In this document: piece by piece, positions 1 through 64,000 of the stretch | Position numbering within the stretch: position 1 is the first letter of the stretch | How the letters are laid out: every line of letters begins with the position of its first letter | Origin: Sulfuriroseicoccus oceanibius | GTDB taxonomy: Bacteria; Verrucomicrobiota; Verrucomicrobiia; Verrucomicrobiales; SLCJ01 | Assembly (NCBI RefSeq): GCF_010681825.2 | Contig: NZ_CP066776.1 | Span: forward strand, 1,488,001-1,552,000 | Length of the DNA: 64,000 bases | Reading direction: 5' to 3' | The notes under the pieces: generated by a model | The model's input: the letters and a program-made list of their open reading frames with translations, nothing else | Told to the model about the DNA's origin: nothing | The model's database searches: none | Translations under genes and position numbers: made by a program

Positions 1-252
1 ATTGATGCCGTGGATTATTATGAATCCAAGGCAACGGGGCTGGGAAAGCGTGTTCGTGATGAGGTTGCCGGGGTGCTGAAGGTCGCGGCTCAGCACCCGT
101 ATCTTTGGCGTGAGCGAGCACTGGGATATCGCCGGATCAATTGCCCGGTATTTCCTTACTACGTGGCATACGTCGTACGTAACGAGCGTCTCGTGGTGAT
201 TGCTGTGGCGTCTAGTCGAAGAAAGCCTGATTATTGGCGTCGGCGGTTGTAG
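1..252 (+). CDS. RelE/ParE-family toxin, 5' truncated
   Basis: The reading frame is open from base 1, so the N terminus lies outside the window. The visible 84 residues fit the C-terminal two thirds of a RelE/ParE toxin: an amphipathic helix rich in Tyr and Glu (DYYESKATGLGKRVRDEV), a Pro and Tyr turn, a beta strand RRINCPVFPYYVAYVV and a final strand LVVIAVASSRRKPDYW. ParE toxins act on DNA gyrase and RelE toxins on ribosome-bound mRNA; the sequence does not say which applies here. The antitoxin is normally the upstream gene, which is not visible. The next gene, clpB, is unrelated and 170 bases away. Confidence 0.75.
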   Translation: MDAVDYYESKATGLGKRVRDEVAGVLKVAAQHPYLWRERALGYRRINCPVFPYYVAYVVRNERLVVIAVASSRRKPDYWRRRL

Positions 253-423
253 CTGTGCTTGCAACGGAGCAAAATTACTTGATTTTTGAGAGGTTTTGAT
301 TGGTAGGTTGGCGCTGATATGGGCGCGAATCGGGCATCGGTTTCGGCTGTGTCTGGGATGATCAGAGCGGTCTGAAACGTGCTTGTCGCGCGTATCGCAT
401 TTGAACTGATTTTTTCTCCAGTC

Positions 424-3000
424 ATGAATCCGAATCAGATGACTCATAAGATGCAGGAAGCTTTTGGGGCGGCGCAGTCGCTGGCTCATGAGCTTGGTCA
501 CCAGGAGCTGTCGCCGGCGCATTTGTTGGTGGCGGTGATGCGGCAGGCCGATGGTGTGGCGGTGCCGCTGTTTGCGAAGTTGGGGGTGCCTGCGGCGAAG
601 GTGGAAAAGGATGCGCTGGCGTGGTTGGAGCGGCAACCGAAGATCAGCGGGAGCGGCGGAGATTTGCGGATGTCGCGCGAGTTGGGGCAGACGATGGCGG
701 CGGCGGAAGGTGAGATGAAGTCGCTGGGCGATGAGTTTTTGAGCGTCGAGCACGCGCTGCTGGCGATGGCAGATGGCACGTCTGCCGCGGGCGAGGTGCT
801 GAAGCAGAATGGAGCGACCAAGGAAAAGATGCTCGGTGCGTTGAGCGAAGTGCGTGGGTCGCACCGCGTGACCGACCAGGACCCTGAAGGGAAGTTTCAG
901 TCGCTTGAGAAGTACGGCGATGACCTCACGGCCAGGGCGCGGGCGGGTAAGATTGACCCGGTGATCGGGCGCGACCACGAGATTCGTCGCGTGATGCAGG
1001 TGTTGTCGCGTCGGACAAAGAACAACCCGGTGCTCATCGGTGAGCCGGGGGTGGGGAAGACGGCGATCGCCGAAGGTCTGGCGCGGCGCATCGTCAGCGG
1101 GGATGTGCCGGATTCTCTCAAGAACAAGCGGCTGATATCGATGGATATTGGCGCGATGATTGCCGGAGCAAAGTACCGCGGTGAGTTTGAGGACCGCTTG
1201 AAGGCATTCCTCAAAGAGGTGACCGACGCCGAGGGTGGCATCATTTTGTTCATCGACGAGTTGCACACGATTGTCGGAGCAGGCGCGTCCGAGGGGGCTG
1301 TGGACGCTTCGAACCTATTGAAGCCAAAGCTGGCGCGTGGTGAACTGCGGACGATTGGTGCGACGACGCTCGACGAGTACCGCAAGTACGTGGAGAAGGA
1401 CGCTGCGTTGGAGCGGCGCTTCCAGCCGGTCAACGTCGGTGAGCCAACGGTTGAGGACACGATTGCGATTCTGCGTGGGTTGAAGGAACGCTACGAAGTG
1501 CACCACGGCGTGCGCATCACGGATGCGGCGATTGTGGCTGCGGCTGTGTTGTCGGACCGCTACATCAGCGACCGGTTCTTGCCGGACAAGGCGATTGATT
1601 TGATGGACGAGGCGGGCTCGCGTTTGAAGATTGAGTTGGATTCCATGCCGACGGAGATCGACCAGATGGAGCGTCAGGTGATGCAGTTGGAAATGGAGCG
1701 CCAGGCGCTGGCGAAGGAAAAGGACAGCGCGTCGAAGGAGCGACTGGAGAAGGTGGAGCGTGAGATGGCGGATTTGCGCGAGCAGAGCAACCAACTCAAG
1801 ACCCGCTGGCAGAATGAGAAGAGCGTGATCGATGAGTCCGGGCACCTGCAGGAGGCGTTGGAGCAATTGCGCATCGATGTGGAGAAGGCGCAGCGTGAGG
1901 GCGATCTGACCAAGGCGAGTGAGATCCAGTATGGCGCGATCCCTGAGATTGAAGCGAAGCTTGAGCAGACCAAGCAGAAGCTCGCCGAGATGCAGGAGCA
2001 TGGATCGATTTTGCAGGAAGAAGTGACGGACGAGGAGATTGCGGCGGTGGTTTCGTCTTGGACCGGGATTCCTGTGTCGAAGTTGCAGGAAGGCGAACAA
2101 CAAAAGCTCGTGCACATGGAGGAGCGGATCGGCGACCGGGTGATCGGCCAGAAGAAGGCGGTGGTCGCGGTTTCCAATGCGGTGCGCCGGGCGCGTGCCG
2201 GGCTGCAGGATGAGAACCGTCCGATCGGGTCGTTCTTGTTCCTCGGGCCGACGGGTGTGGGCAAAACCGAGTTGTCACGTGCGTTGGCGGAGTTTCTTTT
2301 CGACGACGAGGACGCGATGACTCGCATCGACATGAGCGAGTACATGGAGAAGCACAGTGTTGCGCGGTTGATCGGAGCCCCTCCGGGATATGTCGGCTAC
2401 GAAGAGGGCGGGCAGTTGACCGAATCGGTGCGGCGTCGGCCCTATTCCGTGGTGCTTTTCGACGAGGTGGAAAAGGCGCATCCTGATGTGTTCAATGCCT
2501 TGCTTCAGGTGCTCGACGATGGACGGATCACCGACGGTCAGGGGCGCACGGTGGACTTCCGCAACACGGTGCTGATCATGACCAGCAACATCGGAAGTGA
2601 GTTCATTCTGGATGACTCGGACAAGGCGACGCGGGACCAACGGGTGAACGATGCGGTGCGCGGGCATTTCCGCCCCGAGTTCCTCAACCGGATCGACGAC
2701 ATCATTATCTTCGATCGCCTGACCCGTGAGGACCTGCATCAGATCGTCGAGATTCAATTACGTCGTGTGTTGAGGCGCTTGGAAGGGCGACGGATCACAT
2801 TGACGGTGACGGATGGTGCCAAGGATTTCCTGGCGAACGAGGGTTTCGATCCGGTGTACGGTGCGCGGCCGTTGAAGCGGACGATCCAGGATCGGCTGCT
2901 CAACCCATTGAGCCTGGATTTGCTTGAGGGCACGTTCCGCGATGGGGATTCGATCACGGCGGATGCCGGGGACGGCGAGATTGTGTTCCGGAAGGAGTAG
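424..3000 (+). CDS. clpB: ATP-dependent chaperone ClpB
   Basis: Cytosolic Hsp100 disaggregase that threads aggregated proteins through a hexameric pore together with DnaK. The protein of 858 residues has the usual length and order: an N-terminal Clp repeat domain (about 1-150), AAA+ module 1 with Walker A GEPGVGKT near residue 206 and Walker B IILFIDE, a long charged coiled-coil middle domain (about 405-525, rich in Glu, Lys and Arg), AAA+ module 2 with Walker A GPTGVGKT near residue 608, and the C-terminal D2-small domain. A GTG 45 bases upstream is in frame, but the ATG beginning [13 protein letters not shown] matches the family start. I saw no CIRCE element upstream. It stands alone: repeats follow immediately downstream. 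Confidence 0.97.
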
Positions 3001-3450
3001 GTCTCTCGCTTCCTCATCGATATCGATATCCTCATCTCCATCGATGGGGGGCTCACGCAGAGACGCCAAGATGCAAAGGGAGGGAGAGTGGTCGCCCGCG
3101 CTCAGCGGGGAATGTCGGCAGGAATGCCGACCCACTAGCGATGTCTGGCTGCGGGTTGTCGCTATCGCTATCGGGATCCCTATCGCTATCGAGGGGGGAT
3201 CTCACGCAGAGACGCCAAGACGCAAAGGAGGAGAGATCGGTCGCATCGCTCCGCAGGGAATGTCGGCAGGAATGCTGACGCACCAGCGAGGGCTGGTTTT
3301 GGGTGACGCTCTTCCTTGTCGGTATCGCTATCGGAGTCCCCATCGATGTCGATGGGGGGATCTCGCGTAGAGACGCCAAGACGCAAAGGAGGAGAGATCG
3401 GTCGCATCGCTCTGGGTGGAGGGTATCGGCAGGGTTGCGACTTGGTGCTT
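3001..3450. repeat. Intergenic repeat block A: three units of about 150-160 bp
   Basis: Three tandem, diverged units begin with a C-ACGCAGAGACGCCAAG-like core at about 3054, 3203 and 3364. Each unit continues with GCAAAGGAGG, a GTGGTCGC or ATCGGTCGC segment and a small inverted repeat (GTCGGCA, 4-base loop, TGCCGAC at 3114-3131; wobble variant at 3262-3279; degenerate in the third), then a CCAGCGAGG-type segment, and ends in runs of TATCGCTATCGG hexamers. The same unit recurs at 5960-6480. Reading frames through it encode RRDAKTQRR-like peptides, a common spurious annotation in many genomes, so I treat this as non-coding repeat DNA. Confidence 0.85.
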
Positions 3451-3580
3451 GGAGCTGCGAACTTATCGCTCCCGCCATCGCGCAAATCACTTGAGCGATG
3501 GCGGGGATGCTTTTAGTGTCGCGTTCCGAGCTCCGGATTCGTGGAGCGATCAACAATTTTACCATCAACGACAACGAGAT

Positions 3581-4291
3581 ATGGGACGTGCATTTGAATA
3601 CCGCCGGGCGTCGAAAGAGGCGCGCTGGGACAAGATGTCGAAGATCTTTCCAAAGCTTGCCCGCGCCATCACTATGGCCGCCAAAGAGGGCGGCGCTGAT
3701 CCAGATTCCAACGCCAAGTTGCGCACCGCGATCCAGAACGCCAAGGCGCAGAATATGCCCAAGGATAACGTGGACAAGGCAATCGCCCGCGCCACTGGTG
3801 CCGATGGTGCTGAGTACACTGAAATTTCCTATGAAGGCAAGGGGCCGCACGGTGTGATGATCTTCGTCGAGTGCGCGACCGACAATACGAACCGTTCGGT
3901 GTCGAACTTGAAGACTGTGTTCAACAAGAACGGCGGTCAGATGGTGCAGAGCGGTGCGCTTGAGTTCATGTTCTCGCGCAAGGCGGTGATCGAGTTCGAA
4001 GTGACCGACGCAATGGATCTGGAAGAGATCGAGCTCGGCTTGATCGACGCTGGGTTGGAGGAATTCGAAGTGAACGAAGGCGTGGCATACGCCAGCGGTG
4101 ACTACACGGCCTTCGCTTCGTTGAGCAAGGCGATTGAAGAGCTCGGCATCGAGCCTCGTAAGTCGAGCCTGCAGCGTGTGCCAACCTCGCCGATCGAGTT
4201 GACCGAGGCCCAGATGGAAGAGGTCGAAACTCTCATCGACAAGCTCGAGGACGACGACGACGTGCAGGCGGTTTACACCAACATCGCCTAA
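3581..4291 (+). CDS. YebC/PmpR family regulatory protein
   Basis: A protein of 236 residues, close to the usual 240-250 of the family. It opens with [19 protein letters not shown], followed by a helical segment [18 protein letters not shown] and the conserved [14 protein letters not shown]; the middle holds the ECATDNTNR and NKNGGQM signatures. Members have been described as DNA-binding transcriptional regulators and, in more recent work, as ribosome-associated factors that help at proline-rich stretches; the sequence does not decide between these. The frame is open further upstream into repeat DNA, but the ATG at 3581 gives the family N terminus. No good Shine-Dalgarno sequence precedes it. 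A strong terminator follows. Confidence 0.93.
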
Positions 4292-4316
4292 CGTTGCGTT
4301 AGCAGATTATACAAAA

Positions 4317-4358
4317 CGCGCCCACTGGAGGACTCTCCGGTGGGCGCGCTTTTTTTTT
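4317..4358 (+). terminator. Rho-independent terminator after the yebC-family gene
   Basis: A 14-bp stem (CGCGCCCACTGGAG pairing with CTCCGGTGGGCGCG, one T-G wobble) with a GACT loop is followed by C and a run of nine T. It starts 26 bases after the stop codon. Confidence 0.93.
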
Positions 4359-4374
4359 GAGTGGAGCGAATGTG

Positions 4375-4504
4375 AGATGGGAAGAGCGGGCGTATCGTGC
4401 GTCGCGGAGCGACGGGTTGCAGGTTAAGCCGGCGGTTTCAACCTCCGTGTGGTGTCGCCCCGACGGGGCGATTTACCCGCAGATTGAGCGTCCGTAGGGC
4501 AGCC
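4375..4504. repeat. GC-rich intergenic palindromic sequence
   Basis: This gap holds two small inverted repeats, GTCGC-GGA-GCGAC near 4400 and TCGCCCC-GAC-GGGGCGA at 4455-4471, in a setting that reads like dispersed intergenic repeats of large environmental genomes. There is no reading frame worth calling. Copy number elsewhere in the genome is unknown. Confidence 0.4.
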
Positions 4505-4708
4505 TCACTGGTTCTGTTCTTCCAGCCACTTTTTGCGCCACTCATCGCGGTGGTTGCGGATCCAGTCGACCAAGGCGAACTCCAAGCCGACGTCGTAGCC
4601 GCGCTTCTCGCTTTCGATCCACTTGTGGCGGTGGATTTCGTCGAGCTGGAAGAGGAACTCCTGATAGAGCGAGGCTTTGCCCTTCTTGTCTGATGGGGAA
4701 TCGGTCAT
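4505..4708 (-). CDS. Small conserved hypothetical protein
   Basis: A 67-residue acidic and basic protein without signal peptide or membrane segment. Its core LDEIHRHKWIESEKRGYDVGLEFALVDWIRNHRDEW is a helix-rich motif; the W-ESE-G-D-G-ALVDW pattern recalls short helical tails seen next to other domains, but I cannot assign a function. The frame is open to 4774, giving an alternative 89-residue form; the start at MTDSPSDKK was chosen because it leaves out a non-conserved looking lead. It lies 84 bases downstream of the Mrp gene on the same strand and could be cotranscribed with it. Confidence 0.6.
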   Translation of the reverse strand: MTDSPSDKKGKASLYQEFLFQLDEIHRHKWIESEKRGYDVGLEFALVDWIRNHRDEWRKKWLEEQNQ

Positions 4709-4792
4709 CGTTGTTACCAAGTTACGCTTGGGGCGCGGGATGAGGTACCAGCGGAGGTTGACGATTACGCCCATCAGACTGGGCTGTGTACA

Positions 4793-5869
4793 CTACGCCT
4801 CGTTGGCGAAGAGTGGAAGCGCCACAAGTTGCTCGGTAACCGAGGCGAACGCCTGGGCCGCGGCATCCTCTGGAGCGGCGATGCTGACTGGCTTGCCGGC
4901 GTCTCCGCCTTCGCGGGTTGGCATGGTGATCGGGATCTGGGCGAGCAGAGGGACGTTGAGTTTCTCTGCTTCACGCACGCCGCCGCCTTTTCCGAAAATG
5001 TGGTACTGCTGGTTGTCCGACGGGCACTGGAAGTAGGCCATGTTCTCGATCAGCCCGAGGATTGGCACGTTCACTTTGTCGAACATGGAAACCGCTTTAC
5101 GGGCGTCGATCAACGCAACTTCCTGTGGAGTGGTGACGATCACGGCCCCGTCCAACGCGATGGTCTGAACGATGGTCAGCTGGATGTCGCCGGTGCCTGG
5201 TGGCAGGTCGAGGATGAGGACGTCGAGCTCGCCCCATGCCACGTTGCGCAGGAACTGCTGGGTGTAACGGGTGGCGATTGGTCCACGCACGATCACAGGT
5301 GCGCCGTCGCTGAGAAGGAAGCCCATCGACATCAGCTTGATCCCATCGACTTCGATCGGGATGATTTCCTCTTTTTCGTTGGCGCGTGGGTTCTCATCGG
5401 TGCCGAACATGTGGGCAACCGATGGACCGTAGAGGTCGCAGTCGCAGAGGCCGACTTTGAGGCCTTGCTGGGAAAGGGTAGCTGCCAGGTTGGCTGCCAC
5501 GGTGGATTTGCCAACGCCGCCTTTGCCGGAACCGACGGCGATGATGCGCTTGATGCCCGGAATGGTGGCTTTTTCTGGCTGACCCTGGTTGGTGTTGGCA
5601 CCTGCCGGTTGGCCGGTTGGCGGGTCCTGGATCTCGAGGTCGATGGTCGGGTTACCGATGCCGTCGATCGCGGTGAGCACTTCGTGTGCTTGTTTGTAGA
5701 TGAGCTCAGGAACGCTTGGATCCTTGGTGGCTAAGCCGATTTTCACTTTTACGTCCGCTCCATTGATCTCGATGGATTTGACCAACCCGAACGAGACGAT
5801 GTCTCGGCTGAAGCCCGGGTATTTGACGGATTTGAGGGATTCGCGGATGAGGTCTTCGGTGAGTGCCAT
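4793..5869 (-). CDS. Mrp/ApbC/NBP35 family P-loop ATPase (Fe-S cluster carrier)
   Basis: Cytosolic ATPase of the family that carries and transfers Fe-S clusters. Residues 1-80 form a MIP18/DUF59 domain (MALTEDLIRESLKSVKYPG); a linker rich in Gly, Pro and Gln follows; residues 113-122 are the deviant Walker A GSGKGGVGKS; LDLPPGTGD is the typical switch region; ENMAYF precedes the metal-binding site. Length (358) is normal. The site reads CPSD rather than the CxxC found in E. coli Mrp and Salmonella ApbC, so one of the two usual cluster-ligand cysteines is missing, as in some other phyla. It is followed by the 67-residue gene on the same strand; upstream is repeat block B. Confidence 0.93.
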   Translation of the reverse strand: MALTEDLIRESLKSVKYPGFSRDIVSFGLVKSIEINGADVKVKIGLATKDPSVPELIYKQAHEVLTAIDGIGNPTIDLEIQDPPTGQPAGANTNQGQPEKATIPGIKRIIAVGSGKGGVGKSTVAANLAATLSQQGLKVGLCDCDLYGPSVAHMFGTDENPRANEKEEIIPIEVDGIKLMSMGFLLSDGAPVIVRGPIATRYTQQFLRNVAWGELDVLILDLPPGTGDIQLTIVQTIALDGAVIVTTPQEVALIDARKAVSMFDKVNVPILGLIENMAYFQCPSDNQQYHIFGKGGGVREAEKLNVPLLAQIPITMPTREGGDAGKPVSIAAPEDAAAQAFASVTEQLVALPLFANEA

Positions 5870-5959
5870 GAAAGACGGGTAATCGCTCCCGCGCCCGAGT
5901 CAAAGCGGAAAAGTATGCGGATTTCCCGAGGCGGGGGATTCGGCGATGGCAACTCAGTT

Positions 5960-6480
5960 GGCTCGCTTCTATCCCTATCGGTATGGATGGGGGGATCTCA
6001 CGCAGAGACGCGAAGACGCAAAGGAGGGGAGAGTGCGAGCTTCGCTTTGGGCAATGGGATGTCGGCAGGCATGCCGGCCCGCCAGCGAGGTTCGTTTGTG
6101 GGCGGTGCGCCTCTTCATCGATACCCTTATCGGTATCGCTATCGATGGGGGGGGCTCACGCAAAGACGCGGAGACGCAAAGGCGGTGAGAGTGGTCGCTT
6201 CGCTCTGGGCAGGGGATGTCGGCAGGAATGCCGACCCGCCAGCGAGGTCTGGTTGTGGGCGACGCTCTTTCTTGTCGGTATGGCTATCGGAATCGGAATC
6301 GGAATCGGAATCGATGGCGGGATCGATGGCGGGATCGATGGCGGGATCTCACGCAGAGACGCGGAGACGCAAAGGAGAGGGATAGTGGTCGCTTCGCTCT
6401 GGGTAGGGGATGTCGGCAGGAAAGCCGACTGACCAGCGAGGTCTGGCTGCTAGCGATGGGGTGCCTTGTCGGTATGGTTA
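5960..6480. repeat. Intergenic repeat block B: three further units of the 3.0-3.45 kb family
   Basis: Units begin with CACGCAGAGACG-like cores at 5999, 6157 and 6350. Each carries a hairpin: GTCGGCA-GGCA-TGCCGGC at 6061-6078 (one G-T wobble), GTCGGCA-GGAA-TGCCGAC at 6218-6235 (perfect) and GTCGGC-AGGAAA-GCCGAC at 6412-6429. Between units lie short tandem repeats, most clearly four ATCGGA hexamers at 6286-6309 followed by three ATCGATGGCGGG 12-mers at 6310-6345. The block fills most of the 740-base gap between the Mrp and ferredoxin genes. Open frames here are low-complexity and considered spurious. Confidence 0.85.
6286..6345. repeat. Perfect short tandem repeats inside block B
   Basis: Four exact ATCGGA copies run directly into three exact ATCGATGGCGGG copies. 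The perfect identity points to recent slippage expansion, and the spacing between the second and third repeat units is longer than the others by about this amount. Confidence 0.9.
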
Positions 6481-6558
6481 ACGCTCGAGAGGATCAGGAT
6501 AACGAAGAGGATAAAGATAAGGAGGTGGGCTGAGGTCGGGGGCGCTTCGTGAATGCAA

Positions 6559-6589
6559 AACAGGCCGCACCATTTCGGTTCGGCCTGTT
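6559..6589 (-). terminator. Terminator of the U32-ferredoxin operon
   Basis: A 9-bp perfect stem, AACAGGCCG with CGGCCTGTT, and a 13-base loop. Read on the minus strand it is followed by TTTTGC, so it suits the ferredoxin gene ending 22 bases upstream of it. Confidence 0.75.
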
Positions 6590-6610
6590 GTGAGAATTCT
6601 GGTCTTGTGC

Positions 6611-6841
6611 TTACCCTTTCGGGTTTACGGCGATGATGTTCACCGGGCAGCCTTCTTCGGCTTCCTGCAGGACATCGAGGTCCATGTCAGGAGCCGTGGT
6701 GTAATTGAAGACCTTGGAGCTGCGCTCGACGGAGATCAGCTGGGCCATGCCGAACTCGTCCATTTCGAAATACTCGGGTGCGGTCTGCGCGCAGAGGTCG
6801 CAGCCGATGCATTCGCTGGGTTTGTGGCGGAGCGTGATCAT
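6611..6841 (-). CDS. Single-cluster ferredoxin
   Basis: A 76-residue soluble electron carrier. Cysteines at 11, 14 and 17 (CIGCDLC) and the distal Cys65 followed by Pro (GCPVNII) are the four ligands of one [4Fe-4S] cluster; the region between is acidic, as usual for such ferredoxins. The gene begins 19 bases after the U32 gene on the same strand, and a terminator follows, so the two should form a two-gene transcript. The natural inference is that it passes electrons to, or helps maintain, the Fe-S cluster of the U32 protein, although a general role is equally possible. Confidence 0.88.
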   Translation of the reverse strand: MITLRHKPSECIGCDLCAQTAPEYFEMDEFGMAQLISVERSSKVFNYTTAPDMDLDVLQEAEEGCPVNIIAVNPKG

Positions 6842-6860
6842 GGACGGGGCAGAGTGAACG

Positions 6861-8150
6861 TTACAGCGATGGTACGCCGACCTTGTTCTGCAGTGGAGCC
6901 ACTGGAGCCATCTTGTAGATCATGTCGCCGCGCTTCACTTTGCCGTCGTGCGGCATGGTGAAGGTAGAGCCACGCTTGACGGTGGTGCAGTCGATCATTT
7001 CGCCGCCCTCGGCTTCGTAGCGCAGCGATGGAACGTCTCCACGCACGGCACCGGTTTCGTCGCCGATGATGACGTAGTCGTCGCCCACTGAGAAGTCGGC
7101 TGCGGCGCGGGCGACTTCGATCACGCCAGCCTTTTGGTAGTGGTTGGTGATCTTGCCGACCAGCACCTTGCGGTGGGTGGCTTTGCTGTTGCCGCTACCG
7201 GACCAGCCCTGCTGGCGGCCGAGGTAGTAACCGGAAGAGAACCCGCGGTTGTAGACTTTTTCCAACGATGGAATGAGCGACTTGGCGAACTCCTTGGTGA
7301 ATGTGCCATTCTCCACCGCGTCGATGGCGGCACGGTAGGCTTTGATCACAGCGCCGACGTATTCCGGCGCGCGGCCGCGGCCCTCGATCTTGAACACACG
7401 CACCCCGGCGTGGATCATTTCGTCGATGAAGTCGATGGTGAGGATGTCGTTTGGCGACATCACGGTGTTGTTGTCGACGAGCATTTCCTTGCCGGTGTCG
7501 ACGTCTTTGACGATGTACTCCTTGCGGCAGTTTTGCTCGCAGGCGCCGCGGTTGGCGGATGCGTTGGAGTTGTAGAGCGACATTCCGCAGCGGCCGGAAA
7601 CCGCGATGCAGAGTGCGCCGTGGGCGAATGCCTCAATCTCCATCGGACGGCCGGCCACGCCCCGCAGGTCGTCTGCCTGCATCTTTTCCCAGATGCTGCG
7701 GATCATGCTCAGGTTGAGCTCGCGGGCGAGCACCACGCGGTCGCAGAACTGCGCGTAGAATTTCACCGCATCGTAGTTGGAAAGGGAAAGCTGGGTCGAG
7801 ATGTGGACTTCCAGGTCGATCTCATTGGCGATCTGAATGGCAGCCATGTCCGAGGCGATCACGGCGTCGCAGCCGACTTCCTTGGCGCGCTCGAGGATGC
7901 TGCGGGCCAGTTTGAGGTCGTGCTCATAGAGCAGCGTGTTCATGGTGAGGCAGCTCTTTACGTTGGCCTCTTTGCAGATGCGGACGATTTCCGGCAGGTC
8001 TTCAAGGTGGAAGCTGCGGCGTGCGCGTGCGCGCATGTTGAGCTGGGCAAGCCCGAAGTACACGGCATCGGCACCGTTGTCGATGGCAGCCTGCAGCGAT
8101 GCATAGCAGCCGGCTGGGGCGAGAAGTTCGGTAGGCACGTCGTCAGTCAT
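6861..8150 (-). CDS. Peptidase U32 family protein (TrhP/YegQ-like Fe-S hydroxylase)
   Basis: A 429-residue cytosolic protein with the U32 TIM barrel: the N terminus [27 protein letters not shown] is characteristic, and the [15 protein letters not shown] and [12 protein letters not shown] stretches supply the four cysteines of the family. E. coli U32 proteins are now known as hydroxylases (TrhP for 5-hydroxyuridine at tRNA position 34, RlhA for 23S rRNA, UbiU/UbiV for ubiquinone) with a [4Fe-4S] cluster and prephenate as oxygen source in some cases; the overall pattern is nearest YegQ/TrhP, though this is recognition, not alignment. ATG at 8150 is preferred to an in-frame TTG three codons upstream. 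The ferredoxin gene follows directly. Confidence 0.88.
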
Positions 8151-8266
8151 GGGGCGCAAAGATGCTTCAATTTTGCCAATGTGCCAAATAATGAGTGCGG
8201 CGGGACATCATTGGTCCGCATAGGCCGGGCCGCGACGCACGCTGGTTGGTGGGGAAATCCACGCGG

Positions 8267-9721
8267 TCAGCCGTGCTGGCGGCGCAGATTGGTCGGCGGG
8301 ATGCCGAGGGCGTCGCGGTACTTGGCAATGGTGCGGCGCGCCACTTTGAGTCCCTCGGCTTCGAGCAGTTGGCTGATTTTGGCGTCGGAGAGCGGCTTGG
8401 CTGGATCTTCTGCGGCGACGAGTTCGGCGATGCGTTCTTTGACCGATGTATTGGCCACGCCTTCGCCCTGCGACGACTGGAAGCCTGCCGTGAAAAAGCG
8501 GCGCAGCTCGACGATGCCATGCGGAGTCACGGCGTATTTCCCGTTAATGGCGCGCGAGACGGTGGTTTCATGCACGCCGATGGCATCGGCCACCTGCTGC
8601 ATGGTGAGCGGGCGGAGCTCTGAGAATCCGCCTTCAAAGTAGGGTTGTTGGTGGATCACCAGTTGTTCTGCGATCCGGCGCAGCGTTTCCTGACGCTGCT
8701 CGATGCACTGAATGATGAACTTGCCCGAGCGAATCTTCTCGCGGATGAACGTGCGCGCTTCCTGGTTGGTCGAGGCCTCCGCGATCAGATCTTTGTAATA
8801 GCGGCTGATGCGCAGGCGCGGCATCGATGCGTCGTTCAGCGTGATCTGAAACTCGCCCTTGGAGTCTGGTAGAATGGTGAGGTCGGGGTCGATGTAGCGC
8901 GCGGTCTGGTCGTTCATCGAGTCGGCCGGGCGCGGCGTGAGTGTGGCGATGAGTTCTACCGCCGTGTTGACGTCCGCCACCGTGACCCCGAGCGCTTTGG
9001 CAATTTCCGGGCGTTTGTTACGGGTCAGCGCATCGAAGTGATGCTCGACCATTTGTGCGGCTATCGAGCCGGTGTAGCCCCGGCGTTCGAGCTGAATGAG
9101 GAGGCAATCCGCCAAATCGCGCGCGCCTATTCCCGCCGGATCCAGCGTCAGCAGCGTGCTGTAGGCGGTCTCCACCGCATCGAGAGGCAACAGGTTGTCG
9201 AGCGCGATGTCTTCCAAGCTGATGGTGAGGTAGCCGCGTTCGTCGAGGGCGGCTACCAGCAGGTCAAATGCTTCGCGGCTCTCTGGATCGAGCGGAGTCA
9301 TGGCCACCTGTTGTTGCAAGTGACTGGCGAGCGACTCGGGTGAGCTGATGGAGTCGTAGAGGTGGTCTACCAGGTCTTCGTGTTCGCGGTTGCGGCCGAT
9401 GTGCTGGCCGCTGAGGATTTGTTCCTCGCGCAGGTCTTCGTCCCATTGTTCCAGCTCGCGCAAGTCGTCGTCGCGCTCGTCGGCTTGTTCTTCCGCCGCG
9501 TCGAGCGATGTGTCTGCGGTATCGTCCTCGAGGGTAGGGTTGGCCTCCAATTCCTGCTGCACGAGCTGGCGCAGTTCCAGCGCGGGAGCCTGCAGAATGT
9601 CCAGACTCTGGCGCATCTGCGGCGACAGCCTCTGCTGCAATCCCATCTCCTGATGCTGCGACACACCAAAGGCCGGACGAGACGAACCGGTCGGGTAGTT
9701 GTGTGTCGGTGGGAGGCTCAC
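8267..9721 (-). CDS. rpoN: RNA polymerase sigma-54 factor RpoN
   Basis: Sigma-54 of about 484 residues that directs RNA polymerase to -24/-12 promoters under control of enhancer-binding ATPases. Region I is visible as QQRLSPQMRQSLDILQAPALELRQ, followed by a very acidic region II (EEQADERDDDLRELEQWDEDLREEQ), the core-binding domain, the helix-turn-helix (HETTVSRAINGKYAV) and, near the C terminus, the RpoN box ARRTIAKYRDALGI. The start is uncertain: an in-frame TTG at 9760 lies inside a -12 promoter element and is excluded if that promoter is real; GTG 9721 is used here, and ATG 9646 has GGAG touching the start codon. No enhancer-binding protein lies in the window. Confidence 0.95.
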   Translation of the reverse strand: MSLPPTHNYPTGSSRPAFGVSQHQEMGLQQRLSPQMRQSLDILQAPALELRQLVQQELEANPTLEDDTADTSLDAAEEQADERDDDLRELEQWDEDLREEQILSGQHIGRNREHEDLVDHLYDSISSPESLASHLQQQVAMTPLDPESREAFDLLVAALDERGYLTISLEDIALDNLLPLDAVETAYSTLLTLDPAGIGARDLADCLLIQLERRGYTGSIAAQMVEHHFDALTRNKRPEIAKALGVTVADVNTAVELIATLTPRPADSMNDQTARYIDPDLTILPDSKGEFQITLNDASMPRLRISRYYKDLIAEASTNQEARTFIREKIRSGKFIIQCIEQRQETLRRIAEQLVIHQQPYFEGGFSELRPLTMQQVADAIGVHETTVSRAINGKYAVTPHGIVELRRFFTAGFQSSQGEGVANTSVKERIAELVAAEDPAKPLSDAKISQLLEAEGLKVARRTIAKYRDALGIPPTNLRRQHG

Positions 9722-9756
9722 AGCGCGACTATTGAGCCTGTCTGATAGGCGTTCAA

Positions 9757-9771
9757 GCAAGAATTGTGCCA
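9757..9771 (-). promoter_or_regulatory. Candidate sigma-54 (-24/-12) promoter upstream of rpoN
   Basis: Read on the minus strand, the sequence is TGGCAC-AATTC-TTGC. This matches the -24/-12 consensus TGGCAC-N5-TTGC exactly, including the invariant GG-N10-GC spacing. Transcription would begin about a dozen bases downstream, near 9746, just ahead of the start codons left for rpoN. A directed visual scan for TGGCAC followed at the correct spacing by TTGC, on both strands, gave no other exact match in the window. Confidence 0.7.
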
Positions 9772-10030
9772 GATGGATGGGGGGCTGTGGAGCTTTGTTG
9801 CCGACCTTAAGTCACGTTGCCCCGCCTCAAGGTTTTGGGGAGAGTTGGGAGTGTTGCGCCATTTAATCATGACACTCGGTCAGGCATGGATTTGAGGCGT
9901 GGTCGGTGGAAGCGAGAGTTAGATCGCGAAGTTAACGGAAATATGAAGTGACCTCTCGTGTCGTGGGGGATGCTTGATTGGAAAGAATATTTTAGATTGA
10001 AAGGCTGCCCTTTTCCGCTGGTTCGACGTC

Positions 10031-10756
10031 ATGGAAGACTACTCGCGCCGCGCATTCATCAGGACCAGCCTATCCGGATTTTTGGGAGTGACTCTGGCTC
10101 TGCCCACCATCACCGCGCTTGCGACGCGGGCTCAGGCATTTGAGGGGCGGGTTCCGCCAGGGGCTCCGATACATTGGGATGCCTTTCTTGAGGCCATCGC
10201 CAAGGAAGCTGCCAAGCAGCACCTCGACCGCTGGGACGAGAGGGCTTACGTTGCCGAGATGGCCAAGTTGGCCCGTCGCCTAGACCTCAAGGACGAGCGT
10301 CTGATCCTGGCTCTTGAAAAGGCCAAAAAGGGGATTGGCAACGGTCGCATTGATTTCGATCATCTTGAAAAGAACGAGGACTTCCAAGTCTCGTTCCTAC
10401 AGTTCGAGAAAGGCGAAAAGATCGACTGCCATGATCACCCTGAAATGACCGGAGTGCTCCTGTGCGCCACCGGTGAGGTCGACGTCTGGAATTATGACCT
10501 GGTGGGTGAGGAACCCGAGCCCGGTCACGTCCTCTTGCGTGAGGTTCAGCATACTCGTCTGAAGAAGAGCCATGTCTCCACGCTGACCTCGAAGGAGAGC
10601 AATATCCATCGTCTTAAAGCGCGCGAGTTGACCCAACTCGTGGACATCTTCACTCCACCTTACAATGAGGATCGCTCCAAGCGCTCGCGCTGGTTCGCTG
10701 TCGATGACGAGCCCTATCAAGGACAGGGCAAAGACTTCCTAGCTCAGGTGAGATAA
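10031..10756 (+). CDS. Tat-exported cupin of the ADO/PCO thiol dioxygenase family
   Basis: A 241-residue protein. The N terminus SRRAFIRTSLSGFLGVTLALP is a twin-arginine signal (RR followed by a hydrophobic stretch and AQA cleavage region near residue 36). The core FEKGEKIDCHDHPEMTGVLL with H134 and H136 and the following TGEVDVWNYD fits the PCO_ADO cupin (2-aminoethanethiol and plant cysteine oxidase family), in which three His ligands bind Fe(II) and a thiol is oxidised to a sulfinate. Export by Tat would suit a metalloenzyme folded before transport. Substrate is unknown. It is followed by the CIA30 gene 118 bases downstream on the same strand. Confidence 0.72.
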   Translation: MEDYSRRAFIRTSLSGFLGVTLALPTITALATRAQAFEGRVPPGAPIHWDAFLEAIAKEAAKQHLDRWDERAYVAEMAKLARRLDLKDERLILALEKAKKGIGNGRIDFDHLEKNEDFQVSFLQFEKGEKIDCHDHPEMTGVLLCATGEVDVWNYDLVGEEPEPGHVLLREVQHTRLKKSHVSTLTSKESNIHRLKARELTQLVDIFTPPYNEDRSKRSRWFAVDDEPYQGQGKDFLAQVR

Positions 10757-10874
10757 GCTTCGGAAAGATGCGGTGGCGGAACGAAGATGCCCGCATGTGC
10801 TGGATGCGTTCCCAGGAAGGCTGCTCATGCGAGGGCTGGTTTGACAAGAAGAGAGAGGAGGGAGATCTTGCTCG

Positions 10875-11438
10875 ATGATGTCCGGTGTTTCGAAAGCGGT
10901 TGGTTGGGCGCTGGTTTTGTCCGTTGGGGCGGTTGCGGCAGCTGAGGAGCTGCATCTCGACTTTGTGTCGGATCAGGATGGGCCTCGTTGGTCGGCAGTC
11001 AATGACGGGGTGATGGGAGGGCTTTCGCAAGGAGGAGCCCGGATGAAGGCCGGGGTGATGCATTTTTCAGGAACTCTTTCGCTGGAGAATAACGGAGGGT
11101 TCGCTTCGGTGCGGACACAGAACTATCGAGCGGATCTCAGCGGGACCAAGGGGATCAGGCTGCGGGTGTTTGGGGATGGCCGAACCTACCAACTGCGCGT
11201 CAGCACCGATGCTCGATTCAGACAATCCCGCATTGCCTACAAGGCGGAGTTTACGCCGCAAAAAGGAGAGTGGACTGAGGTCGATGTCCCATTCGTCAAT
11301 ATGGTTCCGAGCTGGAGAGGCAGGTTGCTCGAGGGACCTGAGCTGGATCTTTCCAAGATCACTCAGATTGGAATCTTGCTGGGCGATAAGAAGGAAGGTC
11401 CCTTTTCTTTGAAGGTAGATTGGATGAAGAGCTTCTGA
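10875..11438 (+). CDS. Secreted CIA30-family protein
   Basis: A 187-residue protein with a signal peptide (MMSGVSKAVGWALVLSVGAVAAAEE, cleavage after AAA) and a CIA30/NDUFAF1-type beta-jelly roll. The signature region WSAVNDGVMGGLSQGG, followed by SGTLSLENNGGFASVR, is typical, as is the ending QIGILLGDKKEGPFSLKVDW. The eukaryotic relative assists assembly of respiratory complex I; bacterial copies are mostly uncharacterised and this one would act outside the cytoplasm. It is convergent with the DUF1853 gene, 44 bases away. Confidence 0.82.
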   Translation: MMSGVSKAVGWALVLSVGAVAAAEELHLDFVSDQDGPRWSAVNDGVMGGLSQGGARMKAGVMHFSGTLSLENNGGFASVRTQNYRADLSGTKGIRLRVFGDGRTYQLRVSTDARFRQSRIAYKAEFTPQKGEWTEVDVPFVNMVPSWRGRLLEGPELDLSKITQIGILLGDKKEGPFSLKVDWMKSF

Positions 11439-11482
11439 GGTCGCTTGTTGATGATGTGGGTGCCTGGGTATCGGCAGATTCC

Positions 11483-12268
11483 CTAGCTGGATTGCGGATA
11501 GTTGTCGGGGGTGAGGAAGATGGGGTGTGGGTGATCTTGGATTTTAAGGAGCAGGCAGCGGTCGAGTGGGGAGTCGTTGGAGAATGGGTGGAGGAGGTGC
11601 GATGGGAGTTGGGAGGTTTCCACGGGCCAGAGGTGTTTGGGGATGGTTTGGATGTGTCGGTTGGGGAAATGCGTGATGAGTTCACATTGGCGGAGCCAGT
11701 GGCCTCGGCGTGCGCCATGGCTCAAAAACTCGGCTTCGGCTGGGTGCCCGGATGTGATGTGATCGAAGACTGCGCCGAGGATGAGGTGTTGAGGGGCGAT
11801 GGATTCGTTGCGGTATTTGGCGGGAAGGTGATCTCGGTACTTTTTGGTAAGGATGAGCTGATGGCTTCGCAGGCGGTGGAGCTTCTTGAAGAAGTTGTCC
11901 CTGGCATCGGGGCCGGGGAGGAGTAGTCCGTCGGGTGATTGGACGGCGAGGTAGAATTTGACCGCAAGTTCGAGGTGGATGAGCCGGCCTGACGCATGGT
12001 CTCGAAGAAGGAAGTCGATTTCGCCCTGGGTTTTATGGATGGAACTCTGGAGTTGCAGGTTGCGCTCCAAGAGCTCGTAACGGTGCGAGGATTGGATTAG
12101 GAGAGCGAGCGCATCTTCGTACAGATGCCCGAGTTTTTGATCCAAGTTGAGAGGGCTGCTGACCTCCGCGGGAGACAAGGGCTCACGATCGAACGAGCTG
12201 GCCTCGGGGAGGTGCTTGATGAGCAACGGTGAGTTGCAGAGTGCGTGGAGGATGAGCGTAGTGGGCAT
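11483..12268 (-). CDS. DUF1853 family protein
   Basis: A 261-residue cytosolic protein. The diagnostic stretch is a helix LGHLYEDALALLIQSSHRYELL, then LQSSIHKTQGEIDFLLRD followed by LIHLELAVKFYL. The E-D-E-K spacing (GEIDFLL and ELAVKFYL) resembles the acidic-acidic-lysine arrangement of PD-(D/E)xK nuclease-like folds; that is an inference, since the family has no established function. Normal length for the family. It has no operon partner here, and about 150 bases upstream is the MITE described below. Confidence 0.78.
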   Translation of the reverse strand: MPTTLILHALCNSPLLIKHLPEASSFDREPLSPAEVSSPLNLDQKLGHLYEDALALLIQSSHRYELLERNLQLQSSIHKTQGEIDFLLRDHASGRLIHLELAVKFYLAVQSPDGLLLPGPDARDNFFKKLHRLRSHQLILTKKYRDHLPAKYRNESIAPQHLILGAVFDHITSGHPAEAEFLSHGARRGHWLRQCELITHFPNRHIQTIPKHLWPVETSQLPSHLLHPFSNDSPLDRCLLLKIQDHPHPIFLTPDNYPQSS

Positions 12269-12409
12269 CTATCTGAAATGCTGGTGTGGATTCTCTATTG
12301 TGGGCGAGCAGGCCACACGCTGGCAAGTAGGGGTGGGAAGGTCGGAAGGGAGCGCAGCGCATTATGCCGGGTGGGGATGCGGTTCTCTCTTGTGGTGAGC
12401 GGGAGATTT
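12269..12409. other. Intergenic leader of DUF1853, no recognised element
   Basis: The 141 bases between the DUF1853 start and the MITE contain no hairpin, repeat or gene that I can support. Confidence 0.4.
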
Positions 12410-12631
12410 ATGACCAGCTCGAATGGCACTAACTTAAGGTGCCAGGTCGTGTCGGGAGCGGCCATCGGGGAGGGTGCTGCGCCTTGGCGGTATCGCACGC
12501 TCGGCCGGGGGGCGTATTTACCTAGGGTGGCGCTCGCCTGAGGCTCGCTGACCCTAGGCTGTTATGAGACGCGCTTTCAGCGCGGAATTGACGACGCCGA
12601 GGCTTAAGTTAGTGCCATTCATGACCAGCTC
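12410..12631. mobile_element. MITE of 200 bp with 18-bp terminal inverted repeats and 11-bp target duplication
   Basis: The element spans 12421-12620. Its ends are perfect inverted repeats, GAATGGCACTAACTTAAG at 12421-12438 and CTTAAGTTAGTGCCATTC at 12603-12620. Immediately outside both ends is the same 11-mer ATGACCAGCTC (12410-12420 and 12621-12631), an exact target-site duplication. The interior encodes no transposase; it has a CCTAGGGT/ACCCTAGG inverted repeat and a GCGC-TTTCA-GCGC hairpin. A duplication of 10-13 bp is typical of IS4-related elements, so an IS4-like transposase may mobilise it in trans. It ends 75 bases before the pnuC start codon. Confidence 0.9.
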
Positions 12632-12695
12632 TATTTTGAAAATCGACCGAGCTGGTGCACCTTCATCCTCCGGTCTTCCCCCGGAGTAATAGACT

Positions 12696-13346
12696 ATGTT
12701 TGAGACACTAACACTCGCCGCCATCGAATGGCAATTTGTCCTCGGCTCTACCTGGTTGGAGATCATTGCCACTGTCTCGGCGATTCTCGGGGTCATTCTG
12801 ATCGCGCGTCAGAACATACTCGGATGGCCGCTGGGGATTGTCTGGGCGGCGATCTCCGCTTGGCTCTGCTTCACCCAATGGCAATTGGTTTCCGACGGCA
12901 TTCTCTATCTCATCTACATCCCCATTCAGATTTACTGTTGGGTTCAATGGAAAATGGGTGACTCGGAATCCGGCGCTCCGCTGCATCCCACGTGGATGCC
13001 TGCGAAGAAACAAGGGATACTCGTCGCTTGTGCGCTCGGCAGCATCGTTCTGTGGGCATTTGGTATCTCAGCCATGGCGCGGAATGTGAGTTGGATTCCC
13101 GAGCCCGCGCTGCTGTGGCGTGACTCCACGACCACCGTGCTCAACTTTTTTGCCCAATTCCTCCAAGCCAGAAAGCGGATGGAAAACTGGGTGCTCTGGC
13201 TCGTTGTGAATTGCCTCGGTATTCACATCTACTGGGTCAAGGATGCGCCGATCTACTCCGTTCAATATGGCTTTTTCCTGATCCTGGGGATTTACGGATG
13301 GGTTGAATGGCACCGTTCGCGTAAGCAGTTACAGGAAGGGAAATAG
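12696..13346 (+). CDS. pnuC: Nicotinamide riboside transporter PnuC
   Basis: A 216-residue integral membrane protein with about seven hydrophobic segments. Family signatures include ISAWLCFTQWQLVSDGILYLIYIPIQIYCW and the Trp-rich C-terminal GIYGWVEWHRS; the middle has LQARKRMENWVLWLVVNCLGI. PnuC facilitates diffusion of nicotinamide riboside into the cell, where phosphorylation traps it. The next gene, five bases downstream, is a nicotinamide-riboside-kinase-like ATPase, which supports the substrate. No NAD-responsive riboswitch was recognised in the short leader, part of which is MITE sequence. Confidence 0.93.
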   Translation: MFETLTLAAIEWQFVLGSTWLEIIATVSAILGVILIARQNILGWPLGIVWAAISAWLCFTQWQLVSDGILYLIYIPIQIYCWVQWKMGDSESGAPLHPTWMPAKKQGILVACALGSIVLWAFGISAMARNVSWIPEPALLWRDSTTTVLNFFAQFLQARKRMENWVLWLVVNCLGIHIYWVKDAPIYSVQYGFFLILGIYGWVEWHRSRKQLQEGK

Positions 13347-13351
13347 GAGGG

Positions 13352-13870
13352 ATGGTATTTCCACGCATAGTCATCACCGGGCCCGAATCCTCAGGGAAGA
13401 CGACACTGTGTCGCTACTTGGCCGACACACTGCAGATTCCGATGGCTCTGGAGTATGCGCGCATCTATTTGGAGGCGTATGGGCCGGACTATGATCTGGA
13501 AATACTCCAGACCATCGCGCGCGAGCACTTGGAGTACCAACAGCAACAGGTTCCTGAGTCCGCCCGGCTTGGCCTCTTTGATACGGATCTGATCAATTTC
13601 AAGATCTGGGCCGATGAGGTCTTCGGGTGCTGTCCGGATGAGATTACACAAGGAATCCGAAATGAAGCCCATCACCGATATCTACTCTGCGCTCCGGATT
13701 TGCCATGGGAGCCGGACCCTTTGCGCGAGAACCCGGATAACCGTGACTACCTCTTTCAGCGGCATCTGGGCGAAATCCAGAGACTTGGGCGCCCCTATGA
13801 GATTGTGCGTGGTTCAGGCGATGCCCGCCTCAGATCCGCCGACGAAGCGATCAGGAAGTTGCTCCGGTGA
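13352..13870 (+). CDS. AAA ATPase related to NadR kinase domain (nicotinamide riboside kinase)
   Basis: A 172-residue soluble P-loop kinase-like protein equivalent to the C-terminal domain of NadR. It has the P-loop GPESSGKTTL (residues 9-18), EYARIYLE, and FDTDLINFKIWADEVFG with the Asp pair used for substrate and Mg2+ in the family. In NadR this domain converts nicotinamide riboside to NMN with ATP. The N-terminal regulatory and NMN-adenylyltransferase parts of NadR are absent. The tight spacing to pnuC (5 bases) makes an NR import and trapping pair very likely. Confidence 0.85.
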   Translation: MVFPRIVITGPESSGKTTLCRYLADTLQIPMALEYARIYLEAYGPDYDLEILQTIAREHLEYQQQQVPESARLGLFDTDLINFKIWADEVFGCCPDEITQGIRNEAHHRYLLCAPDLPWEPDPLRENPDNRDYLFQRHLGEIQRLGRPYEIVRGSGDARLRSADEAIRKLLR

Positions 13871-13950
13871 AATATGGGCGCAGTGCGGGGTAAGCGTATT
13901 TTTTGAACAGGTGGCCGGCAATATCCTCCGTGGTCGATTCCCCAGTCCCT

Positions 13951-13980
13951 CCCCGATGAGTGCGGGGCACGTCATCGGGG
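13951..13980. terminator. Hairpin between convergent genes
   Basis: CCCCGATGA pairs with TCATCGGGG and the loop itself pairs (GTGC-GGG-GCAC), giving a stem of 13 bp with one bulge. There is no T-run on either side, so intrinsic termination is uncertain; the position between the kinase-like gene and the hexosaminidase gene suits a bidirectional stop. Confidence 0.5.
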
Positions 13981-13994
13981 GCGAGAGGAGGATC

Positions 13995-16235
13995 CTAGTG
14001 TGAGAGCATGGATGCTGGGATTTGGGTTTTCACGCCATTGGGTGGGGTGATCGAGACTTCGAGTTGTTGTCCGCCGGTGATTTCCAAGTACGAGACTTCG
14101 AATGGGTAGATTCCTTTTTCCAGGAGTGCATTGGCGGACTTGGTGGTGAAGCCATGTGGGCCATCGTGGTTGACGACCGTGATTTCTCCAAGTTTCAGTA
14201 TCGAGCCGTCATCGCTACCCAAGGAGAAGGTGTACAAGCCGGACTCTGGGATCTCGATATACCCTGTGAAGCGGCAGGCGAAGTGGTCGTCGCGTTTTCT
14301 GATGTCCAGGCTAGGTGCCGGGATCACAGAGGATGTGACATTTTCGAGGGTGCTGAAGTCTGGGATTCTTTGCCAGTTCCCCTCAACGTATTCACTGATG
14401 AGTCCAGGCCTGCGGTCCTCTGCTGGTGTGGGAACGAACTGTGCGCAGTTGATCACGGTTTCCTCGCTGATACGATCGCCCTTAACGAGTACGGCACGAA
14501 TGGTGGTTTGTTCGCTGACCTCGATTGGTTGTGTGTAGGGAGTGGACTGTAGGGTTGGTTTCGAGCCATCGGTTGTCATCAGGACACGGAATCCGGCCGG
14601 CGGGTCTTGGAAAGTGACCGTGGTGCTGCCGGAGAAGATATGGGTGGATGCATTTGGCTGGGGCACCGGCATGCGGTAGTGGATGTCGCGCGCATCGAGT
14701 GCGGCGTAGTGGTTATTGAGTCGGTGTTGGAAAGCGCTCAGATTTTTGTGCTCTGATTCGGTCCAGAGGGTTTCAGCCATAGCGAGCATACGTGGCATGA
14801 TCATGTATTCTACGCGGTCGGTGGTTTCCATCCACTCGGTCCAGACATTGCCTTGGGCGCCGAGAAATTGCTTTTCAAAGCGGGTACCGCGGAATTGTGC
14901 GGGTACTGGATCCCATTGGTAGACGCTCTCTGTGGAGTTCGCTGCGTAAGCGAAATCGAAGTAGCATGGGTTCATCGGGGTCATGATGACCTCGTGCCCT
15001 TTCGTTACGGTTTCAGGGATGGCGTTCAGGCCGATCCAGAACATGACAGTGGCGTTGGGTGCCAGTCCGCCATGGGTGATTTCATCCCATCCGATGAGGC
15101 GTTTTTGATGGGCGTTGAGAAACTTCTCCATGCGTTTGATGAAGTAGCTTTGGAGGTCATTGGTATTCTTGAGCTCAAGCTCACGCATTTTCGTTTGGCA
15201 GTGCGGGCATTGATTCCAGAACGCTTTGACCACTTCGTCGCCACCGATGTGAATGTACTCGTCTGGGAAGAGCTCCATGACCTCCTTGAGGACGTCTTCG
15301 AGGAAGGTGAAGGTGAATTCTTTCCCAGCGCAGTAGGAGTTTTGTTTGGATGGTGTCCAGTTTTCGCCATCTGATACGAGGTCCCCCCCGCAAGCCAGCT
15401 CTGGGTAGGCGGAGATTGCCGGCAGGCTGTGTCCTGGCATTTCGATCTCAGGGATGACGCGAACGTTGCGTTGTTTCGCGTAGGCGACAATTTCACGCAC
15501 ATCGTCCTGGGTGTAATAGCCGCCGTAGACTTCGGTGCTGTCCCGTTCTTCCATCGATTTAGGGAACGCCAACTCAGTGACCCGCCAGCCTTGGCCCGAT
15601 CCCTTGCGGAACCCACCAAGCTCTGTCAGCTTGGGGTACTTTTTGATTTCGAGTCTCCAGCCTCCGTCGTCGATGAGGTGCCAGTGAAAGACATTCATCT
15701 TATAGGCTGCCAGCAGGTCGATGTATTTCTTTACAAAGTCCTTGCCGAAGAAGTGGCGGGATTCGTCCAGATGCATCCCGCGCCACTTGAAGCGTGGTTG
15801 GTCGGTGATGTTCAAGGTTTGGATCGATGCATCCGTGCCCTCGATGGAGTCTGGGAGGACTTGTAGCACAGTCTGAAAGCCGTAGAAGAAGCCTGCTGGA
15901 GTTGCCGCTGTGATAGTGATGGGCTGGTCCGCTTTGATTTCAAGCGTGTAGCCTTCATCACCGAGTTTGTGGCCATCGGCGGCCTGCCGAAAGGTGATGA
16001 GGGTGGGGTGATCACCTTGGCTAGCAGTGGGGTATTTTGAATTGAGTGTCTGCTGGCAGAACTCGACGAGCGTGGCGAGTTCGGGGATTTCCGAGGTGAT
16101 CTTCAGGGAGTCACCGAGCTGGAGTCTGTTCTCTGATAAGTTGATCTCGTTGGGCTGAGGGATCAGCGAGAGGGTGTCTGCAGAGAGGGGGAGTTGAAAG
16201 CCGAGAAGTGCTGAGAGGATGAGTAATTGCTTCAT
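13995..16235 (-). CDS. Secreted beta-N-acetylhexosaminidase (GH20) with CHB_HEX_C and PA14-like domains
   Basis: A 746-residue exported enzyme that removes terminal N-acetylglucosamine or N-acetylgalactosamine from glycans. A signal peptide (MKQLLILSALLGFQLPLSA) is followed by the GH20b domain (about 20-145), the GH20 barrel (about 150-510) with FHWHLIDDGGWRLEIKKYP and the catalytic HIGGDEV Asp-Glu pair near 332, a chitobiase-type C-terminal beta domain (about 535-600, TTDGSKPTLQSTPY), and a PA14-like sugar-binding domain (about 610-740, with GSDDGSILKLG). No sugar transport or sulfatase gene is adjacent. It is probably periplasmic or extracellular and used for scavenging amino-sugar polymers. 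Confidence 0.94.
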   Translation of the reverse strand: MKQLLILSALLGFQLPLSADTLSLIPQPNEINLSENRLQLGDSLKITSEIPELATLVEFCQQTLNSKYPTASQGDHPTLITFRQAADGHKLGDEGYTLEIKADQPITITAATPAGFFYGFQTVLQVLPDSIEGTDASIQTLNITDQPRFKWRGMHLDESRHFFGKDFVKKYIDLLAAYKMNVFHWHLIDDGGWRLEIKKYPKLTELGGFRKGSGQGWRVTELAFPKSMEERDSTEVYGGYYTQDDVREIVAYAKQRNVRVIPEIEMPGHSLPAISAYPELACGGDLVSDGENWTPSKQNSYCAGKEFTFTFLEDVLKEVMELFPDEYIHIGGDEVVKAFWNQCPHCQTKMRELELKNTNDLQSYFIKRMEKFLNAHQKRLIGWDEITHGGLAPNATVMFWIGLNAIPETVTKGHEVIMTPMNPCYFDFAYAANSTESVYQWDPVPAQFRGTRFEKQFLGAQGNVWTEWMETTDRVEYMIMPRMLAMAETLWTESEHKNLSAFQHRLNNHYAALDARDIHYRMPVPQPNASTHIFSGSTTVTFQDPPAGFRVLMTTDGSKPTLQSTPYTQPIEVSEQTTIRAVLVKGDRISEETVINCAQFVPTPAEDRRPGLISEYVEGNWQRIPDFSTLENVTSSVIPAPSLDIRKRDDHFACRFTGYIEIPESGLYTFSLGSDDGSILKLGEITVVNHDGPHGFTTKSANALLEKGIYPFEVSYLEITGGQQLEVSITPPNGVKTQIPASMLSH

Positions 16236-16651
16236 GGGATAGCTTGGGGTGGCGGGAGTACGCAGAGCGGGGGGGGATCCTTCGTATTTTTTCGATTAGA
16301 TGGCTAATTGAGGGCGGCTGATAGAGGATGCGTTGCGGGTTTGGGGGGATCCCCATCCCGGATCAGTGGGAAGGACTGGGTATCAGCGGGGGGCATCAGG
16401 TGCGTCAGCGTGTCGGTGGCGGGCGTAGATGGAGGTATGACTGTGACCGGTAAGATCGGAATAAGGGGGGCGCGGGAGTGCCGGCCGATCAGTGCTGCGG
16501 TTGGGCCAGGGCTTGCGAGTTTCTGAATGTAACGAATGTGCTCTTTATGAAGTGGTTACGGCGATTTTTGGTGGTTGGTGGGTCCCCGGTTGTGGGGCTT
16601 GGATTTCGGTGTGATGAGGTTGGCGCCGCGAGGCAGTGAACGAAGAAAAGT
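16236..16651. other. Intergenic region of 416 bp with no recognised gene
   Basis: The divergent gap between the hexosaminidase and uraA must contain both promoters. I see a short CCCC-GGTTGT-GGGG inverted repeat near 16588-16605 and an inverted GGATCC-containing patch near 16350, but no PyrR binding-loop, attenuator with T-run, riboswitch or RNA gene that I can support. Confidence 0.5.
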
Positions 16652-17863
16652 ATGGTGAAGGACATATCAGGTAAAAATGCGGTGCTCGCGATTCAGCATG
16701 TGTTCGCGATGTTTGGAGCGACCGTGCTCGTCCCAGCGCTGACCGGGCTTAACCCGGGGATCGCGCTGATTTCCGCCGGGATCGGAACGCTCATATTCCA
16801 CGCGGTGACTGGTGGGATGGTGCCGGTCTTTCTCGGGTCGAGCTTCGCTTTCATTGGAGCGATCATCTCCATAGCCGGTGAAGGGGGAGAGAACCTGCCC
16901 TATGCGATCGGTGCCGTGTTCTTCACCGGGATTATTTACCTTCTCCTGTCGCAGATGGTTCGGTTCGCTGGAATCGATTTGATCAGGAGGCTATTTCCAG
17001 CGGTCGTGACTGGGCCGGTGATCATGGTGATCGGGCTTTCTCTCGCGCCGATTGCGGTTGGTATGGCATCCACCCACTGGCCGGTCGCGCTGATCAGCAT
17101 GGCGACGATTATTGCGATGACCACGCTTGTGAAAGGGTTCTTCAAGCTCGTTCCGATTCTGGTGGGAATCCTCGTGGGGTACCTGGCAGCGATGGCGTTC
17201 GGCATTGTCGATTTCACCGCACTGACCAGCAATGAGCGGATCTTTATGAATGTTTCGGATATCGTGCTGCCCAAGTTCCAGCTTGAGGCGATCCTCACGA
17301 TGGCTCCGATCGCGATTGTTTCGTTTATGGAGCACATCGGCGACATCACTACGAATGGCGCTGTCGTGGGTAAGGATTTCATGAAGAAGCCCGGCCTTCA
17401 CCGAACCCTTATGGGCGATGGTCTTGCGACGATGTTTGCCGGGCTTGTCGGTGGGCCTGCCAACACCACCTATTCTGAAAACACGGGCGTGCTCGCGGTG
17501 ACGAAAAACTACAACCCTGCGATCATTCGATTGGCTGCCGTCTTTGCCATCGTGCTCGGAATTTTCAGCCCGATTGCAGCATTCCTCAAAACGCTGCCGG
17601 TGGCCGTGATGGGCGGGGTGAGTTTCATTCTCTTCGGGATGATCGCATCGATCGGGATGCGTACCATCGCTCACTCCAGGCTCGACTTTAACAACAGTAG
17701 GAACCTAATCATCGTGACGCTGATTCTTGTCACGGGGCTCGCTGGGGTTGAGGTCAATGTGCAGGGTGTCGCACTCAAGGGGATCGGTCTTGCGGCTTTT
17801 GTGGGGATGATCAGCAACCTCGTGCTCCACATTATTCTTCCGGACAATCCGGATAACGACTAA
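16652..17863 (+). CDS. uraA: Uracil-xanthine (NCS2) permease
   Basis: A 403-residue inner-membrane proton symporter of the NCS2 family. The start [23 protein letters not shown] is the conserved QH motif in TM1; the later [22 protein letters not shown] and [23 protein letters not shown] are the TM8 Glu and TM10 substrate-site motifs of UraA-type uracil carriers. About 14 hydrophobic segments are visible. It lies 14 bases upstream of upp, so uptake and conversion of uracil are coupled in one transcript; this context favours uracil over xanthine as substrate. Confidence 0.94.
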
Positions 17864-17877
17864 CAGGGAATACAACC

Positions 17878-18516
17878 ATGAAACAGTTTCCGACGCTCAC
17901 CGTTACCAATCATCCGTTGATTCAGCACAAGCTGACTTACATCCGGGACAAGTCGACATCGAAGCGCGAGTTCAAAGCCTTGATCGACGAAGTGGGTGCC
18001 CTTTTGACCTACGAGATCACCCGTGATCTTCCGCTCACAGCGGTTGAGGTGGAGACGCCGCTGCAGAAAACCGAGTGCCATAAGATCGATGATCGGAATC
18101 TGGTGATTGTTCCGCTCCTGCGTGCGGGGCTTGGGTTTGTCGACTCCATCCAGGATCTCATCCCGAACTGCATCGTCAGTCATGTGGGGATGTACCGGGA
18201 TCACGTAACCAAGGAGCCGGTCACCTATTACACGAATGAGATGCACAACCCGGGGGAGAAGAGTTTCATCATGGTGGACCCAATGCTTGCCACTGGTGGA
18301 TCCGCGGTGGCTGCAGTGGACTTCCTGAAAGCGAGTGGTGCGCGGGATATCCGTTTTATGTGTCTCGTGGCAGCTCCCGAAGGCGTCGAGCTCTTTGCCA
18401 AGGCCCATCCGGATGTCCCGATTTTTGCTGCGGCGCTGGACGAGAAGCTCAATGAGGATGCCTATATTCTTCCGGGCCTGGGCGATGCCGGTGATCGTCT
18501 GTTTGGGACGAATTAG
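17878..18516 (+). CDS. upp: Uracil phosphoribosyltransferase
   Basis: A 212-residue cytosolic enzyme making UMP from uracil and PRPP. The PRPP loop reads [19 protein letters not shown], and the uracil-binding C terminus is [21 protein letters not shown], both canonical. A Shine-Dalgarno-like CAGGGA is placed about 8 bases before the ATG. It follows uraA at 14 bases. No clear hairpin terminator was seen, although a T-run occurs at 18533-18540. Confidence 0.97.
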
Positions 18517-18969
18517 GGGGCGGGGCGAGGTTGTTTTTTTAGACAGGATTTACAAGATGGACATGATGTGAATTGCGGGCGTCTGCGGATAGGTCTGTTT
18601 TGGAACCACAGAGGACTCAGAGAGCACAGAGTCGTTGAGAGACTGCCCCTATGGAGCTGTCTGGTTTTAGGTTGGGAAAGTGGTCGCTGCGCTCCTTGGG
18701 GTTTGGGGGGCGGATGGGAAACCTGCAGTCCGAGGGGGGCTCTTGGACAGAATTCACATGATGCTTTGAATCTGCGGAATCGGCGTAATCTGCGGATCCC
18801 CAAAAGCCCCCACCTGCGATGACCTGTTGTCGCGATGCGGGGCACCTCGCTTGCGTTCCATCCCATTCATCCTGCCCATCTGTGGAAAAACACAAAGCCT
18901 CGACCATCGGCTCCGGATGTTCTGTCGGATCCGTGGATGGTTAAAGAGATGAGGCGGCGAGCCTTAGCA
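18517..18969. repeat. Intergenic region made of dispersed repeat fragments
   Basis: No gene is supported. The region contains GACAGGATTTACAAGATGGAC at 18542-18562, ACCACAGAGGACTCAGAGAGCAC near 18604, TCTGCGGAATC and GCGTAATCTGCGGAT (18783-18797), and GCACCTCGCTTGCGT (18842-18856). These are the kinds of phrases scattered between genes of many large environmental genomes. The last two 15-mers occur again, in the opposite order, in the gap at 35040-35260. Confidence 0.65.
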
Positions 18970-20283
18970 CTACCCGTTGGCGTCGAGCCAGGCGAGGGCG
19001 TCGTCGCGGGTGGTGAGTTGGCCGTCGAGTTGGAGGGTTTGGATTTCGTTGAGGATTTTGCCGAGGTTGGGGCCGGGCTTGTGGCCGCGCTCGATCAGAT
19101 CGCGGCCGGTGACGAGAGGTGGGGGGACGACTGGTTCGTTGGCGAACTCATCGCGCTTGGCGAGGACGAACTCGTAGTTCTCGGTGATGCCATTGGACGA
19201 CGCGCAGTCGACCCGGTGGAGTTCGATTTCGTCGGTGAATGTGGGAGCGTCCATGAAGCGGCGCAGCGTCGATCGCTTCATCTTGGTCACGTTCATGAAG
19301 GTCATGTGGCGTGCGACCATCGGGCGCACGGCGTCGATCAGATGGTTCGGAGCTTTGAGTCGGCGCAGGATTTCCTCTGCCATTTCCGCGCCCACGCGGT
19401 CGTGGCCGTTGAAGCGGATGCGACCGGTCTCGTCGACGGTGCGGGTGGCGGGCTTTGCGATGTCGTGCAACAGGACGGCCCAGACCAGCGCTTCCGAGGC
19501 GTCTGCCGGGATCATGTCGAGCATGATGCGTGTGTGTTGGTAGACGTCGCCCTCGGGGTGGAACTCGGGTGGTTGGTCGCAGCCCTGGAGTTGGATGATT
19601 TCGGGCAGGATGTGCTGCATGAGTCCGGATTCCACCAGCAGGTCGAAGCCGCGGACGCGGTTGGGGTGGGTGAGGATGGTGCGGACTTCCGCGAAGATGC
19701 GCTCCACGCTGATTTGCGTGATCTGCGGGGCATGGGCTTGCAGCGCGACCCACGTGGACTCTTCGATTTTCAAGTCGAAGCGGGCGGCGAAGCGGACGGC
19801 GCGCAGCATGCGGAGGTAATCCTCGGCGAAGCGTGTTTCGGCATCGCCGATGGCGCGCAGCGTGCGGGCATCCAGATCCTGTTGGCCGCCGATGAAGTCG
19901 ATCACTTCGCCGGTGGCTGGGTTTTCAAACAATCCATTGATGGTGAAGTCGCGGCGGTGGGCGTCCTTTTCCGGAGTGGAATAACAGACGCTATCCGGGC
20001 GGCGGCCGTCGCCGTAGGAGCCGTCTTCGCGGAACGTGGCGACTTCGAAATCGAAGCCGTGGTAGTGGACGAGTGCTACGCCGAAGTGGGCACCGACCAT
20101 GCGCACTTTGGAGAAGGCCGCGGCGACCTGCTGCGGCGTGGCATTGGTGGCGATGTCGTAATCCTTCACGTGGTTGCCCATCAGTCGGTCGCGCACGCAG
20201 CCACCGGCGAAGAACGCGGTGAACCCGGCATCGGTGAGGGTGGCAACGACTGAGCAGGCGGCTTGGCGGAGAGGATCGGTCAT
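18970..20283 (-). CDS. CCA tRNA nucleotidyltransferase / poly(A) polymerase family with HD domain
   Basis: A 437-residue class II nucleotidyltransferase that completes or repairs tRNA 3' CCA ends. The N-terminal head has FFAGGCVRDRLMG and the metal-binding DYD (KDYDIATNA); RRDFTINGLF and RFAEDYLRMLRAVRFAARF are the neck and body motifs; a C-terminal HD domain has LLHDIAKPATR. The frame is open 178 codons further upstream, but that extension runs antisense through the prepilin peptidase gene and has an odd composition, so ATG 20283 is taken. The tRNA gene at 21.8 kb does encode its own CCA, so repair may be as important as synthesis. Confidence 0.9.
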   Translation of the reverse strand: MTDPLRQAACSVVATLTDAGFTAFFAGGCVRDRLMGNHVKDYDIATNATPQQVAAAFSKVRMVGAHFGVALVHYHGFDFEVATFREDGSYGDGRRPDSVCYSTPEKDAHRRDFTINGLFENPATGEVIDFIGGQQDLDARTLRAIGDAETRFAEDYLRMLRAVRFAARFDLKIEESTWVALQAHAPQITQISVERIFAEVRTILTHPNRVRGFDLLVESGLMQHILPEIIQLQGCDQPPEFHPEGDVYQHTRIMLDMIPADASEALVWAVLLHDIAKPATRTVDETGRIRFNGHDRVGAEMAEEILRRLKAPNHLIDAVRPMVARHMTFMNVTKMKRSTLRRFMDAPTFTDEIELHRVDCASSNGITENYEFVLAKRDEFANEPVVPPPLVTGRDLIERGHKPGPNLGKILNEIQTLQLDGQLTTRDDALAWLDANG

Positions 20284-20328
20284 GACGCGGAAATTGGATG
20301 GCAGCTCGCGTGATTTCGCGGTTGCACA

Positions 20329-21498
20329 ATGGTGAGAAACTTCGTTGATGTTGGTATGCTTGGCAATCCTGTGGATGTAGTTCTTAACCTGGCGGCGTTT
20401 ATGATCGGCGCCTGTGTGGGGTCGTTTCTTAATGTGTGCATCTACCGGTGGCCGCTGGATCTGAAAGTGGACGAACCCAAGCGCTCGTTCTGCCCGAAGT
20501 GCAAGAGCCCGATCCCGATGTGGCGTAACGTGCCGATTTTGAGTTGGTTGATGTTGCGGGGCAAGTGTGGCGACTGCAAGGCGCCGATCCCGGTGCGGTA
20601 TGTGTTGGTGGAGTTGTTCACCGCGCTGGGCTTTCTGGCGATCTGGCTTCACTGGCCGCCTGCGGTGGCGGTGGCGCTGATCTTTTTCTTTGTGTGCTGC
20701 ATGGTCACCCTGTGGGTGGACATGGAGCATTACATCATCCCGGATCAGGTTTCGATCAACGCGGTGCCGCTCGGGCTGCTGGCCGGTGCTCTGGCCCCTG
20801 GATTGTTTGACGAGCAAATCTGGTACCGCGGGTTGATGTGGAGTGCGCTGGGAGCATTGACCGGCTATGTCGTGCTTTATGGCGTGGTGGAGCTGGGCAA
20901 GAAGCTCTTCGGACGCAAGCGGCTCAAGCTGGACGGGGTGGAAAAGTGGTCGGCCCGCGATGGCGAGCAGGGGCCGGTTTTCTCATTGGGCGACGAGAAG
21001 TACGAGTGGGAGGAGTTGTTTTCGCGTCCGACCGACCGGCTGGTGGTGACTTCTCCGGCGGTACGTTTTGACGTGGCGGATGGTTCCTCGGTGAGCCACC
21101 AGGAGGTCGACGTGCATTTGGGTTGGGACTCGGTGCGTGTCGTGCGTGGTGGCAAGAACGGTGAAACGGTGGACGAATGGCCGCTCGACCAGGTGAAGAC
21201 GATCCGCGGCGAGGCGGCTGATGTGGTGATCCCGCGCGAGGCGATGGGCTTTGGCGATGTGAAGTGGTTGGCGATGGCCGGATGCTTCATCGGTTGGCAG
21301 GGTGTCTTCTTCACCGTGGGGGCGGCGTCCTTGATTGGCACCTTGCTTTCCGTGGTGCTGACGGTGGTTGGTTTGCGTGCGTGGACGACACGTATTCCTT
21401 TTGGGCCTTATTTAGTGATCGGGGCTTGGTTGTGGTTACTCTTTGGTTCTGAGTGGGTTGAGGGGTATTTGAAGTGGTCTGGGTTCGGTGGGTTTTGA
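20329..21498 (+). CDS. Prepilin peptidase (A24 family) with a large cytosolic insert
   Basis: A 389-residue membrane aspartyl protease that cleaves type IV pilin or pseudopilin leader peptides and may N-methylate the product. It begins with a GSFLNVCIYRWP segment and two zinc-type CxxC pairs (CPKC, CGDC). The catalytic Asp residues lie in WVDMEHYIIPD and GFGDVKWLAMAG. Between the membrane segments before these is an extra soluble stretch (about residues 180-305, FGRKRLKLDG to TIRGEAADVVIP) making the protein about 120 residues longer than the usual 230-290. No pilin gene is adjacent. ATG 20356 is an alternative start. Confidence 0.9.
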   Translation: MVRNFVDVGMLGNPVDVVLNLAAFMIGACVGSFLNVCIYRWPLDLKVDEPKRSFCPKCKSPIPMWRNVPILSWLMLRGKCGDCKAPIPVRYVLVELFTALGFLAIWLHWPPAVAVALIFFFVCCMVTLWVDMEHYIIPDQVSINAVPLGLLAGALAPGLFDEQIWYRGLMWSALGALTGYVVLYGVVELGKKLFGRKRLKLDGVEKWSARDGEQGPVFSLGDEKYEWEELFSRPTDRLVVTSPAVRFDVADGSSVSHQEVDVHLGWDSVRVVRGGKNGETVDEWPLDQVKTIRGEAADVVIPREAMGFGDVKWLAMAGCFIGWQGVFFTVGAASLIGTLLSVVLTVVGLRAWTTRIPFGPYLVIGAWLWLLFGSEWVEGYLKWSGFGGF

Positions 21499-21501
21499 GA
21501 A

Positions 21502-21541
21502 AAAATGAAATTTTAGACTCAAAAGGTCTTGCATTCATTTT
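21502..21541 (+). terminator. Possible terminator of the prepilin peptidase gene
   Basis: AAAATGAA pairs with TTCATTTT and, within the loop, AGAC pairs with GTCT, ending in TTTT. The AT-rich stem makes this a weaker candidate than the others in the window. Confidence 0.45.
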
Positions 21542-21724
21542 CTGAGGGTGTATCCTTCGCCAGCTCCGCTTCGGCGGACATGAGAAAGCTCGGTTCGATG
21601 CTTTTCAAAGGTTTCTGGGGGTTTCCTTTGAGAATGTTCAACCGGGCTTTCTTTTTTTATTTTCAGGGAGGACGGGGTGCCGAAAGGTGGCTCCGGGAAT
21701 CTGCGAAAAATAGAGAATTTCTCG

Positions 21725-21753
21725 TTGCATACTCCGCGTGGGTGGTGCATAGA
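21725..21753 (+). promoter_or_regulatory. Candidate sigma-70 promoter of tRNA-Val
   Basis: TTGCAT at 21725-21730 and CATAGA at 21748-21753 are separated by 17 bases and lie about 48 bases ahead of the tRNA. The match to TTGACA/TATAAT is moderate; the spacing and position are right. Confidence 0.4.
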
Positions 21754-21800
21754 TTCCCACCCGATCGCCACGGCGGCCGGACAAGCAAATTTTCCCAAAT

Positions 21801-21875
21801 GCGCGATTAGCTCAGTGGTAGAGCAATGCCTTGACATGGCAGAGGTCACTGGTTCAAATCCAGTATTGCGCACCA
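21801..21875 (+). tRNA. tRNA-Val (anticodon GAC)
   Basis: A full cloverleaf of 75 bases. Acceptor stem GCGCGAT/ATTGCGC (one G-T), D arm GCTC-AGTGGTA-GAGC, anticodon loop TTGACAT with anticodon GAC, T arm ACTGG-TTCAAAT-CCAGT, discriminator A and encoded CCA. The outermost anticodon-stem pair is an A-G mismatch. GAC reads the valine codons GUC and GUU. The gene is single and has its own terminator. Confidence 0.96.
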
Positions 21876-21881
21876 TTTTAC

Positions 21882-21916
21882 AACCAGCGACTGCACCGGC
21901 GGTCGCTGGTTTTTTT
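21882..21916 (+). terminator. Terminator of the tRNA-Val transcript
   Basis: AACCAGCGAC pairs perfectly with GTCGCTGGTT (10 bp) around a 10-base loop and runs into six T, starting 7 bases after the encoded CCA. Confidence 0.95.
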
Positions 21917-22093
21917 GTGGCAGGTGGGACTTGGGTCCGTGCCACTAGCCCCGGGCGACAAAAAGAGGCAGGCGCGGAAGAATCCACACCTGCCTCCAGG
22001 CTTTTGGGTTGTTACGGTTGCTCTCGCGTTGAGGTCAAGCGCGCGGCTGAGCCGGCGGCTTGGTGATCTGCCAATTGAGCGATCAAATTGGTA

Positions 22094-22738
22094 TTATTTG
22101 CGGCGGCGGAGGATGGCTGTCAGAGCGCCCAGGCTGAGGAGTGCTGTTGATGACGGCTCGGGCACGGCAGTGACGTTGATTTCCATGTAGGCGGATGATC
22201 CTGTGGTGGAGATGCCGCCGGATGGTGCGTTGCGGAGCGTTCCACTGAGGGGGGCTGGGGCGATGTTCCAGATGCGGGCATCGGCGTCGGTATCACCTGT
22301 GCCGATGGTTCCGTCTCCCGAGGTGTCGGAATAGAAAGCGTAGAAGTATTCGGTGGAGCTTGAGATGGTTTCTCCGCTGAAGTTCCACGTCATGATTGCG
22401 TTGGTAGCTGTGTTGGTGACGTCGATTGTGTTGACCGAGGAAGCGACGACCGATGTCAGGTCGGTGGGGCTTGTGAGGAGGGCGAGGTGGATGTCGCCTG
22501 TGGTTGCGCCGCCGCCTGAGTAGCGGATAAACGAGACGCTTTGCAATGCGACCGATTCGGTGAGGGCGTCGCCGCTGGTGGTGAAGCCGCTGTCGTTGAG
22601 AGACGCGCTTTGGTAGTGCCAGTTGCCGCGGTCGGATCCGGTTGGGTTGTTTAGATCTCCGGTTGAGAGGATGGTCGCTGCGGAGGCGGTGGCAATGGAT
22701 GCGGAGAGCGTTAGTGCGATGTGTGTGATTGTTTTCAT
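22094..22738 (-). CDS. PEP-CTERM sorting domain protein
   Basis: A 214-residue exported protein. A signal peptide (MKTITHIALTLSASIATASA) leads into a Ser/Thr/Gly-rich beta-type region with no cysteine. The C terminus VPEPSSTALLSLGALTAILRRRK is the complete PEP-CTERM tripartite signal, recognised by an exosortase (XrtA-type) that transfers the protein to the surface; no exosortase is in the window. The start at 22738 is taken because it gives the signal peptide. Such proteins are usually extracellular matrix or surface components; nothing here shows a ligand. It lies 119 bases downstream of the GntR/LacI regulator, in the same direction. Confidence 0.93.
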   Translation of the reverse strand: MKTITHIALTLSASIATASAATILSTGDLNNPTGSDRGNWHYQSASLNDSGFTTSGDALTESVALQSVSFIRYSGGGATTGDIHLALLTSPTDLTSVVASSVNTIDVTNTATNAIMTWNFSGETISSSTEYFYAFYSDTSGDGTIGTGDTDADARIWNIAPAPLSGTLRNAPSGGISTTGSSAYMEINVTAVPEPSSTALLSLGALTAILRRRK

Positions 22739-22857
22739 GTCGTTACCAGTTGGTGTGTTGCCGGGCACTGTGATTTGGGTGGTGCCGGGCAATCATGTTG
22801 TAGCTGGCTGGTGGACATGGTTGCGAAATGATCGGGCTGGTTCTGAATGGGGACCAA

Positions 22858-23910
22858 TCAGCGGGCGGTTTCGCCTTGGACGAATTCCGGGATGAGTGGC
22901 GTGAATTGGCGGTCGCTTTGTGTGGCGTGAGCGACGGCGGAGGCTACCATGCGGATCATCCGAGTCCCGGTGGTGTAGTAAGCGGGTGACGGGCTGAGGT
23001 AGTCATAGGCGGATGAATACGCCATGCTGATCAGCGATACGTCTTGCGGGATGCGGCAGCCGATGGAGAGCAGGTGGGAAAAGGTGGTCAGGAAGTGGTG
23101 GTTGTTTTGGATTAGAAGTGCGGTCGGGCGTGTATCGCGGCGGAAGGTGTGGTTCAGGCTGGATATCAATTCCGGAACATTGAAGCCATGGCGAAGGATG
23201 AGTCGTTCGGCGGAGGCGGAGGATTGGTCGAGCGCGTCATTGAAGCCGGATTCCGCCTGGCCGGCGCCCGCCAGGGTGGCATCGGGTAGAATGAGTCCGA
23301 TATGCCGGTGACCCATGCGCAGTAGCTTGGAGGTGGCGTGATGTGCGGTGGCGTAGTGGTCGCTGTCGATGGACGGGATGGTAATGCCAGGAAAGCGGCT
23401 GCCGAAGATGATTGCGGGCTGTTTTTGGTCGTGGAACCACTGCTGGATCGGGCGTGGGCATTGGTGGAGCAACCAGATGACACTCGGGTTTGCTTCTGTC
23501 AGTTCGGTCAAGGCGCGTTCTACCGATGAGTGGCGGAAGGCCTGGGTAGTTTGGACATCGACGGTGATTTGGCTCGAGCTCAAGAGGTGGCGCAGCCGTG
23601 CGAGCTGGCCGAGGAATTGCTCGGTGGATTGGTGTTCGGCATTTGGGGTTACGACGACGCAGCGCTTGGGGACGTTGGGGTGTGGCGAGGTCGGTCGAAC
23701 CCGGATCTCGCGTCTGCGTGAGCGATCGGGTGGGTTGATGGTGCCGTCTTCGGTCAGGATATGGAGGGCCTCGCGGACGCAATTGCGACTGATGAGGAGT
23801 TTCTCCGCGAGTCTGCGCTCGCTTGGTAAGCTGGTGGTGTAGACCCCTGAGATGATCATTTCTTTGATCAGACAGGCGGCCTGAGCTGACTTGTTTTGAG
23901 GAAGGGGCAT
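22858..23910 (-). CDS. GntR-type HTH fused to LacI-like sugar-binding domain, transcriptional regulator
   Basis: A 350-residue regulator. The N terminus (about 1-70) is a GntR winged helix (IKEMIISGVYTTSLPSERRLAEKLLISRNCVREALHILTEDG). Residues 85-350 resemble the LacI/GalR periplasmic-binding fold, with HYATAHHATSKLLRMGHRHIGLILPD, a stretch typical of that family. Such hybrids are frequent in Verrucomicrobiota and normally sense a sugar or related metabolite; the ligand is unknown. The frame continues upstream of the ATG, but the extension is atypical. A 7-3-7 inverted repeat lies 82-98 bases before the start and may be its operator. Neighbours suggest it may control the PEP-CTERM gene or the secreted cassette, as inference only. 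Confidence 0.88.
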   Translation of the reverse strand: MPLPQNKSAQAACLIKEMIISGVYTTSLPSERRLAEKLLISRNCVREALHILTEDGTINPPDRSRRREIRVRPTSPHPNVPKRCVVVTPNAEHQSTEQFLGQLARLRHLLSSSQITVDVQTTQAFRHSSVERALTELTEANPSVIWLLHQCPRPIQQWFHDQKQPAIIFGSRFPGITIPSIDSDHYATAHHATSKLLRMGHRHIGLILPDATLAGAGQAESGFNDALDQSSASAERLILRHGFNVPELISSLNHTFRRDTRPTALLIQNNHHFLTTFSHLLSIGCRIPQDVSLISMAYSSAYDYLSPSPAYYTTGTRMIRMVASAVAHATQSDRQFTPLIPEFVQGETAR

Positions 23911-23991
23911 GTGCGAGGCGGAAGTTTGAGTGTGGCGGGCCGGCGCGGAAATCGAAACATACTGGTTCTTATTTGGTACCAGATCGCGTGG

Positions 23992-24008
23992 GTTCATTCC
24001 AAATGAAC
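23992..24008. promoter_or_regulatory. Candidate operator upstream of the GntR/LacI regulator
   Basis: GTTCATT-CCA-AATGAAC is a perfect 7-bp inverted repeat around 3 bases, in the gap between the cassette terminator and the regulator's start. It is similar in size to operators of dimeric regulators. No second copy was found within the window by eye. Confidence 0.4.
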
Positions 24009-24052
24009 GGTCAGCGCTGCGCAAACGGGGGCAATTGCCGGTGGGGAGACAC

Positions 24053-24097
24053 AAAAAATCCGCCGACCTCGACGTGCTGGGCACGGAGATCGGCGGA
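24053..24097 (-). terminator. Terminator of the three-gene secreted cassette
   Basis: A long stem (TCCGCCGACCTC with GAGATCGGCGGA, one mismatch, then CGTGC-TGG-GCACG) followed on the minus strand by six T. It begins 41 bases after the stop codon of the last cassette gene. Confidence 0.92.
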
Positions 24098-24137
24098 CTG
24101 GATGGAGGAGAGGGAGGGGATGACCGCTCAATGCGTC

Positions 24138-25178
24138 TTACTCAGAGGTGCCGATCTGGGCGTTGACGACGATGCGACGGTCGTAGGTGAAGGTGACTCC
24201 GATGTGCTCAACGGGCTCCGGGTCGAGGCCTTCGGCCTGTTGGGTGACGCGGAGGGTGTACTGGCCGGATTCGCCGAGGTATTTGCCGAGGTTGGAAATA
24301 CGGACCTGGCGGGACTGCGGAGCGTCACCGATGACCGTGCCGCCGAGGATCTGGGTGGCGTTGTTGTTTGGATCGATGATTTCCACGCTCCAGTTGTCTT
24401 TTGCGTAGAGGTTGTCGATGTTGATTTTAATGGGATCGAACTGTCGGTAGGTTTCGCCGCCTTCAATCCCGGCGCTGGACTCGAAGTATGCATTGGCGAC
24501 GGGCCAGACTTGGACCGAGTGGGAGTCTGCCATGGTGGCGGAGGCGCTGTCGGTGGCTGGGTTCCAGATGCTGAAGGTTTCCGTACCCGCGACTTGTTCC
24601 CAGTCGTCGCTGACGAAGCCCGAGCTGAAGCTGGCGGGGCTTGCCATCATGGTCGAGAGGGCGGACGAGACGTCTGTGGCGTCGGCGTAGTCGGTGGTGT
24701 AGGCCGACGGATGGGCGAAGGTGTCGGCGGGGTAGGGTTCCTTGTTGTAGAGCAATGTGAGCTGGGTGGCCGCGGCGCTGTGGTAGGCTGGGCTGATGCC
24801 GTCGATCTGAACCGAGTAGCCCTTGTCCACGCGGGTGCGGGGATTGGTCGGGGTGTCGTTCGGGTCTGGTGTGATGACGACGACTTCCGGGCTGTAGAAG
24901 CCATTGACGACCGTGGTGTCGAGCAGCTTTTGCTCAGCGGTTTCGGTGTTGATCGACCAGAGTTCGAAGGTGGCGTCGCCGTAGAGGATGGGGAGGGGGG
25001 CATTGGTCGAGCCGGCTTCGCCCAGATCGTTGAGTGCCGCGCGGACTTCTTCGCCGAACTCGTTGGTTTGGATTTGGATGATTTGGTTTTTGTGTTTGCT
25101 GTCGGTATTGGCGGATGCGGCCAGTGTGGACAGAGCAACAAGGACCAGAGAGCTTGGGATGAGGGGATTAGTTTTCAT
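24138..25178 (-). CDS. Secreted protein of unknown function, cassette gene 3
   Basis: A 346-residue protein with a signal peptide (MKTNPLIPSSLVLVALSTLAASA). I do not recognise a family. The mature part is acidic, rich in Thr, Asn and Asp, and seems to contain no cysteine; it looks like beta-rich extracellular architecture, with a jelly-roll or Ig-type ending (GQYTLRVTQQAEGLDPEPVEHIGVTFTYDRRIVV). Its start codon lies 11 bases inside the end of cassette gene 2, with no separate ribosome-binding site visible, so translation is probably coupled. There is no PEP-CTERM or other anchor. Confidence 0.8.
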   Translation of the reverse strand: MKTNPLIPSSLVLVALSTLAASANTDSKHKNQIIQIQTNEFGEEVRAALNDLGEAGSTNAPLPILYGDATFELWSINTETAEQKLLDTTVVNGFYSPEVVVITPDPNDTPTNPRTRVDKGYSVQIDGISPAYHSAAATQLTLLYNKEPYPADTFAHPSAYTTDYADATDVSSALSTMMASPASFSSGFVSDDWEQVAGTETFSIWNPATDSASATMADSHSVQVWPVANAYFESSAGIEGGETYRQFDPIKINIDNLYAKDNWSVEIIDPNNNATQILGGTVIGDAPQSRQVRISNLGKYLGESGQYTLRVTQQAEGLDPEPVEHIGVTFTYDRRIVVNAQIGTSE

Positions 25179-25680
25179 CGGAGGAGTGGGCGCGTGGGGG
25201 GAGGACTGAGACCGGGTTGTTGTTGAAGGTGGCGATGGCGACCCGTTTGGATTTGGCGAGGTGTTTGCGTTGGCTGGTGCTCAGTGGGCTGTTGCCTTTG
25301 ATGTTGTTCACGGTGACGGGGAAATTGCCGAGCCATGAGCGGTTGTAGCGCAGGAACTCGGACCACGTGACGTAGACGCCGCTTGGTTTGTCCGGGAATT
25401 TGTCAGCCAACTTTTCGGGCTGGGAGAGAACCGAGCTCTTGGGGACTGCGGTCCAGCGCTGGCCATCGTTGAGGATGGTCATCCCGTTGAGCATCGACTG
25501 GTTTTGCTTGGCCGGATTGAAGGCCGAGCCCTTTTGTGTGTTGTGGACTCGTTCCAAATGGGCGGCGCGAGCTTCCAGTGTCTGGTGGGCCAGCTGGGTC
25601 TTGGTAGGCTGTGGGGCCGCGTAGGTGGTGGGCAGAACCGCGGCAGCCAGCAGAAGGGGAAGAAAGCGGGAGGTGCGCAT
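25168..25680 (-). CDS. Secreted protein of unknown function, cassette gene 2
   Basis: A 170-residue protein with a signal peptide (MRTSRFLPLLLAAAVLPTTYAAP). The mature part is basic, with a helical segment after the signal (LAHQTLEARAAHLERVHNTQKG), a GMTILNDGQRWTAVPKSSVL region and the phrase YVTWSEFLRYNRSWLG; it seems to contain no cysteine. I do not recognise a domain. It starts 15 bases after cassette gene 1 and overlaps gene 3 by 11 bases, so the three are one transcription unit. Lack of an anchor suggests a soluble, perhaps partner-bound, exported protein. Confidence 0.8.
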   Translation of the reverse strand: MRTSRFLPLLLAAAVLPTTYAAPQPTKTQLAHQTLEARAAHLERVHNTQKGSAFNPAKQNQSMLNGMTILNDGQRWTAVPKSSVLSQPEKLADKFPDKPSGVYVTWSEFLRYNRSWLGNFPVTVNNIKGNSPLSTSQRKHLAKSKRVAIATFNNNPVSVLPPRAHSSDEN

Positions 25681-25695
25681 CGTCGGGCAGAGGGC

Positions 25696-26415
25696 TTACG
25701 GTTGTTTCTTCGAGAAGGTGAGCAGGATGGCCAGATCCTGGAGGTCGAAGCCACGGCTGTCGTAGTCGTTGAAATCAAAGAGATAGATCACATCGAGAGG
25801 GCCGAGAGTGATGAGACCGGTTTCCGCGCTGACGTATGGTGAGAGGTAGTCTTCGACGCCTTGCTGGATCTCGTAGGCGGGGTCGATCTGAGGTGCTTTG
25901 TCGCCATCGCGCAGTGCGATCACATTGGGAGTGGTGTTCCAGGAGACGTACCAGGAGGTCCAGCTACTTGGATCCGGTCCTGTGCGCAGCGCACCGCGGC
26001 CGGCGGCGTTGATGCTGGTTCCGGCCTCCAGGATGTCCTCGTAGACCACGCTTGATGGGGAGACCATCGGCTGGTTGCCGTGGAAAACATTGACCCAGCC
26101 CGAGCCATTGTGGAGCGAGCCATTGACGTAGTAGAAGGTGGTCTCGGTTCCCCAGCCGGCTCCGACGATGCGGGCTTCGACGTGGACGTCGGTTTTCGCG
26201 ACGAGCGTGTCGCCTTCGAAGTCGATGAGGTCGTCGAGAGACACGGGGTAGCTCACATTCCACGTGAGCGACGGGGTGTCGCCGACGTTGACGCGGTCTT
26301 CCGAGGCTGAGAGGTTGCCTACCCAGTCATTGGCTTGGGTGGAGCCGTCGTTAGCGAGAGCGGGGAGAGTTGCGGCGAGTGCGCAGAGCGAGGAGACGAG
26401 GAGTTTGCGGTTCAT
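25696..26415 (-). CDS. Secreted protein of unknown function, cassette gene 1
   Basis: A 239-residue protein with a signal peptide (MNRKLLVSSLCALAATLPALA). After the signal come VNVGDTPSLTWNVSYP, which reads like the start of an Ig-like beta domain, then VHVEARIVGAGWG and a Gly/Asn-rich central part (YYVNGSLHNGSGWVNVFHGN), and an acidic C terminus with DLQDLAILLTFS. No cysteine is visible in the mature protein. No domain can be named. It leads the operon, with the terminator after gene 3. Confidence 0.8.
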   Translation of the reverse strand: MNRKLLVSSLCALAATLPALANDGSTQANDWVGNLSASEDRVNVGDTPSLTWNVSYPVSLDDLIDFEGDTLVAKTDVHVEARIVGAGWGTETTFYYVNGSLHNGSGWVNVFHGNQPMVSPSSVVYEDILEAGTSINAAGRGALRTGPDPSSWTSWYVSWNTTPNVIALRDGDKAPQIDPAYEIQQGVEDYLSPYVSAETGLITLGPLDVIYLFDFNDYDSRGFDLQDLAILLTFSKKQP

Positions 26416-26619
26416 GATGTGTGCATGGGGTTGGATGGAGCAAACTCTGTAATCCGTTGAGAGACATTGCGGTATCAGTATCAGGTTTCGGGCGTGCCGA
26501 TTTCGAAGATTGGCGATGATTTATGGTTTTTATGGCTCACTGTTTGTCATGTGATGCTTTGTTTCTGTGCGGTGAGCGATGGGTTGTGTTGAGTGGCAGG
26601 ATTCCGCTATGGTGGCGAT

Positions 26620-27561
26620 ATGACCGAAAGCAGTGAGCGCGTGATGATCCCTGGAATGGATGGACAAACCAATGTGCTCACGTTGCGACCCGAGCCGGGT
26701 GTGGCGGTGCGGGGAGGTTGGCTTTTCGTGCACGGGCATGGCGAGTATGCACGCCGTTACGTGGAGTTGTTTGCCGATTCGGTGGCGGCCGGCTGGGTGG
26801 TGGTGATCCCGGATTTGCCTGGCCACGGGTTATCGGATGGCAAGCGTGGTCACTTGCGATCGTTTGGTGAACTGGCTGCGTTGTTTCGCTGGTGCGAGCA
26901 GACATTGGCCGACGAGGTGGGGGGAGACGAGCGGATTGTGCTCGGTGGGCACTCGATGGGTGGACTGGTGGTCGCGTGGTTGGTGGCGACTGGCGTGGTA
27001 CGTCCGGCGGCGGTGTGGATGGGTTCGCCTTTGTTGGATCCTTCTTACAACAAACCCTGGGCGTTGGTGGCGATGGCGCGGGTACTCGATGTGTTGTGCC
27101 CGCGGATGGTCATTTCCAACGGAGTGGATGAGTCCCATTGTTACGCATTGGAGGTGGGCGATTCGCCTGAGATGCGTGAGGATGTGGATCCGGATGCGGA
27201 CAAGTTCGAGCGCGAGGAGATGGTGCACCGATGGATTTCGATGCGCTTGGGCATGGAGTTGCTGCGCGCTGCCGATGAGGTGTGGCGCGTGGTGCCGGCG
27301 GCGTGGCCCAAGGGTGTGCCGTTGGTTTTCACCCAGGGGGCGAAGGATCCGGTATGCCCGGTGGAAGTGGCGCGCCAGTTTGTTGACCAGATGGCGGCGG
27401 GTGGGCACGTGGACGTGCGCTTCCACGAGATGGAAGATGCGCTGCACGAGCCGCATCGCGACGCGCATCGCGAGCAGTTGTTGGAGGCGGTGCGCAGTGT
27501 GCTGGAGCAGTGGGTGCCGGTTACAGAAGCAAACGCATCGGAACCATCTCCGAGTACGTGA
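26620..27561 (+). CDS. Alpha/beta hydrolase, monoacylglycerol lipase-like
   Basis: A 313-residue soluble protein of the serine aminopeptidase/lysophospholipase family. The oxyanion-side motif FVHGHGEYARRY, the DLPGHGLSDGKRGHLRSF region and the nucleophile elbow GGHSMGG are clear; the acid (KDPVCPVE) and histidine (DALHEPH) follow at the expected places. It probably hydrolyses a lipid ester such as monoacylglycerol; the actual substrate is unknown. The last 41 bases overlap the 3' end of the GNAT gene on the opposite strand, and a short open stretch before the ATG is not used. Confidence 0.88.
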   Translation: MTESSERVMIPGMDGQTNVLTLRPEPGVAVRGGWLFVHGHGEYARRYVELFADSVAAGWVVVIPDLPGHGLSDGKRGHLRSFGELAALFRWCEQTLADEVGGDERIVLGGHSMGGLVVAWLVATGVVRPAAVWMGSPLLDPSYNKPWALVAMARVLDVLCPRMVISNGVDESHCYALEVGDSPEMREDVDPDADKFEREEMVHRWISMRLGMELLRAADEVWRVVPAAWPKGVPLVFTQGAKDPVCPVEVARQFVDQMAAGGHVDVRFHEMEDALHEPHRDAHREQLLEAVRSVLEQWVPVTEANASEPSPST

Positions 27562-27994
27562 AGCCGAACTCTTGGAAGAACTTCTGTGATTCGACGGAGA
27601 TGCGGTCGGTGAGCAAGGTGATGCGTGAGACTTCTTTCTTGCGGCTGAAGTCGATCACGTAGTTGAGCAGTTTGTGGCCGAATCCGTGGCCGCGCTCATG
27701 TGGAGCGATGACGAGGTCTTCCAAAACCAGGGCAAACCCGCCGAGCGCAGTGGACACGGTGAACAAAACATTCGCCATGCCGACCACGCGCCCCTGATGA
27801 CGTACGACAAATACGCGCCCGCGACTTGGGTTTTCGATCAACAGGCGCAGGCCTTTGCGCTGGGCTGCTGGGTTGGGATCGAAGTCGGCTTCCAGTTCAA
27901 ACAAATCGACCAAGAGATCGACGAGTTCCGGGAGGTCGTCCAGGGTGGCGGCGGTGATGATCGCCTCTTCGGCTTTAGCGGAGGATGTGGCCAT
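27521..27994 (-). CDS. GNAT family N-acetyltransferase
   Basis: A 157-residue single-domain acetyltransferase. The acetyl-CoA binding signature is VLEDLVIAPHERGHGFGHKLLNYVI (a variant of the R/Q-x-x-G-x-G/A loop), and the end SQKFFQEFGF is usual for the fold. The substrate cannot be read. The start MATSSAKAEE is used; the frame is open 21 codons upstream. It is convergent with the hydrolase gene, overlapping it by 41 bases at the 3' end, and lies just downstream of the topoisomerase subunit on the same strand. Confidence 0.85.
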   Translation of the reverse strand: MATSSAKAEEAIITAATLDDLPELVDLLVDLFELEADFDPNPAAQRKGLRLLIENPSRGRVFVVRHQGRVVGMANVLFTVSTALGGFALVLEDLVIAPHERGHGFGHKLLNYVIDFSRKKEVSRITLLTDRISVESQKFFQEFGFTYSEMVPMRLLL

Positions 27995-28086
27995 AGTCGG
28001 GGTTGTTGGGGGCGAGGATAGGAAATGGTCCGCGCTCCTGCAAGAGCCATGACTCATTGGGCTCCGGAGCTTGGCCCAATGGCCGA

Positions 28087-29946
28087 TCAGACATCCGAGC
28101 GTACCACGTCTTCCTTGAGGTGGTTGATGATGAACATCTGGCGGTCCGGGGTGTTCTTGCCCATGTAGAAGGCGAGGGTTTCCTTGATGTGTTCCGCTTC
28201 GTCGAGGGTGACCGGTTGGAGTCGCATGTCGGGGCCGATCATGTGGTGGAACTCATCAGGAGAGATTTCACCGAGGCCCTTGAATCGTGTGATTTCCGCC
28301 TTGGCTCCAAGGGCTGCGATGGCGTTGGCACGCTCTTCTTCCGTGTAGCAATAGCGGGTCTCCTTTTTGTTGCGGACGCGGAAGAGCGGTGTCTCAAGAA
28401 TGTAGAGATGACCGGCTTCCACCATCTCGCGGAAGAACTGAAGGAAGAAGGTAAGCAGCAACAAACGAATGTGCATGCCGTCGACGTCGGCATCGGTTGC
28501 GATGACGACTCGCTGGTAGCGCAGGCCTTCAATACCGTCCTCGATATTGAGGGCGTGTTGGAGCAGGTTGAACTCCTCGTTCTCGTAGACGATTTTCCGG
28601 CTCAGGCTGTAGGAGTTGAGCGGCTTCCCGCGGAGAGAGAAGACTGCCTGGGTTTCGGCGTCGCGGGATTTGGTGATCGATCCGGATGCGGAATCGCCCT
28701 CGGTGATGAAGATGGTGGTTTCCGCGCGGCGCTTGTGTTTGCTGTCGAGGTGGGCGCGGCAGTCCCGCAGCTTTTTGTTATGAATCTTCGCTTTGCGTGC
28801 GCGTTCGCGGGCGAGTTTCTGGATGCCTTTGAGTTCCTTGCGTTCTTTTTCGGCGGCGACGATGCGTTTTTGAATGGCTTCGGCGACCTTTGGGTTCTGG
28901 TGGAGGTAGTTGTCCAGATGGAGCTTCAGGAAGTTGCTGACGAACGTGCGGATGGTTTCGCCGTCCGGGGCAATATTGGTGGATCCGAGCTTGGTCTTGG
29001 TTTGGGATTCGAAGACCGGCTCCTGGATACGCACTGAGACCGCGGCTGTGAGGCCGGCGCGGATGTCCGCCGGGTCGTAGTTTTTCTTATAAAACTCACG
29101 CAGGGTTTTGACGATGCCTTCGCGGAATGCGGCGAGGTGGGTGCCGCCCTGGTGGGTGTTCTGGCCGTTGACGAACGAGAAATAGTCCTCGCCGCTGGTA
29201 GCGGTATGGGTGAAGGCGACTTCGATGTCCGTATCCGCCAGATGAATGGCGGGATAGATCGAGTCTTCCTTCATCTCTTCCTTCAAAAGATCGAGCAGGC
29301 CATTCTTCGAGCGGAAGCGCTTGCCGTTGAAGATGAGCGTGAGGCCCGTGTTGAGATAGGAATAGTGGCGGCACATGCGCGCGACGATTTCTGGTCGGAC
29401 GCGGGTACGGCTTGGGAAAATGGTGCGGTCGACGTTGAAGGCGAGGCGTGTGCCCGACGGATCGTCGCTCTTCTTGGCGCGCTTCATTTCCTCGACCACT
29501 TCGCCCTGGGAGAAGTGGATCGCGCGGGTCGAGCCTTCCCGATAGGCCTGGATTTCAAATGACTCGGAGAGCGCGTTGACCGCCTTGATACCGACACCGT
29601 TGAGGCCGACGGATTTTTTGAATGCTTCCGAATCGTACTTTGCACCGGTGTTGATTTTGGCGGCGCAGTCCATCAGTTTGCCTAATGGGATGCCGCGGCC
29701 GAAGTCGCGCACTTCCACCCGGCCCTCGTCATCGATATCGATTTGCACTTCGCGGCCGAAGCCCATGACGAACTCATCGATGGCGTTGTCGATGACCTCT
29801 TTGAGCAGGATGTAGATGCCGTCGTCGTAGGACGTGCCATCGCCGAGTTTTCCGATGTACATCCCGGGGCGCATGCGGATGTGCTCCTTCCAATCGAGCG
29901 AGCGGATGCTGTCTTCGGTATAGTTGTGGGATGCTGCGTCGGCCAT
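28087..29946 (-). CDS. DNA topoisomerase IV/gyrase subunit B-like (ParE-type)
   Basis: A 619-residue type IIA topoisomerase ATPase subunit. The GHKL ATPase site ([35 protein letters not shown]) is at the N terminus, the transducer has [16 protein letters not shown], and the TOPRIM domain has EGDSASG and the acidic DADVDGMHI. The length is short of typical gyrase B and near the ParE of Bacteroidota. The partner A subunit (ParC) is often next to parE, but a GNAT gene follows instead, so it must be elsewhere. It is the type II enzyme for decatenation or supercoil management; gyrase itself is presumably encoded elsewhere. Confidence 0.93.
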
Positions 29947-30107
29947 GGTCGTGCATGATGCCCGCTGGGGGCTGGGGGATCAAGTGTTTAGGAGGTGTGA
30001 AATAGTAGCCTGTGGGGATTCGTCGGCGCGTGGTGTGGATTGGGGGCGTAATCGATGGATGACGGGGCCGGTGGTGCTTCGGTCGGGGGATTTAAAATGT
30101 GCTGCGA

Positions 30108-30668
30108 ATGGCGTGCCGATGGTTCTGGTTGGTGATCATGATTGCGTCGGCAGGGTGTCAGGGCCCGGAGCCGCCGGGGAGCGCTGTGGGCGCGGGGCGC
30201 ATGGATGTTGATGCAATGAGAGCCGGCGGGTTGTATGTCGTTTTGCCCCGGCGCGACCCGTGGGTGCCGCGAGGAACCTGGGCGATGGTGGAAGACGAGT
30301 CATTATGGGTTCCAGCAGGGGATCTAATGCCACCTGAATCGTGCTTTGGTCCGGTGCACGGAGAGGATGCTCTTGAGCAGATGGCGCGTTGCTCCATGGT
30401 GGAGCATTTTGATGTGAGGAGGGTGCCGCTGGAGCAGGCACTGCAAGAATTGCGGATGCGCTCCGAGTGCTGGGCGGCTGCCTTTGGCTATGAGCCGATG
30501 GTGTTTGAGACGCGTTATTCGCTCAAGCGGATGCCGGTGACTCTGGTGGCGAGCCGCAGTTCGATCCACTCCATCTGCCAAATGTTGGCCGACCAAGTGG
30601 GCGGTGCGTTGGAGTACCGCCACGGGGCGGTTTACATCAGCGGATGTCCATTTCCTGAGGAGTATTGA
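30108..30668 (+). CDS. Putative lipoprotein with an STN-like region
   Basis: A 186-residue protein that begins with a lipoprotein-type signal (hydrophobic WFWLVIMIASAGC; lipobox ASAGC). The C-terminal half reads like the short beta-alpha secretin and TonB N-terminal (STN) repeat: FDVRRVPLEQALQELRMRS, then a strand MPVTLVASRSSIHSICQMLADQVGGALEYRHGAVYISG. This is a visual resemblance. ATG 30108 places the lipobox at residue 17; a GTG three codons before is possible. Its neighbours are the topoisomerase gene (divergent) and der (convergent), so context gives no function. Confidence 0.6.
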   Translation: MACRWFWLVIMIASAGCQGPEPPGSAVGAGRMDVDAMRAGGLYVVLPRRDPWVPRGTWAMVEDESLWVPAGDLMPPESCFGPVHGEDALEQMARCSMVEHFDVRRVPLEQALQELRMRSECWAAAFGYEPMVFETRYSLKRMPVTLVASRSSIHSICQMLADQVGGALEYRHGAVYISGCPFPEEY

Positions 30669-30679
30669 ATGGCGGGGCA

Positions 30680-30715
30680 AAGAAAAAGCCCGCAGCTCGG
30701 GAGAGGTGCGGGCTT
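30680..30715 (-). terminator. Terminator of der
   Basis: AAGCCCGCA pairs with TGCGGGCTT (9 bp), with a 12-base loop. On the minus strand it is followed by TTTCTTT, which suits the end of der, 20 bases away. Confidence 0.88.
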
Positions 30716-30734
30716 CAGGTGAATCGATGGGCGG

Positions 30735-32183
30735 TTACAGCTCCGACTTCTTGGCGCGCGAGCGCAGGACGAAGTTGAGCGGCAGACCTTTGTACGGCAG
30801 CCGGTCGCGGATCTGGTTTTCCAGGTAGCGTTGGTAGCTGTCGCTCATCAGGCTTTCGTTGTTGATGAAGAGCACGAAAGTCGGCGCGGCGATTTGAGTC
30901 GGGCGCTCCGGCTTGGTCATGGTGACGTAGAGCAGCTTGAGGCGCTTCTTCTTGCCGATGAGCGGTGGCGGGTTCTTGGCCATCGCTTTCTTGAACAATC
31001 GGTTCAACTCACCAGTGCCCAGCTTGTGCTTCGAGGCACCACGGATTTTGTCGATGGTGTGGAAGATACGTGGCAGGAACTCACCGGTCTTGGCGGAGAC
31101 GGCAACGAATGGCGCGTAGTGGAGGAAGAATAACTCGCGGCTGACGTGTTCGCTGATTTCCTCCATGCGGGCGCGGTGTTCGCCGTCCGGGTGGAAGAGA
31201 TCGAACTTATTGAGGACGATGAAGCAGGGCTTGCCTTCGTCGAGGATGATGCGTGCGATTTTGCGGTCCTGGGCGGTGACGCCTTTCGAGCAATCGATGA
31301 CCAGAGCGCAGATATCCGCACGGCGGATCGACGATTCGGTGCGCATTGCGGAGAAGACTTCGACCGATGTGTCGCGGCGCGAGCGTGGGCGCAGGCCGGC
31401 GGTGTCGATCAGCGTGTAGTCCATTTCGTTGAACGTGAACGGCACGTCGAATGCGTCGCGGGTGGTGCCGGCGACGTCGGAAACGATGGCACGCTGGTCG
31501 CCAAGCAGGGCGTTGACCATGCTGGATTTGCCGACATTTGGTTTGCCGACGATGGCGAGCTGGATCGGGCGCTTGGAGGCGTCTTCTTCCGCTTCGGCAT
31601 CGCGGGCTTTGTCGCGGTCGACGGCGACGCCTTGATCGGCGAGGATGCGGTCGATTTCTTTGACCAGGTGGTCGAACCCGCGGCCGTGGGCGGCAGAGAC
31701 GGCAATTGGATCCTCGAAGCCCATGGCGGCGAACTCATCGACGCGGCGATCGTGCACGGATTCGTCGATTTTGTTGACGACCATGCGCACCGGGCGGCCG
31801 GACTGGCGCAGGTCTGCGGCGAGAGTTTGGTCGATTGGGTGAGGTCCTTCCTGGCCGTCGAGGATGAAAAGAATGAGGTCGGCGGTCTGAATGGCGACTT
31901 CTGTTTCTGCTCGGACTTGTTCCGAGAACCCGTCGTCGAGGGTGGCGCCGATACCCCCGGTGTCGATGAGCAACGCGCGCGACTTGGTGGCGCGGCATTC
32001 GGTGGCGAGGCGGTCACGGGTGACGCCTGGCTGGTCGTGAACGATGGCGAGGCGGCGCTTCGAGAGTTTGTTGAAGAGCGCGGACTTGCCGACATTCGGG
32101 CGGCCGACAATGGCGATCACCGGGATGTCTTCACTGCGGTGGACGTCCTTTTTGGATTCGGGCTGGGCTGCTTGGTCTGACAT
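30735..32183 (-). CDS. der: Ribosome biogenesis GTPase Der (EngA)
   Basis: A 482-residue protein with two tandem GTPase domains and a C-terminal KH-like domain, as in all Der proteins. First domain: G1 GRPNVGKSALF, G3 DTGG, G4 NKID. Second domain: GKPNVGKSSMV, DTAGLRPRSR, NKFD. The C-terminal part with LKLLYVTMTKPERPTQIAAPTFVLFIN is typical. It is needed for maturation of the 50S subunit. The C-terminal gene end is followed by the terminator above; pgsA lies 49 bases upstream of the start on the same strand. Confidence 0.97.
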   Translation of the reverse strand: MSDQAAQPESKKDVHRSEDIPVIAIVGRPNVGKSALFNKLSKRRLAIVHDQPGVTRDRLATECRATKSRALLIDTGGIGATLDDGFSEQVRAETEVAIQTADLILFILDGQEGPHPIDQTLAADLRQSGRPVRMVVNKIDESVHDRRVDEFAAMGFEDPIAVSAAHGRGFDHLVKEIDRILADQGVAVDRDKARDAEAEEDASKRPIQLAIVGKPNVGKSSMVNALLGDQRAIVSDVAGTTRDAFDVPFTFNEMDYTLIDTAGLRPRSRRDTSVEVFSAMRTESSIRRADICALVIDCSKGVTAQDRKIARIILDEGKPCFIVLNKFDLFHPDGEHRARMEEISEHVSRELFFLHYAPFVAVSAKTGEFLPRIFHTIDKIRGASKHKLGTGELNRLFKKAMAKNPPPLIGKKKRLKLLYVTMTKPERPTQIAAPTFVLFINNESLMSDSYQRYLENQIRDRLPYKGLPLNFVLRSRAKKSEL

Positions 32184-32231
32184 GGGTCGACGGGAAAAGT
32201 GGTCGGTGTCCGCACGTGGCGGAGCGTGGCA

Positions 32232-32813
32232 TCATGCGCTGGGCTCGGATTCGGCCGGATGGATCTGGCGGAGGAACCCGCGCATGTAGATGATCGAGGA
32301 AATGGCAGTGAACAACCCGGCAAACGCGACAATGTAAGTCGGGTGGTCCCACTGCAGGAGAACCCAAGATATAGCCGCGATTTGGCCGATCGTCGCAATT
32401 TTTCCTGACCAATGTGGGTCGATTTCCACTTTTCCGTGGACCAGTTTGATCAGGATGGCGCCCGCGATCAGGCTGAGGTCGCGCGAAATGACCAGAATCG
32501 GGAACCACAGCGGGAAGTGGTAGGGCCACGGGGTGAAGCTCAGCACGAGGATGGCCGAGAGCATCAATGCCTTGTCGGCCAGTGGGTCGAGCCAACGACC
32601 GAGAAAACTTTCCTGATGGAACTTGCGCGCGATGAAGCCGTCGATCCCGTCGCTGATCGAAGCGGTGGCAAAGGCCGCCATGGCGCCGTAGCGGTAGGCC
32701 TCGACCGCAGCTCCAGCCCGCACCGACTCCGCGTAGTAAATCGCAAAGCCCACAAATACCGGCACCAGTAGGATGCGCAGGATCGTGATCTTGGTGGCAA
32801 GCGTGACTGTCAT
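32232..32813 (-). CDS. pgsA: CDP-alcohol phosphatidyltransferase (PgsA-like)
   Basis: A 193-residue membrane protein making phosphatidylglycerol phosphate from CDP-diacylglycerol and glycerol-3-phosphate, the entry to acidic phospholipids. The catalytic pattern D-G-x2-A-R-x8-G-x3-D-x3-D is complete (SDGIDGFIARKFHQESFLGR followed by WLDPLADK); several hydrophobic segments follow. Other CDP-alcohol transferases share this motif, but size and the N terminus MTVTLATKITILRILLVPVF fit PgsA. The frame continues 46 codons upstream, but that part is not membrane-like, so ATG 32813 is used. It sits just upstream of der. Confidence 0.88.
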   Translation of the reverse strand: MTVTLATKITILRILLVPVFVGFAIYYAESVRAGAAVEAYRYGAMAAFATASISDGIDGFIARKFHQESFLGRWLDPLADKALMLSAILVLSFTPWPYHFPLWFPILVISRDLSLIAGAILIKLVHGKVEIDPHWSGKIATIGQIAAISWVLLQWDHPTYIVAFAGLFTAISSIIYMRGFLRQIHPAESEPSA

Positions 32814-32858
32814 TGGGTGAAGCGAGAAGCTATGGGATAGAATCAAGATTTCAGAGCC

Positions 32859-32871
32859 AAGAGGCAAGAAG
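32859..32871. repeat. Left copy of a 13-bp inverted repeat flanking the secreted gene at 33.0-33.6 kb
   Basis: AAGAGGCAAGAAG here is the exact reverse complement of CTTCTTGCCTCTT at 33624-33636, 750 bases away. Similar AGAAGCAAGA-type phrases are scattered between genes of many Verrucomicrobiota and Planctomycetota, so chance insertion of two copies is possible. Confidence 0.6.
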
Positions 32872-33022
32872 GAAGCGGGCTCGTAGGAGGTACGTTTGTA
32901 GATCAAACTTGGACCAGATCCTGTTGTAGGTGGGGGTAGTGTTATTTCCAATCACCTCATATTTTAACAATTTGTTCGGATCGGATTGACCTCTCTCTCA
33001 GTGGACTGCTCTGTTGGAGCCT

Positions 33023-33571
33023 ATGAGTAACAAATTGAAATTTGGAGCTGCTTCGTTGCTGGCGATGGCGTTTTGCGCAGCAACTTTCACCTCACATGCC
33101 GAGCAGGTGGCGCCAGCTTCGGAGGGTAGAGATGTGCAGATCGTGGCGAAGGTTGTGCCGTTTATCCTTACAGATCAGTCAGGGAACTTCAGAATCGAGG
33201 TTAAGGATGATGGTTCGTTGGATCATGGCGGCAATACCATTGCGATTCTTGGAGATGGCGGACTTGTCGTCGGAACAGATGGCACCGAGATCGCCCGACT
33301 GAAACCCAATGGCCAAGTGGTGACGAGAGCGGGCGCGGTGATCGGTGAGGTTCTGGAGAACGGAAACTTGAAGATGGGTGATGGCAGAGGTGTTTCGTGG
33401 ATCACGAAAGCGGCGAACGGAGGTCAGACTGTTTCAGGTAAGGCGTTCGTGGAGTTGGGGGATGATGGAGATATAAAGCTCACCCTCGAACCAGACACAC
33501 CGGAGGCCCGTCGCTGGGCGGCAGTGCAGGTATTGCTCAGCTTCACGGTGCAGACCAGGTCTTCTGATTAG
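33023..33571 (+). CDS. Secreted protein of unknown function
   Basis: A 182-residue protein with a signal peptide (MSNKLKFGAASLLAMAFCAATFTSHAEQ). The mature part is a Gly/Asp-rich beta repeat-like stretch: GNFRIEVKDDGSLDHGGN, LGDGGLVVGTDGTEIARLKPNGQVVTR and EVLENGNLKMGDGRG, in which short beta strands and G-D-G turns alternate, suggestive of a beta-strand repeat rather than an enzyme. No domain can be named. GGAG lies four bases before the ATG. It is divergent from pgsA and followed by the rsmA fusion gene at 85 bases. Confidence 0.75.
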   Translation: MSNKLKFGAASLLAMAFCAATFTSHAEQVAPASEGRDVQIVAKVVPFILTDQSGNFRIEVKDDGSLDHGGNTIAILGDGGLVVGTDGTEIARLKPNGQVVTRAGAVIGEVLENGNLKMGDGRGVSWITKAANGGQTVSGKAFVELGDDGDIKLTLEPDTPEARRWAAVQVLLSFTVQTRSSD

Positions 33572-33623
33572 GTCGGTTCTGCATGAGGGGGCGTGCTGAT
33601 TGTCTCGGAGTCTTCTGGTCTTG

Positions 33624-33636
33624 CTTCTTGCCTCTT
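33624..33636. repeat. Right copy of the 13-bp inverted repeat
   Basis: CTTCTTGCCTCTT is the reverse complement of the left copy at 32859-32871. It lies just ahead of the rsmA fusion gene. Confidence 0.6.
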
Positions 33637-33656
33637 CCGGACCGTAAGTGCGGGTG

Positions 33657-35006
33657 ATGAACTTGACCCAGATCAAAGAACGACTGATCGAACTCGACGT
33701 CCAGCCGAGCCGTGCCATGGGGCAGAACTTTCTGCACGATGAAAACTCGGCGCGTTGGATTGCGGATCAGTTGAATGTTTCCGCCGACGACTGTGTGGTG
33801 GAGGTGGGCCCAGGCACCGGCGCGCTCACCGAGCATGTGGTGGGCAAGTGCCGCAAGTTGATCCTGGTCGAGTTCGACCGCCGTCTGGCCGAGGGCTTGA
33901 TGGAAAGGTTCGCCGACCGCGAGGACGTCGTCGTCCATCATTGCGATGCCGTGCGCTTCGACGTGCGCATGCTTTACAAAGAGCGGCCGGTTAAGTTCAT
34001 CGGCAACCTACCGTACTCCTGCGGTGGTGAGATCATCCGCAATTTCCTGTCTTCACCGTCGCCGATCGAGAAGGCGGTCTTGATGCTCCAGCACGAAGTG
34101 ATCGAGCGTCTGGCCGCCACGCCGGGGAACAAAAACTACGGTGTGTTCACGCTGCGCACGCAGGCCTATTGGAATGTGCAATCGATCAAGAAGCTCGGGC
34201 CTGAGTTGTTCCACCCGCGCCCGAAGATTGATTCGTCCGTCGCGTTGCTGACGCCGATCGACCGTGCATCGCGTCCTGCGTTCAACCCATCGGTCTTCGA
34301 CCGCGTGATTCGTACCGGGTTTTCCCAGCGCCGCAAGCAGCTGCGCAAGTTGATGCAGCCGCTGCTCGACGGACGCGATTGGGCGGACGTGGTCGCGGCG
34401 ATTGGCTCATCGGAGTCGGTGCGGGCCGAAGAACTGCCACTCTCCAGCTGGATCACGTTGACCAATTTGTTTGATCCGCACCCGCTCAAGCACAACCCGC
34501 AGTCGGCCGCTGAGGTGTTCGACGTGGTGGATGACAACGATGAAGTCATCGGTACTGCGACGCGTGGCGAGGTGCATGAAAAGCAGCTCAAGCACCGCGC
34601 GGTGCATGTGTTCCTCTTCGACAAAAAGGGGAACCTGCTGCTGCAGAAGCGCTCTCATCTCAAGGACGTGCACCCGCAGACCTGGGACAGCAGCGCCGCC
34701 GGGCATCTCGACTCGGGGGAGGACTACGCAACCTCCGCCGCTCGCGAAGTGGTCGAGGAGACCGGGCTCGAGGGTGTCGAGTTGCAGGAGGTGGGCAAGC
34801 TGCCACCATCGGATGCGACCGGCTGGGAGTTTGTGACGCTTTTCCGTGGCAACTACCGCGGCAAGCCGGAGTTTCCAGCCAGCGAGGTGGAAGCCATGTT
34901 GGCGTTCCCTCTCGATGAGATCCGCGCGTGGGTCGAGCGTTGCTCGCAAGACTTCGCCACCGGCTTCCTCGAATGCTTCCGCTTGTTTGAAGAGAAGGAA
35001 GGGTGA
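33657..35006 (+). CDS. rsmA: 16S rRNA dimethyladenosine transferase (RsmA/KsgA) fused to a Nudix hydrolase domain
   Basis: A 449-residue fusion. Residues 1-270 are RsmA, which dimethylates A1518 and A1519 of 16S rRNA: QNFLHDENSARWIADQL, the SAM site EVGPGTGALTEHV and the catalytic motif IGNLPYSCGGEI are all present, as is the C-terminal FSQRRKQLRKLM. Residues 290-449 are a Nudix domain with a full box, GHLDSGEDYATSAAREVVEETGL, recognisable as G-x5-E-x7-REUxEExGU, near YfcD/isopentenyl-diphosphate-isomerase-like Nudix proteins (RAVHVFLFDKKGNLLLQKRS). A single uninterrupted frame links both. Usual RsmA is about 260-290 residues. Role of the added domain is unknown. Confidence 0.93.
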   Translation: MNLTQIKERLIELDVQPSRAMGQNFLHDENSARWIADQLNVSADDCVVEVGPGTGALTEHVVGKCRKLILVEFDRRLAEGLMERFADREDVVVHHCDAVRFDVRMLYKERPVKFIGNLPYSCGGEIIRNFLSSPSPIEKAVLMLQHEVIERLAATPGNKNYGVFTLRTQAYWNVQSIKKLGPELFHPRPKIDSSVALLTPIDRASRPAFNPSVFDRVIRTGFSQRRKQLRKLMQPLLDGRDWADVVAAIGSSESVRAEELPLSSWITLTNLFDPHPLKHNPQSAAEVFDVVDDNDEVIGTATRGEVHEKQLKHRAVHVFLFDKKGNLLLQKRSHLKDVHPQTWDSSAAGHLDSGEDYATSAAREVVEETGLEGVELQEVGKLPPSDATGWEFVTLFRGNYRGKPEFPASEVEAMLAFPLDEIRAWVERCSQDFATGFLECFRLFEEKEG

Positions 35007-35269
35007 TGCGGAGCCGAGGGTAGCTCGGTTTTGCTTATCCGCAGGTTGATTGGATAGCTTTGGCCGGTGAGGCGAGCCGTGTCGTGCTTGCGCCACATCC
35101 CGTCCATCCGAGGAATCTGTGAAAAAACAGAACCTCTCACCGACCTTTGATCGTTCACTGAACGTCTCCGGGGTACCCGCCGCACCTCGCTTGCGTAAAA
35201 TCAGAGCAATCTGCGTAATCTGCGGATAACCCAAACCGAACTATCTCAAGCTCCGCCACATCAGCGGAC
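35007..35269. repeat. Intergenic region of dispersed repeat fragments
   Basis: No gene. The 15-mers GCACCTCGCTTGCGT (35182-35196) and GCGTAATCTGCGGAT (35213-35227), both also found at 18.8 kb but in the opposite order, lie here. A segment ATCTGTGAAAAAACAGAACC near 35110 is a near copy of one at about 18880. Confidence 0.6.
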
Positions 35270-35959
35270 TTAATACGCGCGTTGGCCGAAGATGGCGGAG
35301 CCGACGCGGACGCAGGTCGAGCCTTCTTCGATGGCGAGTTCGAAGTCGCCGCTCATGCCCATCGAGAGTTCGGGGAGCGGGACACCGGTGGCGGCGACGA
35401 TTTCGTCGCGCAGTTCGCGCACGGCGGCGAAGTCGCGGCGTGTCCCCTCGGGATCCTGGCGTGGCGGAGGGATCGTCATCAGTCCGACAATCTGCAAGCG
35501 CTCGAGTTCGAGCAGCGTGTCGATTTGCTCCATGAGTTCGGCGCGGGAGAACCCGGTCTTGCTCGACTCGTCGGCGATATTGGTTTGAAGGAAGACGCGT
35601 GGGAAATACCCCTCCTCGCGGGCGATGCGGTCGATCGCCTGTGCCAGCGAAAGCGAGTCGACCGAGTGGAATGTGCTGAAAAGCGGGAGTGCTTTGCGCA
35701 CTTTGTTCTTCTGCAGTCGGCCGATGAAATGCCAATCGATGTCACCGGGCAGGGTGGGGACTTTTTCAATCGCTTCCTGCACGCGGCTTTCGCCGAAGAC
35801 ACGATGGCCGGCCTCGTAGGCACCGCGCACGGCATCGGCCGGGAACTTTTTCGAGACGGCGATCAGTTGGACGTCATCGGTGGATCGGCCTGCTTTGGCG
35901 CAAGCGGCGGCCACGCGTTGGTTGATCGCTTCAAGGTTGGATTCGATGGATTCGCTCAT
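35270..35959 (-). CDS. YggS family pyridoxal 5'-phosphate homeostasis protein
   Basis: A 229-residue PLP-binding protein of the alanine-racemase-like barrel without the second domain. The N-terminal LIAVSKKFPADAVRGAYEAG carries the PLP lysine, followed by VFGESRVQEAIEK, HFIGRLQKNKVRK and the phosphate-binding LSMGMSGDFELAIEEGSTCVRVGSAIFG. Members regulate PLP levels and amino-acid balance and have no known catalytic reaction. The MscS gene is just upstream on the opposite end (on the same strand, 21 bases before), so the two may be cotranscribed with the TPR gene. Confidence 0.92.
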   Translation of the reverse strand: MSESIESNLEAINQRVAAACAKAGRSTDDVQLIAVSKKFPADAVRGAYEAGHRVFGESRVQEAIEKVPTLPGDIDWHFIGRLQKNKVRKALPLFSTFHSVDSLSLAQAIDRIAREEGYFPRVFLQTNIADESSKTGFSRAELMEQIDTLLELERLQIVGLMTIPPPRQDPEGTRRDFAAVRELRDEIVAATGVPLPELSMGMSGDFELAIEEGSTCVRVGSAIFGQRAY

Positions 35960-35980
35960 GCCTGGAATGGGGTCGGGAAA

Positions 35981-36823
35981 TCACTTCTGCACGTGTACGT
36001 CCATTTGAGGGAACGGGATGCTGATGCCCTCGGCGTCGAATGTCTTCTTGGTCTTTTCGGTCAGGTCGGTGAGAACCGCCCAGTAGTTCGAGGTTTCGGT
36101 CCAAACGCGGACGCCGAGGTTGACCGAGCTGTCAGCCAGGGATGCGACAAAAATCGAGGGCTCTGGATCTTTGAGCACGTGTGGGTTGGCGTCGATGAGC
36201 TTTTGGATGATGGAGCGGGCCTGATCGATGTCGTCGCCGTAGCCGATGCCGAAGGTGAGATCGACGCGGCGTGTGTTGTTGCGGCTGAAATTGACCAGCG
36301 AGCCGGTGGCGATGCTGTTGTTTGGGATGGTGATGACTTTGTTGTCCGGAGTGGTCAGCACGGTGTTGAATATGTTCACTTCCTTGACGGTGCCGGAGTG
36401 GCCGCCGGCTTCGATGAACTCGCCGACCTGGATCGGGCGCTGGAAGAGAATGAGGACTCCTCCGGCGAAGTTGGACAAGGTTCCCTTGAGCGACATGCCG
36501 ATGGCGAGGCCGGCGGCACCGAGCACTGCGATGAATGAGGTGGACTGGATCCCGAGCGTGCTGAGAGCGCTCAGTACCACCGCTACTTTGACGACCGCGC
36601 TGATCAGCGTGCAGAGGAAGGGCTTGAGCGTGGCGTCGACGTGGCGAACGTCGAGTGCTTTGCCCACGAGTTTGCCGATCCACTTGGCGACCTTCCAGCC
36701 GATCAGCAGGATGAGCAGAGCCGTGACGAGCTTTGGAGCGAAGCCGACGGCCATGTTCCAGGCCTGATCTTGGATGGACTTGAGTGTTTCCTCGGTCAAA
36801 AGAGCAGCAAGTGGGGGATTCAT
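35981..36823 (-). CDS. Mechanosensitive channel of the MscS family
   Basis: A 280-residue small-conductance type channel of normal MscS length. The N-terminal transmembrane helices are followed by the pore-lining helix FIAVLGAAGLAIGMSLKGTLSNFAGGVLIL (Ala/Gly-rich, as in MscS TM3), then the beta domain with FQRPIQVGEFIEAGGHSGTVKEVNIFNT and a C-terminal alpha/beta end. It releases solutes on hypoosmotic shock. It lies 22 bases after the TPR gene and 21 bases before YggS, so the three form a probable operon, although their functions are not obviously related. Confidence 0.93.
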   Translation of the reverse strand: MNPPLAALLTEETLKSIQDQAWNMAVGFAPKLVTALLILLIGWKVAKWIGKLVGKALDVRHVDATLKPFLCTLISAVVKVAVVLSALSTLGIQSTSFIAVLGAAGLAIGMSLKGTLSNFAGGVLILFQRPIQVGEFIEAGGHSGTVKEVNIFNTVLTTPDNKVITIPNNSIATGSLVNFSRNNTRRVDLTFGIGYGDDIDQARSIIQKLIDANPHVLKDPEPSIFVASLADSSVNLGVRVWTETSNYWAVLTDLTEKTKKTFDAEGISIPFPQMDVHVQK

Positions 36824-36845
36824 GATGGAGGTAATTCGAAGGAGG

Positions 36846-39416
36846 TTACTTTGCCGGGCGCTTCCAGTCTGGATACTTTTCGCGCAATTCCCGGGTGAAC
36901 TTCAAGGCATCTTCTCGTTTGCCGAGTTGCTCGAGCATTTGAGCGGTGCGGAAGAGCGCGAGCGGTGTGATTTCCGGGTCGTCAAAGGTTTGGCTGGGGA
37001 TGGTGTAATAAGAGAGTGCTTTTTCCAGGTTGCCGCGGGCGCGTTCGATGTCGCCACGCAGCAGCCACAGTTCGGCGTTGATTCGGCCTTGTTTGATCAG
37101 CGACTGGGCAGCCTCGGCGTGCTTCATGGCCTCGTCGTGTTGCTCGAGGTGGTAGTAGGCGATGGCTTTGTCGCGCAGGGCGTTGGCCTTGGCGAGTGGC
37201 TTGTCGGTGGATTCGAGGTAGTAATCGATGGCCTGGACGGCGCCGTCGAAGTTACCGGTTTCGAGGCGTGATTTGCCGAGGTATTTCCAGACCAGTGGGC
37301 GGGATTCGGCGGGAGCGTCCGGGGTTGAGGTGACGCGCAGGACGTGCTCTGCGTCGGTGAACTCACCGCGGTCATAGAGCTTGATGCCGAGCCAGGCCAG
37401 AACTTGTTGTGGGAGTGGCACCGAGCTGCGCTCGCCGATGTAGCGTTTGGTTTCGCGTTGGAGGTTGTCCACGTCCTTCAAGGCAAAGTACGAGAGGACA
37501 ATCCGGCTGCCGGCCGGCTCGCCGTAGCGGTCGGGGTCCATGTCGCGCGCCTTGATGAGTGGAGCGACCGCTTTTTCGTACTCCTTTTGGCTGTAGTGCC
37601 CGCGGCCGATCCAGTAGTTGGCTTCTGCTGCACCCTTCGACTCGGGGAATGCCTCGAGCATTTTCGAGAAGGTGGCGATCATCGCCCGCGTGTTACCGGC
37701 GACTTCGTGGAGCAGGCCGGCGTTCTGGTAGGCGTACTCGGCTTCCGCAGAGTCCGGGTAATTGGTGAACACACGAGTGAAGTCGGCCAGCGCGCGTTTG
37801 TTCTCGCCAGCCTTTTTGTAACAAGCTCCGCGCTTCGCCAACGCGGTAGGGAAGCGTGGGTCGTCTTTCTCTGCTCGTGTGATGAACTGAGTGAACGCTG
37901 CAGCCGCCGCCTGCAACTGGGATCGGTAGGAAAGTGCCCAGCCGTGGCGGTAGTGGAATGTGTTGCGGTAGTCCTCCGAGAGCTTGCGTGGCCGGATCTC
38001 GTCGTAGGCATTGACGGCACTGCGGTAGCGCTTCTCCGCAAAGGCGCGCTCCGCTTTGAGCAAGAGTGCGCGGTCGATCAGAGGCGACTCAATATCCGAG
38101 GCGCGCAGACGAAGCACGAAGTCATCGACGAGTGTGTCGAGCTGGGCATGCTTGGTCTGGTAGTAAATGAGCAGCTTGCGGTAAGTGGCTTCCTTGCCTT
38201 CGTCGCGATCTTTGAAGAAGTTTTCGATGATGCTGTAGACTTTGATAGCCTGCTCCGTGTTATCGAGCTTGTGGTAGGAATTGCCCACCATGAGGAACAT
38301 CTGGGCCCGGATATCATCGGAAAGCTTGAACACACCCAGCTGGTAGGCGTCGACCACGCCCTGCCAGTTCTCGTCAGTGTAGCGGGCTTTGATCAGACCA
38401 AACTGTGCGATGGCCTTCCATTCATCGGCGCCGTCGATCTTTAGAGCCAGCTCGAACATGGCGTCCGCTTTCTCCTTGTCGCCGGCGTCGGTCATCAGCA
38501 GCGCGGCACGGGTTGCGGCCTCTGCGCGGATGGCTGGGGTTTCCGATTTGGCGACGAGCGTCTGGAAGTACTTCAGGGCTTTGTCCTTCTGGTTGGCCTC
38601 GAGTGCGTTGCGCCCGAGAGAGAGCATTGCCTTGTCGCGGAATGGGTTTGGATCCGGCGATTTGACGACGGTTTCGAGCAGCGGGGTGGCTTCGCCGGCG
38701 CGGTCGCTGTTTTGGAGGCAGCGTGCCATGCGGAAGCGGGTGTCGAGCAAGAGCGCTGGGTTGTCATCGCGGCGGGCGAGCTCCTGTTCGGCGACGCGGA
38801 AGCGAGGCAGTGCGTTGGCGTAGTCGCGGCGGTTGTAGGCGAGTGCGCCGGATTTGTAGGCGGACTCACCGACCAGTGGGCCGGTTTTGAATTGTTCGAC
38901 CAGTTTGAGGTAGCGGGCTTCCGCTTCATTGGCCAGCTTGAGTTTTCGCAGGCATTCGGCGCTATTGTAGAGCGCGGTGCGGGCACCATCGGCTTTTGGA
39001 TTGGCGGCGAGGTATTCGTTGTAACGAGCGAGCGCCAACTCGAAGTCCTGGGCGTTGTAGTGAAGGTTGGCGAAGTCGAGCAGGTCCTTGGCGGGGTCCG
39101 CTTCGAGCATAGGCACTTCGGGTTGTTCTTGTTCCGGGGCTTCCACTTCCGCTTCTGGCTCGGGCTGAGCCTCCGGTTGCGCGTCCTCTTGCTCCGCGTT
39201 CATCAGGGCCTCGAGTTCCTCGGGCGAGAGCTCGCGGACGGGGCGCACTTCGGATGGTCCGCTATCCGGGTTTGGGTCGACGACGCGTGGCCGGCGTACT
39301 TCCTGGGCCAACGACAGCGAGGTGAGTGCTGTGAGCATTCCGACGGTGGCCAGGATCAAAGGTTTGGTCCGGGGGGATGTGATGGCTGGGCGGTTGTGCG
39401 GTTTCTGCGGGTCCAT
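36846..39416 (-). CDS. Large secreted tetratricopeptide-repeat protein
   Basis: An 856-residue protein with a signal-anchor-like N terminus (residues about 18-38, hydrophobic LILATVGMLTALTSLSLAQ), an acidic Glu/Pro/Gln-rich linker (about 55-105, QPEAQPEPEAEVEAPEQEQ) and then about 18 TPR-like helical pairs to the C terminus (for instance DFELALARYNEYLAANPKADGA and GEFTDAEHVL). No catalytic motif is visible; TPR arrays of this type are scaffolds, often in cell envelope assembly. The start at 39416 gives the hydrophobic segment near the N terminus; the frame is open for 11 more codons. It heads the probable MscS-YggS operon. Confidence 0.85.
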   Translation of the reverse strand: MDPQKPHNRPAITSPRTKPLILATVGMLTALTSLSLAQEVRRPRVVDPNPDSGPSEVRPVRELSPEELEALMNAEQEDAQPEAQPEPEAEVEAPEQEQPEVPMLEADPAKDLLDFANLHYNAQDFELALARYNEYLAANPKADGARTALYNSAECLRKLKLANEAEARYLKLVEQFKTGPLVGESAYKSGALAYNRRDYANALPRFRVAEQELARRDDNPALLLDTRFRMARCLQNSDRAGEATPLLETVVKSPDPNPFRDKAMLSLGRNALEANQKDKALKYFQTLVAKSETPAIRAEAATRAALLMTDAGDKEKADAMFELALKIDGADEWKAIAQFGLIKARYTDENWQGVVDAYQLGVFKLSDDIRAQMFLMVGNSYHKLDNTEQAIKVYSIIENFFKDRDEGKEATYRKLLIYYQTKHAQLDTLVDDFVLRLRASDIESPLIDRALLLKAERAFAEKRYRSAVNAYDEIRPRKLSEDYRNTFHYRHGWALSYRSQLQAAAAAFTQFITRAEKDDPRFPTALAKRGACYKKAGENKRALADFTRVFTNYPDSAEAEYAYQNAGLLHEVAGNTRAMIATFSKMLEAFPESKGAAEANYWIGRGHYSQKEYEKAVAPLIKARDMDPDRYGEPAGSRIVLSYFALKDVDNLQRETKRYIGERSSVPLPQQVLAWLGIKLYDRGEFTDAEHVLRVTSTPDAPAESRPLVWKYLGKSRLETGNFDGAVQAIDYYLESTDKPLAKANALRDKAIAYYHLEQHDEAMKHAEAAQSLIKQGRINAELWLLRGDIERARGNLEKALSYYTIPSQTFDDPEITPLALFRTAQMLEQLGKREDALKFTRELREKYPDWKRPAK

Positions 39417-39570
39417 GATATGCTTGCGCCGGCGTAGGGATGGGGGCAATGGTGGCGTGTCGAAGCGTCGGCGGAGATCCCGAATTTGTCCGGTTTCTGC
39501 GGCGGCGGTCCAACTACCTACGAGCGACCATCCGGTTTGCTTGCTCCCACTTTGCCTTAAGAATAGAAAG

Positions 39571-40221
39571 ATGGAACCAATTTCTTCCTCCTCCGTTGTT
39601 GATGCCTTGAACTGGCGTTACGCCACCAAACAGTTCGATCCAGAGCGCAAGATCCCATCAGATGACTGGGCTGCGATCGAGCAGTCGCTGGTGCTCACGC
39701 CTTCCTCATTTGGACTTCAGCCGTGGAAGTTCATCGTGGTCGATGACCCTGCTGTGCGTGAGGCAATTTTGCCAAATGCGTGGAACCAGCGTCAGGTGGT
39801 CGATTGCTCGCATCTCGTGGTGATCGCTGCCGTGACCGACCTCGGAGAAGAGGAAGTCGACAAGTTGATCAACGTGTCGGCGGAGAAGCGTGGTGTCGAG
39901 CCAGCTGTGCTCGATGGTTACCGTGAGATGATGTTGGGGATGATCGTCAAAGGGATGGATGCCGATCAGCGTCGTGCCTGGGCGGTTCGTCAGGGGTATA
40001 TCGCGCTGGGTAATCTGATGACCGTGGCGGCGATGCTGCAGGTCGATGCCTGCCCGATGGAAGGGTTCGTGCCGGCAGAGGTCGATAAGATCCTTGGCCT
40101 GCCTGAGCGTGGGTTGACCGCCGCTCTGCTCTGCCCGCTGGGTTACCGCGCGGCGGAAGACAAGTACGCCGACGCACCGAAGGTCCGCTACCCGGTCGAA
40201 GATTTGATCGAGCGCGTGTAG
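39571..40221 (+). CDS. Nitroreductase family NAD(P)H-dependent oxidoreductase
   Basis: A 216-residue FMN enzyme. WRYATKQFDPERKIPSDDW and LTPSSFGLQPWKFIVV are the N-terminal FMN-binding signatures of the family; the C-terminal GYRAAEDKYADAPKVRYPVEDLIE resembles the NfsB/YdgI subset. It reduces nitro compounds or quinones with two electrons in known members; the physiological substrate is not shown. Position downstream of no operon partner (divergent TPR gene, 154 bases) means it is transcribed alone and ends at a shared terminator. Confidence 0.9.
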   Translation: MEPISSSSVVDALNWRYATKQFDPERKIPSDDWAAIEQSLVLTPSSFGLQPWKFIVVDDPAVREAILPNAWNQRQVVDCSHLVVIAAVTDLGEEEVDKLINVSAEKRGVEPAVLDGYREMMLGMIVKGMDADQRRAWAVRQGYIALGNLMTVAAMLQVDACPMEGFVPAEVDKILGLPERGLTAALLCPLGYRAAEDKYADAPKVRYPVEDLIERV

Positions 40222-40300
40222 ATCGACGATTGTTGTTTCAGGCCTTTTGCGCGGAGCGCCATCGCTGATGGCTGGGATTCGCCAGATGGCAGGAATGAAA

Positions 40301-40333
40301 AACGGGCGCATCACCGAGAGTGATGCGCCCGTT
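40301..40333. terminator. Bidirectional terminator between the nitroreductase gene and ppk1
   Basis: A perfect 14-bp stem AACGGGCGCATCAC/GTGATGCGCCCGTT with a 5-base loop. On the minus strand TTTTTCATT follows, so it ends ppk1; on the plus strand CTTATTG follows, which is weaker. Confidence 0.92.
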
Positions 40334-40360
40334 CTTATTGGGGACGATTTGTCGATTTGG

Positions 40361-42469
40361 TTAGTGCTTCGGCTTGTGGGGCTCGAGCACCATGCCGCGT
40401 TCGCGTTCGGCGAGTTTGGCCGCTTTGCGGGCTTCCTTGGCGAGTTGTTCTTGAGCGCGCACCGCCTTGTCGCGCGAGCTGCGCTTGACCATTTCGTAGG
40501 TGTTGTCGCCTTTGAGCAAGCGGGCCTTTGTGTTGTCGGCGAAATGGACTTCGAGCAGACGGATGAGGCGTTTTTTGGCGGCCTTTTCGTCGACTGGGAC
40601 GAGGAGCTCGACCCGCTTCTCCAAGTTGCGCACCATCCAGTCCGCCGACGAGATGAAGATTTTGTTTTGCCCACCCTGGTGGAAGAGCATGACCCGTGCG
40701 TGCTCGAGGTAGCCGTCGATAATGCTGACCACTTCGATGTTCTCCGATAGACCTTTGACGCCTGGTCGGATGCACGAGATGCCGCGGACGTTGAGCTGCA
40801 CTTTGACGCCGGCTTTCGAGGCTTTGTAGAGCGCTTCGATGATGTCTGGGTCTTGCAGGCTGTTGACCTTGGCTTTGATGAATGCGTTCTGGCCCTGGGC
40901 TGCGCGCTCGGTTTCCGAGGCGATGAGCGAGAGAAGTTTCGGCTTCAGTCCGTGAGGCGCGGCGGCGATCTTGAGGTATTTAGGTACCCGTGAACGGCCG
41001 GTCACCGAGTTGAAGAAAGCGGAGGCGTCGGCGCCGTATTCCGGGTTGGCGGTGAGCAGCGAGACGTCGGTATAGAGCTTGGCGGTGGATTCGTTATAGT
41101 TGCCTGTGCCGAAGTGACAATAGCGGCGCAGACGACCGCCTTCATTGCGCACGACCATGCAGCACTTGGCGTGGGTTTTGAGTCCTTTGACGCCGTAGAT
41201 GACCGTGGCTCCGGCGCGTTGGAGTTCGTCCGAGCGGACGAGGTTGCGTGCTTCGTCGAAGCGGGCCTTGAGTTCGACCAAGACGGTGACTTGTTTTCCC
41301 TTTTCGGCCGCGCGGATCAGAGCGTCGACGATGCGGCTGTCAGAGGCCGTGCGGTAAAGGATTTGTTTGATTGCCAAGACGTCCGGATCGTTGGCGGCTT
41401 CTTGCAGCATGCGCACGATAGGATCGAACGACTCATAAGGATGGTAGAGCAGCACGTCGCGCTCGGCGAGGGTGTCGAAAACCGGCACGGCCGGGTCGAT
41501 CAGCGGGGAGGGCTGGATCGGCCAGGACTCGGCTTTCAACGAATCAAATCCCGGTGTGAAGGCAATCTGCATCAGCGCTTTGAGGTCGATGAGGCCTGGG
41601 AGCTTGTAGGTTTCCCTGTTGCTCAGGCCGAAGGCGGTTTGCAATGTTTTGACCAGCGAGTGTGCCGCGCCTTTTTGGATCTCAAGGCGGATGGTGTCGC
41701 TGGCTTTGCGCGCGATGAGGATGGCTTCCATCTCATCAGCCAGGTCGAGCGCGTCTTCGTCGTTCAAGGTGATGTCGCCATTGCGGGTGACTCGGAAGGC
41801 CGTCGAGGCTTTGACTTTTTCGCCGGGGAAGAGCACGTCGAGGCTATTGCTGATGACGTCTTCGATCGCGATGTAGTCGAGGCCGTCGGCGTCTGGCAGG
41901 TTGATGAACCTCGGCGCGTTGCTGGGGGCGGGGATGACGGCGGAGCGCACCTCGCCGGTGTCTGGATCTTCGAGTTCGCAGGCGACGGCGATTTGCAGGT
42001 CAGGGACGGGGAAGCCGGTCTCGCTGATCTGATCCAAGTCCACGGCAAGCGGCGTGGCGATTGGGAAAATGGCATCGGTGAAGTACTGCTCGATATGGCT
42101 GAGCTGTGCGGGGGAGAGGTCGTTGAGCGAGGTGACGCGGCGGATCCCCTCGGCCTCAAGTGCGGGAAGGAGTTGCTCGTTGAGCAGGGCGTACTGGTCG
42201 TCGAGCATCAGTTGGACCCGCGAGCGGATTTTGAGCAGCTGTTGGTGTGGGGTGAGTCCGGTGAAGTCCTTCGAGCGGTTGCCGCTTTCCTGGAGAAGCA
42301 TCAGGCCGCCGATGCGGACCATGAAGAATTCGTCCAGATTGGAGCCGGTGATGGCGAGGAATTTGAGGCGTTCGAGCAGTGGGGCGTTTGGGTCGAGTGC
42401 CTCGTCGAGCACGCGTTGGTTGAATTCGAGCCAGCTGAGTTCGCGGTTGATGAAGAGATCTGAGTTCAC
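40361..42469 (-). CDS. ppk1: Polyphosphate kinase 1
   Basis: A 702-residue enzyme that makes polyphosphate from ATP, reversibly. MNSDLFINRELSWLEFNQRVLDEA and LKFLAITGSNLDEFFMVRIGGL are the N-terminal PPK domain signature; the catalytic histidine region reads RYCHFGTGNYNESTAKLYTD, and the second catalytic domain ends with KIFISSADWMVRNLEKRVELLVPV. Length and motifs are normal. A Lys/Arg-rich tail (KRSSRDKAVRAQEQLAKEARKAAKLAERERG) is unusual for PPK1. It follows the Ppx-like gene by 59 bases on the same strand, and a terminator ends the pair. Confidence 0.96.
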   Translation of the reverse strand: MNSDLFINRELSWLEFNQRVLDEALDPNAPLLERLKFLAITGSNLDEFFMVRIGGLMLLQESGNRSKDFTGLTPHQQLLKIRSRVQLMLDDQYALLNEQLLPALEAEGIRRVTSLNDLSPAQLSHIEQYFTDAIFPIATPLAVDLDQISETGFPVPDLQIAVACELEDPDTGEVRSAVIPAPSNAPRFINLPDADGLDYIAIEDVISNSLDVLFPGEKVKASTAFRVTRNGDITLNDEDALDLADEMEAILIARKASDTIRLEIQKGAAHSLVKTLQTAFGLSNRETYKLPGLIDLKALMQIAFTPGFDSLKAESWPIQPSPLIDPAVPVFDTLAERDVLLYHPYESFDPIVRMLQEAANDPDVLAIKQILYRTASDSRIVDALIRAAEKGKQVTVLVELKARFDEARNLVRSDELQRAGATVIYGVKGLKTHAKCCMVVRNEGGRLRRYCHFGTGNYNESTAKLYTDVSLLTANPEYGADASAFFNSVTGRSRVPKYLKIAAAPHGLKPKLLSLIASETERAAQGQNAFIKAKVNSLQDPDIIEALYKASKAGVKVQLNVRGISCIRPGVKGLSENIEVVSIIDGYLEHARVMLFHQGGQNKIFISSADWMVRNLEKRVELLVPVDEKAAKKRLIRLLEVHFADNTKARLLKGDNTYEMVKRSSRDKAVRAQEQLAKEARKAAKLAERERGMVLEPHKPKH

Positions 42470-42528
42470 GGCGGGGAAAGTAGAAGTAGGGGGCGCTTTT
42501 GGATGGGCGGTTTGGTAGGGCTACCGGG

Positions 42529-44103
42529 TTACTGGGACGAGCGGCTGCTTTCGAGCACGACTTCGAGTCCGTAGATGTTTTGGAACATGTCGGCCTTACT
42601 GGTCATGGCGAGCTGCTCCACGGCGACGTCGCCGATGTCTTCGATGCCGATGTGGAGTCGGGAGTCTGAGAGGCGGATGTTGACGTCCTGGACACGCTGG
42701 GCATGAGCTCGGTCCAAGGCGTCGGCGACGCGTAGGATGGCGGCGAGCTTGCTAACGATCATGCGGTCTTCGCGCGAGAGTTCGCTATAGCCCTGGTGGG
42801 TGGGTTTGGGAGGAGAGTGGCGGTGGTAGCGGGCGATGAGTGCCACGATTTCGGTGTCGGCAGCGGAGAGTCCGAAGATCTCCGAGTGACGGATGATGTA
42901 GTACGAGTGTTTGTGATGCGCCCGTGGGGTGATGAAGTTACCGGTTTCGTGGAGGATGGCGGCGGCGCTGAGAAGGAGGCGCTCGCGGCTGCCTAGTTGG
43001 TGCAGGTGCTCCAATGTGTCGAAGAGCGAGGTGCTCAAGCGTTCGACCTGTTGGGCGTGGTTCGGGTCGATCTTGTACTGGCGGGCGATCCCCGTGGCCG
43101 ACTGCAGCACTTCGTCGCGGAACTTGCGGGTAAGTTGGGCGGAGTACGGGAGGTGGCTGAGGATTTCGGTTTCGTAGTCTTCGGAGGGGATGAACACGCG
43201 CTTGGCTCCGAACGATTCGGCCAGGCGGGTGTTGATCTTGATCGCGGCGACCATGGAGTCGGCGTGGGCGTAGTCGAGTTGGAACTCACGCACCCGCTGG
43301 TCCGAGCTCATCTCTGCCACGCGCTCGAGGAATGCCCGCATCTGTGTGGTGGTGACGCCTTTGACCGTGGTGTCGCCAATGTGTGAGGCGATCATTTGCA
43401 TCTCGTGACCAATGGCAACGACCTGGTCGACCGGGTGGTTGCGGTAGTCGTAGTAGATCGAATCGACGCTTGAGCGGGTTTGTTCGCGCAGCATGGAGAT
43501 CAACGAGCGGCCGCTGGCGTCGCTTCCCTGGATGGCTTCGTAGGCGCGGAACGCACCGAGGCGGTAGCTGGAGTATTGGGTGATCGTGCCCTTGGCGAAA
43601 TAGAGAACCCTTGTGTTACCGGGGCCGACGTGCAGCACCAGTGTGTTTTTGGCGGCGAACTTTTTGACCGTTCCCATGAGGGCGCGGCTTTGCATGTAGA
43701 TCAGGCGGGTCATTTCGCCGTCGTCGAGAGGGACGACGGTGAGGCCTGCGGCGATCTGGATGCGGTTGAGCAGCACATCCAGGTTGGAGGCTTCGGCGAG
43801 GATGTTGGTGGCCACAACGCGGTTGGGGAGCCCGTCGGGGATGGCGAGCTCGGCGAGGGCTTCTCGGAATTCTTTCAGGATGCGCACGATGCGCTCGATC
43901 ACCGGGCGGCCGACGCGGCCGCTGCGGAAGATGTCGCGAGCGATTGGTACGGGTTGCTCGAAGAAGTCCACCGGCTGGACATTGCCGTCGTCGTCCACTT
44001 TCTCAGACACCAGCATACTCACACTACCAGCGCCAATGTGGATTGCGGCGATCAGGTTGGGTGCGGGTGTTGGCGTGCTGTCGGTAGGTTGGAAAACTTG
44101 CAT
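42529..44103 (-). CDS. Ppx/GppA-like protein with HD domain, both phosphate-binding Asp replaced by His
   Basis: A 524-residue homologue of exopolyphosphatase and guanosine pentaphosphatase: two ASKHA-type actin-fold domains (about 15-330) and an HD domain (about 365-490, LHETGNFITPRAHHKHSYYIIRHSE). The family phosphate-1 motif, D-x-G-S-N-S in E. coli, reads IHIGAGS with H22; phosphate-2, D-I-G-G-G-S-T in E. coli, reads LHVGPGNT with H158. The acidic residue E130 (DDGEMTRL) remains. Both changes concern residues conserved in active enzymes. It may be inactive, use a different substrate or act as a sensor. The gene is directly upstream of ppk1, so a role in polyphosphate control is likely. Confidence 0.88.
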   Translation of the reverse strand: MQVFQPTDSTPTPAPNLIAAIHIGAGSVSMLVSEKVDDDGNVQPVDFFEQPVPIARDIFRSGRVGRPVIERIVRILKEFREALAELAIPDGLPNRVVATNILAEASNLDVLLNRIQIAAGLTVVPLDDGEMTRLIYMQSRALMGTVKKFAAKNTLVLHVGPGNTRVLYFAKGTITQYSSYRLGAFRAYEAIQGSDASGRSLISMLREQTRSSVDSIYYDYRNHPVDQVVAIGHEMQMIASHIGDTTVKGVTTTQMRAFLERVAEMSSDQRVREFQLDYAHADSMVAAIKINTRLAESFGAKRVFIPSEDYETEILSHLPYSAQLTRKFRDEVLQSATGIARQYKIDPNHAQQVERLSTSLFDTLEHLHQLGSRERLLLSAAAILHETGNFITPRAHHKHSYYIIRHSEIFGLSAADTEIVALIARYHRHSPPKPTHQGYSELSREDRMIVSKLAAILRVADALDRAHAQRVQDVNIRLSDSRLHIGIEDIGDVAVEQLAMTSKADMFQNIYGLEVVLESSRSSQ

Positions 44104-44316
44104 TGTGGCTGCGGTGGTAGAGGTGCGGCGTTTCGTGTGGGTTTTGTAACGTGATCGGGCGTCTGCAGCGAGCGATTTCGACGTCTGTGGCCATTGTTTT
44201 GCGCGCTGTGTGCCGGGCGGAAGTCTGTTGTCCGCTCGGGCTGTAACGCGGGTTTCTGGTTGCTCACTGAAAGCGAGTGCTATACATCATGTGCTTTCCT
44301 GACTGGAACGACGTTT

Positions 44317-44790
44317 ATGCCTAAATCAGCAACACTACTCCGTAAGACCAAACTCCGCGACAATGTGGCGGTTTTGTTGCGTCGTGCGGACGGGCGGCTG
44401 TTGATGGGGCGTTGTGCGGATCGTCCGGCGGAATGGCAGTTTCCCCAGGGGGGCGTTGGCGTGCGGGAAAAGCTCCGGTGTGCGATGTTCCGCGAGTTGT
44501 TTGAGGAGACGGGCGTTCGCAAGTCGCAGGTCGAAGTGGTGGAGAAACGCGGGCCGTATATTTATGTATTTCCCAATGGGCGGCTGAAGAAGGGGATCTA
44601 CCACGGCCAGAGCCAGACCTACTTCCTTTGTGATCTGTTGGGAAATCCGGACAAGATCGATGTCGCGCGTGCTGGCGAGGAGTTTTCTGAGATCGAGTGG
44701 ATTCGTCCGGAGGAGTTCCCATTTGAGCGCACGCCGGAGTTCAAGCATTCGGTGTACCGGCAGGTGATGCGTGATTTCTTCGGGGCGTAA
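44317..44790 (+). CDS. RppH-like Nudix RNA pyrophosphohydrolase
   Basis: A 157-residue Nudix protein. The box GGVGVREKLRCAMFRELFEETGV fits G-x5-E-x7-REUxEExGU, and LRDNVAVLLRRADGRLLMG, WQFPQGG and IYHGQSQTYFLCDL are characteristic of RppH and dinucleoside polyphosphate hydrolases. RppH removes pyrophosphate from mRNA 5' ends to start decay; an Ap4A role is also known in the family. ATG 44317 is used because it matches the family start. It is divergent from the ppx-like gene and 182 bases before cysS. Confidence 0.88.
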   Translation: MPKSATLLRKTKLRDNVAVLLRRADGRLLMGRCADRPAEWQFPQGGVGVREKLRCAMFRELFEETGVRKSQVEVVEKRGPYIYVFPNGRLKKGIYHGQSQTYFLCDLLGNPDKIDVARAGEEFSEIEWIRPEEFPFERTPEFKHSVYRQVMRDFFGA

Positions 44791-44972
44791 TACCCAATCC
44801 CCGGTTCCCCAGGCGGAGCCAATGTCGCAGGCGTGCGTGGCAGCCGGGATAGCAAAAGGTGACCTTGGCGGGATCGGTTTGAGTGGGCTGCGATCGTGGT
44901 TGGATCGCTCAACTACGCCTTGCAATCGTGTCCGGATGCCGCCATGGGTTCCCTACTGTGAAGTATATCCGA

Positions 44973-46394
44973 ATGTTCGATACGATGGCTCGCGATGTGC
45001 GCGAGATGCAGCCTGTGGACGGTAAGACGTTACGGTTTTACTGTTGTGGTCCGACCGTTTATGGACCGGCGCATATCGGCAACTTCAGGACTTTCGTGTT
45101 GCAGGACGTTTTTCGCCGCGTTGTCGAGCTCGGCGGGGTGCCCACTTTGCATGTGCGCAACATTACCGACGTGGATGACAAGACCATCCGTGACAGCCAG
45201 GCGGCTGGGCTGAGTTTGAACGACTTCACCCGTGGCTGGACCGAGCGCTTTCACGCGGATTGCGATGCACTGGGATGCCTGCCACCACATATCGAGCCAA
45301 GTGCCGTGGAGCACATTCCACAGCAGATCTCGATGATCGAAAGCCTGGTCGACAACGGCCACGCCTACGTCAGTGACGACGGCTCGGTCTATTTCAAGAT
45401 TTCTTCGTTTGAGGAGTACGGTAAGCTTGCTCATCTCGACAAACAGAACCTGGACTTGGGGAAAACCGCCAACGCCCGCTCGAATACCGATGAGTACGAG
45501 AAGGACAGCGTGGCGGACTTCGTGCTGTGGAAGGCACGCAAGCCGGAAGACGGCGACAACTACTGGCAGAGTCCATGGGGCGAGGGGCGTCCGGGCTGGC
45601 ACTTGGAGTGCTCGGCGATGATCGCCGAATACCTGGGGAAAGACTTCGACCTGCACTCCGGCGGGGTGGATTTGGTTTTCCCTCACCACGAAAACGAGAT
45701 CGCTCAGAGTCGATGCTCGTGTGGTGGCGGGTTTGCCGCGCATTGGTTCCATATCACGCACTTGCTCGTGGATGGAGGCAAGATGTCCAAGAGCTTGGGC
45801 AACCTTTACACGCTCGACGATCTGGCGGAAAAGGGCCACAGCGCAATGGACGTGCGCTACGTCCTCGCCGGCGGTTACTACCGCCGTCCGCTTAACTTTA
45901 CCCTGGGCTCACTCAAGGACGCACGTTCGGCACTGACCAAGATCGCTCGCTTCGATAAAGCACTGGCGGATGCCGGAGCCGGCGACTTGCCATCGTATGC
46001 GCAGTTGGTCGCCGATGGTGCGGTGGACTCGCTGTGTGAGTTCGCTCCAGCTTGGGAAAGCCTTGCCGATGATATGAACACACCGGAAGCCTTGGGCCAT
46101 GTGTTCACGGCGATGAAGAAGATCAAGCCGGCGGAGCTGAGTGCCGAAGGTGCCGCAGAGCGCCGTGTTGCACTGCATGTGATCCTTTCCGCACTCGGTC
46201 TCGAACTGCCGGATCCTGACGCATCCGCCGATGCCTCCGAGGTGCCGGCTGAGGTCGCCGAGCTTGCTCAGCGTCGTTGGGATGCCAAGCAGGCCCGCGA
46301 CTGGGGGGCTGCCGATGCGCTGCGCGACGAACTTACTGCAATGGGCTGGGTGATCAAAGACAGCAAAGAAGGCTTCACGCTGGAAAAAGCGTAA
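44973..46394 (+). CDS. cysS: Cysteinyl-tRNA synthetase
   Basis: A 473-residue class I synthetase that charges tRNA-Cys. The N terminus FYCCGPTVYGPAHIGNFRTFV has a zinc Cys and the HIGN form of the HIGH motif; further zinc ligands are in LECSAMIAEYL and FPHHENEIAQS; the KMSKS loop is KMSKSLGN. A C-terminal helical anticodon-binding part follows. The frame is open 30 codons upstream of the ATG but without family similarity. It has its own terminator directly downstream. Confidence 0.96.
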   Translation: MFDTMARDVREMQPVDGKTLRFYCCGPTVYGPAHIGNFRTFVLQDVFRRVVELGGVPTLHVRNITDVDDKTIRDSQAAGLSLNDFTRGWTERFHADCDALGCLPPHIEPSAVEHIPQQISMIESLVDNGHAYVSDDGSVYFKISSFEEYGKLAHLDKQNLDLGKTANARSNTDEYEKDSVADFVLWKARKPEDGDNYWQSPWGEGRPGWHLECSAMIAEYLGKDFDLHSGGVDLVFPHHENEIAQSRCSCGGGFAAHWFHITHLLVDGGKMSKSLGNLYTLDDLAEKGHSAMDVRYVLAGGYYRRPLNFTLGSLKDARSALTKIARFDKALADAGAGDLPSYAQLVADGAVDSLCEFAPAWESLADDMNTPEALGHVFTAMKKIKPAELSAEGAAERRVALHVILSALGLELPDPDASADASEVPAEVAELAQRRWDAKQARDWGAADALRDELTAMGWVIKDSKEGFTLEKA

Positions 46395-46407
46395 CTCGAT
46401 CTACATT

Positions 46408-46449
46408 GCCGCCCCGCTTCCTTGTAGAGGAGGTGGGGTGGCTTTTTTT
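46408..46449 (+). terminator. Terminator of cysS
   Basis: A 15-bp stem (GCCGCCCCGCTTCCT with AGGAGGTGGGGTGGC, a few G-T pairs) around a 5-base loop, then seven T. It starts 13 bases after the stop. Confidence 0.93.
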
Positions 46450-46684
46450 ATGTATTTGTGTTATGTTTTGTTGTTGTTAATTTGTTCTTTATTTTTGTTT
46501 GTTTGGTGTGTTTCTTTTGTTTGTGTTTTTGTGGGTTTGTGTTCGTTGAGTGTGGGGTGAATCGGGTTGCCAAACGGGTGTTTTGCGGCTAGTCTTGGGC
46601 TCGTTCATGGTGAGCGATTGGGGTGATGGGTAAGTATTAATTGTGGTTTTGGTGGATGGTGAATTACGATTAATATTTATACAT

Positions 46685-48058
46685 ATGCGAACTGAGCCCG
46701 AAATGACTGATGCGCCCCGCGGGCGTTTCTGGGTGTTTTTTGTCCCGTCTCTGATCGGGTTGTTGCTGTTCATGGCGCCAATCCCCGACGTTGGGGGAGA
46801 TGGTGGGTGGACGATCCCGGTGGCGGTGATGGCCAAGGTGATCCCGAAGTACTTTGAGGGCTCTCTGGTGGCGGTGATCACGGCCATCATTGCGTTCATG
46901 GCGGTGGCATCGGTCGCATGCAAGGTGGCGAAGCCTGAGTGGATTACGCGCAGCCGGTTCTTGAATGGATTGTTCAACCCTTCGCCGCTGTGGCTGGTGG
47001 TGCGGGTGATCGGCGGGATTGCAGTGGTGATGACTTACTACAAGTGGGGAGCTGATGCTGTGTCGAACGAAAATACCGGCGGGCTGGTTTTGACTGGGTT
47101 GTTGCCGACCTTGTTCTCTGTTTTTATATTTGCAGGCTTGTTGTTGCCTCTTTTGTTGAACTTTGGATTGTTGGAGCTTTTTGGTGCGTTGTTGAGTAAG
47201 GTAATGCGCCCTGTGTTCAACTTGCCGGGGCGGAGTGCAATTGATTGTATGGCATCTTGGCTCGGTGATGGTAGTGTGGGTATTCTGCTTACGAGTAAAC
47301 AATACGAGAATAACTTTTACACCCAGCGGGAGGCTGCCGTTGTCGGGACGACTTTCTCCGCGGTATCGATCACGTTCAGTCTGGTGGTGATCGCTCAGGT
47401 GAAGCTTGAACATCTGTTCCTGCCGTTTTACGGGGCGATCTGTCTGGCGGGGGTGGTGGCTGCGGTGGTGGTTCCCCGTATACCTCCATTGAGCACCAAG
47501 AAGGATGTGTTCTTGGACGGCAGTTTGCCCAAAGAGGACGCCGATGTGGTGCCGGCTGGTAAGAGCCGCTTTGGTTGGGGCTTGGATCTGGCGCTGCAGC
47601 GTGCTGGGCAGGTGACTTCGGTGCGCTCGGTGATCCTGGATGGCCTGCGCAACGTGGTGGACATGATTTTCGGCGTGCTGCCGGTGGTGATGGGACTCGG
47701 AACCGTGGCGTTGGTGATTGCCGAATACACGCCGATCTTCGACTGGCTCGGGCGTCCGTTCATTCCGTTCCTGGAGCTGTTGCAGATCCCAGATGCTTCT
47801 GCTGCATCGACCACGATGGTGGTGGGCTTTGCCGATATGTTCATCCCGGCAATTCTGGCGTCGTCGATCGAGAGTGAGATGACCCGGTTTGTAATTGCTG
47901 CGATGTCGGTGACCCAGTTGATCTACATGTCGGAGGTGGGAGCACTACTTTTGGGGAGTAAGATCCCAGTGAATGTCTTTGAGTTGATCGTCATCTTCCT
48001 GCTGCGCACGCTGGTGACCTTGCCTGTGATCGCCGGTGTGGCTCACATTATTTTTTAA
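46685..48058 (+). CDS. YjiH-family membrane protein (nucleoside-transporter/FeoB gate domain)
   Basis: A 457-residue inner-membrane protein with about ten hydrophobic segments. The middle has the gate-domain signature FNLPGRSAIDCMASWLGDGSVGILLTSKQYENNFYTQREAAVV and the end has a second such domain with GFADMFIPAILASSIESEMTRFVIAAMSVTQLIYMSEVGALLL. YjiH homologues have no established substrate. The N-terminal short leader was excluded; ATG 46685 is preceded by AT-rich DNA. The upstream 235 bases (see the keto-rich tract) hold its promoter. Confidence 0.87.
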   Translation: MRTEPEMTDAPRGRFWVFFVPSLIGLLLFMAPIPDVGGDGGWTIPVAVMAKVIPKYFEGSLVAVITAIIAFMAVASVACKVAKPEWITRSRFLNGLFNPSPLWLVVRVIGGIAVVMTYYKWGADAVSNENTGGLVLTGLLPTLFSVFIFAGLLLPLLLNFGLLELFGALLSKVMRPVFNLPGRSAIDCMASWLGDGSVGILLTSKQYENNFYTQREAAVVGTTFSAVSITFSLVVIAQVKLEHLFLPFYGAICLAGVVAAVVVPRIPPLSTKKDVFLDGSLPKEDADVVPAGKSRFGWGLDLALQRAGQVTSVRSVILDGLRNVVDMIFGVLPVVMGLGTVALVIAEYTPIFDWLGRPFIPFLELLQIPDASAASTTMVVGFADMFIPAILASSIESEMTRFVIAAMSVTQLIYMSEVGALLLGSKIPVNVFELIVIFLLRTLVTLPVIAGVAHIIF

Positions 48059-48078
48059 GGAATCTCTAGAAAGCAATC

Positions 48079-48118
48079 AGGCCCTGTGTGCGGAGTGATC
48101 CGTTCACAGGGCCTTTTT
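48079..48118. terminator. Bidirectional terminator between yjiH and the superoxide dismutase gene
   Basis: AGGCCCTGTG pairs with CACAGGGCCT; within the loop CGGA pairs with TCCG; then five T follow on the plus strand. The SOD gene ends 22 bases away on the other strand. Confidence 0.88.
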
Positions 48119-48140
48119 GTGCGTCGGGATTCAATTGGTA

Positions 48141-48911
48141 TTATCCGATCGCGGCTGCGTAAAGTTCGCTGACTTTCTGCCAATTGATCAGGTGGAACCA
48201 CGCATTGATGTAGTCGGCGCGGCGGTTTTGGTAGTTGAGATAGTAAGCGTGTTCCCAGACGTCGAGACCGAGGATAGGGGAGCCGGTGGCTTCGACGATG
48301 CCGGTCATCAGAGGGTTGTCTTGGTTCGGGGTTGAGCTGATGCTCAGTTTGCCTGAAGCGTCTGTAACCAGCCATGCCCATCCGGAGCCGAAGCGTGATT
48401 TTGCGGCTTGAGCGAAGGCGGCTTTGAATTCATCCATCCCGCCGAGGTCGCGATCGATGGCTTTTGCCAGCTCTGCGGAGGGATCCGACTTGGTTGGGCT
48501 CATGGTTTCCCAGAACAGGCAGTGGTTGTAATAGCCTCCGCCGTTGTTGCGCAATGCGGTGCGTACCGATTCGTCGGTTGCAGGAAGGTTGGCGAGCAGG
48601 GTCTGGATGTCTTTTCCTGCGAGGTCAGGAGCTTGTGCCAGAGCTGCGTTGAGCTTTTTGGTGTAGCCCGCGTGGTGCTTGCCGTGGTGAATGACCATGG
48701 TTTTGGCATCAATGTACGGGATCAGCTCGTTGACCGCGTAGGGGAGGTCCGGGAGGATGAACTGGCCACCCTCCATGGCTGGGATCAAAGGGGAGTCTGC
48801 TGCGAATACACGACCGATGGATGATCCGGCGATGAGAGAGCCGCCGAGCACGGTGGCGGCGGTGGAGAGGAAGCGGCGGCGACTGAAGTTGGTAGGGTTT
48901 GGTGTCTTCAT
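48141..48911 (-). CDS. Tat-exported Fe/Mn superoxide dismutase
   Basis: A 256-residue protein that starts with a twin-arginine signal (SRRRFLSTAATVLGGSLIAG) before an ordinary SOD. The metal ligands are visible: His in MVIHHGKHHAGYTKKLN, His in YYNHCLFWETM, Asp and His in LDVWEHAYYLNYQNRRADYIN. It converts superoxide to hydrogen peroxide and oxygen; the signal places it in the periplasm or at the membrane. ATG 48911 gives the Tat signal at the N terminus; an ORF extension of ten codons is less likely. Confidence 0.92.
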   Translation of the reverse strand: MKTPNPTNFSRRRFLSTAATVLGGSLIAGSSIGRVFAADSPLIPAMEGGQFILPDLPYAVNELIPYIDAKTMVIHHGKHHAGYTKKLNAALAQAPDLAGKDIQTLLANLPATDESVRTALRNNGGGYYNHCLFWETMSPTKSDPSAELAKAIDRDLGGMDEFKAAFAQAAKSRFGSGWAWLVTDASGKLSISSTPNQDNPLMTGIVEATGSPILGLDVWEHAYYLNYQNRRADYINAWFHLINWQKVSELYAAAIG

Positions 48912-48973
48912 GCTAATATCAGATCGTAGGTGAGGCAGCATTTTGTGTGATCTGATCGCCGCAATTTGCGCGG

Positions 48974-49471
48974 TCAGTCCACGTCAATGACCTTGCCTTT
49001 AACTACGCGCTCGCCTTCGCGGGGGACGTCGCTGGATGGGACGTTCTGCTGAAACGGACTGCCTCCACCGGGAAATGGGGACGCTCCGGGCATGCCGCCA
49101 CCGACGACTTTGACTTTCCCTGCCAGAGATTTGCCGACGGTGGAGCGGACGATGCGGCGGACACCAGGGACGAGTAGAGCGAAGCCTGCGGCATCGGTGA
49201 GAAAGCCTGGAGTGAGCAGGATGGCGCCCGCGATCAGGATCAACAATCCGTCGATCGCTTCGTTGGCGGGGAGCCGGCCTTCTGCCGATGCCTGGCGGAA
49301 CTTACTGAGCGCACGCATGCCTTGGCGGCGGGTGAGGGCGGCGCCGAGGAAGCCGGTGATCAAGATGACCAGCAGGGTGGTGTCCCAGCCGATCCGGGAT
49401 CCGATTTTGATAAAGAGTACGGTCTCGATCAGCGGGATCGAGATGAAGAGAAGAAGAAGTCTGGCAAACAT
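48974..49471 (-). CDS. fxsA: FxsA family membrane protein
   Basis: A 165-residue inner-membrane protein. LLLLFISIPLIETVLFIKIGSRIGWDTTLLVILITGFLGAALTRRQG and GRLPANEAIDGLLILIAGAILLTPGFLTDAAGFALLVPGVR are the two characteristic segments of FxsA, which is linked to exclusion of F plasmid-bearing phage in E. coli. The C terminus is Gly/Pro-rich. Start at MFARLL is used. It lies 62 bases upstream of the SOD gene on the same strand. Confidence 0.9.
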   Translation of the reverse strand: MFARLLLLFISIPLIETVLFIKIGSRIGWDTTLLVILITGFLGAALTRRQGMRALSKFRQASAEGRLPANEAIDGLLILIAGAILLTPGFLTDAAGFALLVPGVRRIVRSTVGKSLAGKVKVVGGGMPGASPFPGGGSPFQQNVPSSDVPREGERVVKGKVIDVD

Positions 49472-49575
49472 TGGGAATGCGGTGGGTTCAAGAGTGCGGC
49501 GCATGGAGCCGCGGTGAGAAGCGTCACCATTTGGCCGGGATGCTCGGAATGCGAGTGCAATCGCCGCCGGATTTT

Positions 49576-49932
49576 CTACTCGCTGGTGATTGTGGCGCGC
49601 ACCTTTTTGGGCAGGCCGGCGACGACGAGGTCGTAGGAATGGCGGATGAGGTCGGTGATGAGCGAGTCTGGGAGTGAGTGGTCGAGTATTACGGTATTCC
49701 AGTGCTTTTTGTTCATGTGGTAGCCCGGGGTGATTGCGTCGAATTGGTCACGCAGAGTGACGGCCCGGTCCGGATCGCATTTGAGGTTGATGCGGGGCGG
49801 GTGGTCGTCTGGTAGTGTGATGGCGAAGATCTTGCCGCCGACTTTGTAGACCAGAGCGGTCGGGCCGAAGGGCGTTTCTTCCGTGACATGAGGCAGCGCC
49901 AGACATTGGGCAATGGCGTCATCGAGGAACAT
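49576..49932 (-). CDS. MmcQ/YjbR family protein
   Basis: A 118-residue DNA-binding-like cytosolic protein. The family signature region is YKVGGKIFAITLPDDHPPRINLKCDPDRAVTLRDQ, followed by GYHMNKKHWNTVIL. The fold is of the CyaY/YjbR type; function is poorly known. The ATG 49932 gives the normal N terminus. The gene is 104 bases upstream of fxsA. Confidence 0.86.
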   Translation of the reverse strand: MFLDDAIAQCLALPHVTEETPFGPTALVYKVGGKIFAITLPDDHPPRINLKCDPDRAVTLRDQFDAITPGYHMNKKHWNTVILDHSLPDSLITDLIRHSYDLVVAGLPKKVRATITSE

Positions 49933-49970
49933 GAGGAGAGGATGTGGGGTGGTCGCCGTTGATCCAATCA

Positions 49971-50007
49971 AAAAGAAGGCCCGCGCACCGGTGGACGGTG
50001 CGCGGGC
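49971..50007 (-). terminator. Terminator after the His-rich lipoprotein gene
   Basis: GCCCGCGCACC pairs with GGTGCGCGGGC (11 bp) around a 7-base loop. On the minus strand CTTCTTTT follows, which suits the gene ending at 50043. Confidence 0.9.
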
Positions 50008-50042
50008 TTGGTTGAAGGGCTGGGATGTTCTGATGGCGGATG

Positions 50043-50357
50043 CTAATAGCTGCAGGAATTGTAGCCGTAATGGCTTCCTCCGTATGATCTGTAGCTATGG
50101 TGCGAGTTGTAGTCGTGGTGGCGGTGACTGCGGTGGGATCGGTGACTTTTGTGTTTCTTGTGATGGTCATCGCTATCGTTGGCGATGGCGTATCCGATGA
50201 GTCCGGCGGCGGCGATGCCGGCGACCGCGAGTCCTGGGTCGACCGTCTGCTTGGGGCGGCCGTAAGCGTCATAGGTTGTGGTGCAGCTTGTGGCGGAGAA
50301 TGCGAGTGCGCAGGCGGCCAGTGAGGCGGTGATTCTCAGGAGGTTGCGGTTTTTCAT
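50043..50357 (-). CDS. Small lipoprotein with histidine-rich C terminus
   Basis: A 104-residue protein. The signal ends in a lipobox SATSC near residue 25, so the mature protein is probably lipid-anchored; a Gly/Ala-rich hydrophobic stretch (LAVAGIAAAGLIGYAIAND) follows, then a C terminus dense in His, Lys and Ser (DDHHKKHKSHRSHRSHRHHDYNSHHSYRS). Such tails suggest binding of transition metals such as nickel, copper or zinc, but may be simple low complexity. There is no partner gene. Confidence 0.7.
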   Translation of the reverse strand: MKNRNLLRITASLAACALAFSATSCTTTYDAYGRPKQTVDPGLAVAGIAAAGLIGYAIANDSDDHHKKHKSHRSHRSHRHHDYNSHHSYRSYGGSHYGYNSCSY

Positions 50358-50514
50358 GCGCGTTCGGACGGCGGCTGATGCCCGTCTATTCAATCATTGG
50401 AATAGATTTTTGATCGGAGGCATCCCATGGGGTGAGTGGGCGCGTGGCATACCGGATTGACCTTTCGCGGAATTACGCTTATGGGTAGCGCCCCGATTTG
50501 TCGGAAAGTTTCTT

Positions 50515-51633
50515 ATGAAAAAACTCAATATCCCCTTCGAAAGGGTTGACTGGATCAACACCATTTTCCTGTTGGTCATCACGCTAACCGGTGTCATCGG
50601 CGCACCGCTGTATCTTTGGCATCATGGCGCGGACGCATTCCAGTGGGGAATGTTCGCATTTTACGCGATTGCCACCGGCATGAGCATCACGCTGGGTTAT
50701 CACCGTTTGTTCTCACACTTGTCGTTCAAGGCGAAGTGGCCGGTGCGTTTGTTTACCTTGGTTTTCGGAGCGTGTGCTTTTGAAAACTCTGCTTTGAACT
50801 GGTGCTCCGACCACCGACGTCACCACAAGCACACCGACCACGACGATGATCCGTACGACATCACCAAAGGGTTCTTCTGGGCGCACGTTGGATGGATCCT
50901 TTTCAAGGTGAACCCGAAGCCGCCAATGGACAACGTGGGTGACCTGCGCAAAGACAAGCTGGTGGTTTGGCAGTACCGCTGGGACAAGCTGATTGCGATT
51001 GTGGTGGGCCTGCTTCTTCCGGCCGCACTTGGCTACTGGCACAATGGTGCTGTGGGTGCGCTGGGTGGATTCCTGCTCGCTGGCGTGCTGCGCATCGTCG
51101 TGGTGCAGCAGTGCACCTTCTTCATCAACTCGCTTTGCCACACTGTGGGTGATCAGCCTTACTCGACCCGCTGCAGTGCGCGTGACAGTGCGATCATGGC
51201 GTTGTTCACTTTCGGTGAGGGCTATCACAACTACCACCACGAGTTCCAGCACGACTACCGTAATGGTGTGAAGACCTGGAACTTCGACCCAACCAAGTGG
51301 GCAATCTGGCTGCTTGAAAAGGTTGGCTTGGTGAGCAACCTGCGCCGTGTGCCGGACTCGAAGATTTTGCTCGCTCAGATGAAGGAAGCCCAGCGCAAGG
51401 CCAACACCGTGCGTGAAGGCATCGAAGGTCATCACGACCCGGCATGGCGCGAGAAAGCCACCGAGATTGTCGATGGAATGATCGCTCAGTTGGCGAAGAA
51501 CTACCACGAACTCGAGGAAGCTGCGTCATCCAAGATGGAGCTCTCCAAGAAGGCTGTCCGCAACTGGCGCGCCGAGACCCGTTCGATTGTGGCGCAGCTT
51601 GGGAAGATGCGTCAGATTACGCCGTCTTCTTAG
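50515..51633 (+). CDS. Acyl-CoA (delta-9) desaturase
   Basis: A 372-residue membrane di-iron enzyme that puts a double bond in fatty acyl chains, using oxygen and an electron donor. All three histidine boxes are present: HRLFSH, HRRHHKHTD and HNYHHEF. Four membrane segments surround them. The size and the boxes fit stearoyl-CoA desaturase-type proteins. The C-terminal 90 residues are helical and charged. No ferredoxin or electron-transfer partner is adjacent. It is probably important for adapting membrane fluidity. Confidence 0.92.
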   Translation: MKKLNIPFERVDWINTIFLLVITLTGVIGAPLYLWHHGADAFQWGMFAFYAIATGMSITLGYHRLFSHLSFKAKWPVRLFTLVFGACAFENSALNWCSDHRRHHKHTDHDDDPYDITKGFFWAHVGWILFKVNPKPPMDNVGDLRKDKLVVWQYRWDKLIAIVVGLLLPAALGYWHNGAVGALGGFLLAGVLRIVVVQQCTFFINSLCHTVGDQPYSTRCSARDSAIMALFTFGEGYHNYHHEFQHDYRNGVKTWNFDPTKWAIWLLEKVGLVSNLRRVPDSKILLAQMKEAQRKANTVREGIEGHHDPAWREKATEIVDGMIAQLAKNYHELEEAASSKMELSKKAVRNWRAETRSIVAQLGKMRQITPSS

Positions 51634-51781
51634 CGGCTGATTCGGAATCATTTCTCCGCTATGGCCGGCTGCCGCTGGCCATAGCGGATTTTTTTTAACC
51701 ATAGATGCTAAGATTGGGGCGATGCGCTCGTACCAGAGCCCCTCCACTCTGGGAGTATTTTTGTCTCAACCCCAACCCTGC

Positions 51782-52495
51782 ATGATTCGTTCACTCGTTC
51801 CTTCGTTGATCCTTATGTTTACCGGTGCCGCGCTCGCCTCGCCTGAAACCTTCACCCGTGATGTGCAGGTGTGTGACCAATCCGTTGAACTCAAGATCAC
51901 AATTGATTTTGACCATCTCGATGAGTCGGGCAAGCAGTTGGCGCAAACCTTACCGGAGTCGTACTTCAAGCAGTGGCCGCAGATCGCTCTGATGATCGAC
52001 GCGCCGATCTCCACCACAGCGACACATCTGAAGTTGTCTTTCCAGAAGGAGCTGGGCTACCCGGCGCACGTGGCCGGCGATCAGATGGTGATCAGCGCGG
52101 AGCATGCGGGGAGGGATGAGGAAGAAACCCAAGGGGTGTTTTCCCACGAGTTGACACACTTTATCCAAGGGTATCCGCAGGACGCGGGCTCGCCGGGATG
52201 GTTCACTGAAGGTGTGGCGGACTTGGTTCGCTACAAGCTGCACCCGGAGAGCTATTGGGCCAAGGTGATGATCAAGTACACCGACAAGCAGAGGGCATTG
52301 GGGGCGTACTGGCAGTCGAGTGCCTTCCTGCTGTGGATGGAGCAAACCTACGGAAAGCCTGTTGCATCGATGGTTTCCCGCTCGTGCTCCGAGGGGAAGT
52401 ACGATGCGTCGATCTGGAAGCGCGAGACGGGATTGACCTTGGATGAGTTGGTCGAGGCTTACGGGAAGTCGGACTGGGTGGCTCCAGGAAAGTAA
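51782..52495 (+). CDS. Secreted basic secretory protein (BSP) family peptidase-like
   Basis: A 237-residue exported protein (signal peptide MIRSLVPSLILMFTGAALASP). The mature part carries HELTH in FSHELTHFIQGYP, a zinc HExxH motif, and later GSPGWFTEGVADLVRY, which matches the BSP family; LGAYWQSSAFLLWMEQTYG follows. Plant members are defence-related and are thought to be zinc peptidases; no substrate is known for bacterial ones. The neighbouring sulfatase gene begins 43 bases later in the same direction, so cotranscription is possible. Confidence 0.83.
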   Translation: MIRSLVPSLILMFTGAALASPETFTRDVQVCDQSVELKITIDFDHLDESGKQLAQTLPESYFKQWPQIALMIDAPISTTATHLKLSFQKELGYPAHVAGDQMVISAEHAGRDEEETQGVFSHELTHFIQGYPQDAGSPGWFTEGVADLVRYKLHPESYWAKVMIKYTDKQRALGAYWQSSAFLLWMEQTYGKPVASMVSRSCSEGKYDASIWKRETGLTLDELVEAYGKSDWVAPGK

Positions 52496-52538
52496 CTTCC
52501 GGGCTATGCGGGTCCAATTCTGATGGTTAGTCTATCTC

Positions 52539-54062
52539 GTGATGCTCAAACGAATCGGAATCCTGCTTAGTCTGTGGGTCGTCGGTGCGGTCGCCGGACC
52601 GTCCAGGCCTAATGTTGTCTTTATTCTGGCCGATGATCTGGGCTACGGCGAACTCGGGTGCTACGGGCAGGAAAAGATCAAAACACCCCATATCGACCAA
52701 TTGGCGGCGGAAGGCGTGCGCTTTACCCAGCACTATACCGGAGCGCCGGTGTGTGCTCCGGCGCGGTGCGTGCTGATGACAGGGCGGCACCTGGGACATG
52801 CGGAAATTCGTGGCAACCGCGACTCGGGGCAGAAGGGGAAGTTTCCGGGGCAGTGGCCGCTGAGCGACGAGGCGCTTACGCTGGCGGAGGTGTTGAAAGC
52901 CCAAGGGTATTCGACCGGAGCATTCGGCAAATGGGGGCTTGGGCCGTCAGGAACGAGTGGGTCTCCGGTACGGCAGGGCTTTGACTATTTCTTTGGTTAC
53001 AATTGCCAACGCAATGCGCACAGCTACTACCCACCGTTTCTTGATCGTGGGGAGTTGCGGGTTCCGATCAATGAACCGTCGGTGCCCGGTCATGCGCGGC
53101 AACCGGAAGGCGATGTGCGGGCAGTTGACTATCGGGGTGAGAATTATGCTCCGGATCTTATTTTGAACGAGGCGCTGCAGTTCATCGACACCCACAAGGA
53201 CGGGCCGTTTTTCCTCTACCTGCCGTTGGTGGAGCCTCATGTGGCGATGCAGCCACCGCAGGAGTGGCTCGATCAGTACCCGAAGGAATGGGACGATCCC
53301 AGCGAGGATGCTCCAGGCGTGTATCGCGGGCAAAATGGGTATCTTCCTCATGACCGGCCACGCGCCGCTTATGCTGCGATGATTTCAGACATGGATGCGC
53401 ACGTGGGAGCGGTGATGGAGCGTCTGCGCAAGCATGGCTTGGACAGCAATACCTTGGTAATCTTCACATCGGACAATGGCGCGACTCACGGAGGCGCCGA
53501 CCGTCGGTTCCACGTGGGCGGTGTGGATGCGTGGTTTTTCAATTCATCGGGAGGTTTGCGTGGCTACAAGGGAAGTTGTTATGAGGGCGGTATCCGCGTG
53601 CCGTGCATCGTGCGGTGGCCGGGGCAGGTGCCTGCTGGGGGCAAAGTGACGGCCCCTAGCTATTTTCCAGATTGGTTTCCTACCTTGGGGCGGATTTCAG
53701 GAGCGGACCTGAGCGGGGTGCCTCACGATGGGGTGGACTTGTGGCCGGCAATGGATGGCCGAAAGCTGGCGCAGCGTGGACAGCCGATGATTTGGGATTT
53801 CCACGACTATGGTGGGATTGTGGCGATCCGCGACGGGAGGTGGAAGGCGGTGCGGCGCGGAATGCGGCGGACTAACCCACAGCCGTGGGAGCTTTATGAT
53901 CTGGAGCATGATCCCGGTGAAACCCGGAACGTAGCGACAGAGCATCCGGGGCAAGTTGAAGCGATGGCCGACGCGTGGCTCCGTAACCGCACGGTGGAGC
54001 CTGATTTTCCGCTGCCTGCGGCGGATGCGCTTACGCAGGGAGGTGCTGAGACTAGTCGTTGA
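52539..54062 (+). CDS. Secreted arylsulfatase-type sulfatase
   Basis: A 507-residue formylglycine-dependent sulfatase with a signal peptide (MLKRIGILLSLWVVGAVAGP). NVVFILADDLGYGELGCYG gives the metal-binding Asp pair, and VCAPARCVLMTG contains the C-x-P-x-R sequence whose Cys becomes formylglycine; PFFLYLPLVEPH and FTSDNG follow, all standard. The substrate is likely a sulfated polysaccharide or sterol, but not determined. Its last bases overlap the convergent gene at 54052 by 11 bases. It is a single copy here, without an obvious polysaccharide locus. Confidence 0.93.
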   Translation: MMLKRIGILLSLWVVGAVAGPSRPNVVFILADDLGYGELGCYGQEKIKTPHIDQLAAEGVRFTQHYTGAPVCAPARCVLMTGRHLGHAEIRGNRDSGQKGKFPGQWPLSDEALTLAEVLKAQGYSTGAFGKWGLGPSGTSGSPVRQGFDYFFGYNCQRNAHSYYPPFLDRGELRVPINEPSVPGHARQPEGDVRAVDYRGENYAPDLILNEALQFIDTHKDGPFFLYLPLVEPHVAMQPPQEWLDQYPKEWDDPSEDAPGVYRGQNGYLPHDRPRAAYAAMISDMDAHVGAVMERLRKHGLDSNTLVIFTSDNGATHGGADRRFHVGGVDAWFFNSSGGLRGYKGSCYEGGIRVPCIVRWPGQVPAGGKVTAPSYFPDWFPTLGRISGADLSGVPHDGVDLWPAMDGRKLAQRGQPMIWDFHDYGGIVAIRDGRWKAVRRGMRRTNPQPWELYDLEHDPGETRNVATEHPGQVEAMADAWLRNRTVEPDFPLPAADALTQGGAETSR

Positions 54063-54447
54063 GGATATCGGTGCTGATGCCGTCACGTGCGCGTTGCTGA
54101 ACGGTTCTTCTGCCGATCTTGTCGACGGTTGCGCGGTCGACAACGCTGAGCAGAGGCATCAGCGAGCCGTGGGCGATGTCTTGCGGATAGAACCGTCCAA
54201 GAGCGCTGTACGAGACTTTGGCTTGGCGGAGGTTGTTTTGTTTATCCGTGACGGTAATAAACCCTGCACGAGATGGCTTCTGTAGGAAGTAATCGTCGAA
54301 GGGGGTGATCGCGACGGAGTATTTTTCTCCAAGGACGGGGAGCATCAGAGCGCGGGCTTTGCTCTCTGCGGCAAGGTAGTAGACGACGGAGCCAATGGTC
54401 CAAAGGATCGCTGCGACCAGCGACAGTTTGAAAAGTTTTTTGAACAT
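54052..54447 (-). CDS. Hypothetical membrane-anchored protein
   Basis: A 131-residue protein with an N-terminal hydrophobic segment (residues about 6-28, LFKLSLVAAILWTIGSVVYYLAA) and a soluble domain with no recognised motif (KYSVAITPFDDYFLQKPSRAG, VSYSALGRFYPQDIAHG). Its stop overlaps the end of the sulfatase gene by 11 bases on the opposite strand. It lies 67 bases upstream of the HIT gene in the opposite sense of reading order (on the same strand, after it). Function unknown. Confidence 0.65.
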   Translation of the reverse strand: MFKKLFKLSLVAAILWTIGSVVYYLAAESKARALMLPVLGEKYSVAITPFDDYFLQKPSRAGFITVTDKQNNLRQAKVSYSALGRFYPQDIAHGSLMPLLSVVDRATVDKIGRRTVQQRARDGISTDILND

Positions 54448-54514
54448 GGTGACAGTTGGGCAGGGTGGTTGCTAAAGGGGGGGGACTGTCGGGGGAATGT
54501 TGGCAGAGATGTGT

Positions 54515-54862
54515 CTAACCGGGTGGCCACTGCATTTGGCGGCCGGCAAGCAGATGGACATGAAGGTGGGGAACGGCTTCGCCTCCGTTTTTGCCGTGGT
54601 TGATCACGACGCGGAATCCGTCGGTCTCCGGGTTTTCGAAGCCTTGCTCTTTGGCAATTTGGCCGGCAACCAACAACAAGTGGCCCAGTGTTGATTGATC
54701 GGATGCATCGGCTTCCCCCACCCGAGGGATGGGCTTGCGCGGAACGATCAGGATGTGAGTCGGTGCTTGCGGATCGATGTCTTGGAATGCGACGCAGACA
54801 TCGTCTTTGTGGACGAAGTTGGCGTGGATCTCGCCTGCGATGATTTTTTCAAATAGAGTCAT
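54515..54862 (-). CDS. HIT family (HinT-like) nucleotide-binding protein
   Basis: A 115-residue cytosolic nucleotidyl hydrolase of the histidine-triad family. MTLFEKIIAGEIHANFVHKDD, IDPQAPTHILIVPRKPI and the triad HLHVHLLAGRQM are the HinT signature. HinT hydrolyses adenosine 5'-phosphoramidates in known cases. Length is typical. It is transcribed with the preceding 131-residue gene on the same strand at best weakly, since 67 bases separate them. Confidence 0.94.
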   Translation of the reverse strand: MTLFEKIIAGEIHANFVHKDDVCVAFQDIDPQAPTHILIVPRKPIPRVGEADASDQSTLGHLLLVAGQIAKEQGFENPETDGFRVVINHGKNGGEAVPHLHVHLLAGRQMQWPPG

Positions 54863-55023
54863 GAGAGCAATCTGATGAGGGTTGGTGGGTAGCCGCGGGC
54901 AAAGGTAGGGCTAGCCGCTAGGAATGGTCAACCATCCGTGTCGCCATACACGTGGCATGGATACGATTACGCTGGCGTACGCCTTTTGGTGGCGTCATTT
55001 TCCCACAGGGAGTGGGTGCGGTG

Positions 55024-55593
55024 TTAGTCTTCGCTGATGATCAGCGTGACTTCAGAGCGGCTGGGCTGCTCGTCAGATGCGCGCTCGCAGAGGAATGCGG
55101 TGATGTCGCTAGCGAGTTGCTGGCAATCTTTACGCCATTGTTTGGCGGAGCGCAGATGTTTGACGCAGGGCTTGAGACCATCGAAGCGGAATGAGGTGAA
55201 GCCTTGCTCACGGAAAGACGAGAGCTGTTTGTGAAGCGATTGGAAAAAGAGTAGCTCCAGCTTGCTGTCGGTGTCGATGGCAAGCGCGTGCAGCGACAAG
55301 CTGACAGGTGGCGGCGTGACGCGCAGGTGGGAGGCGATGGACGAGCAGCCGATTTGTTTGAGAGTGGCGGAGAGCTTGTCGAACAACTCCGCCAAGGTAA
55401 TGGCTGGTCCGGTGAAGTGGTTTTGCAAGTAGTTGCGAATGCCGCGCGCTACATCGACGGCTGGCCACCAGTCTGGATGGCCGGCTTCCTCCGCGGCCTG
55501 CAGGATGCATTCCTTCAGCCAGTCGGTCTCATACGAAATGAGCACCAGGTCACCGACCTTGAGAGGGGGGAGCTGATTGGGAATTGCGATCAT
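55024..55593 (-). CDS. Hypothetical protein next to nrdR, ATP-cone-like N-terminal half
   Basis: A 189-residue cytosolic protein. I cannot name a family. Residues about 25-85 (LKECILQAAEEAGHPDWWPAVDVARGIRNYLQNHFTGPAITLAELFDKLSATLKQIGCSSIASHL) read like the helical part of an ATP-cone (alpha-helices with a conserved turn before a final A-SHL); the N-terminal beta strands have KVGDLVLISYETDW. The remaining 100 residues have no match I recognise. NrdR, encoded 24 bases upstream on the same strand, also carries an ATP-cone, so a link to nucleotide control is plausible, as inference from similarity by eye. Confidence 0.6.
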   Translation of the reverse strand: MIAIPNQLPPLKVGDLVLISYETDWLKECILQAAEEAGHPDWWPAVDVARGIRNYLQNHFTGPAITLAELFDKLSATLKQIGCSSIASHLRVTPPPVSLSLHALAIDTDSKLELLFFQSLHKQLSSFREQGFTSFRFDGLKPCVKHLRSAKQWRKDCQQLASDITAFLCERASDEQPSRSEVTLIISED

Positions 55594-55617
55594 AGTGAGC
55601 GGAGGTGTGTGTGGGGG

Positions 55618-56106
55618 TTACTTGAAGAGATCCGGTTGTTCCGACTTGCGGCGGATGGTGCGCTCCATGCTTTCGATTTCGTTGATGAACTCGCCGACGT
55701 CTTGGAACTGACGGTAGACCGAGGCGTAGCGGACGTAGGCGACCGGGTCGATCTCGCGCAGAGCGGTCATCACCTTGTTGCCGATGGTGGCGGCTGGGAC
55801 TTCGCGAACGTTGTCGGACTGGAGCTCGAGGATAATGTCTTCGACCGCGCGGTCGATGACATCCATGGGCACGGGGCGTTTCTCGCAGGCTTTGATCACG
55901 CCGCGGGAAAGTTTGTCACGTTTGAAGTCCTCGCGGCGGCCGTCGCGCTTGACCACGGCCAATGTCGATTGCTCGAGAGTCTCGTAAGTGGTGAAGCGGT
56001 GAGCGCACTTGACGCATTCACGCCGGCGCCTGATCGCGCTCCCGTCCTTGGACATCCGGGAGTCGATTACCTTGTCATCTACACAACCGCAACGAATACA
56101 ACGCAT
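55618..56106 (-). CDS. nrdR: Transcriptional repressor NrdR
   Basis: A 162-residue regulator of ribonucleotide reductase genes. The N-terminal zinc ribbon MRCIRCGCVDDKVIDSR...CVKCAHRFTTYE is intact (CxxC twice), followed by an ATP-cone (LAVVKRDGRREDFKRDKL) ending in VRYASVYRQFQDVGEF. It senses dNTP/ATP through the cone and represses nrd operons at NrdR boxes; no nrd gene lies in this window. The hypothetical gene follows at 24 bases and is probably cotranscribed. Confidence 0.97.
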   Translation of the reverse strand: MRCIRCGCVDDKVIDSRMSKDGSAIRRRRECVKCAHRFTTYETLEQSTLAVVKRDGRREDFKRDKLSRGVIKACEKRPVPMDVIDRAVEDIILELQSDNVREVPAATIGNKVMTALREIDPVAYVRYASVYRQFQDVGEFINEIESMERTIRRKSEQPDLFK

Positions 56107-56231
56107 AATTCTCGGCGACTATGCAACATGTCGATGGGGCAGTGCAAGTGGAATACAAGATATTGTGCCCGCGTGGCAAAAATGCGGGTCCTTGGGCGGG
56201 TTTTGAGGTCCGGTGCCCCGGTTACGACCGG

Positions 56232-56897
56232 CTACTGGCCCTGGTGGCGGCGGAAGTGGTTCACCTCTTTGAGCATGCTGATGTTTTGGGAGGCGAGGAG
56301 GCCGAGGAGCATCAGGTTCCAGATGCTGAAGCCATAGCGGCTTACGGTGAAGATCGCCAAGGCGACGCAGCAGGCAATGCCAACCCAGAGGGTGATGCGG
56401 ACGCGTTTTGGTCCGAGGATGCCGTGGAGGATCTGCCCGCCATCGAGCGGGAAGATTGGGAGGCAGAGGTTCATTAGTCCCCAGAAAATGCTGACCAGAG
56501 CGAACGGCTCAAGAACCAGTAGTGCTCGGTGGGTGGACGGTAGGTAGAGCATGGCCACCACGGCTAGTCCGCCTGCCACGAGTTGCAGCAATGGTCCGGC
56601 CGCCGAGATGCCGATGTTTTGCGGTCGGCTGAGGCCGGTTGCGGGTGGGTTGAAACTAGCCAGTCCGCCGAGGGCAACGAGTGTGATCGATACGTTGTTG
56701 CACTTAAAGCGACGGGCGGCCAGCGCGTGACCGAGTTCGTGGATGAGAATCGAGGCGAAGCCGGCGGCGACAAAGAGAATGACGCCGGACCAGGCGGCCG
56801 GGCCACGGGCGTCGAGCGCGCCACCGAGAAATGCCATGGTCAGCCAGAACCATGGTTGCACGCGGATGGGGAAGCCAAAGAGGCGGAATTCAATCAT
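56232..56897 (-). CDS. Site-2 protease family membrane metalloprotease
   Basis: A 221-residue intramembrane zinc peptidase of the M50 family. The active-site HExxH is ILIHELGHALAARRF and the distant ligand is in the LDGGQ motif (FPLDGGQILHGILG). Four to six membrane segments are present. No PDZ domain is visible, which distinguishes it from RseP and fits the small SpoIVFB-like subset. Known relatives cut transmembrane regulators; substrate unknown. It is 37 bases upstream of topB's 3' end, on the same strand. Confidence 0.92.
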   Translation of the reverse strand: MIEFRLFGFPIRVQPWFWLTMAFLGGALDARGPAAWSGVILFVAAGFASILIHELGHALAARRFKCNNVSITLVALGGLASFNPPATGLSRPQNIGISAAGPLLQLVAGGLAVVAMLYLPSTHRALLVLEPFALVSIFWGLMNLCLPIFPLDGGQILHGILGPKRVRITLWVGIACCVALAIFTVSRYGFSIWNLMLLGLLASQNISMLKEVNHFRRHQGQ

Positions 56898-56933
56898 TGC
56901 GGGAGATTAGCGGACTGGATAGCGGGATCCTTC

Positions 56934-59513
56934 CTACTTCTTTTTCTTGGCGGCCTTTTTGGCGGTGGCTTTCTTTGCCGTGGTCTTCTTGGCTGCAGGT
57001 TTGCGGTCGACAAACTCGAACCCGACCTTGCCGGTAATGGTGTCCAGAGTGAGGTGGGCGCCGAACTTGCGGCCTTTCTTCGAGACGAAGCCCTGCATCA
57101 GGTCGGTCTTGTGCTCGTTGAAGAGCTTGAGCGCCTGATCCTTCGGGATGTTCTTGCTCAGAATGACTTTTGAGACGCGGACGCCTTTCGGGTCGTTCTT
57201 GGTGGTGAGTCCCGGGCAGAGGTAAGCGCGCTCGCTTTCGAGTAGTGGCGTTTTCGTGCCATCGGCGAGGGTGGCTTCACCGATTTGCTCGGACTCCTTG
57301 ATCTCGTCTTCGATGCCTGCGCGGTCATCGTTTTCGAAAACGAAGGCGACCTTGAGCTCGTCGTTGAGCGAGAGTGCGGCGTCGAAGTCCTTACCGAAGC
57401 GGGATTTGAAGCCGGTGAGCGGTCCGATCAGCTTGGTGGTGAGCAATTGCTGGACCTCTGCCGGTGTGATTTCACGCGACGCGATGTGTTTGCCCATGCG
57501 CCACGAGCACTCCGGATTCTGGCACTCGTAGGTGGAGTCGGTTTGTTTGAGTGGTGCGGTCTGACATTTCGGACATGGCACTTCAACGGCAGGGAACACG
57601 CGGTTCTTGGCCGCGTCGGTGAAGTCGCGGCATCGCTCGACGATGCCGGCGGCGAAGTCCTTGATCTCGTTCATGAAGGTTTCACGATCGAGTTTGCCTT
57701 GCTCCATCTGCTTGAGCTTGTATTCCCAGTCACCGGTCATTTCCGGTGAAGTGAGCGCTTCCACCTGCATGTCCTGCAAGGTGTTGACGAGCGCCATCCC
57801 CTTGGCGGTGACGATCAGATCACGCTTTTCGCGCACCAGGTACTTCTGGCGAATGAGTCCTTCGATAATTGCGGCGCGGGTGGCTGGGGTACCGAGCCCC
57901 CGTTCGCTCATGGCTTCGCGCAGTTCCTCGTCCTCGACGAGTTTGCCGGCGCCCTCCATGGCGGAGAGAAGTGTGGCTTCCGTGTATCGGGCTGGTGGGC
58001 GGGTTTCGTTCTGGCGCAGTTCCAGATCATCGACTGATGCCGATTCGCCGGATGTGACCGCGACCATTTCGTCTTTCTCCGCGGCAGCTCCCGGAGTGCG
58101 GCCGTAAACAGCCAACCAACCCGGCACGACGAGGATGCGACCGTCGGTCTTGAATGCGTCGACTGCCGATGCCGAATGACGGATGCGGGTGATTCGGTTG
58201 GTTACCTCGAATTCAGCCGATGGATAGAATACCGCGATGAAGCGGCGGGTCACCAGTTCGAACAACTTCTGCGCGTCGTCGTCCATCTTGACCGGGCTCT
58301 TGCCGGTCGGGATGATGGCAAAGTGGTCGGAAACCTTGGCGTTGTTGAAGATGCGCTTGCTCGGTTTGATCAAGCCGTCATCGAGCGCCTTGGCTGCGGA
58401 GTCGGCAATTTGCTGCGCCATGTTGGGCCCGCCGGACTGGCTGAGGGTGGCCATGGTTTCGCGGACGGTGCCGAGGTAGTCCTCTGGAAGGTAGCGCGAA
58501 TCGGTACGCGGGTAGGTGAGGACTTTGTAGCGCTCGTAGAGGGCCTGGGCCAGTTGCAGTGTGCGTCTGGCGGAGAATCCGAAGCGGTTGCCCGCCTCGC
58601 GCTGGAGGGTGGTCAAGTCGTAGAGCAGTGGTGCCGCTTGCTTGACCGGCTTTTTCTTCTCTTCGATCTCGCCGGTTTTCCCACTGCAGCGTTCGACGAC
58701 GGCTTGGGCTTCGTCGCGTGACCAGATGCGTTCGGCACGCTTCTGGTCGCCCTTGATGTCGGATTTTTTGAACGATTCGTCAAACCAGCGGCCATCGTAC
58801 TGGCCTGCCTGGACGCCGAAGACACCGTGCACTTCGTAGTACGGCTCGGCTTTGAACTTCTGAATCTCACGCTCGCGCTTGGCGAGAATGGAAAGCGTCG
58901 GGGTTTGGACTCGGCCTGCCGGGGTGAGGTTGAAGCCACCGTTGCGGCTGTTGTAGGCGGTAATGGCGCGGGTGCCGTTGAGGCCGACGAGCCAGTCTGA
59001 CTCCGAGCGGCAGATCGCGGCGTCGCCGAGAGGTGCCATGTCGTCGGCGTCGCGGAGTTGGCTCCAAGCGTCGAGGATGGCGTCGTTGGTCATCGACTGC
59101 ATCCACAGGCGGCGGGTGGGCTTTTTGATTTTTCCGATATCCATGATGTATCGGAAGATCAGCTCACCCTCACGGCCGGCGTCGCATGCGTTGATGATTT
59201 CGTCGACCGCTTTGCTCTTGGCCAGGCGGACAACCTGGCGCAGACGGTCCTTGGATTTGTCGATTGGTTGCAGGTCGAAGTGCTTGGGCACGACCGGCAG
59301 GTGCTTGAAGCCCCATGGCAACTTTTTGCCATTCGGGCCTTCTGGCATCTTCAATTCCACCAAGTGGCCCACCGCGGAGGTGATGATCGCCTCGTCACTT
59401 TCGAAGTAATCCTTCTTTTTCTCGAACTTGCTCATTCCTGGAGCACGCGACAGGACGCGTGCCAGGTCTGTGGCAACACTCGGTTTCTCGGCAATAATCA
59501 GCTTTTTCCCCAT
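56934..59513 (-). CDS. topB: DNA topoisomerase III with lysine-rich tail
   Basis: An 859-residue type IA topoisomerase. [21 protein letters not shown] starts the TOPRIM domain; acidic TOPRIM residues are in [14 protein letters not shown]; the active-site tyrosine is in [13 protein letters not shown]; a helical cap and DNA gate follow. The C terminus has a zinc-ribbon [23 protein letters not shown], Topo-C repeat-like segments and a tail of alternating Ala-Lys ([20 protein letters not shown]). The enzyme removes catenanes and hemi-catenanes. The start at [12 protein letters not shown] is the family start; an upstream ATG 13 codons before is rejected. Confidence 0.95.
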
Positions 59514-59707
59514 GGGTGTGGCTTTGAAAAATTCAACTTTAATTCGTCGCACTTTGTGACCGTTTTTGGTCGATCGGCAACGGAAAAAGCGGAAATCCCT
59601 GATAATTCGGGGATTCCAGCGGGATTTGAGTGGATCTCAGGTGATTCGACTGGGCTGCTATTTGGGCAGCGGGAGCATTGGCGGGGCAGGGCAACGAGGA
59701 GGTGATT

Positions 59708-60820
59708 TCAAACGAGTTTGACGTAGCGGTTGCCCGGCAGTTGTTTGGCGAGGCGTTTGATTTCAAGCTTCATCAATGTGGTACTGACGACCGGGACGGT
59801 GAGTTTGGTCAGGTTGACGATTTCGTCGAGGTGGCGTTCACTGGAGTCGAGTACGGCGTAGACTGAAGATTCATTGGTGGTGAGGTTCGCTGGTGGCGGT
59901 GATTTGGGAAGTTCGTCGCGGTTGATAGCGGAGCCAGGCGGTAGCAGGAATTCGAGGTCTTCTAGGATGTCGTCGGCGCAGGTGGTGAGTTTGGCTCCTT
60001 CTTGAATGAGTTTGTGGCATCCGGCAGAGGTCGGGTGGTCGATTGGTCCGGGCACGGCGTAGACTTGCCTGTCTTGCTCCGCCGCCAGGTTGGCTGTGAT
60101 CATGGCTCCAGACCAAGCCGGGCATTCGGTGACTAGCAGTCCTTTGCACATGCCGCTTACGATCCGGTTGCGCAGAGGGAAACTCTGTTTGTTTGGTGCC
60201 ATGCGGATGGGGAACTCGGAAAGCACGGCTCCTGCTTTCTCCTGAACGATGCGGCGGGCAAGTTGTTTGTGCTCGAGCGGGTAGATGTTGCCCAGTCCCG
60301 ATCCGATCACGGCAATGGTACGGCCGCCGGCTTCCAGCGCGGCGGTGTGGGCTTCCGCGTCGATGCCGCGCGCCAACCCTGAGACCACGGTGAGTCCCGA
60401 GCGCGCGATCTGCGCTGATAAGTTGCGCGTTGCGGTGAGCCCGTAATGGGTACAGCGGCGGCTGCCCACTACTGCGATTCCGTGGTTGTCCCGCGGAAGA
60501 AGTTCGCCTGCGATGAATAAACCAAATGGGGCGCCGTGAATTTGACGCAGTGGTGCGGGGAACTCGTCGTCTTCGTTGGTCAGGTAGCGAAGGTTGAGGG
60601 ATTCCATCTCGCGATGGATTGCGTCGAGATCGACCGTATCACGCCAGTGGGCAATGGTGGATGTAAGTTGCGCCCCGATGCCTTTGACCTTTTGCAATGC
60701 GGTGGAGGTGGCTGTGAGGGCGGCGGCTGGTGACCCGAATGCTTCACAAAGCCTGGCGACGGTGGTGGGACCGACCTTCGGAAGATAGGTGAATGCTAAC
60801 AACGCATCGCGATTGTCCAT
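59708..60820 (-). CDS. dprA: DNA-processing protein DprA
   Basis: A 370-residue protein that loads RecA on incoming single-stranded DNA during natural transformation. The Rossmann-like core has GIAVVGSRRCTHYGLTATRNL, GLARGIDAEAHTAAL and VIGSGLGNIYP; a C-terminal winged-helix domain (STTLMKLEIKRLAKQLPGNRY) and an N-terminal SAM-like segment are present. It implies but does not prove competence; DprA also occurs in non-competent strains. No ComEC or ComM is nearby. Confidence 0.95.
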   Translation of the reverse strand: MDNRDALLAFTYLPKVGPTTVARLCEAFGSPAAALTATSTALQKVKGIGAQLTSTIAHWRDTVDLDAIHREMESLNLRYLTNEDDEFPAPLRQIHGAPFGLFIAGELLPRDNHGIAVVGSRRCTHYGLTATRNLSAQIARSGLTVVSGLARGIDAEAHTAALEAGGRTIAVIGSGLGNIYPLEHKQLARRIVQEKAGAVLSEFPIRMAPNKQSFPLRNRIVSGMCKGLLVTECPAWSGAMITANLAAEQDRQVYAVPGPIDHPTSAGCHKLIQEGAKLTTCADDILEDLEFLLPPGSAINRDELPKSPPPANLTTNESSVYAVLDSSERHLDEIVNLTKLTVPVVSTTLMKLEIKRLAKQLPGNRYVKLV

Positions 60821-60886
60821 GTGCCAGTTGTTCTGGGAATCGCGGCGTGAGTCAAGGTAATGTGACTCTCTTGTGTTAGGTTTTTT

Positions 60887-61318
60887 CTACAGGGTCAGTT
60901 CGAAGGCGGCGACGCGCTTTTTGACGAAGATAACCACAGCGCGCTCGTAGGAGATGTAGGTGTAGCTGGGTGCCGGGTTGCAGTAATAGCCGTGGCGATG
61001 GTAGCCAAGATAGTAGGGGTGGTGCCAATTGCTGTAATTGGGGACGGCGTGGATACCTCTATAGATCCAGGTTTCCGCGGGCTGGTTGCGGTAGGTGCCG
61101 GTAGCGACTCGTTGTGGGTTGCCGAGGGCGAGGTAGACCGCCTGGGTGTCCATGCCTTTACTGATTCTGCCTTGGCGGATGAGATCCTGCTCGACGGGAG
61201 GGAGGCTGTTGAAGGTGGCGGCGTTGGCTTGCAGGCGCTGTTCTCTGGGGGATACGCACGAGCTGAGGCAGGCTGCGAGCCAGATGGTGGTGGCGATAGC
61301 GGTGAGACGGCGGATCAT
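60887..61318 (-). CDS. Lipoprotein with SmpA/OmlA (BamE)-like fold
   Basis: A 143-residue protein with a lipoprotein signal (lipobox LSSC near residue 21). The mature part includes IRQGRISKGMDTQAVYLALGNPQRV and AETWIYRG, which matches the BamE/SmpA beta-alpha-alpha-beta signature (K-G-M-x-x-x-x-V-x-x-x-L-G-x-P). BamE supports outer-membrane protein insertion. The C terminus is aromatic-rich (YRHGYYCNPAPSYTYISYER). This is a resemblance by pattern, and a separate Verrucomicrobial role is possible. Confidence 0.68.
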   Translation of the reverse strand: MIRRLTAIATTIWLAACLSSCVSPREQRLQANAATFNSLPPVEQDLIRQGRISKGMDTQAVYLALGNPQRVATGTYRNQPAETWIYRGIHAVPNYSNWHHPYYLGYHRHGYYCNPAPSYTYISYERAVVIFVKKRVAAFELTL

Positions 61319-61508
61319 GGCGGGTTGGTGGTTGGAACGTTGGAAACGAAGGGGAGTGCGGCGCGGATTGTGGTGATTGCCTGGTATGGTTTACGTTCGC
61401 GGCGCGCTGCGAGATGGCAGCCATGCCAAGGAAGGGATTGCTTTCGTGGCCCTACGTGACAAAGCTAGTACCAGATTGCCGGTCTATCTGGTATCAGCTG
61501 ATGCACGC

Positions 61509-63263
61509 ATGAAAGTCGACCCCTCACAAGCTGCCGCAGAGCTTCTAACGCCCGCAACTGCCAAAGAGCGACCACCGCAGAAAAAGCGATGGACGTGGAG
61601 GCGTGTGTTGGGTGCGGCCGGCGGTGGTTTGGCTGGAATTGTTTTCGTCGGGTATTTCGCGGTGAACCTGGTGTTGCAGTCTTCCGGTGCGCGGGTGTGG
61701 TTGTTGGGGGAGCTGCAGGACCAGGTGGGGATGGAGTTTTACTACGACGAGGTGAGGTGGTCTCCGATTGACGGGATTCTTGTGCATGGTTTGCGGATCG
61801 ACCAGTCGGCGGATGCTGCGGAGGTGGCGCCTGGAGTGCCTCCGTTTTTCCATGCGAGCAAGGTGCGGGTGGATTTGTTTTGGTCGGAGTTGATCAATGG
61901 GCAGCGACGGGTGAAGGCGATCGAGGTGATTGATCCGGAGGTTTATATGGTGCGCTCGGCGGCGGGGAAGTTGTTGCTTCCTCCATCGGTGCCGGTGCCG
62001 CCGGTTGATTCGCGAAAGGGCGGCGTGCTGAAGCCTGCGCCGTCGGGGCCAAAAGTGGCGAAAGATACAGGCAAGTCCGGCACGGCTCCGGCGGCTCCGG
62101 TGGAACCATCCGGGCAGAAGTCATCTTCGGCTGATGGTGAGAAGGCGCCGGCTCCAGAGCCTGTCTTGGTTTTGAGTCCGGAGCTAACCGTAGAGAACGG
62201 AAAGTTTACGATCTATGATGCGGGCAGCCGCACGGCCGCGATCGACTTGCGCGGGGTGGGCGTGCAATTGCCGCCTGTGGTGGATGCGCAATCGCCGACC
62301 AATGGCGAAATCCGCGTGGAGGACGGTCATGTGGCACTGGTCCCAGGGATGGCCAAGGAAAGTGCTTTTTGGCCGATGCAGTGGCCGGTGCGCTGGGAAG
62401 GGTCGGCAATTCTTGGTGAGCGCAAAGAGTTTAACGTGCGTGGTGGAAGGTTCTTCGGAGAGTTCTTGTGGAACCCACGGGTGGAAGGTGTGCCCTTGAT
62501 TGTGGTCGGCGATTTGAAGCAGTTCAACCTGGTGGATGCCGTGGACGGTCCCACGGGGGACTTCCAGTTGGCGTCATGCTGGCTGTCTGGTCAGGTACGC
62601 TTTGAGGCCTTGTTGTCGCGGTCGAACTCTGCTGTGCTGACGGGTGCGCTGGGCGCTGAGAATGTGGTGATCCAAGGAGGTCCGGCGCTGAGTCGGTTTG
62701 CTTCTGGTGTGGGGTTGCAATTGGACGGTGATGTGGATGGTGAGGATGAGATGGTGCGGATGACATTGCCTGTGGGTGTGACGCGTTTCCGCTGGAGTCC
62801 GACGTCGATGCAGGATCAGAAGGTGGATTTTCAGGCGGCCTCGAATGGCATGAGCGTGTCGGGTGCGGCGGTGGTTTCGCGCTCGGGGCGGGTGGTTTCG
62901 CGGGCGAGCTGTGTGCTGAGTGGCCCGGCGATGCAGCAGTTGGAGAAACTTGAGGAGAGGTTGCCTCGCGCATTGCACTTCGGGTTCCGTCCTGTCGAGT
63001 TGCCGACCTTGCCTACGGAGGCTGACAAACCGGCGAGCTTGACTGATGGAGCGGAGTTGGTGCCGCCGGCACCGGCGGAAGTCGTCGCGGTGGGGCGCGA
63101 GTTTCTTATCAGCGGAACGTTGAAGGAGCCATTGGTGGCGGTCTGGGATCGGGGCGAGTTGTTGACCTTCGGGTCGTTGGTGCGGCGGATTTCCGCCAAT
63201 ATCATGCCGCCGCCGGATCCGGAGCCGGAATCCATTGACGACGAGCTGTTGCCGATGGATTAG
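61509..63263 (+). CDS. AsmA/TamB-like envelope protein, probable
   Basis: A 584-residue protein with a single N-terminal transmembrane segment (residues about 34-55, VLGAAGGGLAGIVFVGYFAVNLVL), then a long beta-rich periplasmic region: SSGARVWLLGELQDQVGMEFYYDEVRWSPIDGILVHGLRI resembles the AsmA-type N-terminal repeat (membrane, then F-x-D-V-R-W). A Pro/Ala-rich linker lies at about 170-230. AsmA-like proteins move phospholipids to the outer membrane; the match is by architecture. ATG 61509 is used; the frame is open 44 codons upstream into atypical sequence. The rsmD gene follows at 56 bases. Confidence 0.62.
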   Translation: MKVDPSQAAAELLTPATAKERPPQKKRWTWRRVLGAAGGGLAGIVFVGYFAVNLVLQSSGARVWLLGELQDQVGMEFYYDEVRWSPIDGILVHGLRIDQSADAAEVAPGVPPFFHASKVRVDLFWSELINGQRRVKAIEVIDPEVYMVRSAAGKLLLPPSVPVPPVDSRKGGVLKPAPSGPKVAKDTGKSGTAPAAPVEPSGQKSSSADGEKAPAPEPVLVLSPELTVENGKFTIYDAGSRTAAIDLRGVGVQLPPVVDAQSPTNGEIRVEDGHVALVPGMAKESAFWPMQWPVRWEGSAILGERKEFNVRGGRFFGEFLWNPRVEGVPLIVVGDLKQFNLVDAVDGPTGDFQLASCWLSGQVRFEALLSRSNSAVLTGALGAENVVIQGGPALSRFASGVGLQLDGDVDGEDEMVRMTLPVGVTRFRWSPTSMQDQKVDFQAASNGMSVSGAAVVSRSGRVVSRASCVLSGPAMQQLEKLEERLPRALHFGFRPVELPTLPTEADKPASLTDGAELVPPAPAEVVAVGREFLISGTLKEPLVAVWDRGELLTFGSLVRRISANIMPPPDPEPESIDDELLPMD

Positions 63264-63319
63264 TCCCGCCTGCGGAGTGCGGCCCTCCGTGACACAATTT
63301 TCACTCTCTGATTTTCATC

Positions 63320-63880
63320 ATGCGCATTATTTCGGGAACCGCCCGGGGCACACGCCTCAAGACGCCAAAAGGACTCGTGACCAGGCCCACGCTCGACCGC
63401 GTGCGTGAGGCTCTTTTTTCGAAGATTGGGGGATTGTTGCCGGATGCTTCCGTGTTGGATCTTTTTGCTGGGTCCGGTGCGCTTGGGATCGAGGCGCTGA
63501 GCCGTGGCGCGGCCAAGGCGACGTTCGTTGAAGTGTCGAAGGAGGCGTTGGCTGTGATCCGGGATAATCTGGAGAAAACCAAGCTCAAGGAGCGCGCTAA
63601 TGTGGTGCCCTCGGCGGTGGATCCATTTCTCAAGAACGAGCGTGGCACGTTCGATGTGATCTTTGCCGACCCTCCGTATCTGCGCGAAGAAACCGGTGAG
63701 GATTGGGCAACGCGGCTGCTGGAGAAAACCACATTGCCGCAACGCCTGAAGGAAGGCGGTGTGTTCGTGCTGGAGACCCAGGCGGATTACCGAATGCATT
63801 TGCCGGCGCATTGGGAGTTGCTCGATGAACGCGCATACGGCAAGACGCGTCTTTGGTATCTGGTTCCTGCCAATCGCTAA
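63320..63880 (+). CDS. rsmD: 16S rRNA (guanine966-N2)-methyltransferase RsmD
   Basis: A 186-residue SAM-dependent methyltransferase. MRIISGTARGTRLKTPKG, LDLFAGSGALGIEALSRGA and the catalytic DPPYLREETGED are the RsmD signature; the length is typical. It methylates G966 in the 30S body. The next gene, waaA, starts 13 bases later. Confidence 0.96.
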   Translation: MRIISGTARGTRLKTPKGLVTRPTLDRVREALFSKIGGLLPDASVLDLFAGSGALGIEALSRGAAKATFVEVSKEALAVIRDNLEKTKLKERANVVPSAVDPFLKNERGTFDVIFADPPYLREETGEDWATRLLEKTTLPQRLKEGGVFVLETQADYRMHLPAHWELLDERAYGKTRLWYLVPANR

Positions 63881-63893
63881 GCTTCGTCCGCGT

Positions 63894-64000
63894 ATGCGCC
63901 TGATTCTCTCGCTGTTGATTTACAACTTGCTGTTGCCGGTTGTCTTCGTGTTGCTGCTGCCAAACCAGCTGCTGAGGATGAAGAAGCGGGGCGGGTACCG
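63894..64000 (+). CDS. waaA: KDO transferase (WaaA/KdtA), 3' truncated
   Basis: Only the first 36 residues are in the window. MRLILSLLIYNLLLPVVFVLL followed by LPNQLLRMKKRGGYR is the membrane anchor and the conserved RM-x-R-GG-Y-R turn that begins 3-deoxy-D-manno-octulosonic-acid transferases. It adds KDO to lipid A precursors, so the organism makes lipopolysaccharide. The gene runs out of the right end. It begins 13 bases after rsmD. Confidence 0.82.
   Translation, partial: MRLILSLLIYNLLLPVVFVLLLPNQLLRMKKRGGY

Follow-up and report, generated by a model that had tools for sequence, protein, structure and literature searches.

A trio of exported-protein genes in Sulfuriroseicoccus oceanibius is linked to type IV pilin-like genes in Verrucomicrobiales and may supply an exchangeable filament tip

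What is the function of three adjacent genes whose products all appear to be exported and resemble no recognised domain? The question is raised by a 64,000-nucleotide stretch of the Sulfuriroseicoccus oceanibius genome (the window), for which an original prediction, made from the DNA letters, proposed that three such genes, here called g1, g2 and g3, form one transcript encoding an undescribed secreted complex or extracellular structure. The three genes do lie in a single minus-strand unit, with a 15-base gap between g1 and g2 and an 11-base overlap between g2 and g3. The features of the locus are the following.

25696..26415, minus strand: g1, exported protein of 239 aa (ORF, alignment and model), comprising a signal peptide, a conserved short segment (residues ~28-60) and a predicted lectin-like beta-sandwich domain (~67-237)
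25168..25680, minus strand: g2, exported protein of 170 aa, from a family without known domain
24138..25178, minus strand: g3, exported protein of 346 aa with three predicted Ig-like beta domains
25168..25178, minus strand: overlap of the g2 stop and the g3 start, 11 bases, ATGAAAACTAA
24057..24099, minus strand: intrinsic terminator of the trio (folding energy and pattern scan)
22858..24084, minus strand: regulator with GntR and LacI-type sensor parts, beyond the terminator; coordinates of the longest ORF, the true start probably lying further inside
22094..22792, minus strand: PEP-CTERM protein (Pfam/NCBIfam), a neighbour outside the unit
20329..21498, plus strand: prepilin peptidase of the A24 family (A24_N_bact 4e-31, Peptidase_A24 1.9e-10)

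The N-termini of g1, g2 and g3 each show an n-region, a hydrophobic stretch and an A-x-A end, as judged by eye. Beyond residue 30 none of them contains a cysteine, which bears out the expectation of cysteine-free mature proteins. The terminator is as strong as anticipated: the 121 bases fold at -45.4 kcal/mol, where shuffled sequences average -28.2 (sd 2.9; z -5.9), and the GC-rich stem at about 24057-24099 closes with a six-U run, in agreement with the pattern scan. Upstream of g1, a scan for sigma-70-like sites found no promoter-like site. Translation of g3 by coupling had also been suggested. Since the 40 bases examined upstream of the g3 ATG hold no AGGAGG-like site, coupling is plausible, and a recurring overlap would aid it: of the 80 g2-g3 pairs in both locus sets described below, 52 overlap (the overlap being exactly 4 bases in 45) and another 25 are separated by no more than 30 bases, with start sites that are longest-ORF guesses in many relatives. 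The overlap thus stands, and coupling itself is plausible but unproven.

No Pfam or NCBIfam model matched any of the three proteins above cut-off, as the original prediction had it. Homology to enzymes was absent in Pfam, NCBIfam and PDB sequences, and an enzymatic reading of the trio was dropped because catalytic families were missing from these searches. A possible radical-SAM RiPP precursor match for g2 (TIGR04260) reached 16.8 bits against a cut-off of 31 and lay over the signal peptide; a uracil-glycosylase-inhibitor match for g2 (E 0.039) and sigma-factor matches for g3 (E about 0.8) were put down to chance. The signal peptides of g1-g3 are Sec-type by eye, and no class III signal peptide is present (no N_methyl match). 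The PilY1 C-terminal propeller domain was not found in g1-g3 (Pfam, cut-off), nor was a PEP-CTERM tail (Pfam, NCBIfam), which occurs only in the neighbour at 22094-22792. The identities of this neighbour and of the GntR/LacI-type regulator hold (Pfam/NCBIfam), but the idea that they are partners of the trio is not supported: nothing found ties either to it, and we found no support for a regulatory tie between the regulator and the trio. The prepilin peptidase gene lies 2.6 kb from the trio, probably by coincidence; its product may act on the prepilins of this genome. Just downstream of this gene lies a tRNA-Val (gac) gene (21801-21875, plus strand), which accounts for spurious ORFs there.

We examined the distribution of the trio among 288 Verrucomicrobiota genomes by profile searches. 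Both g2 and g3 occur in 13 of them, and so does pp3, the last of three pilin-like genes (pp1, pp2 and pp3) found near the trio in relatives; the 13 genomes are identical for all three proteins. All 13 carriers belong to the order of the window, in which another 20 genomes lack g2, g3 and pp3; in the family that contributes eight of the carriers, one genus lacks the three proteins in every listed member. Two sets of 13, taken independently from 288 genomes, would coincide with a probability of about 9e-23, a figure that ignores shared ancestry; as the genomes are related, such co-occurrence probabilities are not independent. g1 was found in 14 of the 288 genomes, namely nine of the 13 carriers and five genomes of two distant families. 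In the remaining four carriers, another exported protein, gB, fills the g1 slot.

The neighbourhood of these genes was then compared in two sets of loci. The first comprised all 33 g3 matches from the 288-genome search with their flanks, window included. Here g2 adjoins g3 in 31 loci, the exceptions being L046 (first copy), without g2, and L058, without g2 and without g1 or gB. Upstream, 30 loci have g1 or gB; the counting rule scored both as absent in L069 and in L014, the latter carrying a chimeric protein, gA. Downstream, 11 of the 33 loci have two or more of pp1-3, and pp genes are missing in the other 22. The second set was seeded with pp3, for which a profile search of contigs returned 77 loci, mostly from Verrucomicrobiales (Prosthecobacter, Brevifollis, Verrucomicrobium, Luteolibacter, Haloferula, Roseibacillus and Persicirhabdus) with a few from Chthoniobacteraceae; some MAG titles among them read Akkermansia muciniphila. 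In the testable set of 48 pp3 loci having at least 6.8 kb upstream, both g2 and g3 lie within 7.5 kb in 45 (L094, L124 and L130 being the misses), pp1 and pp2 are present in 47, and a further gene, gene D, in 30. In most relatives these genes form one operon in the order g1 or gB, g2, g3, pp1, pp2 and pp3, often preceded by gene D, an arrangement that we presume to be ancestral; Roseibacillus-type loci have a divergent trio in the order g1-g3-g2. The Spearman correlation of protein distances was 0.42 for g2 and g3 (31 loci), 0.68 for g1 and g3, and 0.77 for g1 and g2 (17 loci); none of 999 permutations was as high, and these correlations partly reflect shared ancestry.

These results show that the trio is genuinely inherited as a unit, and its link to a type IV filament (either a pilus or a pseudopilus) is well supported. 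The alternative that unrelated exported hypothetical genes were gathered here by chance has in its favour that the proteins lack known domains and that lineage-specific exported proteins are common. We give it hardly any credence, as the conserved order, the repeated paralogous copies and the shared distribution go against it, and the neighbourhood already refutes it. The original prediction of a new secreted complex or extracellular structure is accordingly supported: the three genes show no homology to ordinary enzymes in Pfam, NCBIfam or PDB sequences and are not distributed independently. Their link to type IV pilin-like genes goes beyond what had been foreseen.

What kind of proteins do pp1, pp2 and pp3 encode? 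pp2 carries a prepilin motif (N_methyl 21.2 bits at a cut-off of 21.2; GFxxxE 16.4 against 16.3), and a G-x-x-x-x-E motif of the prepilin type, with Glu5, is invariant in the alignments of pp1 and pp2. pp3 is larger (some 620-770 aa in the ORF as called), and its N-terminus is hydrophobic, starts from a G and lacks Glu5, a layout that we take to be that of GspK or PilX. The prepilin nature of pp1 and pp3 was judged by motif, no pilin family model matching either of them. Against GspI/J/K or PilV/W/X models, pp1-pp3 gave sub-threshold N-terminal matches only (gspI E 0.071, gspJ 0.23), and no PDB sequence match was found for pp2 or pp3. Thus, pp1-3 are like the GspI-GspJ-GspK (PulIJK) tip in being three consecutive prepilin-like genes of which the last is large and lacks Glu5, but differ from it in that they match no GspI, GspJ or GspK model above cut-off. 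On the basis of motif, size and gene order, pp1-pp3 would be tip pilins. The Verru_Chthon cassette (TIGR02596, TIGR02598-TIGR02600) is likewise verrucomicrobial and encodes prepilin-type proteins. However, pp1-pp3 (from L047, L049, L148 and L114) match none of its models (TIGR02596/02598/02599/02600), and profile comparison with Verru_Chthon cassette-like proteins gave probabilities of 0.9 to 4.4 percent; we know of no trio described with that cassette. In four loci (L104, L114, L045 and L151), a second pp1-pp2-pp3 set lies immediately downstream of the first.

In the window itself, no pilin gene lies beside the trio, which speaks against placing its products at a filament tip. The whole S. 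oceanibius genome is a single contig of 3.5 Mb. A second complete trio at C1:656789-659045 has the same 11-base g2-g3 overlap and is 55, 51 and 65 percent identical to the window g1, g2 and g3, respectively. A third, partial set at 2.88 Mb consists of a g2-g3 pair, the chimeric gA and gene D. The sole pp1-pp2-pp3 set, at 1.845 Mb, adjoins no trio and is 0.33 Mb from that of the window. In all, the genome holds five g1, three g2, three g3 and one pp3, and consequently alternative tips could share one filament, with the window trio as a stand-alone spare set. The genome search also gave four secretin matches and six matches to type IV platform proteins in three genes; platform protein, secretin and prepilin peptidase are all in the genome, none of them linked to the trio or to pp1-3. 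At two places, C1:2823610-2828091 and 3236703-3245197, a distance of less than 10 kb separates secretin and platform matches, and each place probably marks a type II secretion or type IV pilus cluster. At C1:236-239 kb (L006:6604-9154), three g1 paralogues that share 47-50 percent identity with the window g1 stand in tandem, with neither g2 nor g3 alongside.

We next considered the fold of g1. An AlphaFold2 model built from a 24-sequence alignment (pLDDT 81, pTM 0.75) was compared with known structures by VIA-align. The first 14 ranks were all chains of the LecB family, with Z scores of 10.3-8.7 and 106-114 of 113-128 residues aligned. BclA came first (Z 10.3, rmsd 2.7 over 114 residues), followed by CV-IIL and LecB (both 9.7), RS-IIL (9.2), BC2L-C (8.7) and thrombocorticin (7.9); the next unrelated fold, that of C2 domains, scored 5.6. 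Foldseek alone returned no match at E <= 0.001, and a viral structure library nothing significant. D224, Q226 and D227 are invariant across the 24 proteins and resemble, we presume, the LecB calcium loop. The model thus predicts a LecB/PA-IIL-lectin-like domain. g1 shares this predicted fold with the LecB, PA-IIL and BclA lectins but differs from them by an extra N-terminal segment and by having no match to PF07472 (PA-IIL), which is absent from the window g1 and all 24 aligned members and gave no match, at E up to 10, at g1 loci in 15 genomes. LecB-like in predicted fold but without a match to PF07472, g1 is not placed in that family, and sugar binding by it is a hypothesis.

The core of g1 (profile positions about 77-245) is also a domain of larger proteins in two families, f35 and f27. 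The matches, with E values ranging to 4.9e-9, include L155 (2.9e-23), L152 (4.9e-22), L154 and L153, which have GspG-like N-termini (by scan for L155 and L152, E about 7e-4; by eye for L153 and L154). L156 (10958-12250) and L157 combine the g1 core with Verru_Chthon B-like starts found by scan; in a second L156 match (6908-8023), no prepilin start is visible in the ORF as called. Relatives with the g1 domain at L157 have Verru_Chthon B- and C-like N-termini, a further likeness to that cassette. The presence of the g1 domain on prepilin-like proteins elsewhere gives independent support for the link to a type IV filament. The genes at L152:8516-10408, L154:8464-10611 and L155:8480-9769, from distant Verrucomicrobiota families, encode GspG-like prepilins in which the g1-type domain lies nearer the C-terminus.

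A lectin-like subunit is not universal, since gB replaces g1 in several lineages. Iterated profiles hinted that g1 and gB might be one family, which hhalign did not support (probability 2.3 percent). The bridge between them is gA, which joins a gB-like N-terminal half to only the short segment of g1. Used as a profile, this segment finds, outside g1, only L058 (E 0.0077) and gA (E 0.9); shared in this way by g1, gA and the L058 g3, it might be a docking element. At L058:5973-7547, a g3 ORF opens with the short N-terminal segment of g1 (VGDIIAYPAIVHGAHPILKWTTEFPE). A C-terminal tail of the type NNGHGNNxDGVDxSNPG is found in g1 of L101, L102, L113, L114, L137 and L138 and in gA of L014:11750-12778.

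The g3 model (58-sequence alignment; pLDDT 83, pTM 0.69) is a chain of three Ig-like domains. It matched matrix adhesins and chains of tandem Ig or fibronectin-like domains with Z up to 8.6, including SiiE (8.3), RbmA (8.4) and GbpA (8.4); by the structure tool's own note, a Z of 8 is common for Ig-like domains. This likeness to a common arrangement of Ig and adhesin chains points to an adaptor or adhesin and away from an enzyme. The C-terminal domain aligns with RbmA, a biofilm scaffold of V. cholerae, at Z 8.4 with an rmsd of 2.6 over 98 residues. The trio might then be a surface or matrix scaffold, of biofilm or envelope, loosely tied to pili and sharing an operon with them for regulation, as would suit the more frequent stand-alone trios among the g3-seeded loci (22 of 33). 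The perfect co-occurrence with pp3, the 45 of 48 operon links and the ordinariness of a Z of 8 for such domains weigh against a scaffold, which we consider improbable. The g2 family has a conserved core with the motif W-x-x-F-x-x-x-N-x-x-W.

The main rival reading makes the trio cargo. pp1-2-3 could form a pseudopilus like that of type II secretion which pushes the trio out; the trio, either released or bound to the cell, would then capture glycans as a complex that serves polysaccharide use. Type II cargo has cleavable Sec-type signal peptides, as do tip proteins like PilY1; a pilin set with several trios would match several cargos; and Verrucomicrobia are major degraders of polysaccharides in water and soil. 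To our knowledge, though, an operon with I-J-K genes rarely has cargo genes as a fixed part. A non-systematic inspection by eye of the flanking ORFs recognised no genes for glycoside hydrolases or for uptake, and the grafting of the g1 domain onto prepilin-like proteins suggests residence in a filament. In Verruconatronum, a pseudopilin gene is over-expressed on alginate and 67 homologues are present (PMC13274419), which counts in favour of the cargo alternative; on the whole we regard this alternative as rather unlikely.

In the reading that we prefer, with about an even chance of being right, the trio encodes a non-catalytic complex that is exported, binds a ligand and serves a type IV filament, most likely as its exchangeable tip. 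pp1-pp2-pp3 would form a tip initiator resembling GspI-J-K or PilV-W-X on which the exported proteins sit: g1, the lectin-like binding subunit, or gB in its place; g3 as a three-domain Ig-like adaptor; and g2 as a small partner of g3. We infer that the trio would be exported and assembled, take up a position at the tip, bind sugar there and be interchanged with other trios. That a type IV filament is used throughout Verrucomicrobiales, with exchangeable tips (g1 or gB, g2 and g3) docking on one triad, is a broader and more tentative proposal, which we put somewhat below an even chance. If it is true, dispersed spare trios give one machine several ligand specificities.

Known systems offer partial parallels to a tip of this kind. 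Three PilY1/minor-pilin clusters of M. xanthus serve one pilus (PMC7541494), and there, too, exported adhesive protein(s), of large size, are encoded with minor pilins. The trio differs from PilY1 systems in that g1-g3 lack the PilY1 domain and are three small proteins, not one large one, and in having a three-gene pilin-like set plus stand-alone trios without pilins. In Streptococcus sanguinis, the minor pilin PilC bears a lectin module (PMC9934059); the glycan-binding minor pilins PilA-PilC resemble the relatives of the g1 domain in uniting a lectin module with a type IV filament, whereas the lectin-like domain of the trio is a separate exported protein with a predicted LecB-like fold. A search of open-access literature, covering titles and the starts of abstracts, returned no paper describing this verrucomicrobial operon. 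If the preferred reading is true, it provides named parts and an operon for a surface system that the family libraries searched do not contain, accounts for one pilin set serving several secreted trios, and is a further example of a lectin-like fold acting as a filament subunit on its own. Verrucomicrobia carry many pilin-like genes, and the reading would also make a role of their pseudopilins testable, since the cultured genera Haloferula, Luteolibacter, Brevifollis and Roseibacillus carry the pilin-like set.

Gene D, which sits upstream of many pp cassettes, has no Pfam, NCBIfam or PDB match; it has a motif that to us is reminiscent of a double-psi barrel protein. Its product, encoded at L014:10849-11634 and at many cassette loci, is a strongly conserved exported protein of 260 aa with a mean column identity of 51 percent.

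Follow-up and report, generated by a model that had tools for sequence, protein, structure and literature searches.

The product of a gene directly upstream of the polyphosphate kinase gene ppk1 in Sulfuriroseicoccus oceanibius is probably a pseudoenzyme derived from exopolyphosphatase (PPX) and fixed in one bacterial order, the Verrucomicrobiales; judging from its residues, it is probably a regulator or a binder and not the exopolyphosphatase that it resembles. The gene lies in a stretch of 64,000 nucleotides, here called the window, whose preliminary description had reported two Asp-to-His changes in a Ppx/GppA-HD protein; the finding is larger than that description.

The gene and its predicted product

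The open reading frame, strand and coordinates of the gene were confirmed, as was its position 59 bp upstream of ppk1 on the same strand (Table 1). Pfam assigns the protein to Ppx-GppA (PF02541, 54.3 bits; cut-off 27), Ppx-GppA_III (PF21447, 104.5 bits; cut-off 27.3) and HD (PF01966, 39.6 bits; cut-off 22), the last two in agreement with the HD domain first noted. In a profile search of the 3.50-Mb single-contig genome, this gene was the sole PF02541 match and no second Ppx was found. PF02541 and PF21447 point to the PPX/GppA fold, with an ASKHA domain followed by domain III, and an AF2 model (pLDDT 90.7) predicts that the full PPX fold is retained: VIA-align 2 matched the model to an exopolyphosphatase domain with Z 29.1 and to full-length PPX and GppA with Z 25-27, the PPX structures as a whole scoring Z 26-29. 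NTPDases are further matches of the N-terminal domain (Z 16-18), as this fold would lead one to expect.

Table 1. Positions in the window of the Ppx-like gene, its active-site and HD residues, and ppk1 (Ec, E. coli; Dr, D. radiodurans)
Feature	Position	Strand	Remarks
Ppx/GppA + HD gene	42529..44103	-	CDS, open, 524 aa; ASKHA domain ~16-325, domain III/HD ~335-515
Phosphate-1 loop, residues 17-30 (LIAAIHIGAGSVSM)	44014..44055	-	H22 (codon CAC, 44038-44040) in place of the Mg-binding Asp (Ec D17, Dr D7; PMC11234463)
A103	43795..43797	-	in place of the Arg partner of the catalytic Glu (Ec R93, Dr R86; PMC11234463)
Residues 127-134, DDGEMTRL	43702..43725	-	in place of SGxEEARL; D127, G129, M131, T132 and R133 conserved in the order
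M131	43711-43713	-	in place of the catalytic Glu (Ec E121)
Phosphate-2 loop, residues 153-166 (NTLVLHVGPGNTRV)	43606..43647	-	H158, P161, N163 and R165 in place of D, G, S and E (PMC4631893)
H158	43630-43632	-	codon CAC, checked
HD metal-site pattern of domain III	42721..43059	-	H349, H385, E386, H396, H399, H427, D461; conserved in the order
Intergenic gap to ppk1, 59 bp	42470..42528	-	no terminator-like site on this strand in the regional scan
ppk1, 702 aa	40361..42469	-	H433 and H590 (Ec H435, H592) and catalytic Arg residues present

The catalytic residues of PPX are replaced

In a MAFFT alignment with fetched relatives, D17, R93, E120, E121, D143, G145, S148 and E150 of Escherichia coli PPX align with H22, A103, E130, M131, H158, G160, N163 and R165. 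Both Asp-to-His changes of the preliminary description are thus present, with CAC codons opposite D17 and D143, but they are an incomplete account, since S148, E150, R93 and E121 have also given way to N163, R165, A103 and M131. The glycines G24, G160 and G162 of the loops are kept.

E130, which had been taken for a remaining active-site Glu, is the counterpart of E. coli E120. In Pseudomonas aeruginosa PPX the catalytic Glu, E126, is the second Glu of S-G-R-E-E (the E126A primer reads S-G-R-E-A-A-R; PMC4631893), and its counterpart is therefore M131 and not E130. Position 130 is moreover E in 49, D in 18, K in 4, S in 2 and N in 1 of 74 non-redundant relatives from the order, and we rejected E130 as a retained catalytic residue.

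The likely effect of these replacements can be judged from mutants of two relatives. Ala substitutions in P. aeruginosa PPX leave 1.1% (E126), 3.8% (D149), 5.3% (S154), 7.1% (G151) and 2.3% (E156) of the hydrolase activity (PMC4631893, Table 4), and four of these five residues are replaced in the window protein, E156 by charge reversal. In Deinococcus radiodurans PPX, the mutants D7A, E114A, D136A and E143A likewise lose activity and R86 holds E114; the roles of these five residues come from structure, simulation or mutants (PMC11234463), and the counterpart of every one is replaced. The catalytic Glu (Ec E121, Pa E126, Dr E114) is M131, the metal- and water-binding acids of the phosphate-2 loop (Ec D143, E150) are H158 and R165, and the Mg-binding Asp (Ec D17, Dr D7) is H22, with Asp never seen at this position in the order. 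Because the published Ala mutants lose activity at matching residues, loss of exopolyphosphatase activity in the window protein is strongly supported by analogy.

The groove for the polymer is altered as well. The D. radiodurans polyphosphate contacts H14, K35, R271 and R302 correspond to S29, E49, H280 and E311, H280 being the least certain of these alignments, and most of the order has S, E/D, T/G and E/Q at the four positions. Since most of the basic residues with which PPX holds polyphosphate are lost, polyphosphate may not be the ligand if the protein senses anything, and sensing of polyphosphate through the PPX groove became a less likely candidate.

The new site is fixed throughout one clade

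We aligned 94 relatives from the order, which includes the gut microbe Akkermansia; 74 of them are non-redundant at <90% identity. M131, H158, P161 and R165 occur in 94/94 members and N163 in 93/94, so that the pattern M-H-P-(N/Y)-R is universal in the sample (94/94), while D127 and G129 are found in 73/74 and 74/74 non-redundant relatives, respectively. Canonical relatives, that is, the rows outside both the order and the PVC ppk1-linked group, read D-R-E-D-S-E at positions 22/103/131/158/163/165 in 63 of 63 cases. With M131, H158, P161 and R165 present in every one of the 94 relatives, the new site is neither chance nor a sequencing error. The preliminary description was right to argue against single-residue decay: the base, the loop Ser and the two metal acids have all been exchanged throughout the order, which also supports its suggestion of a non-catalytic protein.

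What the order conserves is not a pair of His residues. Position 22 is H in 43, Y in 18, F in 10, N in 2 and Q in 1 of the 74 non-redundant relatives. A metal site altered to two His residues was accordingly rejected: 31/74 have Y, F, N or Q in place of H22, with Tyr or Phe in many orthologs, and the other metal acid is Arg.

The losses are confined to one half of the protein. Outside the order, 44 columns show a uniformity of 95% or more. Of these, 27 fall in the ASKHA domain, where the order has lost 12, and 17 in the HD domain, where it has lost none (Fisher p 0.0012, the columns not being fully independent).

The HD domain and other explanations

Domain III carries the complete motif H...H[DE]...H...D (H349, H385-E386, H399, H427 and D461), and the order conserves it; in E. 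coli PPX the first and last positions of the motif are occupied by Q332 and V443. With every invariant HD column kept and a stand-alone gene for the HD domain in other Verrucomicrobiota, the HD domain could itself be the working enzyme, a metal-dependent phosphohydrolase or a nucleotide-binding HD protein for which the former PPX domain serves as a regulatory lid. We regard this as rather unlikely: the PPX literature examined reports no HD activity for any PPX, the second HD residue is Glu and not Asp, and, the site being ancestral in long PPXs, it could have been kept for structural reasons.

The strictness of H158, M131 and R165 (94/94) resembles that of a catalytic site, and the partner, PPK1, is known to be phosphorylated on histidine. 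One could therefore imagine a re-engineered enzyme with a new catalytic site made up of H158, D127/D128, R165 and E234, such as a metal-independent phosphotransferase or hydrolase that uses a phosphohistidine at H158 and has polyphosphate or some other phosphate ester as its substrate. However, we know of no ASKHA enzyme with a phosphohistidine in this loop, the general-base position is M131, its Arg partner is absent, and most polyphosphate contacts are absent or of opposite charge, all of which makes such an enzyme quite improbable.

An ordinary exopolyphosphatase with unusual yet competent residues would account for the overall PPX fold and the ppk1 neighbor. It is very improbable, as the residues replaced include four of the five that leave 1-7% activity when mutated to Ala, E156 with reversed charge, as well as the Mg-binding Asp, and the protein scores far beneath the NCBIfam equivalog cut-offs (82.8 versus 624 bits for GppA, PRK11031, and 63.7 versus 864 for PPX). 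Decay to a pseudogene would explain the loss of catalytic residues but can be practically dismissed, and is rejected for the whole clade, given the intact 524-aa frame, full-length orthologs in several families of the order, and a mean column entropy of 0.79 and 0.97 bits in the two loops versus 1.83 protein-wide.

Linkage to ppk1 and genomic context

The window ppk1 is apparently intact, its product retaining the equivalents of E. coli R375, R405, H435 and H592. Among 152 genomes of the order, the window protein (P0001) was matched in 99, two of these being fragments, and ppk1 in 147. Both genes were mapped in 94 genomes; in 62 of these ppk1 directly follows the Ppx-like gene in the same orientation, and in the remaining third the two are not neighbors. 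About one third of the order, including most of families f4 and f5, has ppk1 without the Ppx-like gene, and PPK1 therefore does not require the Ppx-like protein.

A clearly canonical second Ppx was found in only 2 of the 152 genomes, and three more gave weak second matches below the cut-off. Both canonical proteins (L130, G248:C39; L115, G397:C11) are short Ppx with D-x-G-S-N and D-L-G-G-G-S-L-E loops; the former accompanies an H-type gene, and the genome of the latter is without one. The window genome also encodes PPK2 and a DHHA2 protein. No RelA_SpoT domain was found in it, with 11 of 14 control genomes positive in the same search, and PVC bacteria have been reported to lack RSH (PMC3153485); pppGpp is therefore not expected.

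A promoter and terminator scan of the region performed no better than chance. A Nudix hydrolase gene (44194-44790, plus strand) is divergent from the Ppx-like gene, and the nearest relative (L002) keeps the Nudix-cysS order. The minus-strand gene at 48141-48941 encodes what by eye is a superoxide dismutase-like protein, probably exported because of its twin-arginine-type signal peptide (SRRRFLSTAATVLGG).

Probable repeated erosion in PVC relatives

With the loop columns left out of the tree, the order forms a single clade (SH-aLRT 100) nested within a PVC protein group, many of whose copies lie directly upstream of ppk1, as at loci of Lentisphaerales, Planctomycetes and Victivallales. Of the 18 rows sampled from this wider group, 17 lack one or some of D158, E131 and E165, while D22 and R103 are nearly always kept; a Sedimentisphaerales row (L014) has gained His at position 158 alone. 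The residues found in relatives outside the order (L011-L021, L027, L062 and L172-L176, mostly ppk1-linked) are varied: E, N, T, S, A or I for D143, A, I or V for E121, and I, L, Q or G for E150 (E. coli numbering). Such varied partial erosion suggests repeated independent loss. Given the partial losses in 17 of 18 rows, the PPX site has probably eroded repeatedly in ppk1-linked copies, with one lineage fixing a complete new site.

Three loci of other Verrucomicrobiota (L177, L178 and L182) have canonical short Ppx open reading frames together with a separate domain III/HD frame, the two domains appearing to be encoded by split genes.

A probable pseudo-exopolyphosphatase as the best explanation

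We consider it reasonably probable that the window protein, with its intact HD metal-site pattern, is a pseudo-exopolyphosphatase that arose from a PVC PPX co-encoded with PPK1, that its glycine loops still bind something although they lack the canonical metal acids, and that it acts on polyphosphate synthesis. The ASKHA active site would have been replaced in the ancestor of the order's copies. It has lost the two metal acids, the catalytic Glu together with its positioning Arg, the loop Ser and most basic polyphosphate contacts. The glycine-rich loops are retained with a new fixed set, D127-(D/E)128-G129, M131-T132-R133 and H158-x-G-P-G-N-T-R165. The exchange of D17, E121, D143 and E150 for H, M, H and R removes the Mg2+ acids and the base and adds positive charge between the glycine loops, where R165 and H158 would substitute for the charge of Mg2+. 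The cleft would then hold either a partner protein or a small ligand that bears phosphate, free of metal and of hydrolysis, and binding would alter the closure of the two lobes, act on the HD domain and/or PPK1, and so tune polyphosphate synthesis. The earlier proposal of a sensor controlling polyphosphate synthesis is plausible, given the ppk1 linkage.

It is tempting, if doubtful, to go further and picture an order-wide pseudophosphatase whose PPX cleft has become a metal-free sensor pocket for a phosphate metabolite or for PPK1 and drives the HD domain, as a switch of polyphosphate synthesis in bacteria without a (p)ppGpp synthetase.

Domain-based annotation names the protein exopolyphosphatase and hence implies that Akkermansia and its relatives run a full polyphosphate cycle. 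Its residues probably make it unfit for that role, and a clearly canonical second Ppx was seen in only 2 of 152 sampled genomes of the order. Should it control PPK1, the protein would be a polyphosphate regulator in bacteria lacking a (p)ppGpp synthetase, and the PPX family would gain a pseudoenzyme. The ppk1-linked copies of the wider PVC group, their site probably eroded several times, offer a natural series for testing the passage from enzyme to regulator. A literature search combining "exopolyphosphatase" and "pseudoenzyme" found no paper, and one combining exopolyphosphatase or polyphosphate kinase with Akkermansia found, at the level of titles and abstracts, none on this protein.

Comparison with known PPX and GppA proteins

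The window protein shares the two-lobed ASKHA domain and HD-like domain III (PF02541 and PF21447) of long-form PPX (E. coli 1U6Z, D. radiodurans 8JGO), and D. radiodurans PPX is its best sequence match in the PDB (E 8.6e-40). Linkage to ppk1 is common to it and E. coli PPX, although the window gene precedes ppk1 and E. coli ppx follows it. It differs from long-form PPX in that the catalytic Glu, the metal acids, the Mg-binding Asp, the loop Ser and most polyphosphate contacts are replaced. The fold is also that of GppA (E. coli 6PBZ, Helicobacter pylori 6PC0), and the best NCBIfam match of domain III is the GppA model, but at 82.8 bits it is far beneath the equivalog cut-off and the catalytic losses are the same. 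A GppA role, for which an RSH protein has to make (p)ppGpp, was rejected given the absence of RelA_SpoT from the genome.

A precedent for functional divergence within the PPX-GppA family is Mycobacterium tuberculosis Rv1026, a relative without detectable PPX or GPP activity (PMC3411833). Rv1026 is, however, an active ATPase that retains the metal acids D146 and E153 as well as R90 and E123 (PMC3411833), whereas the window protein has lost the acids, the Arg and the Glu that Rv1026 keeps.
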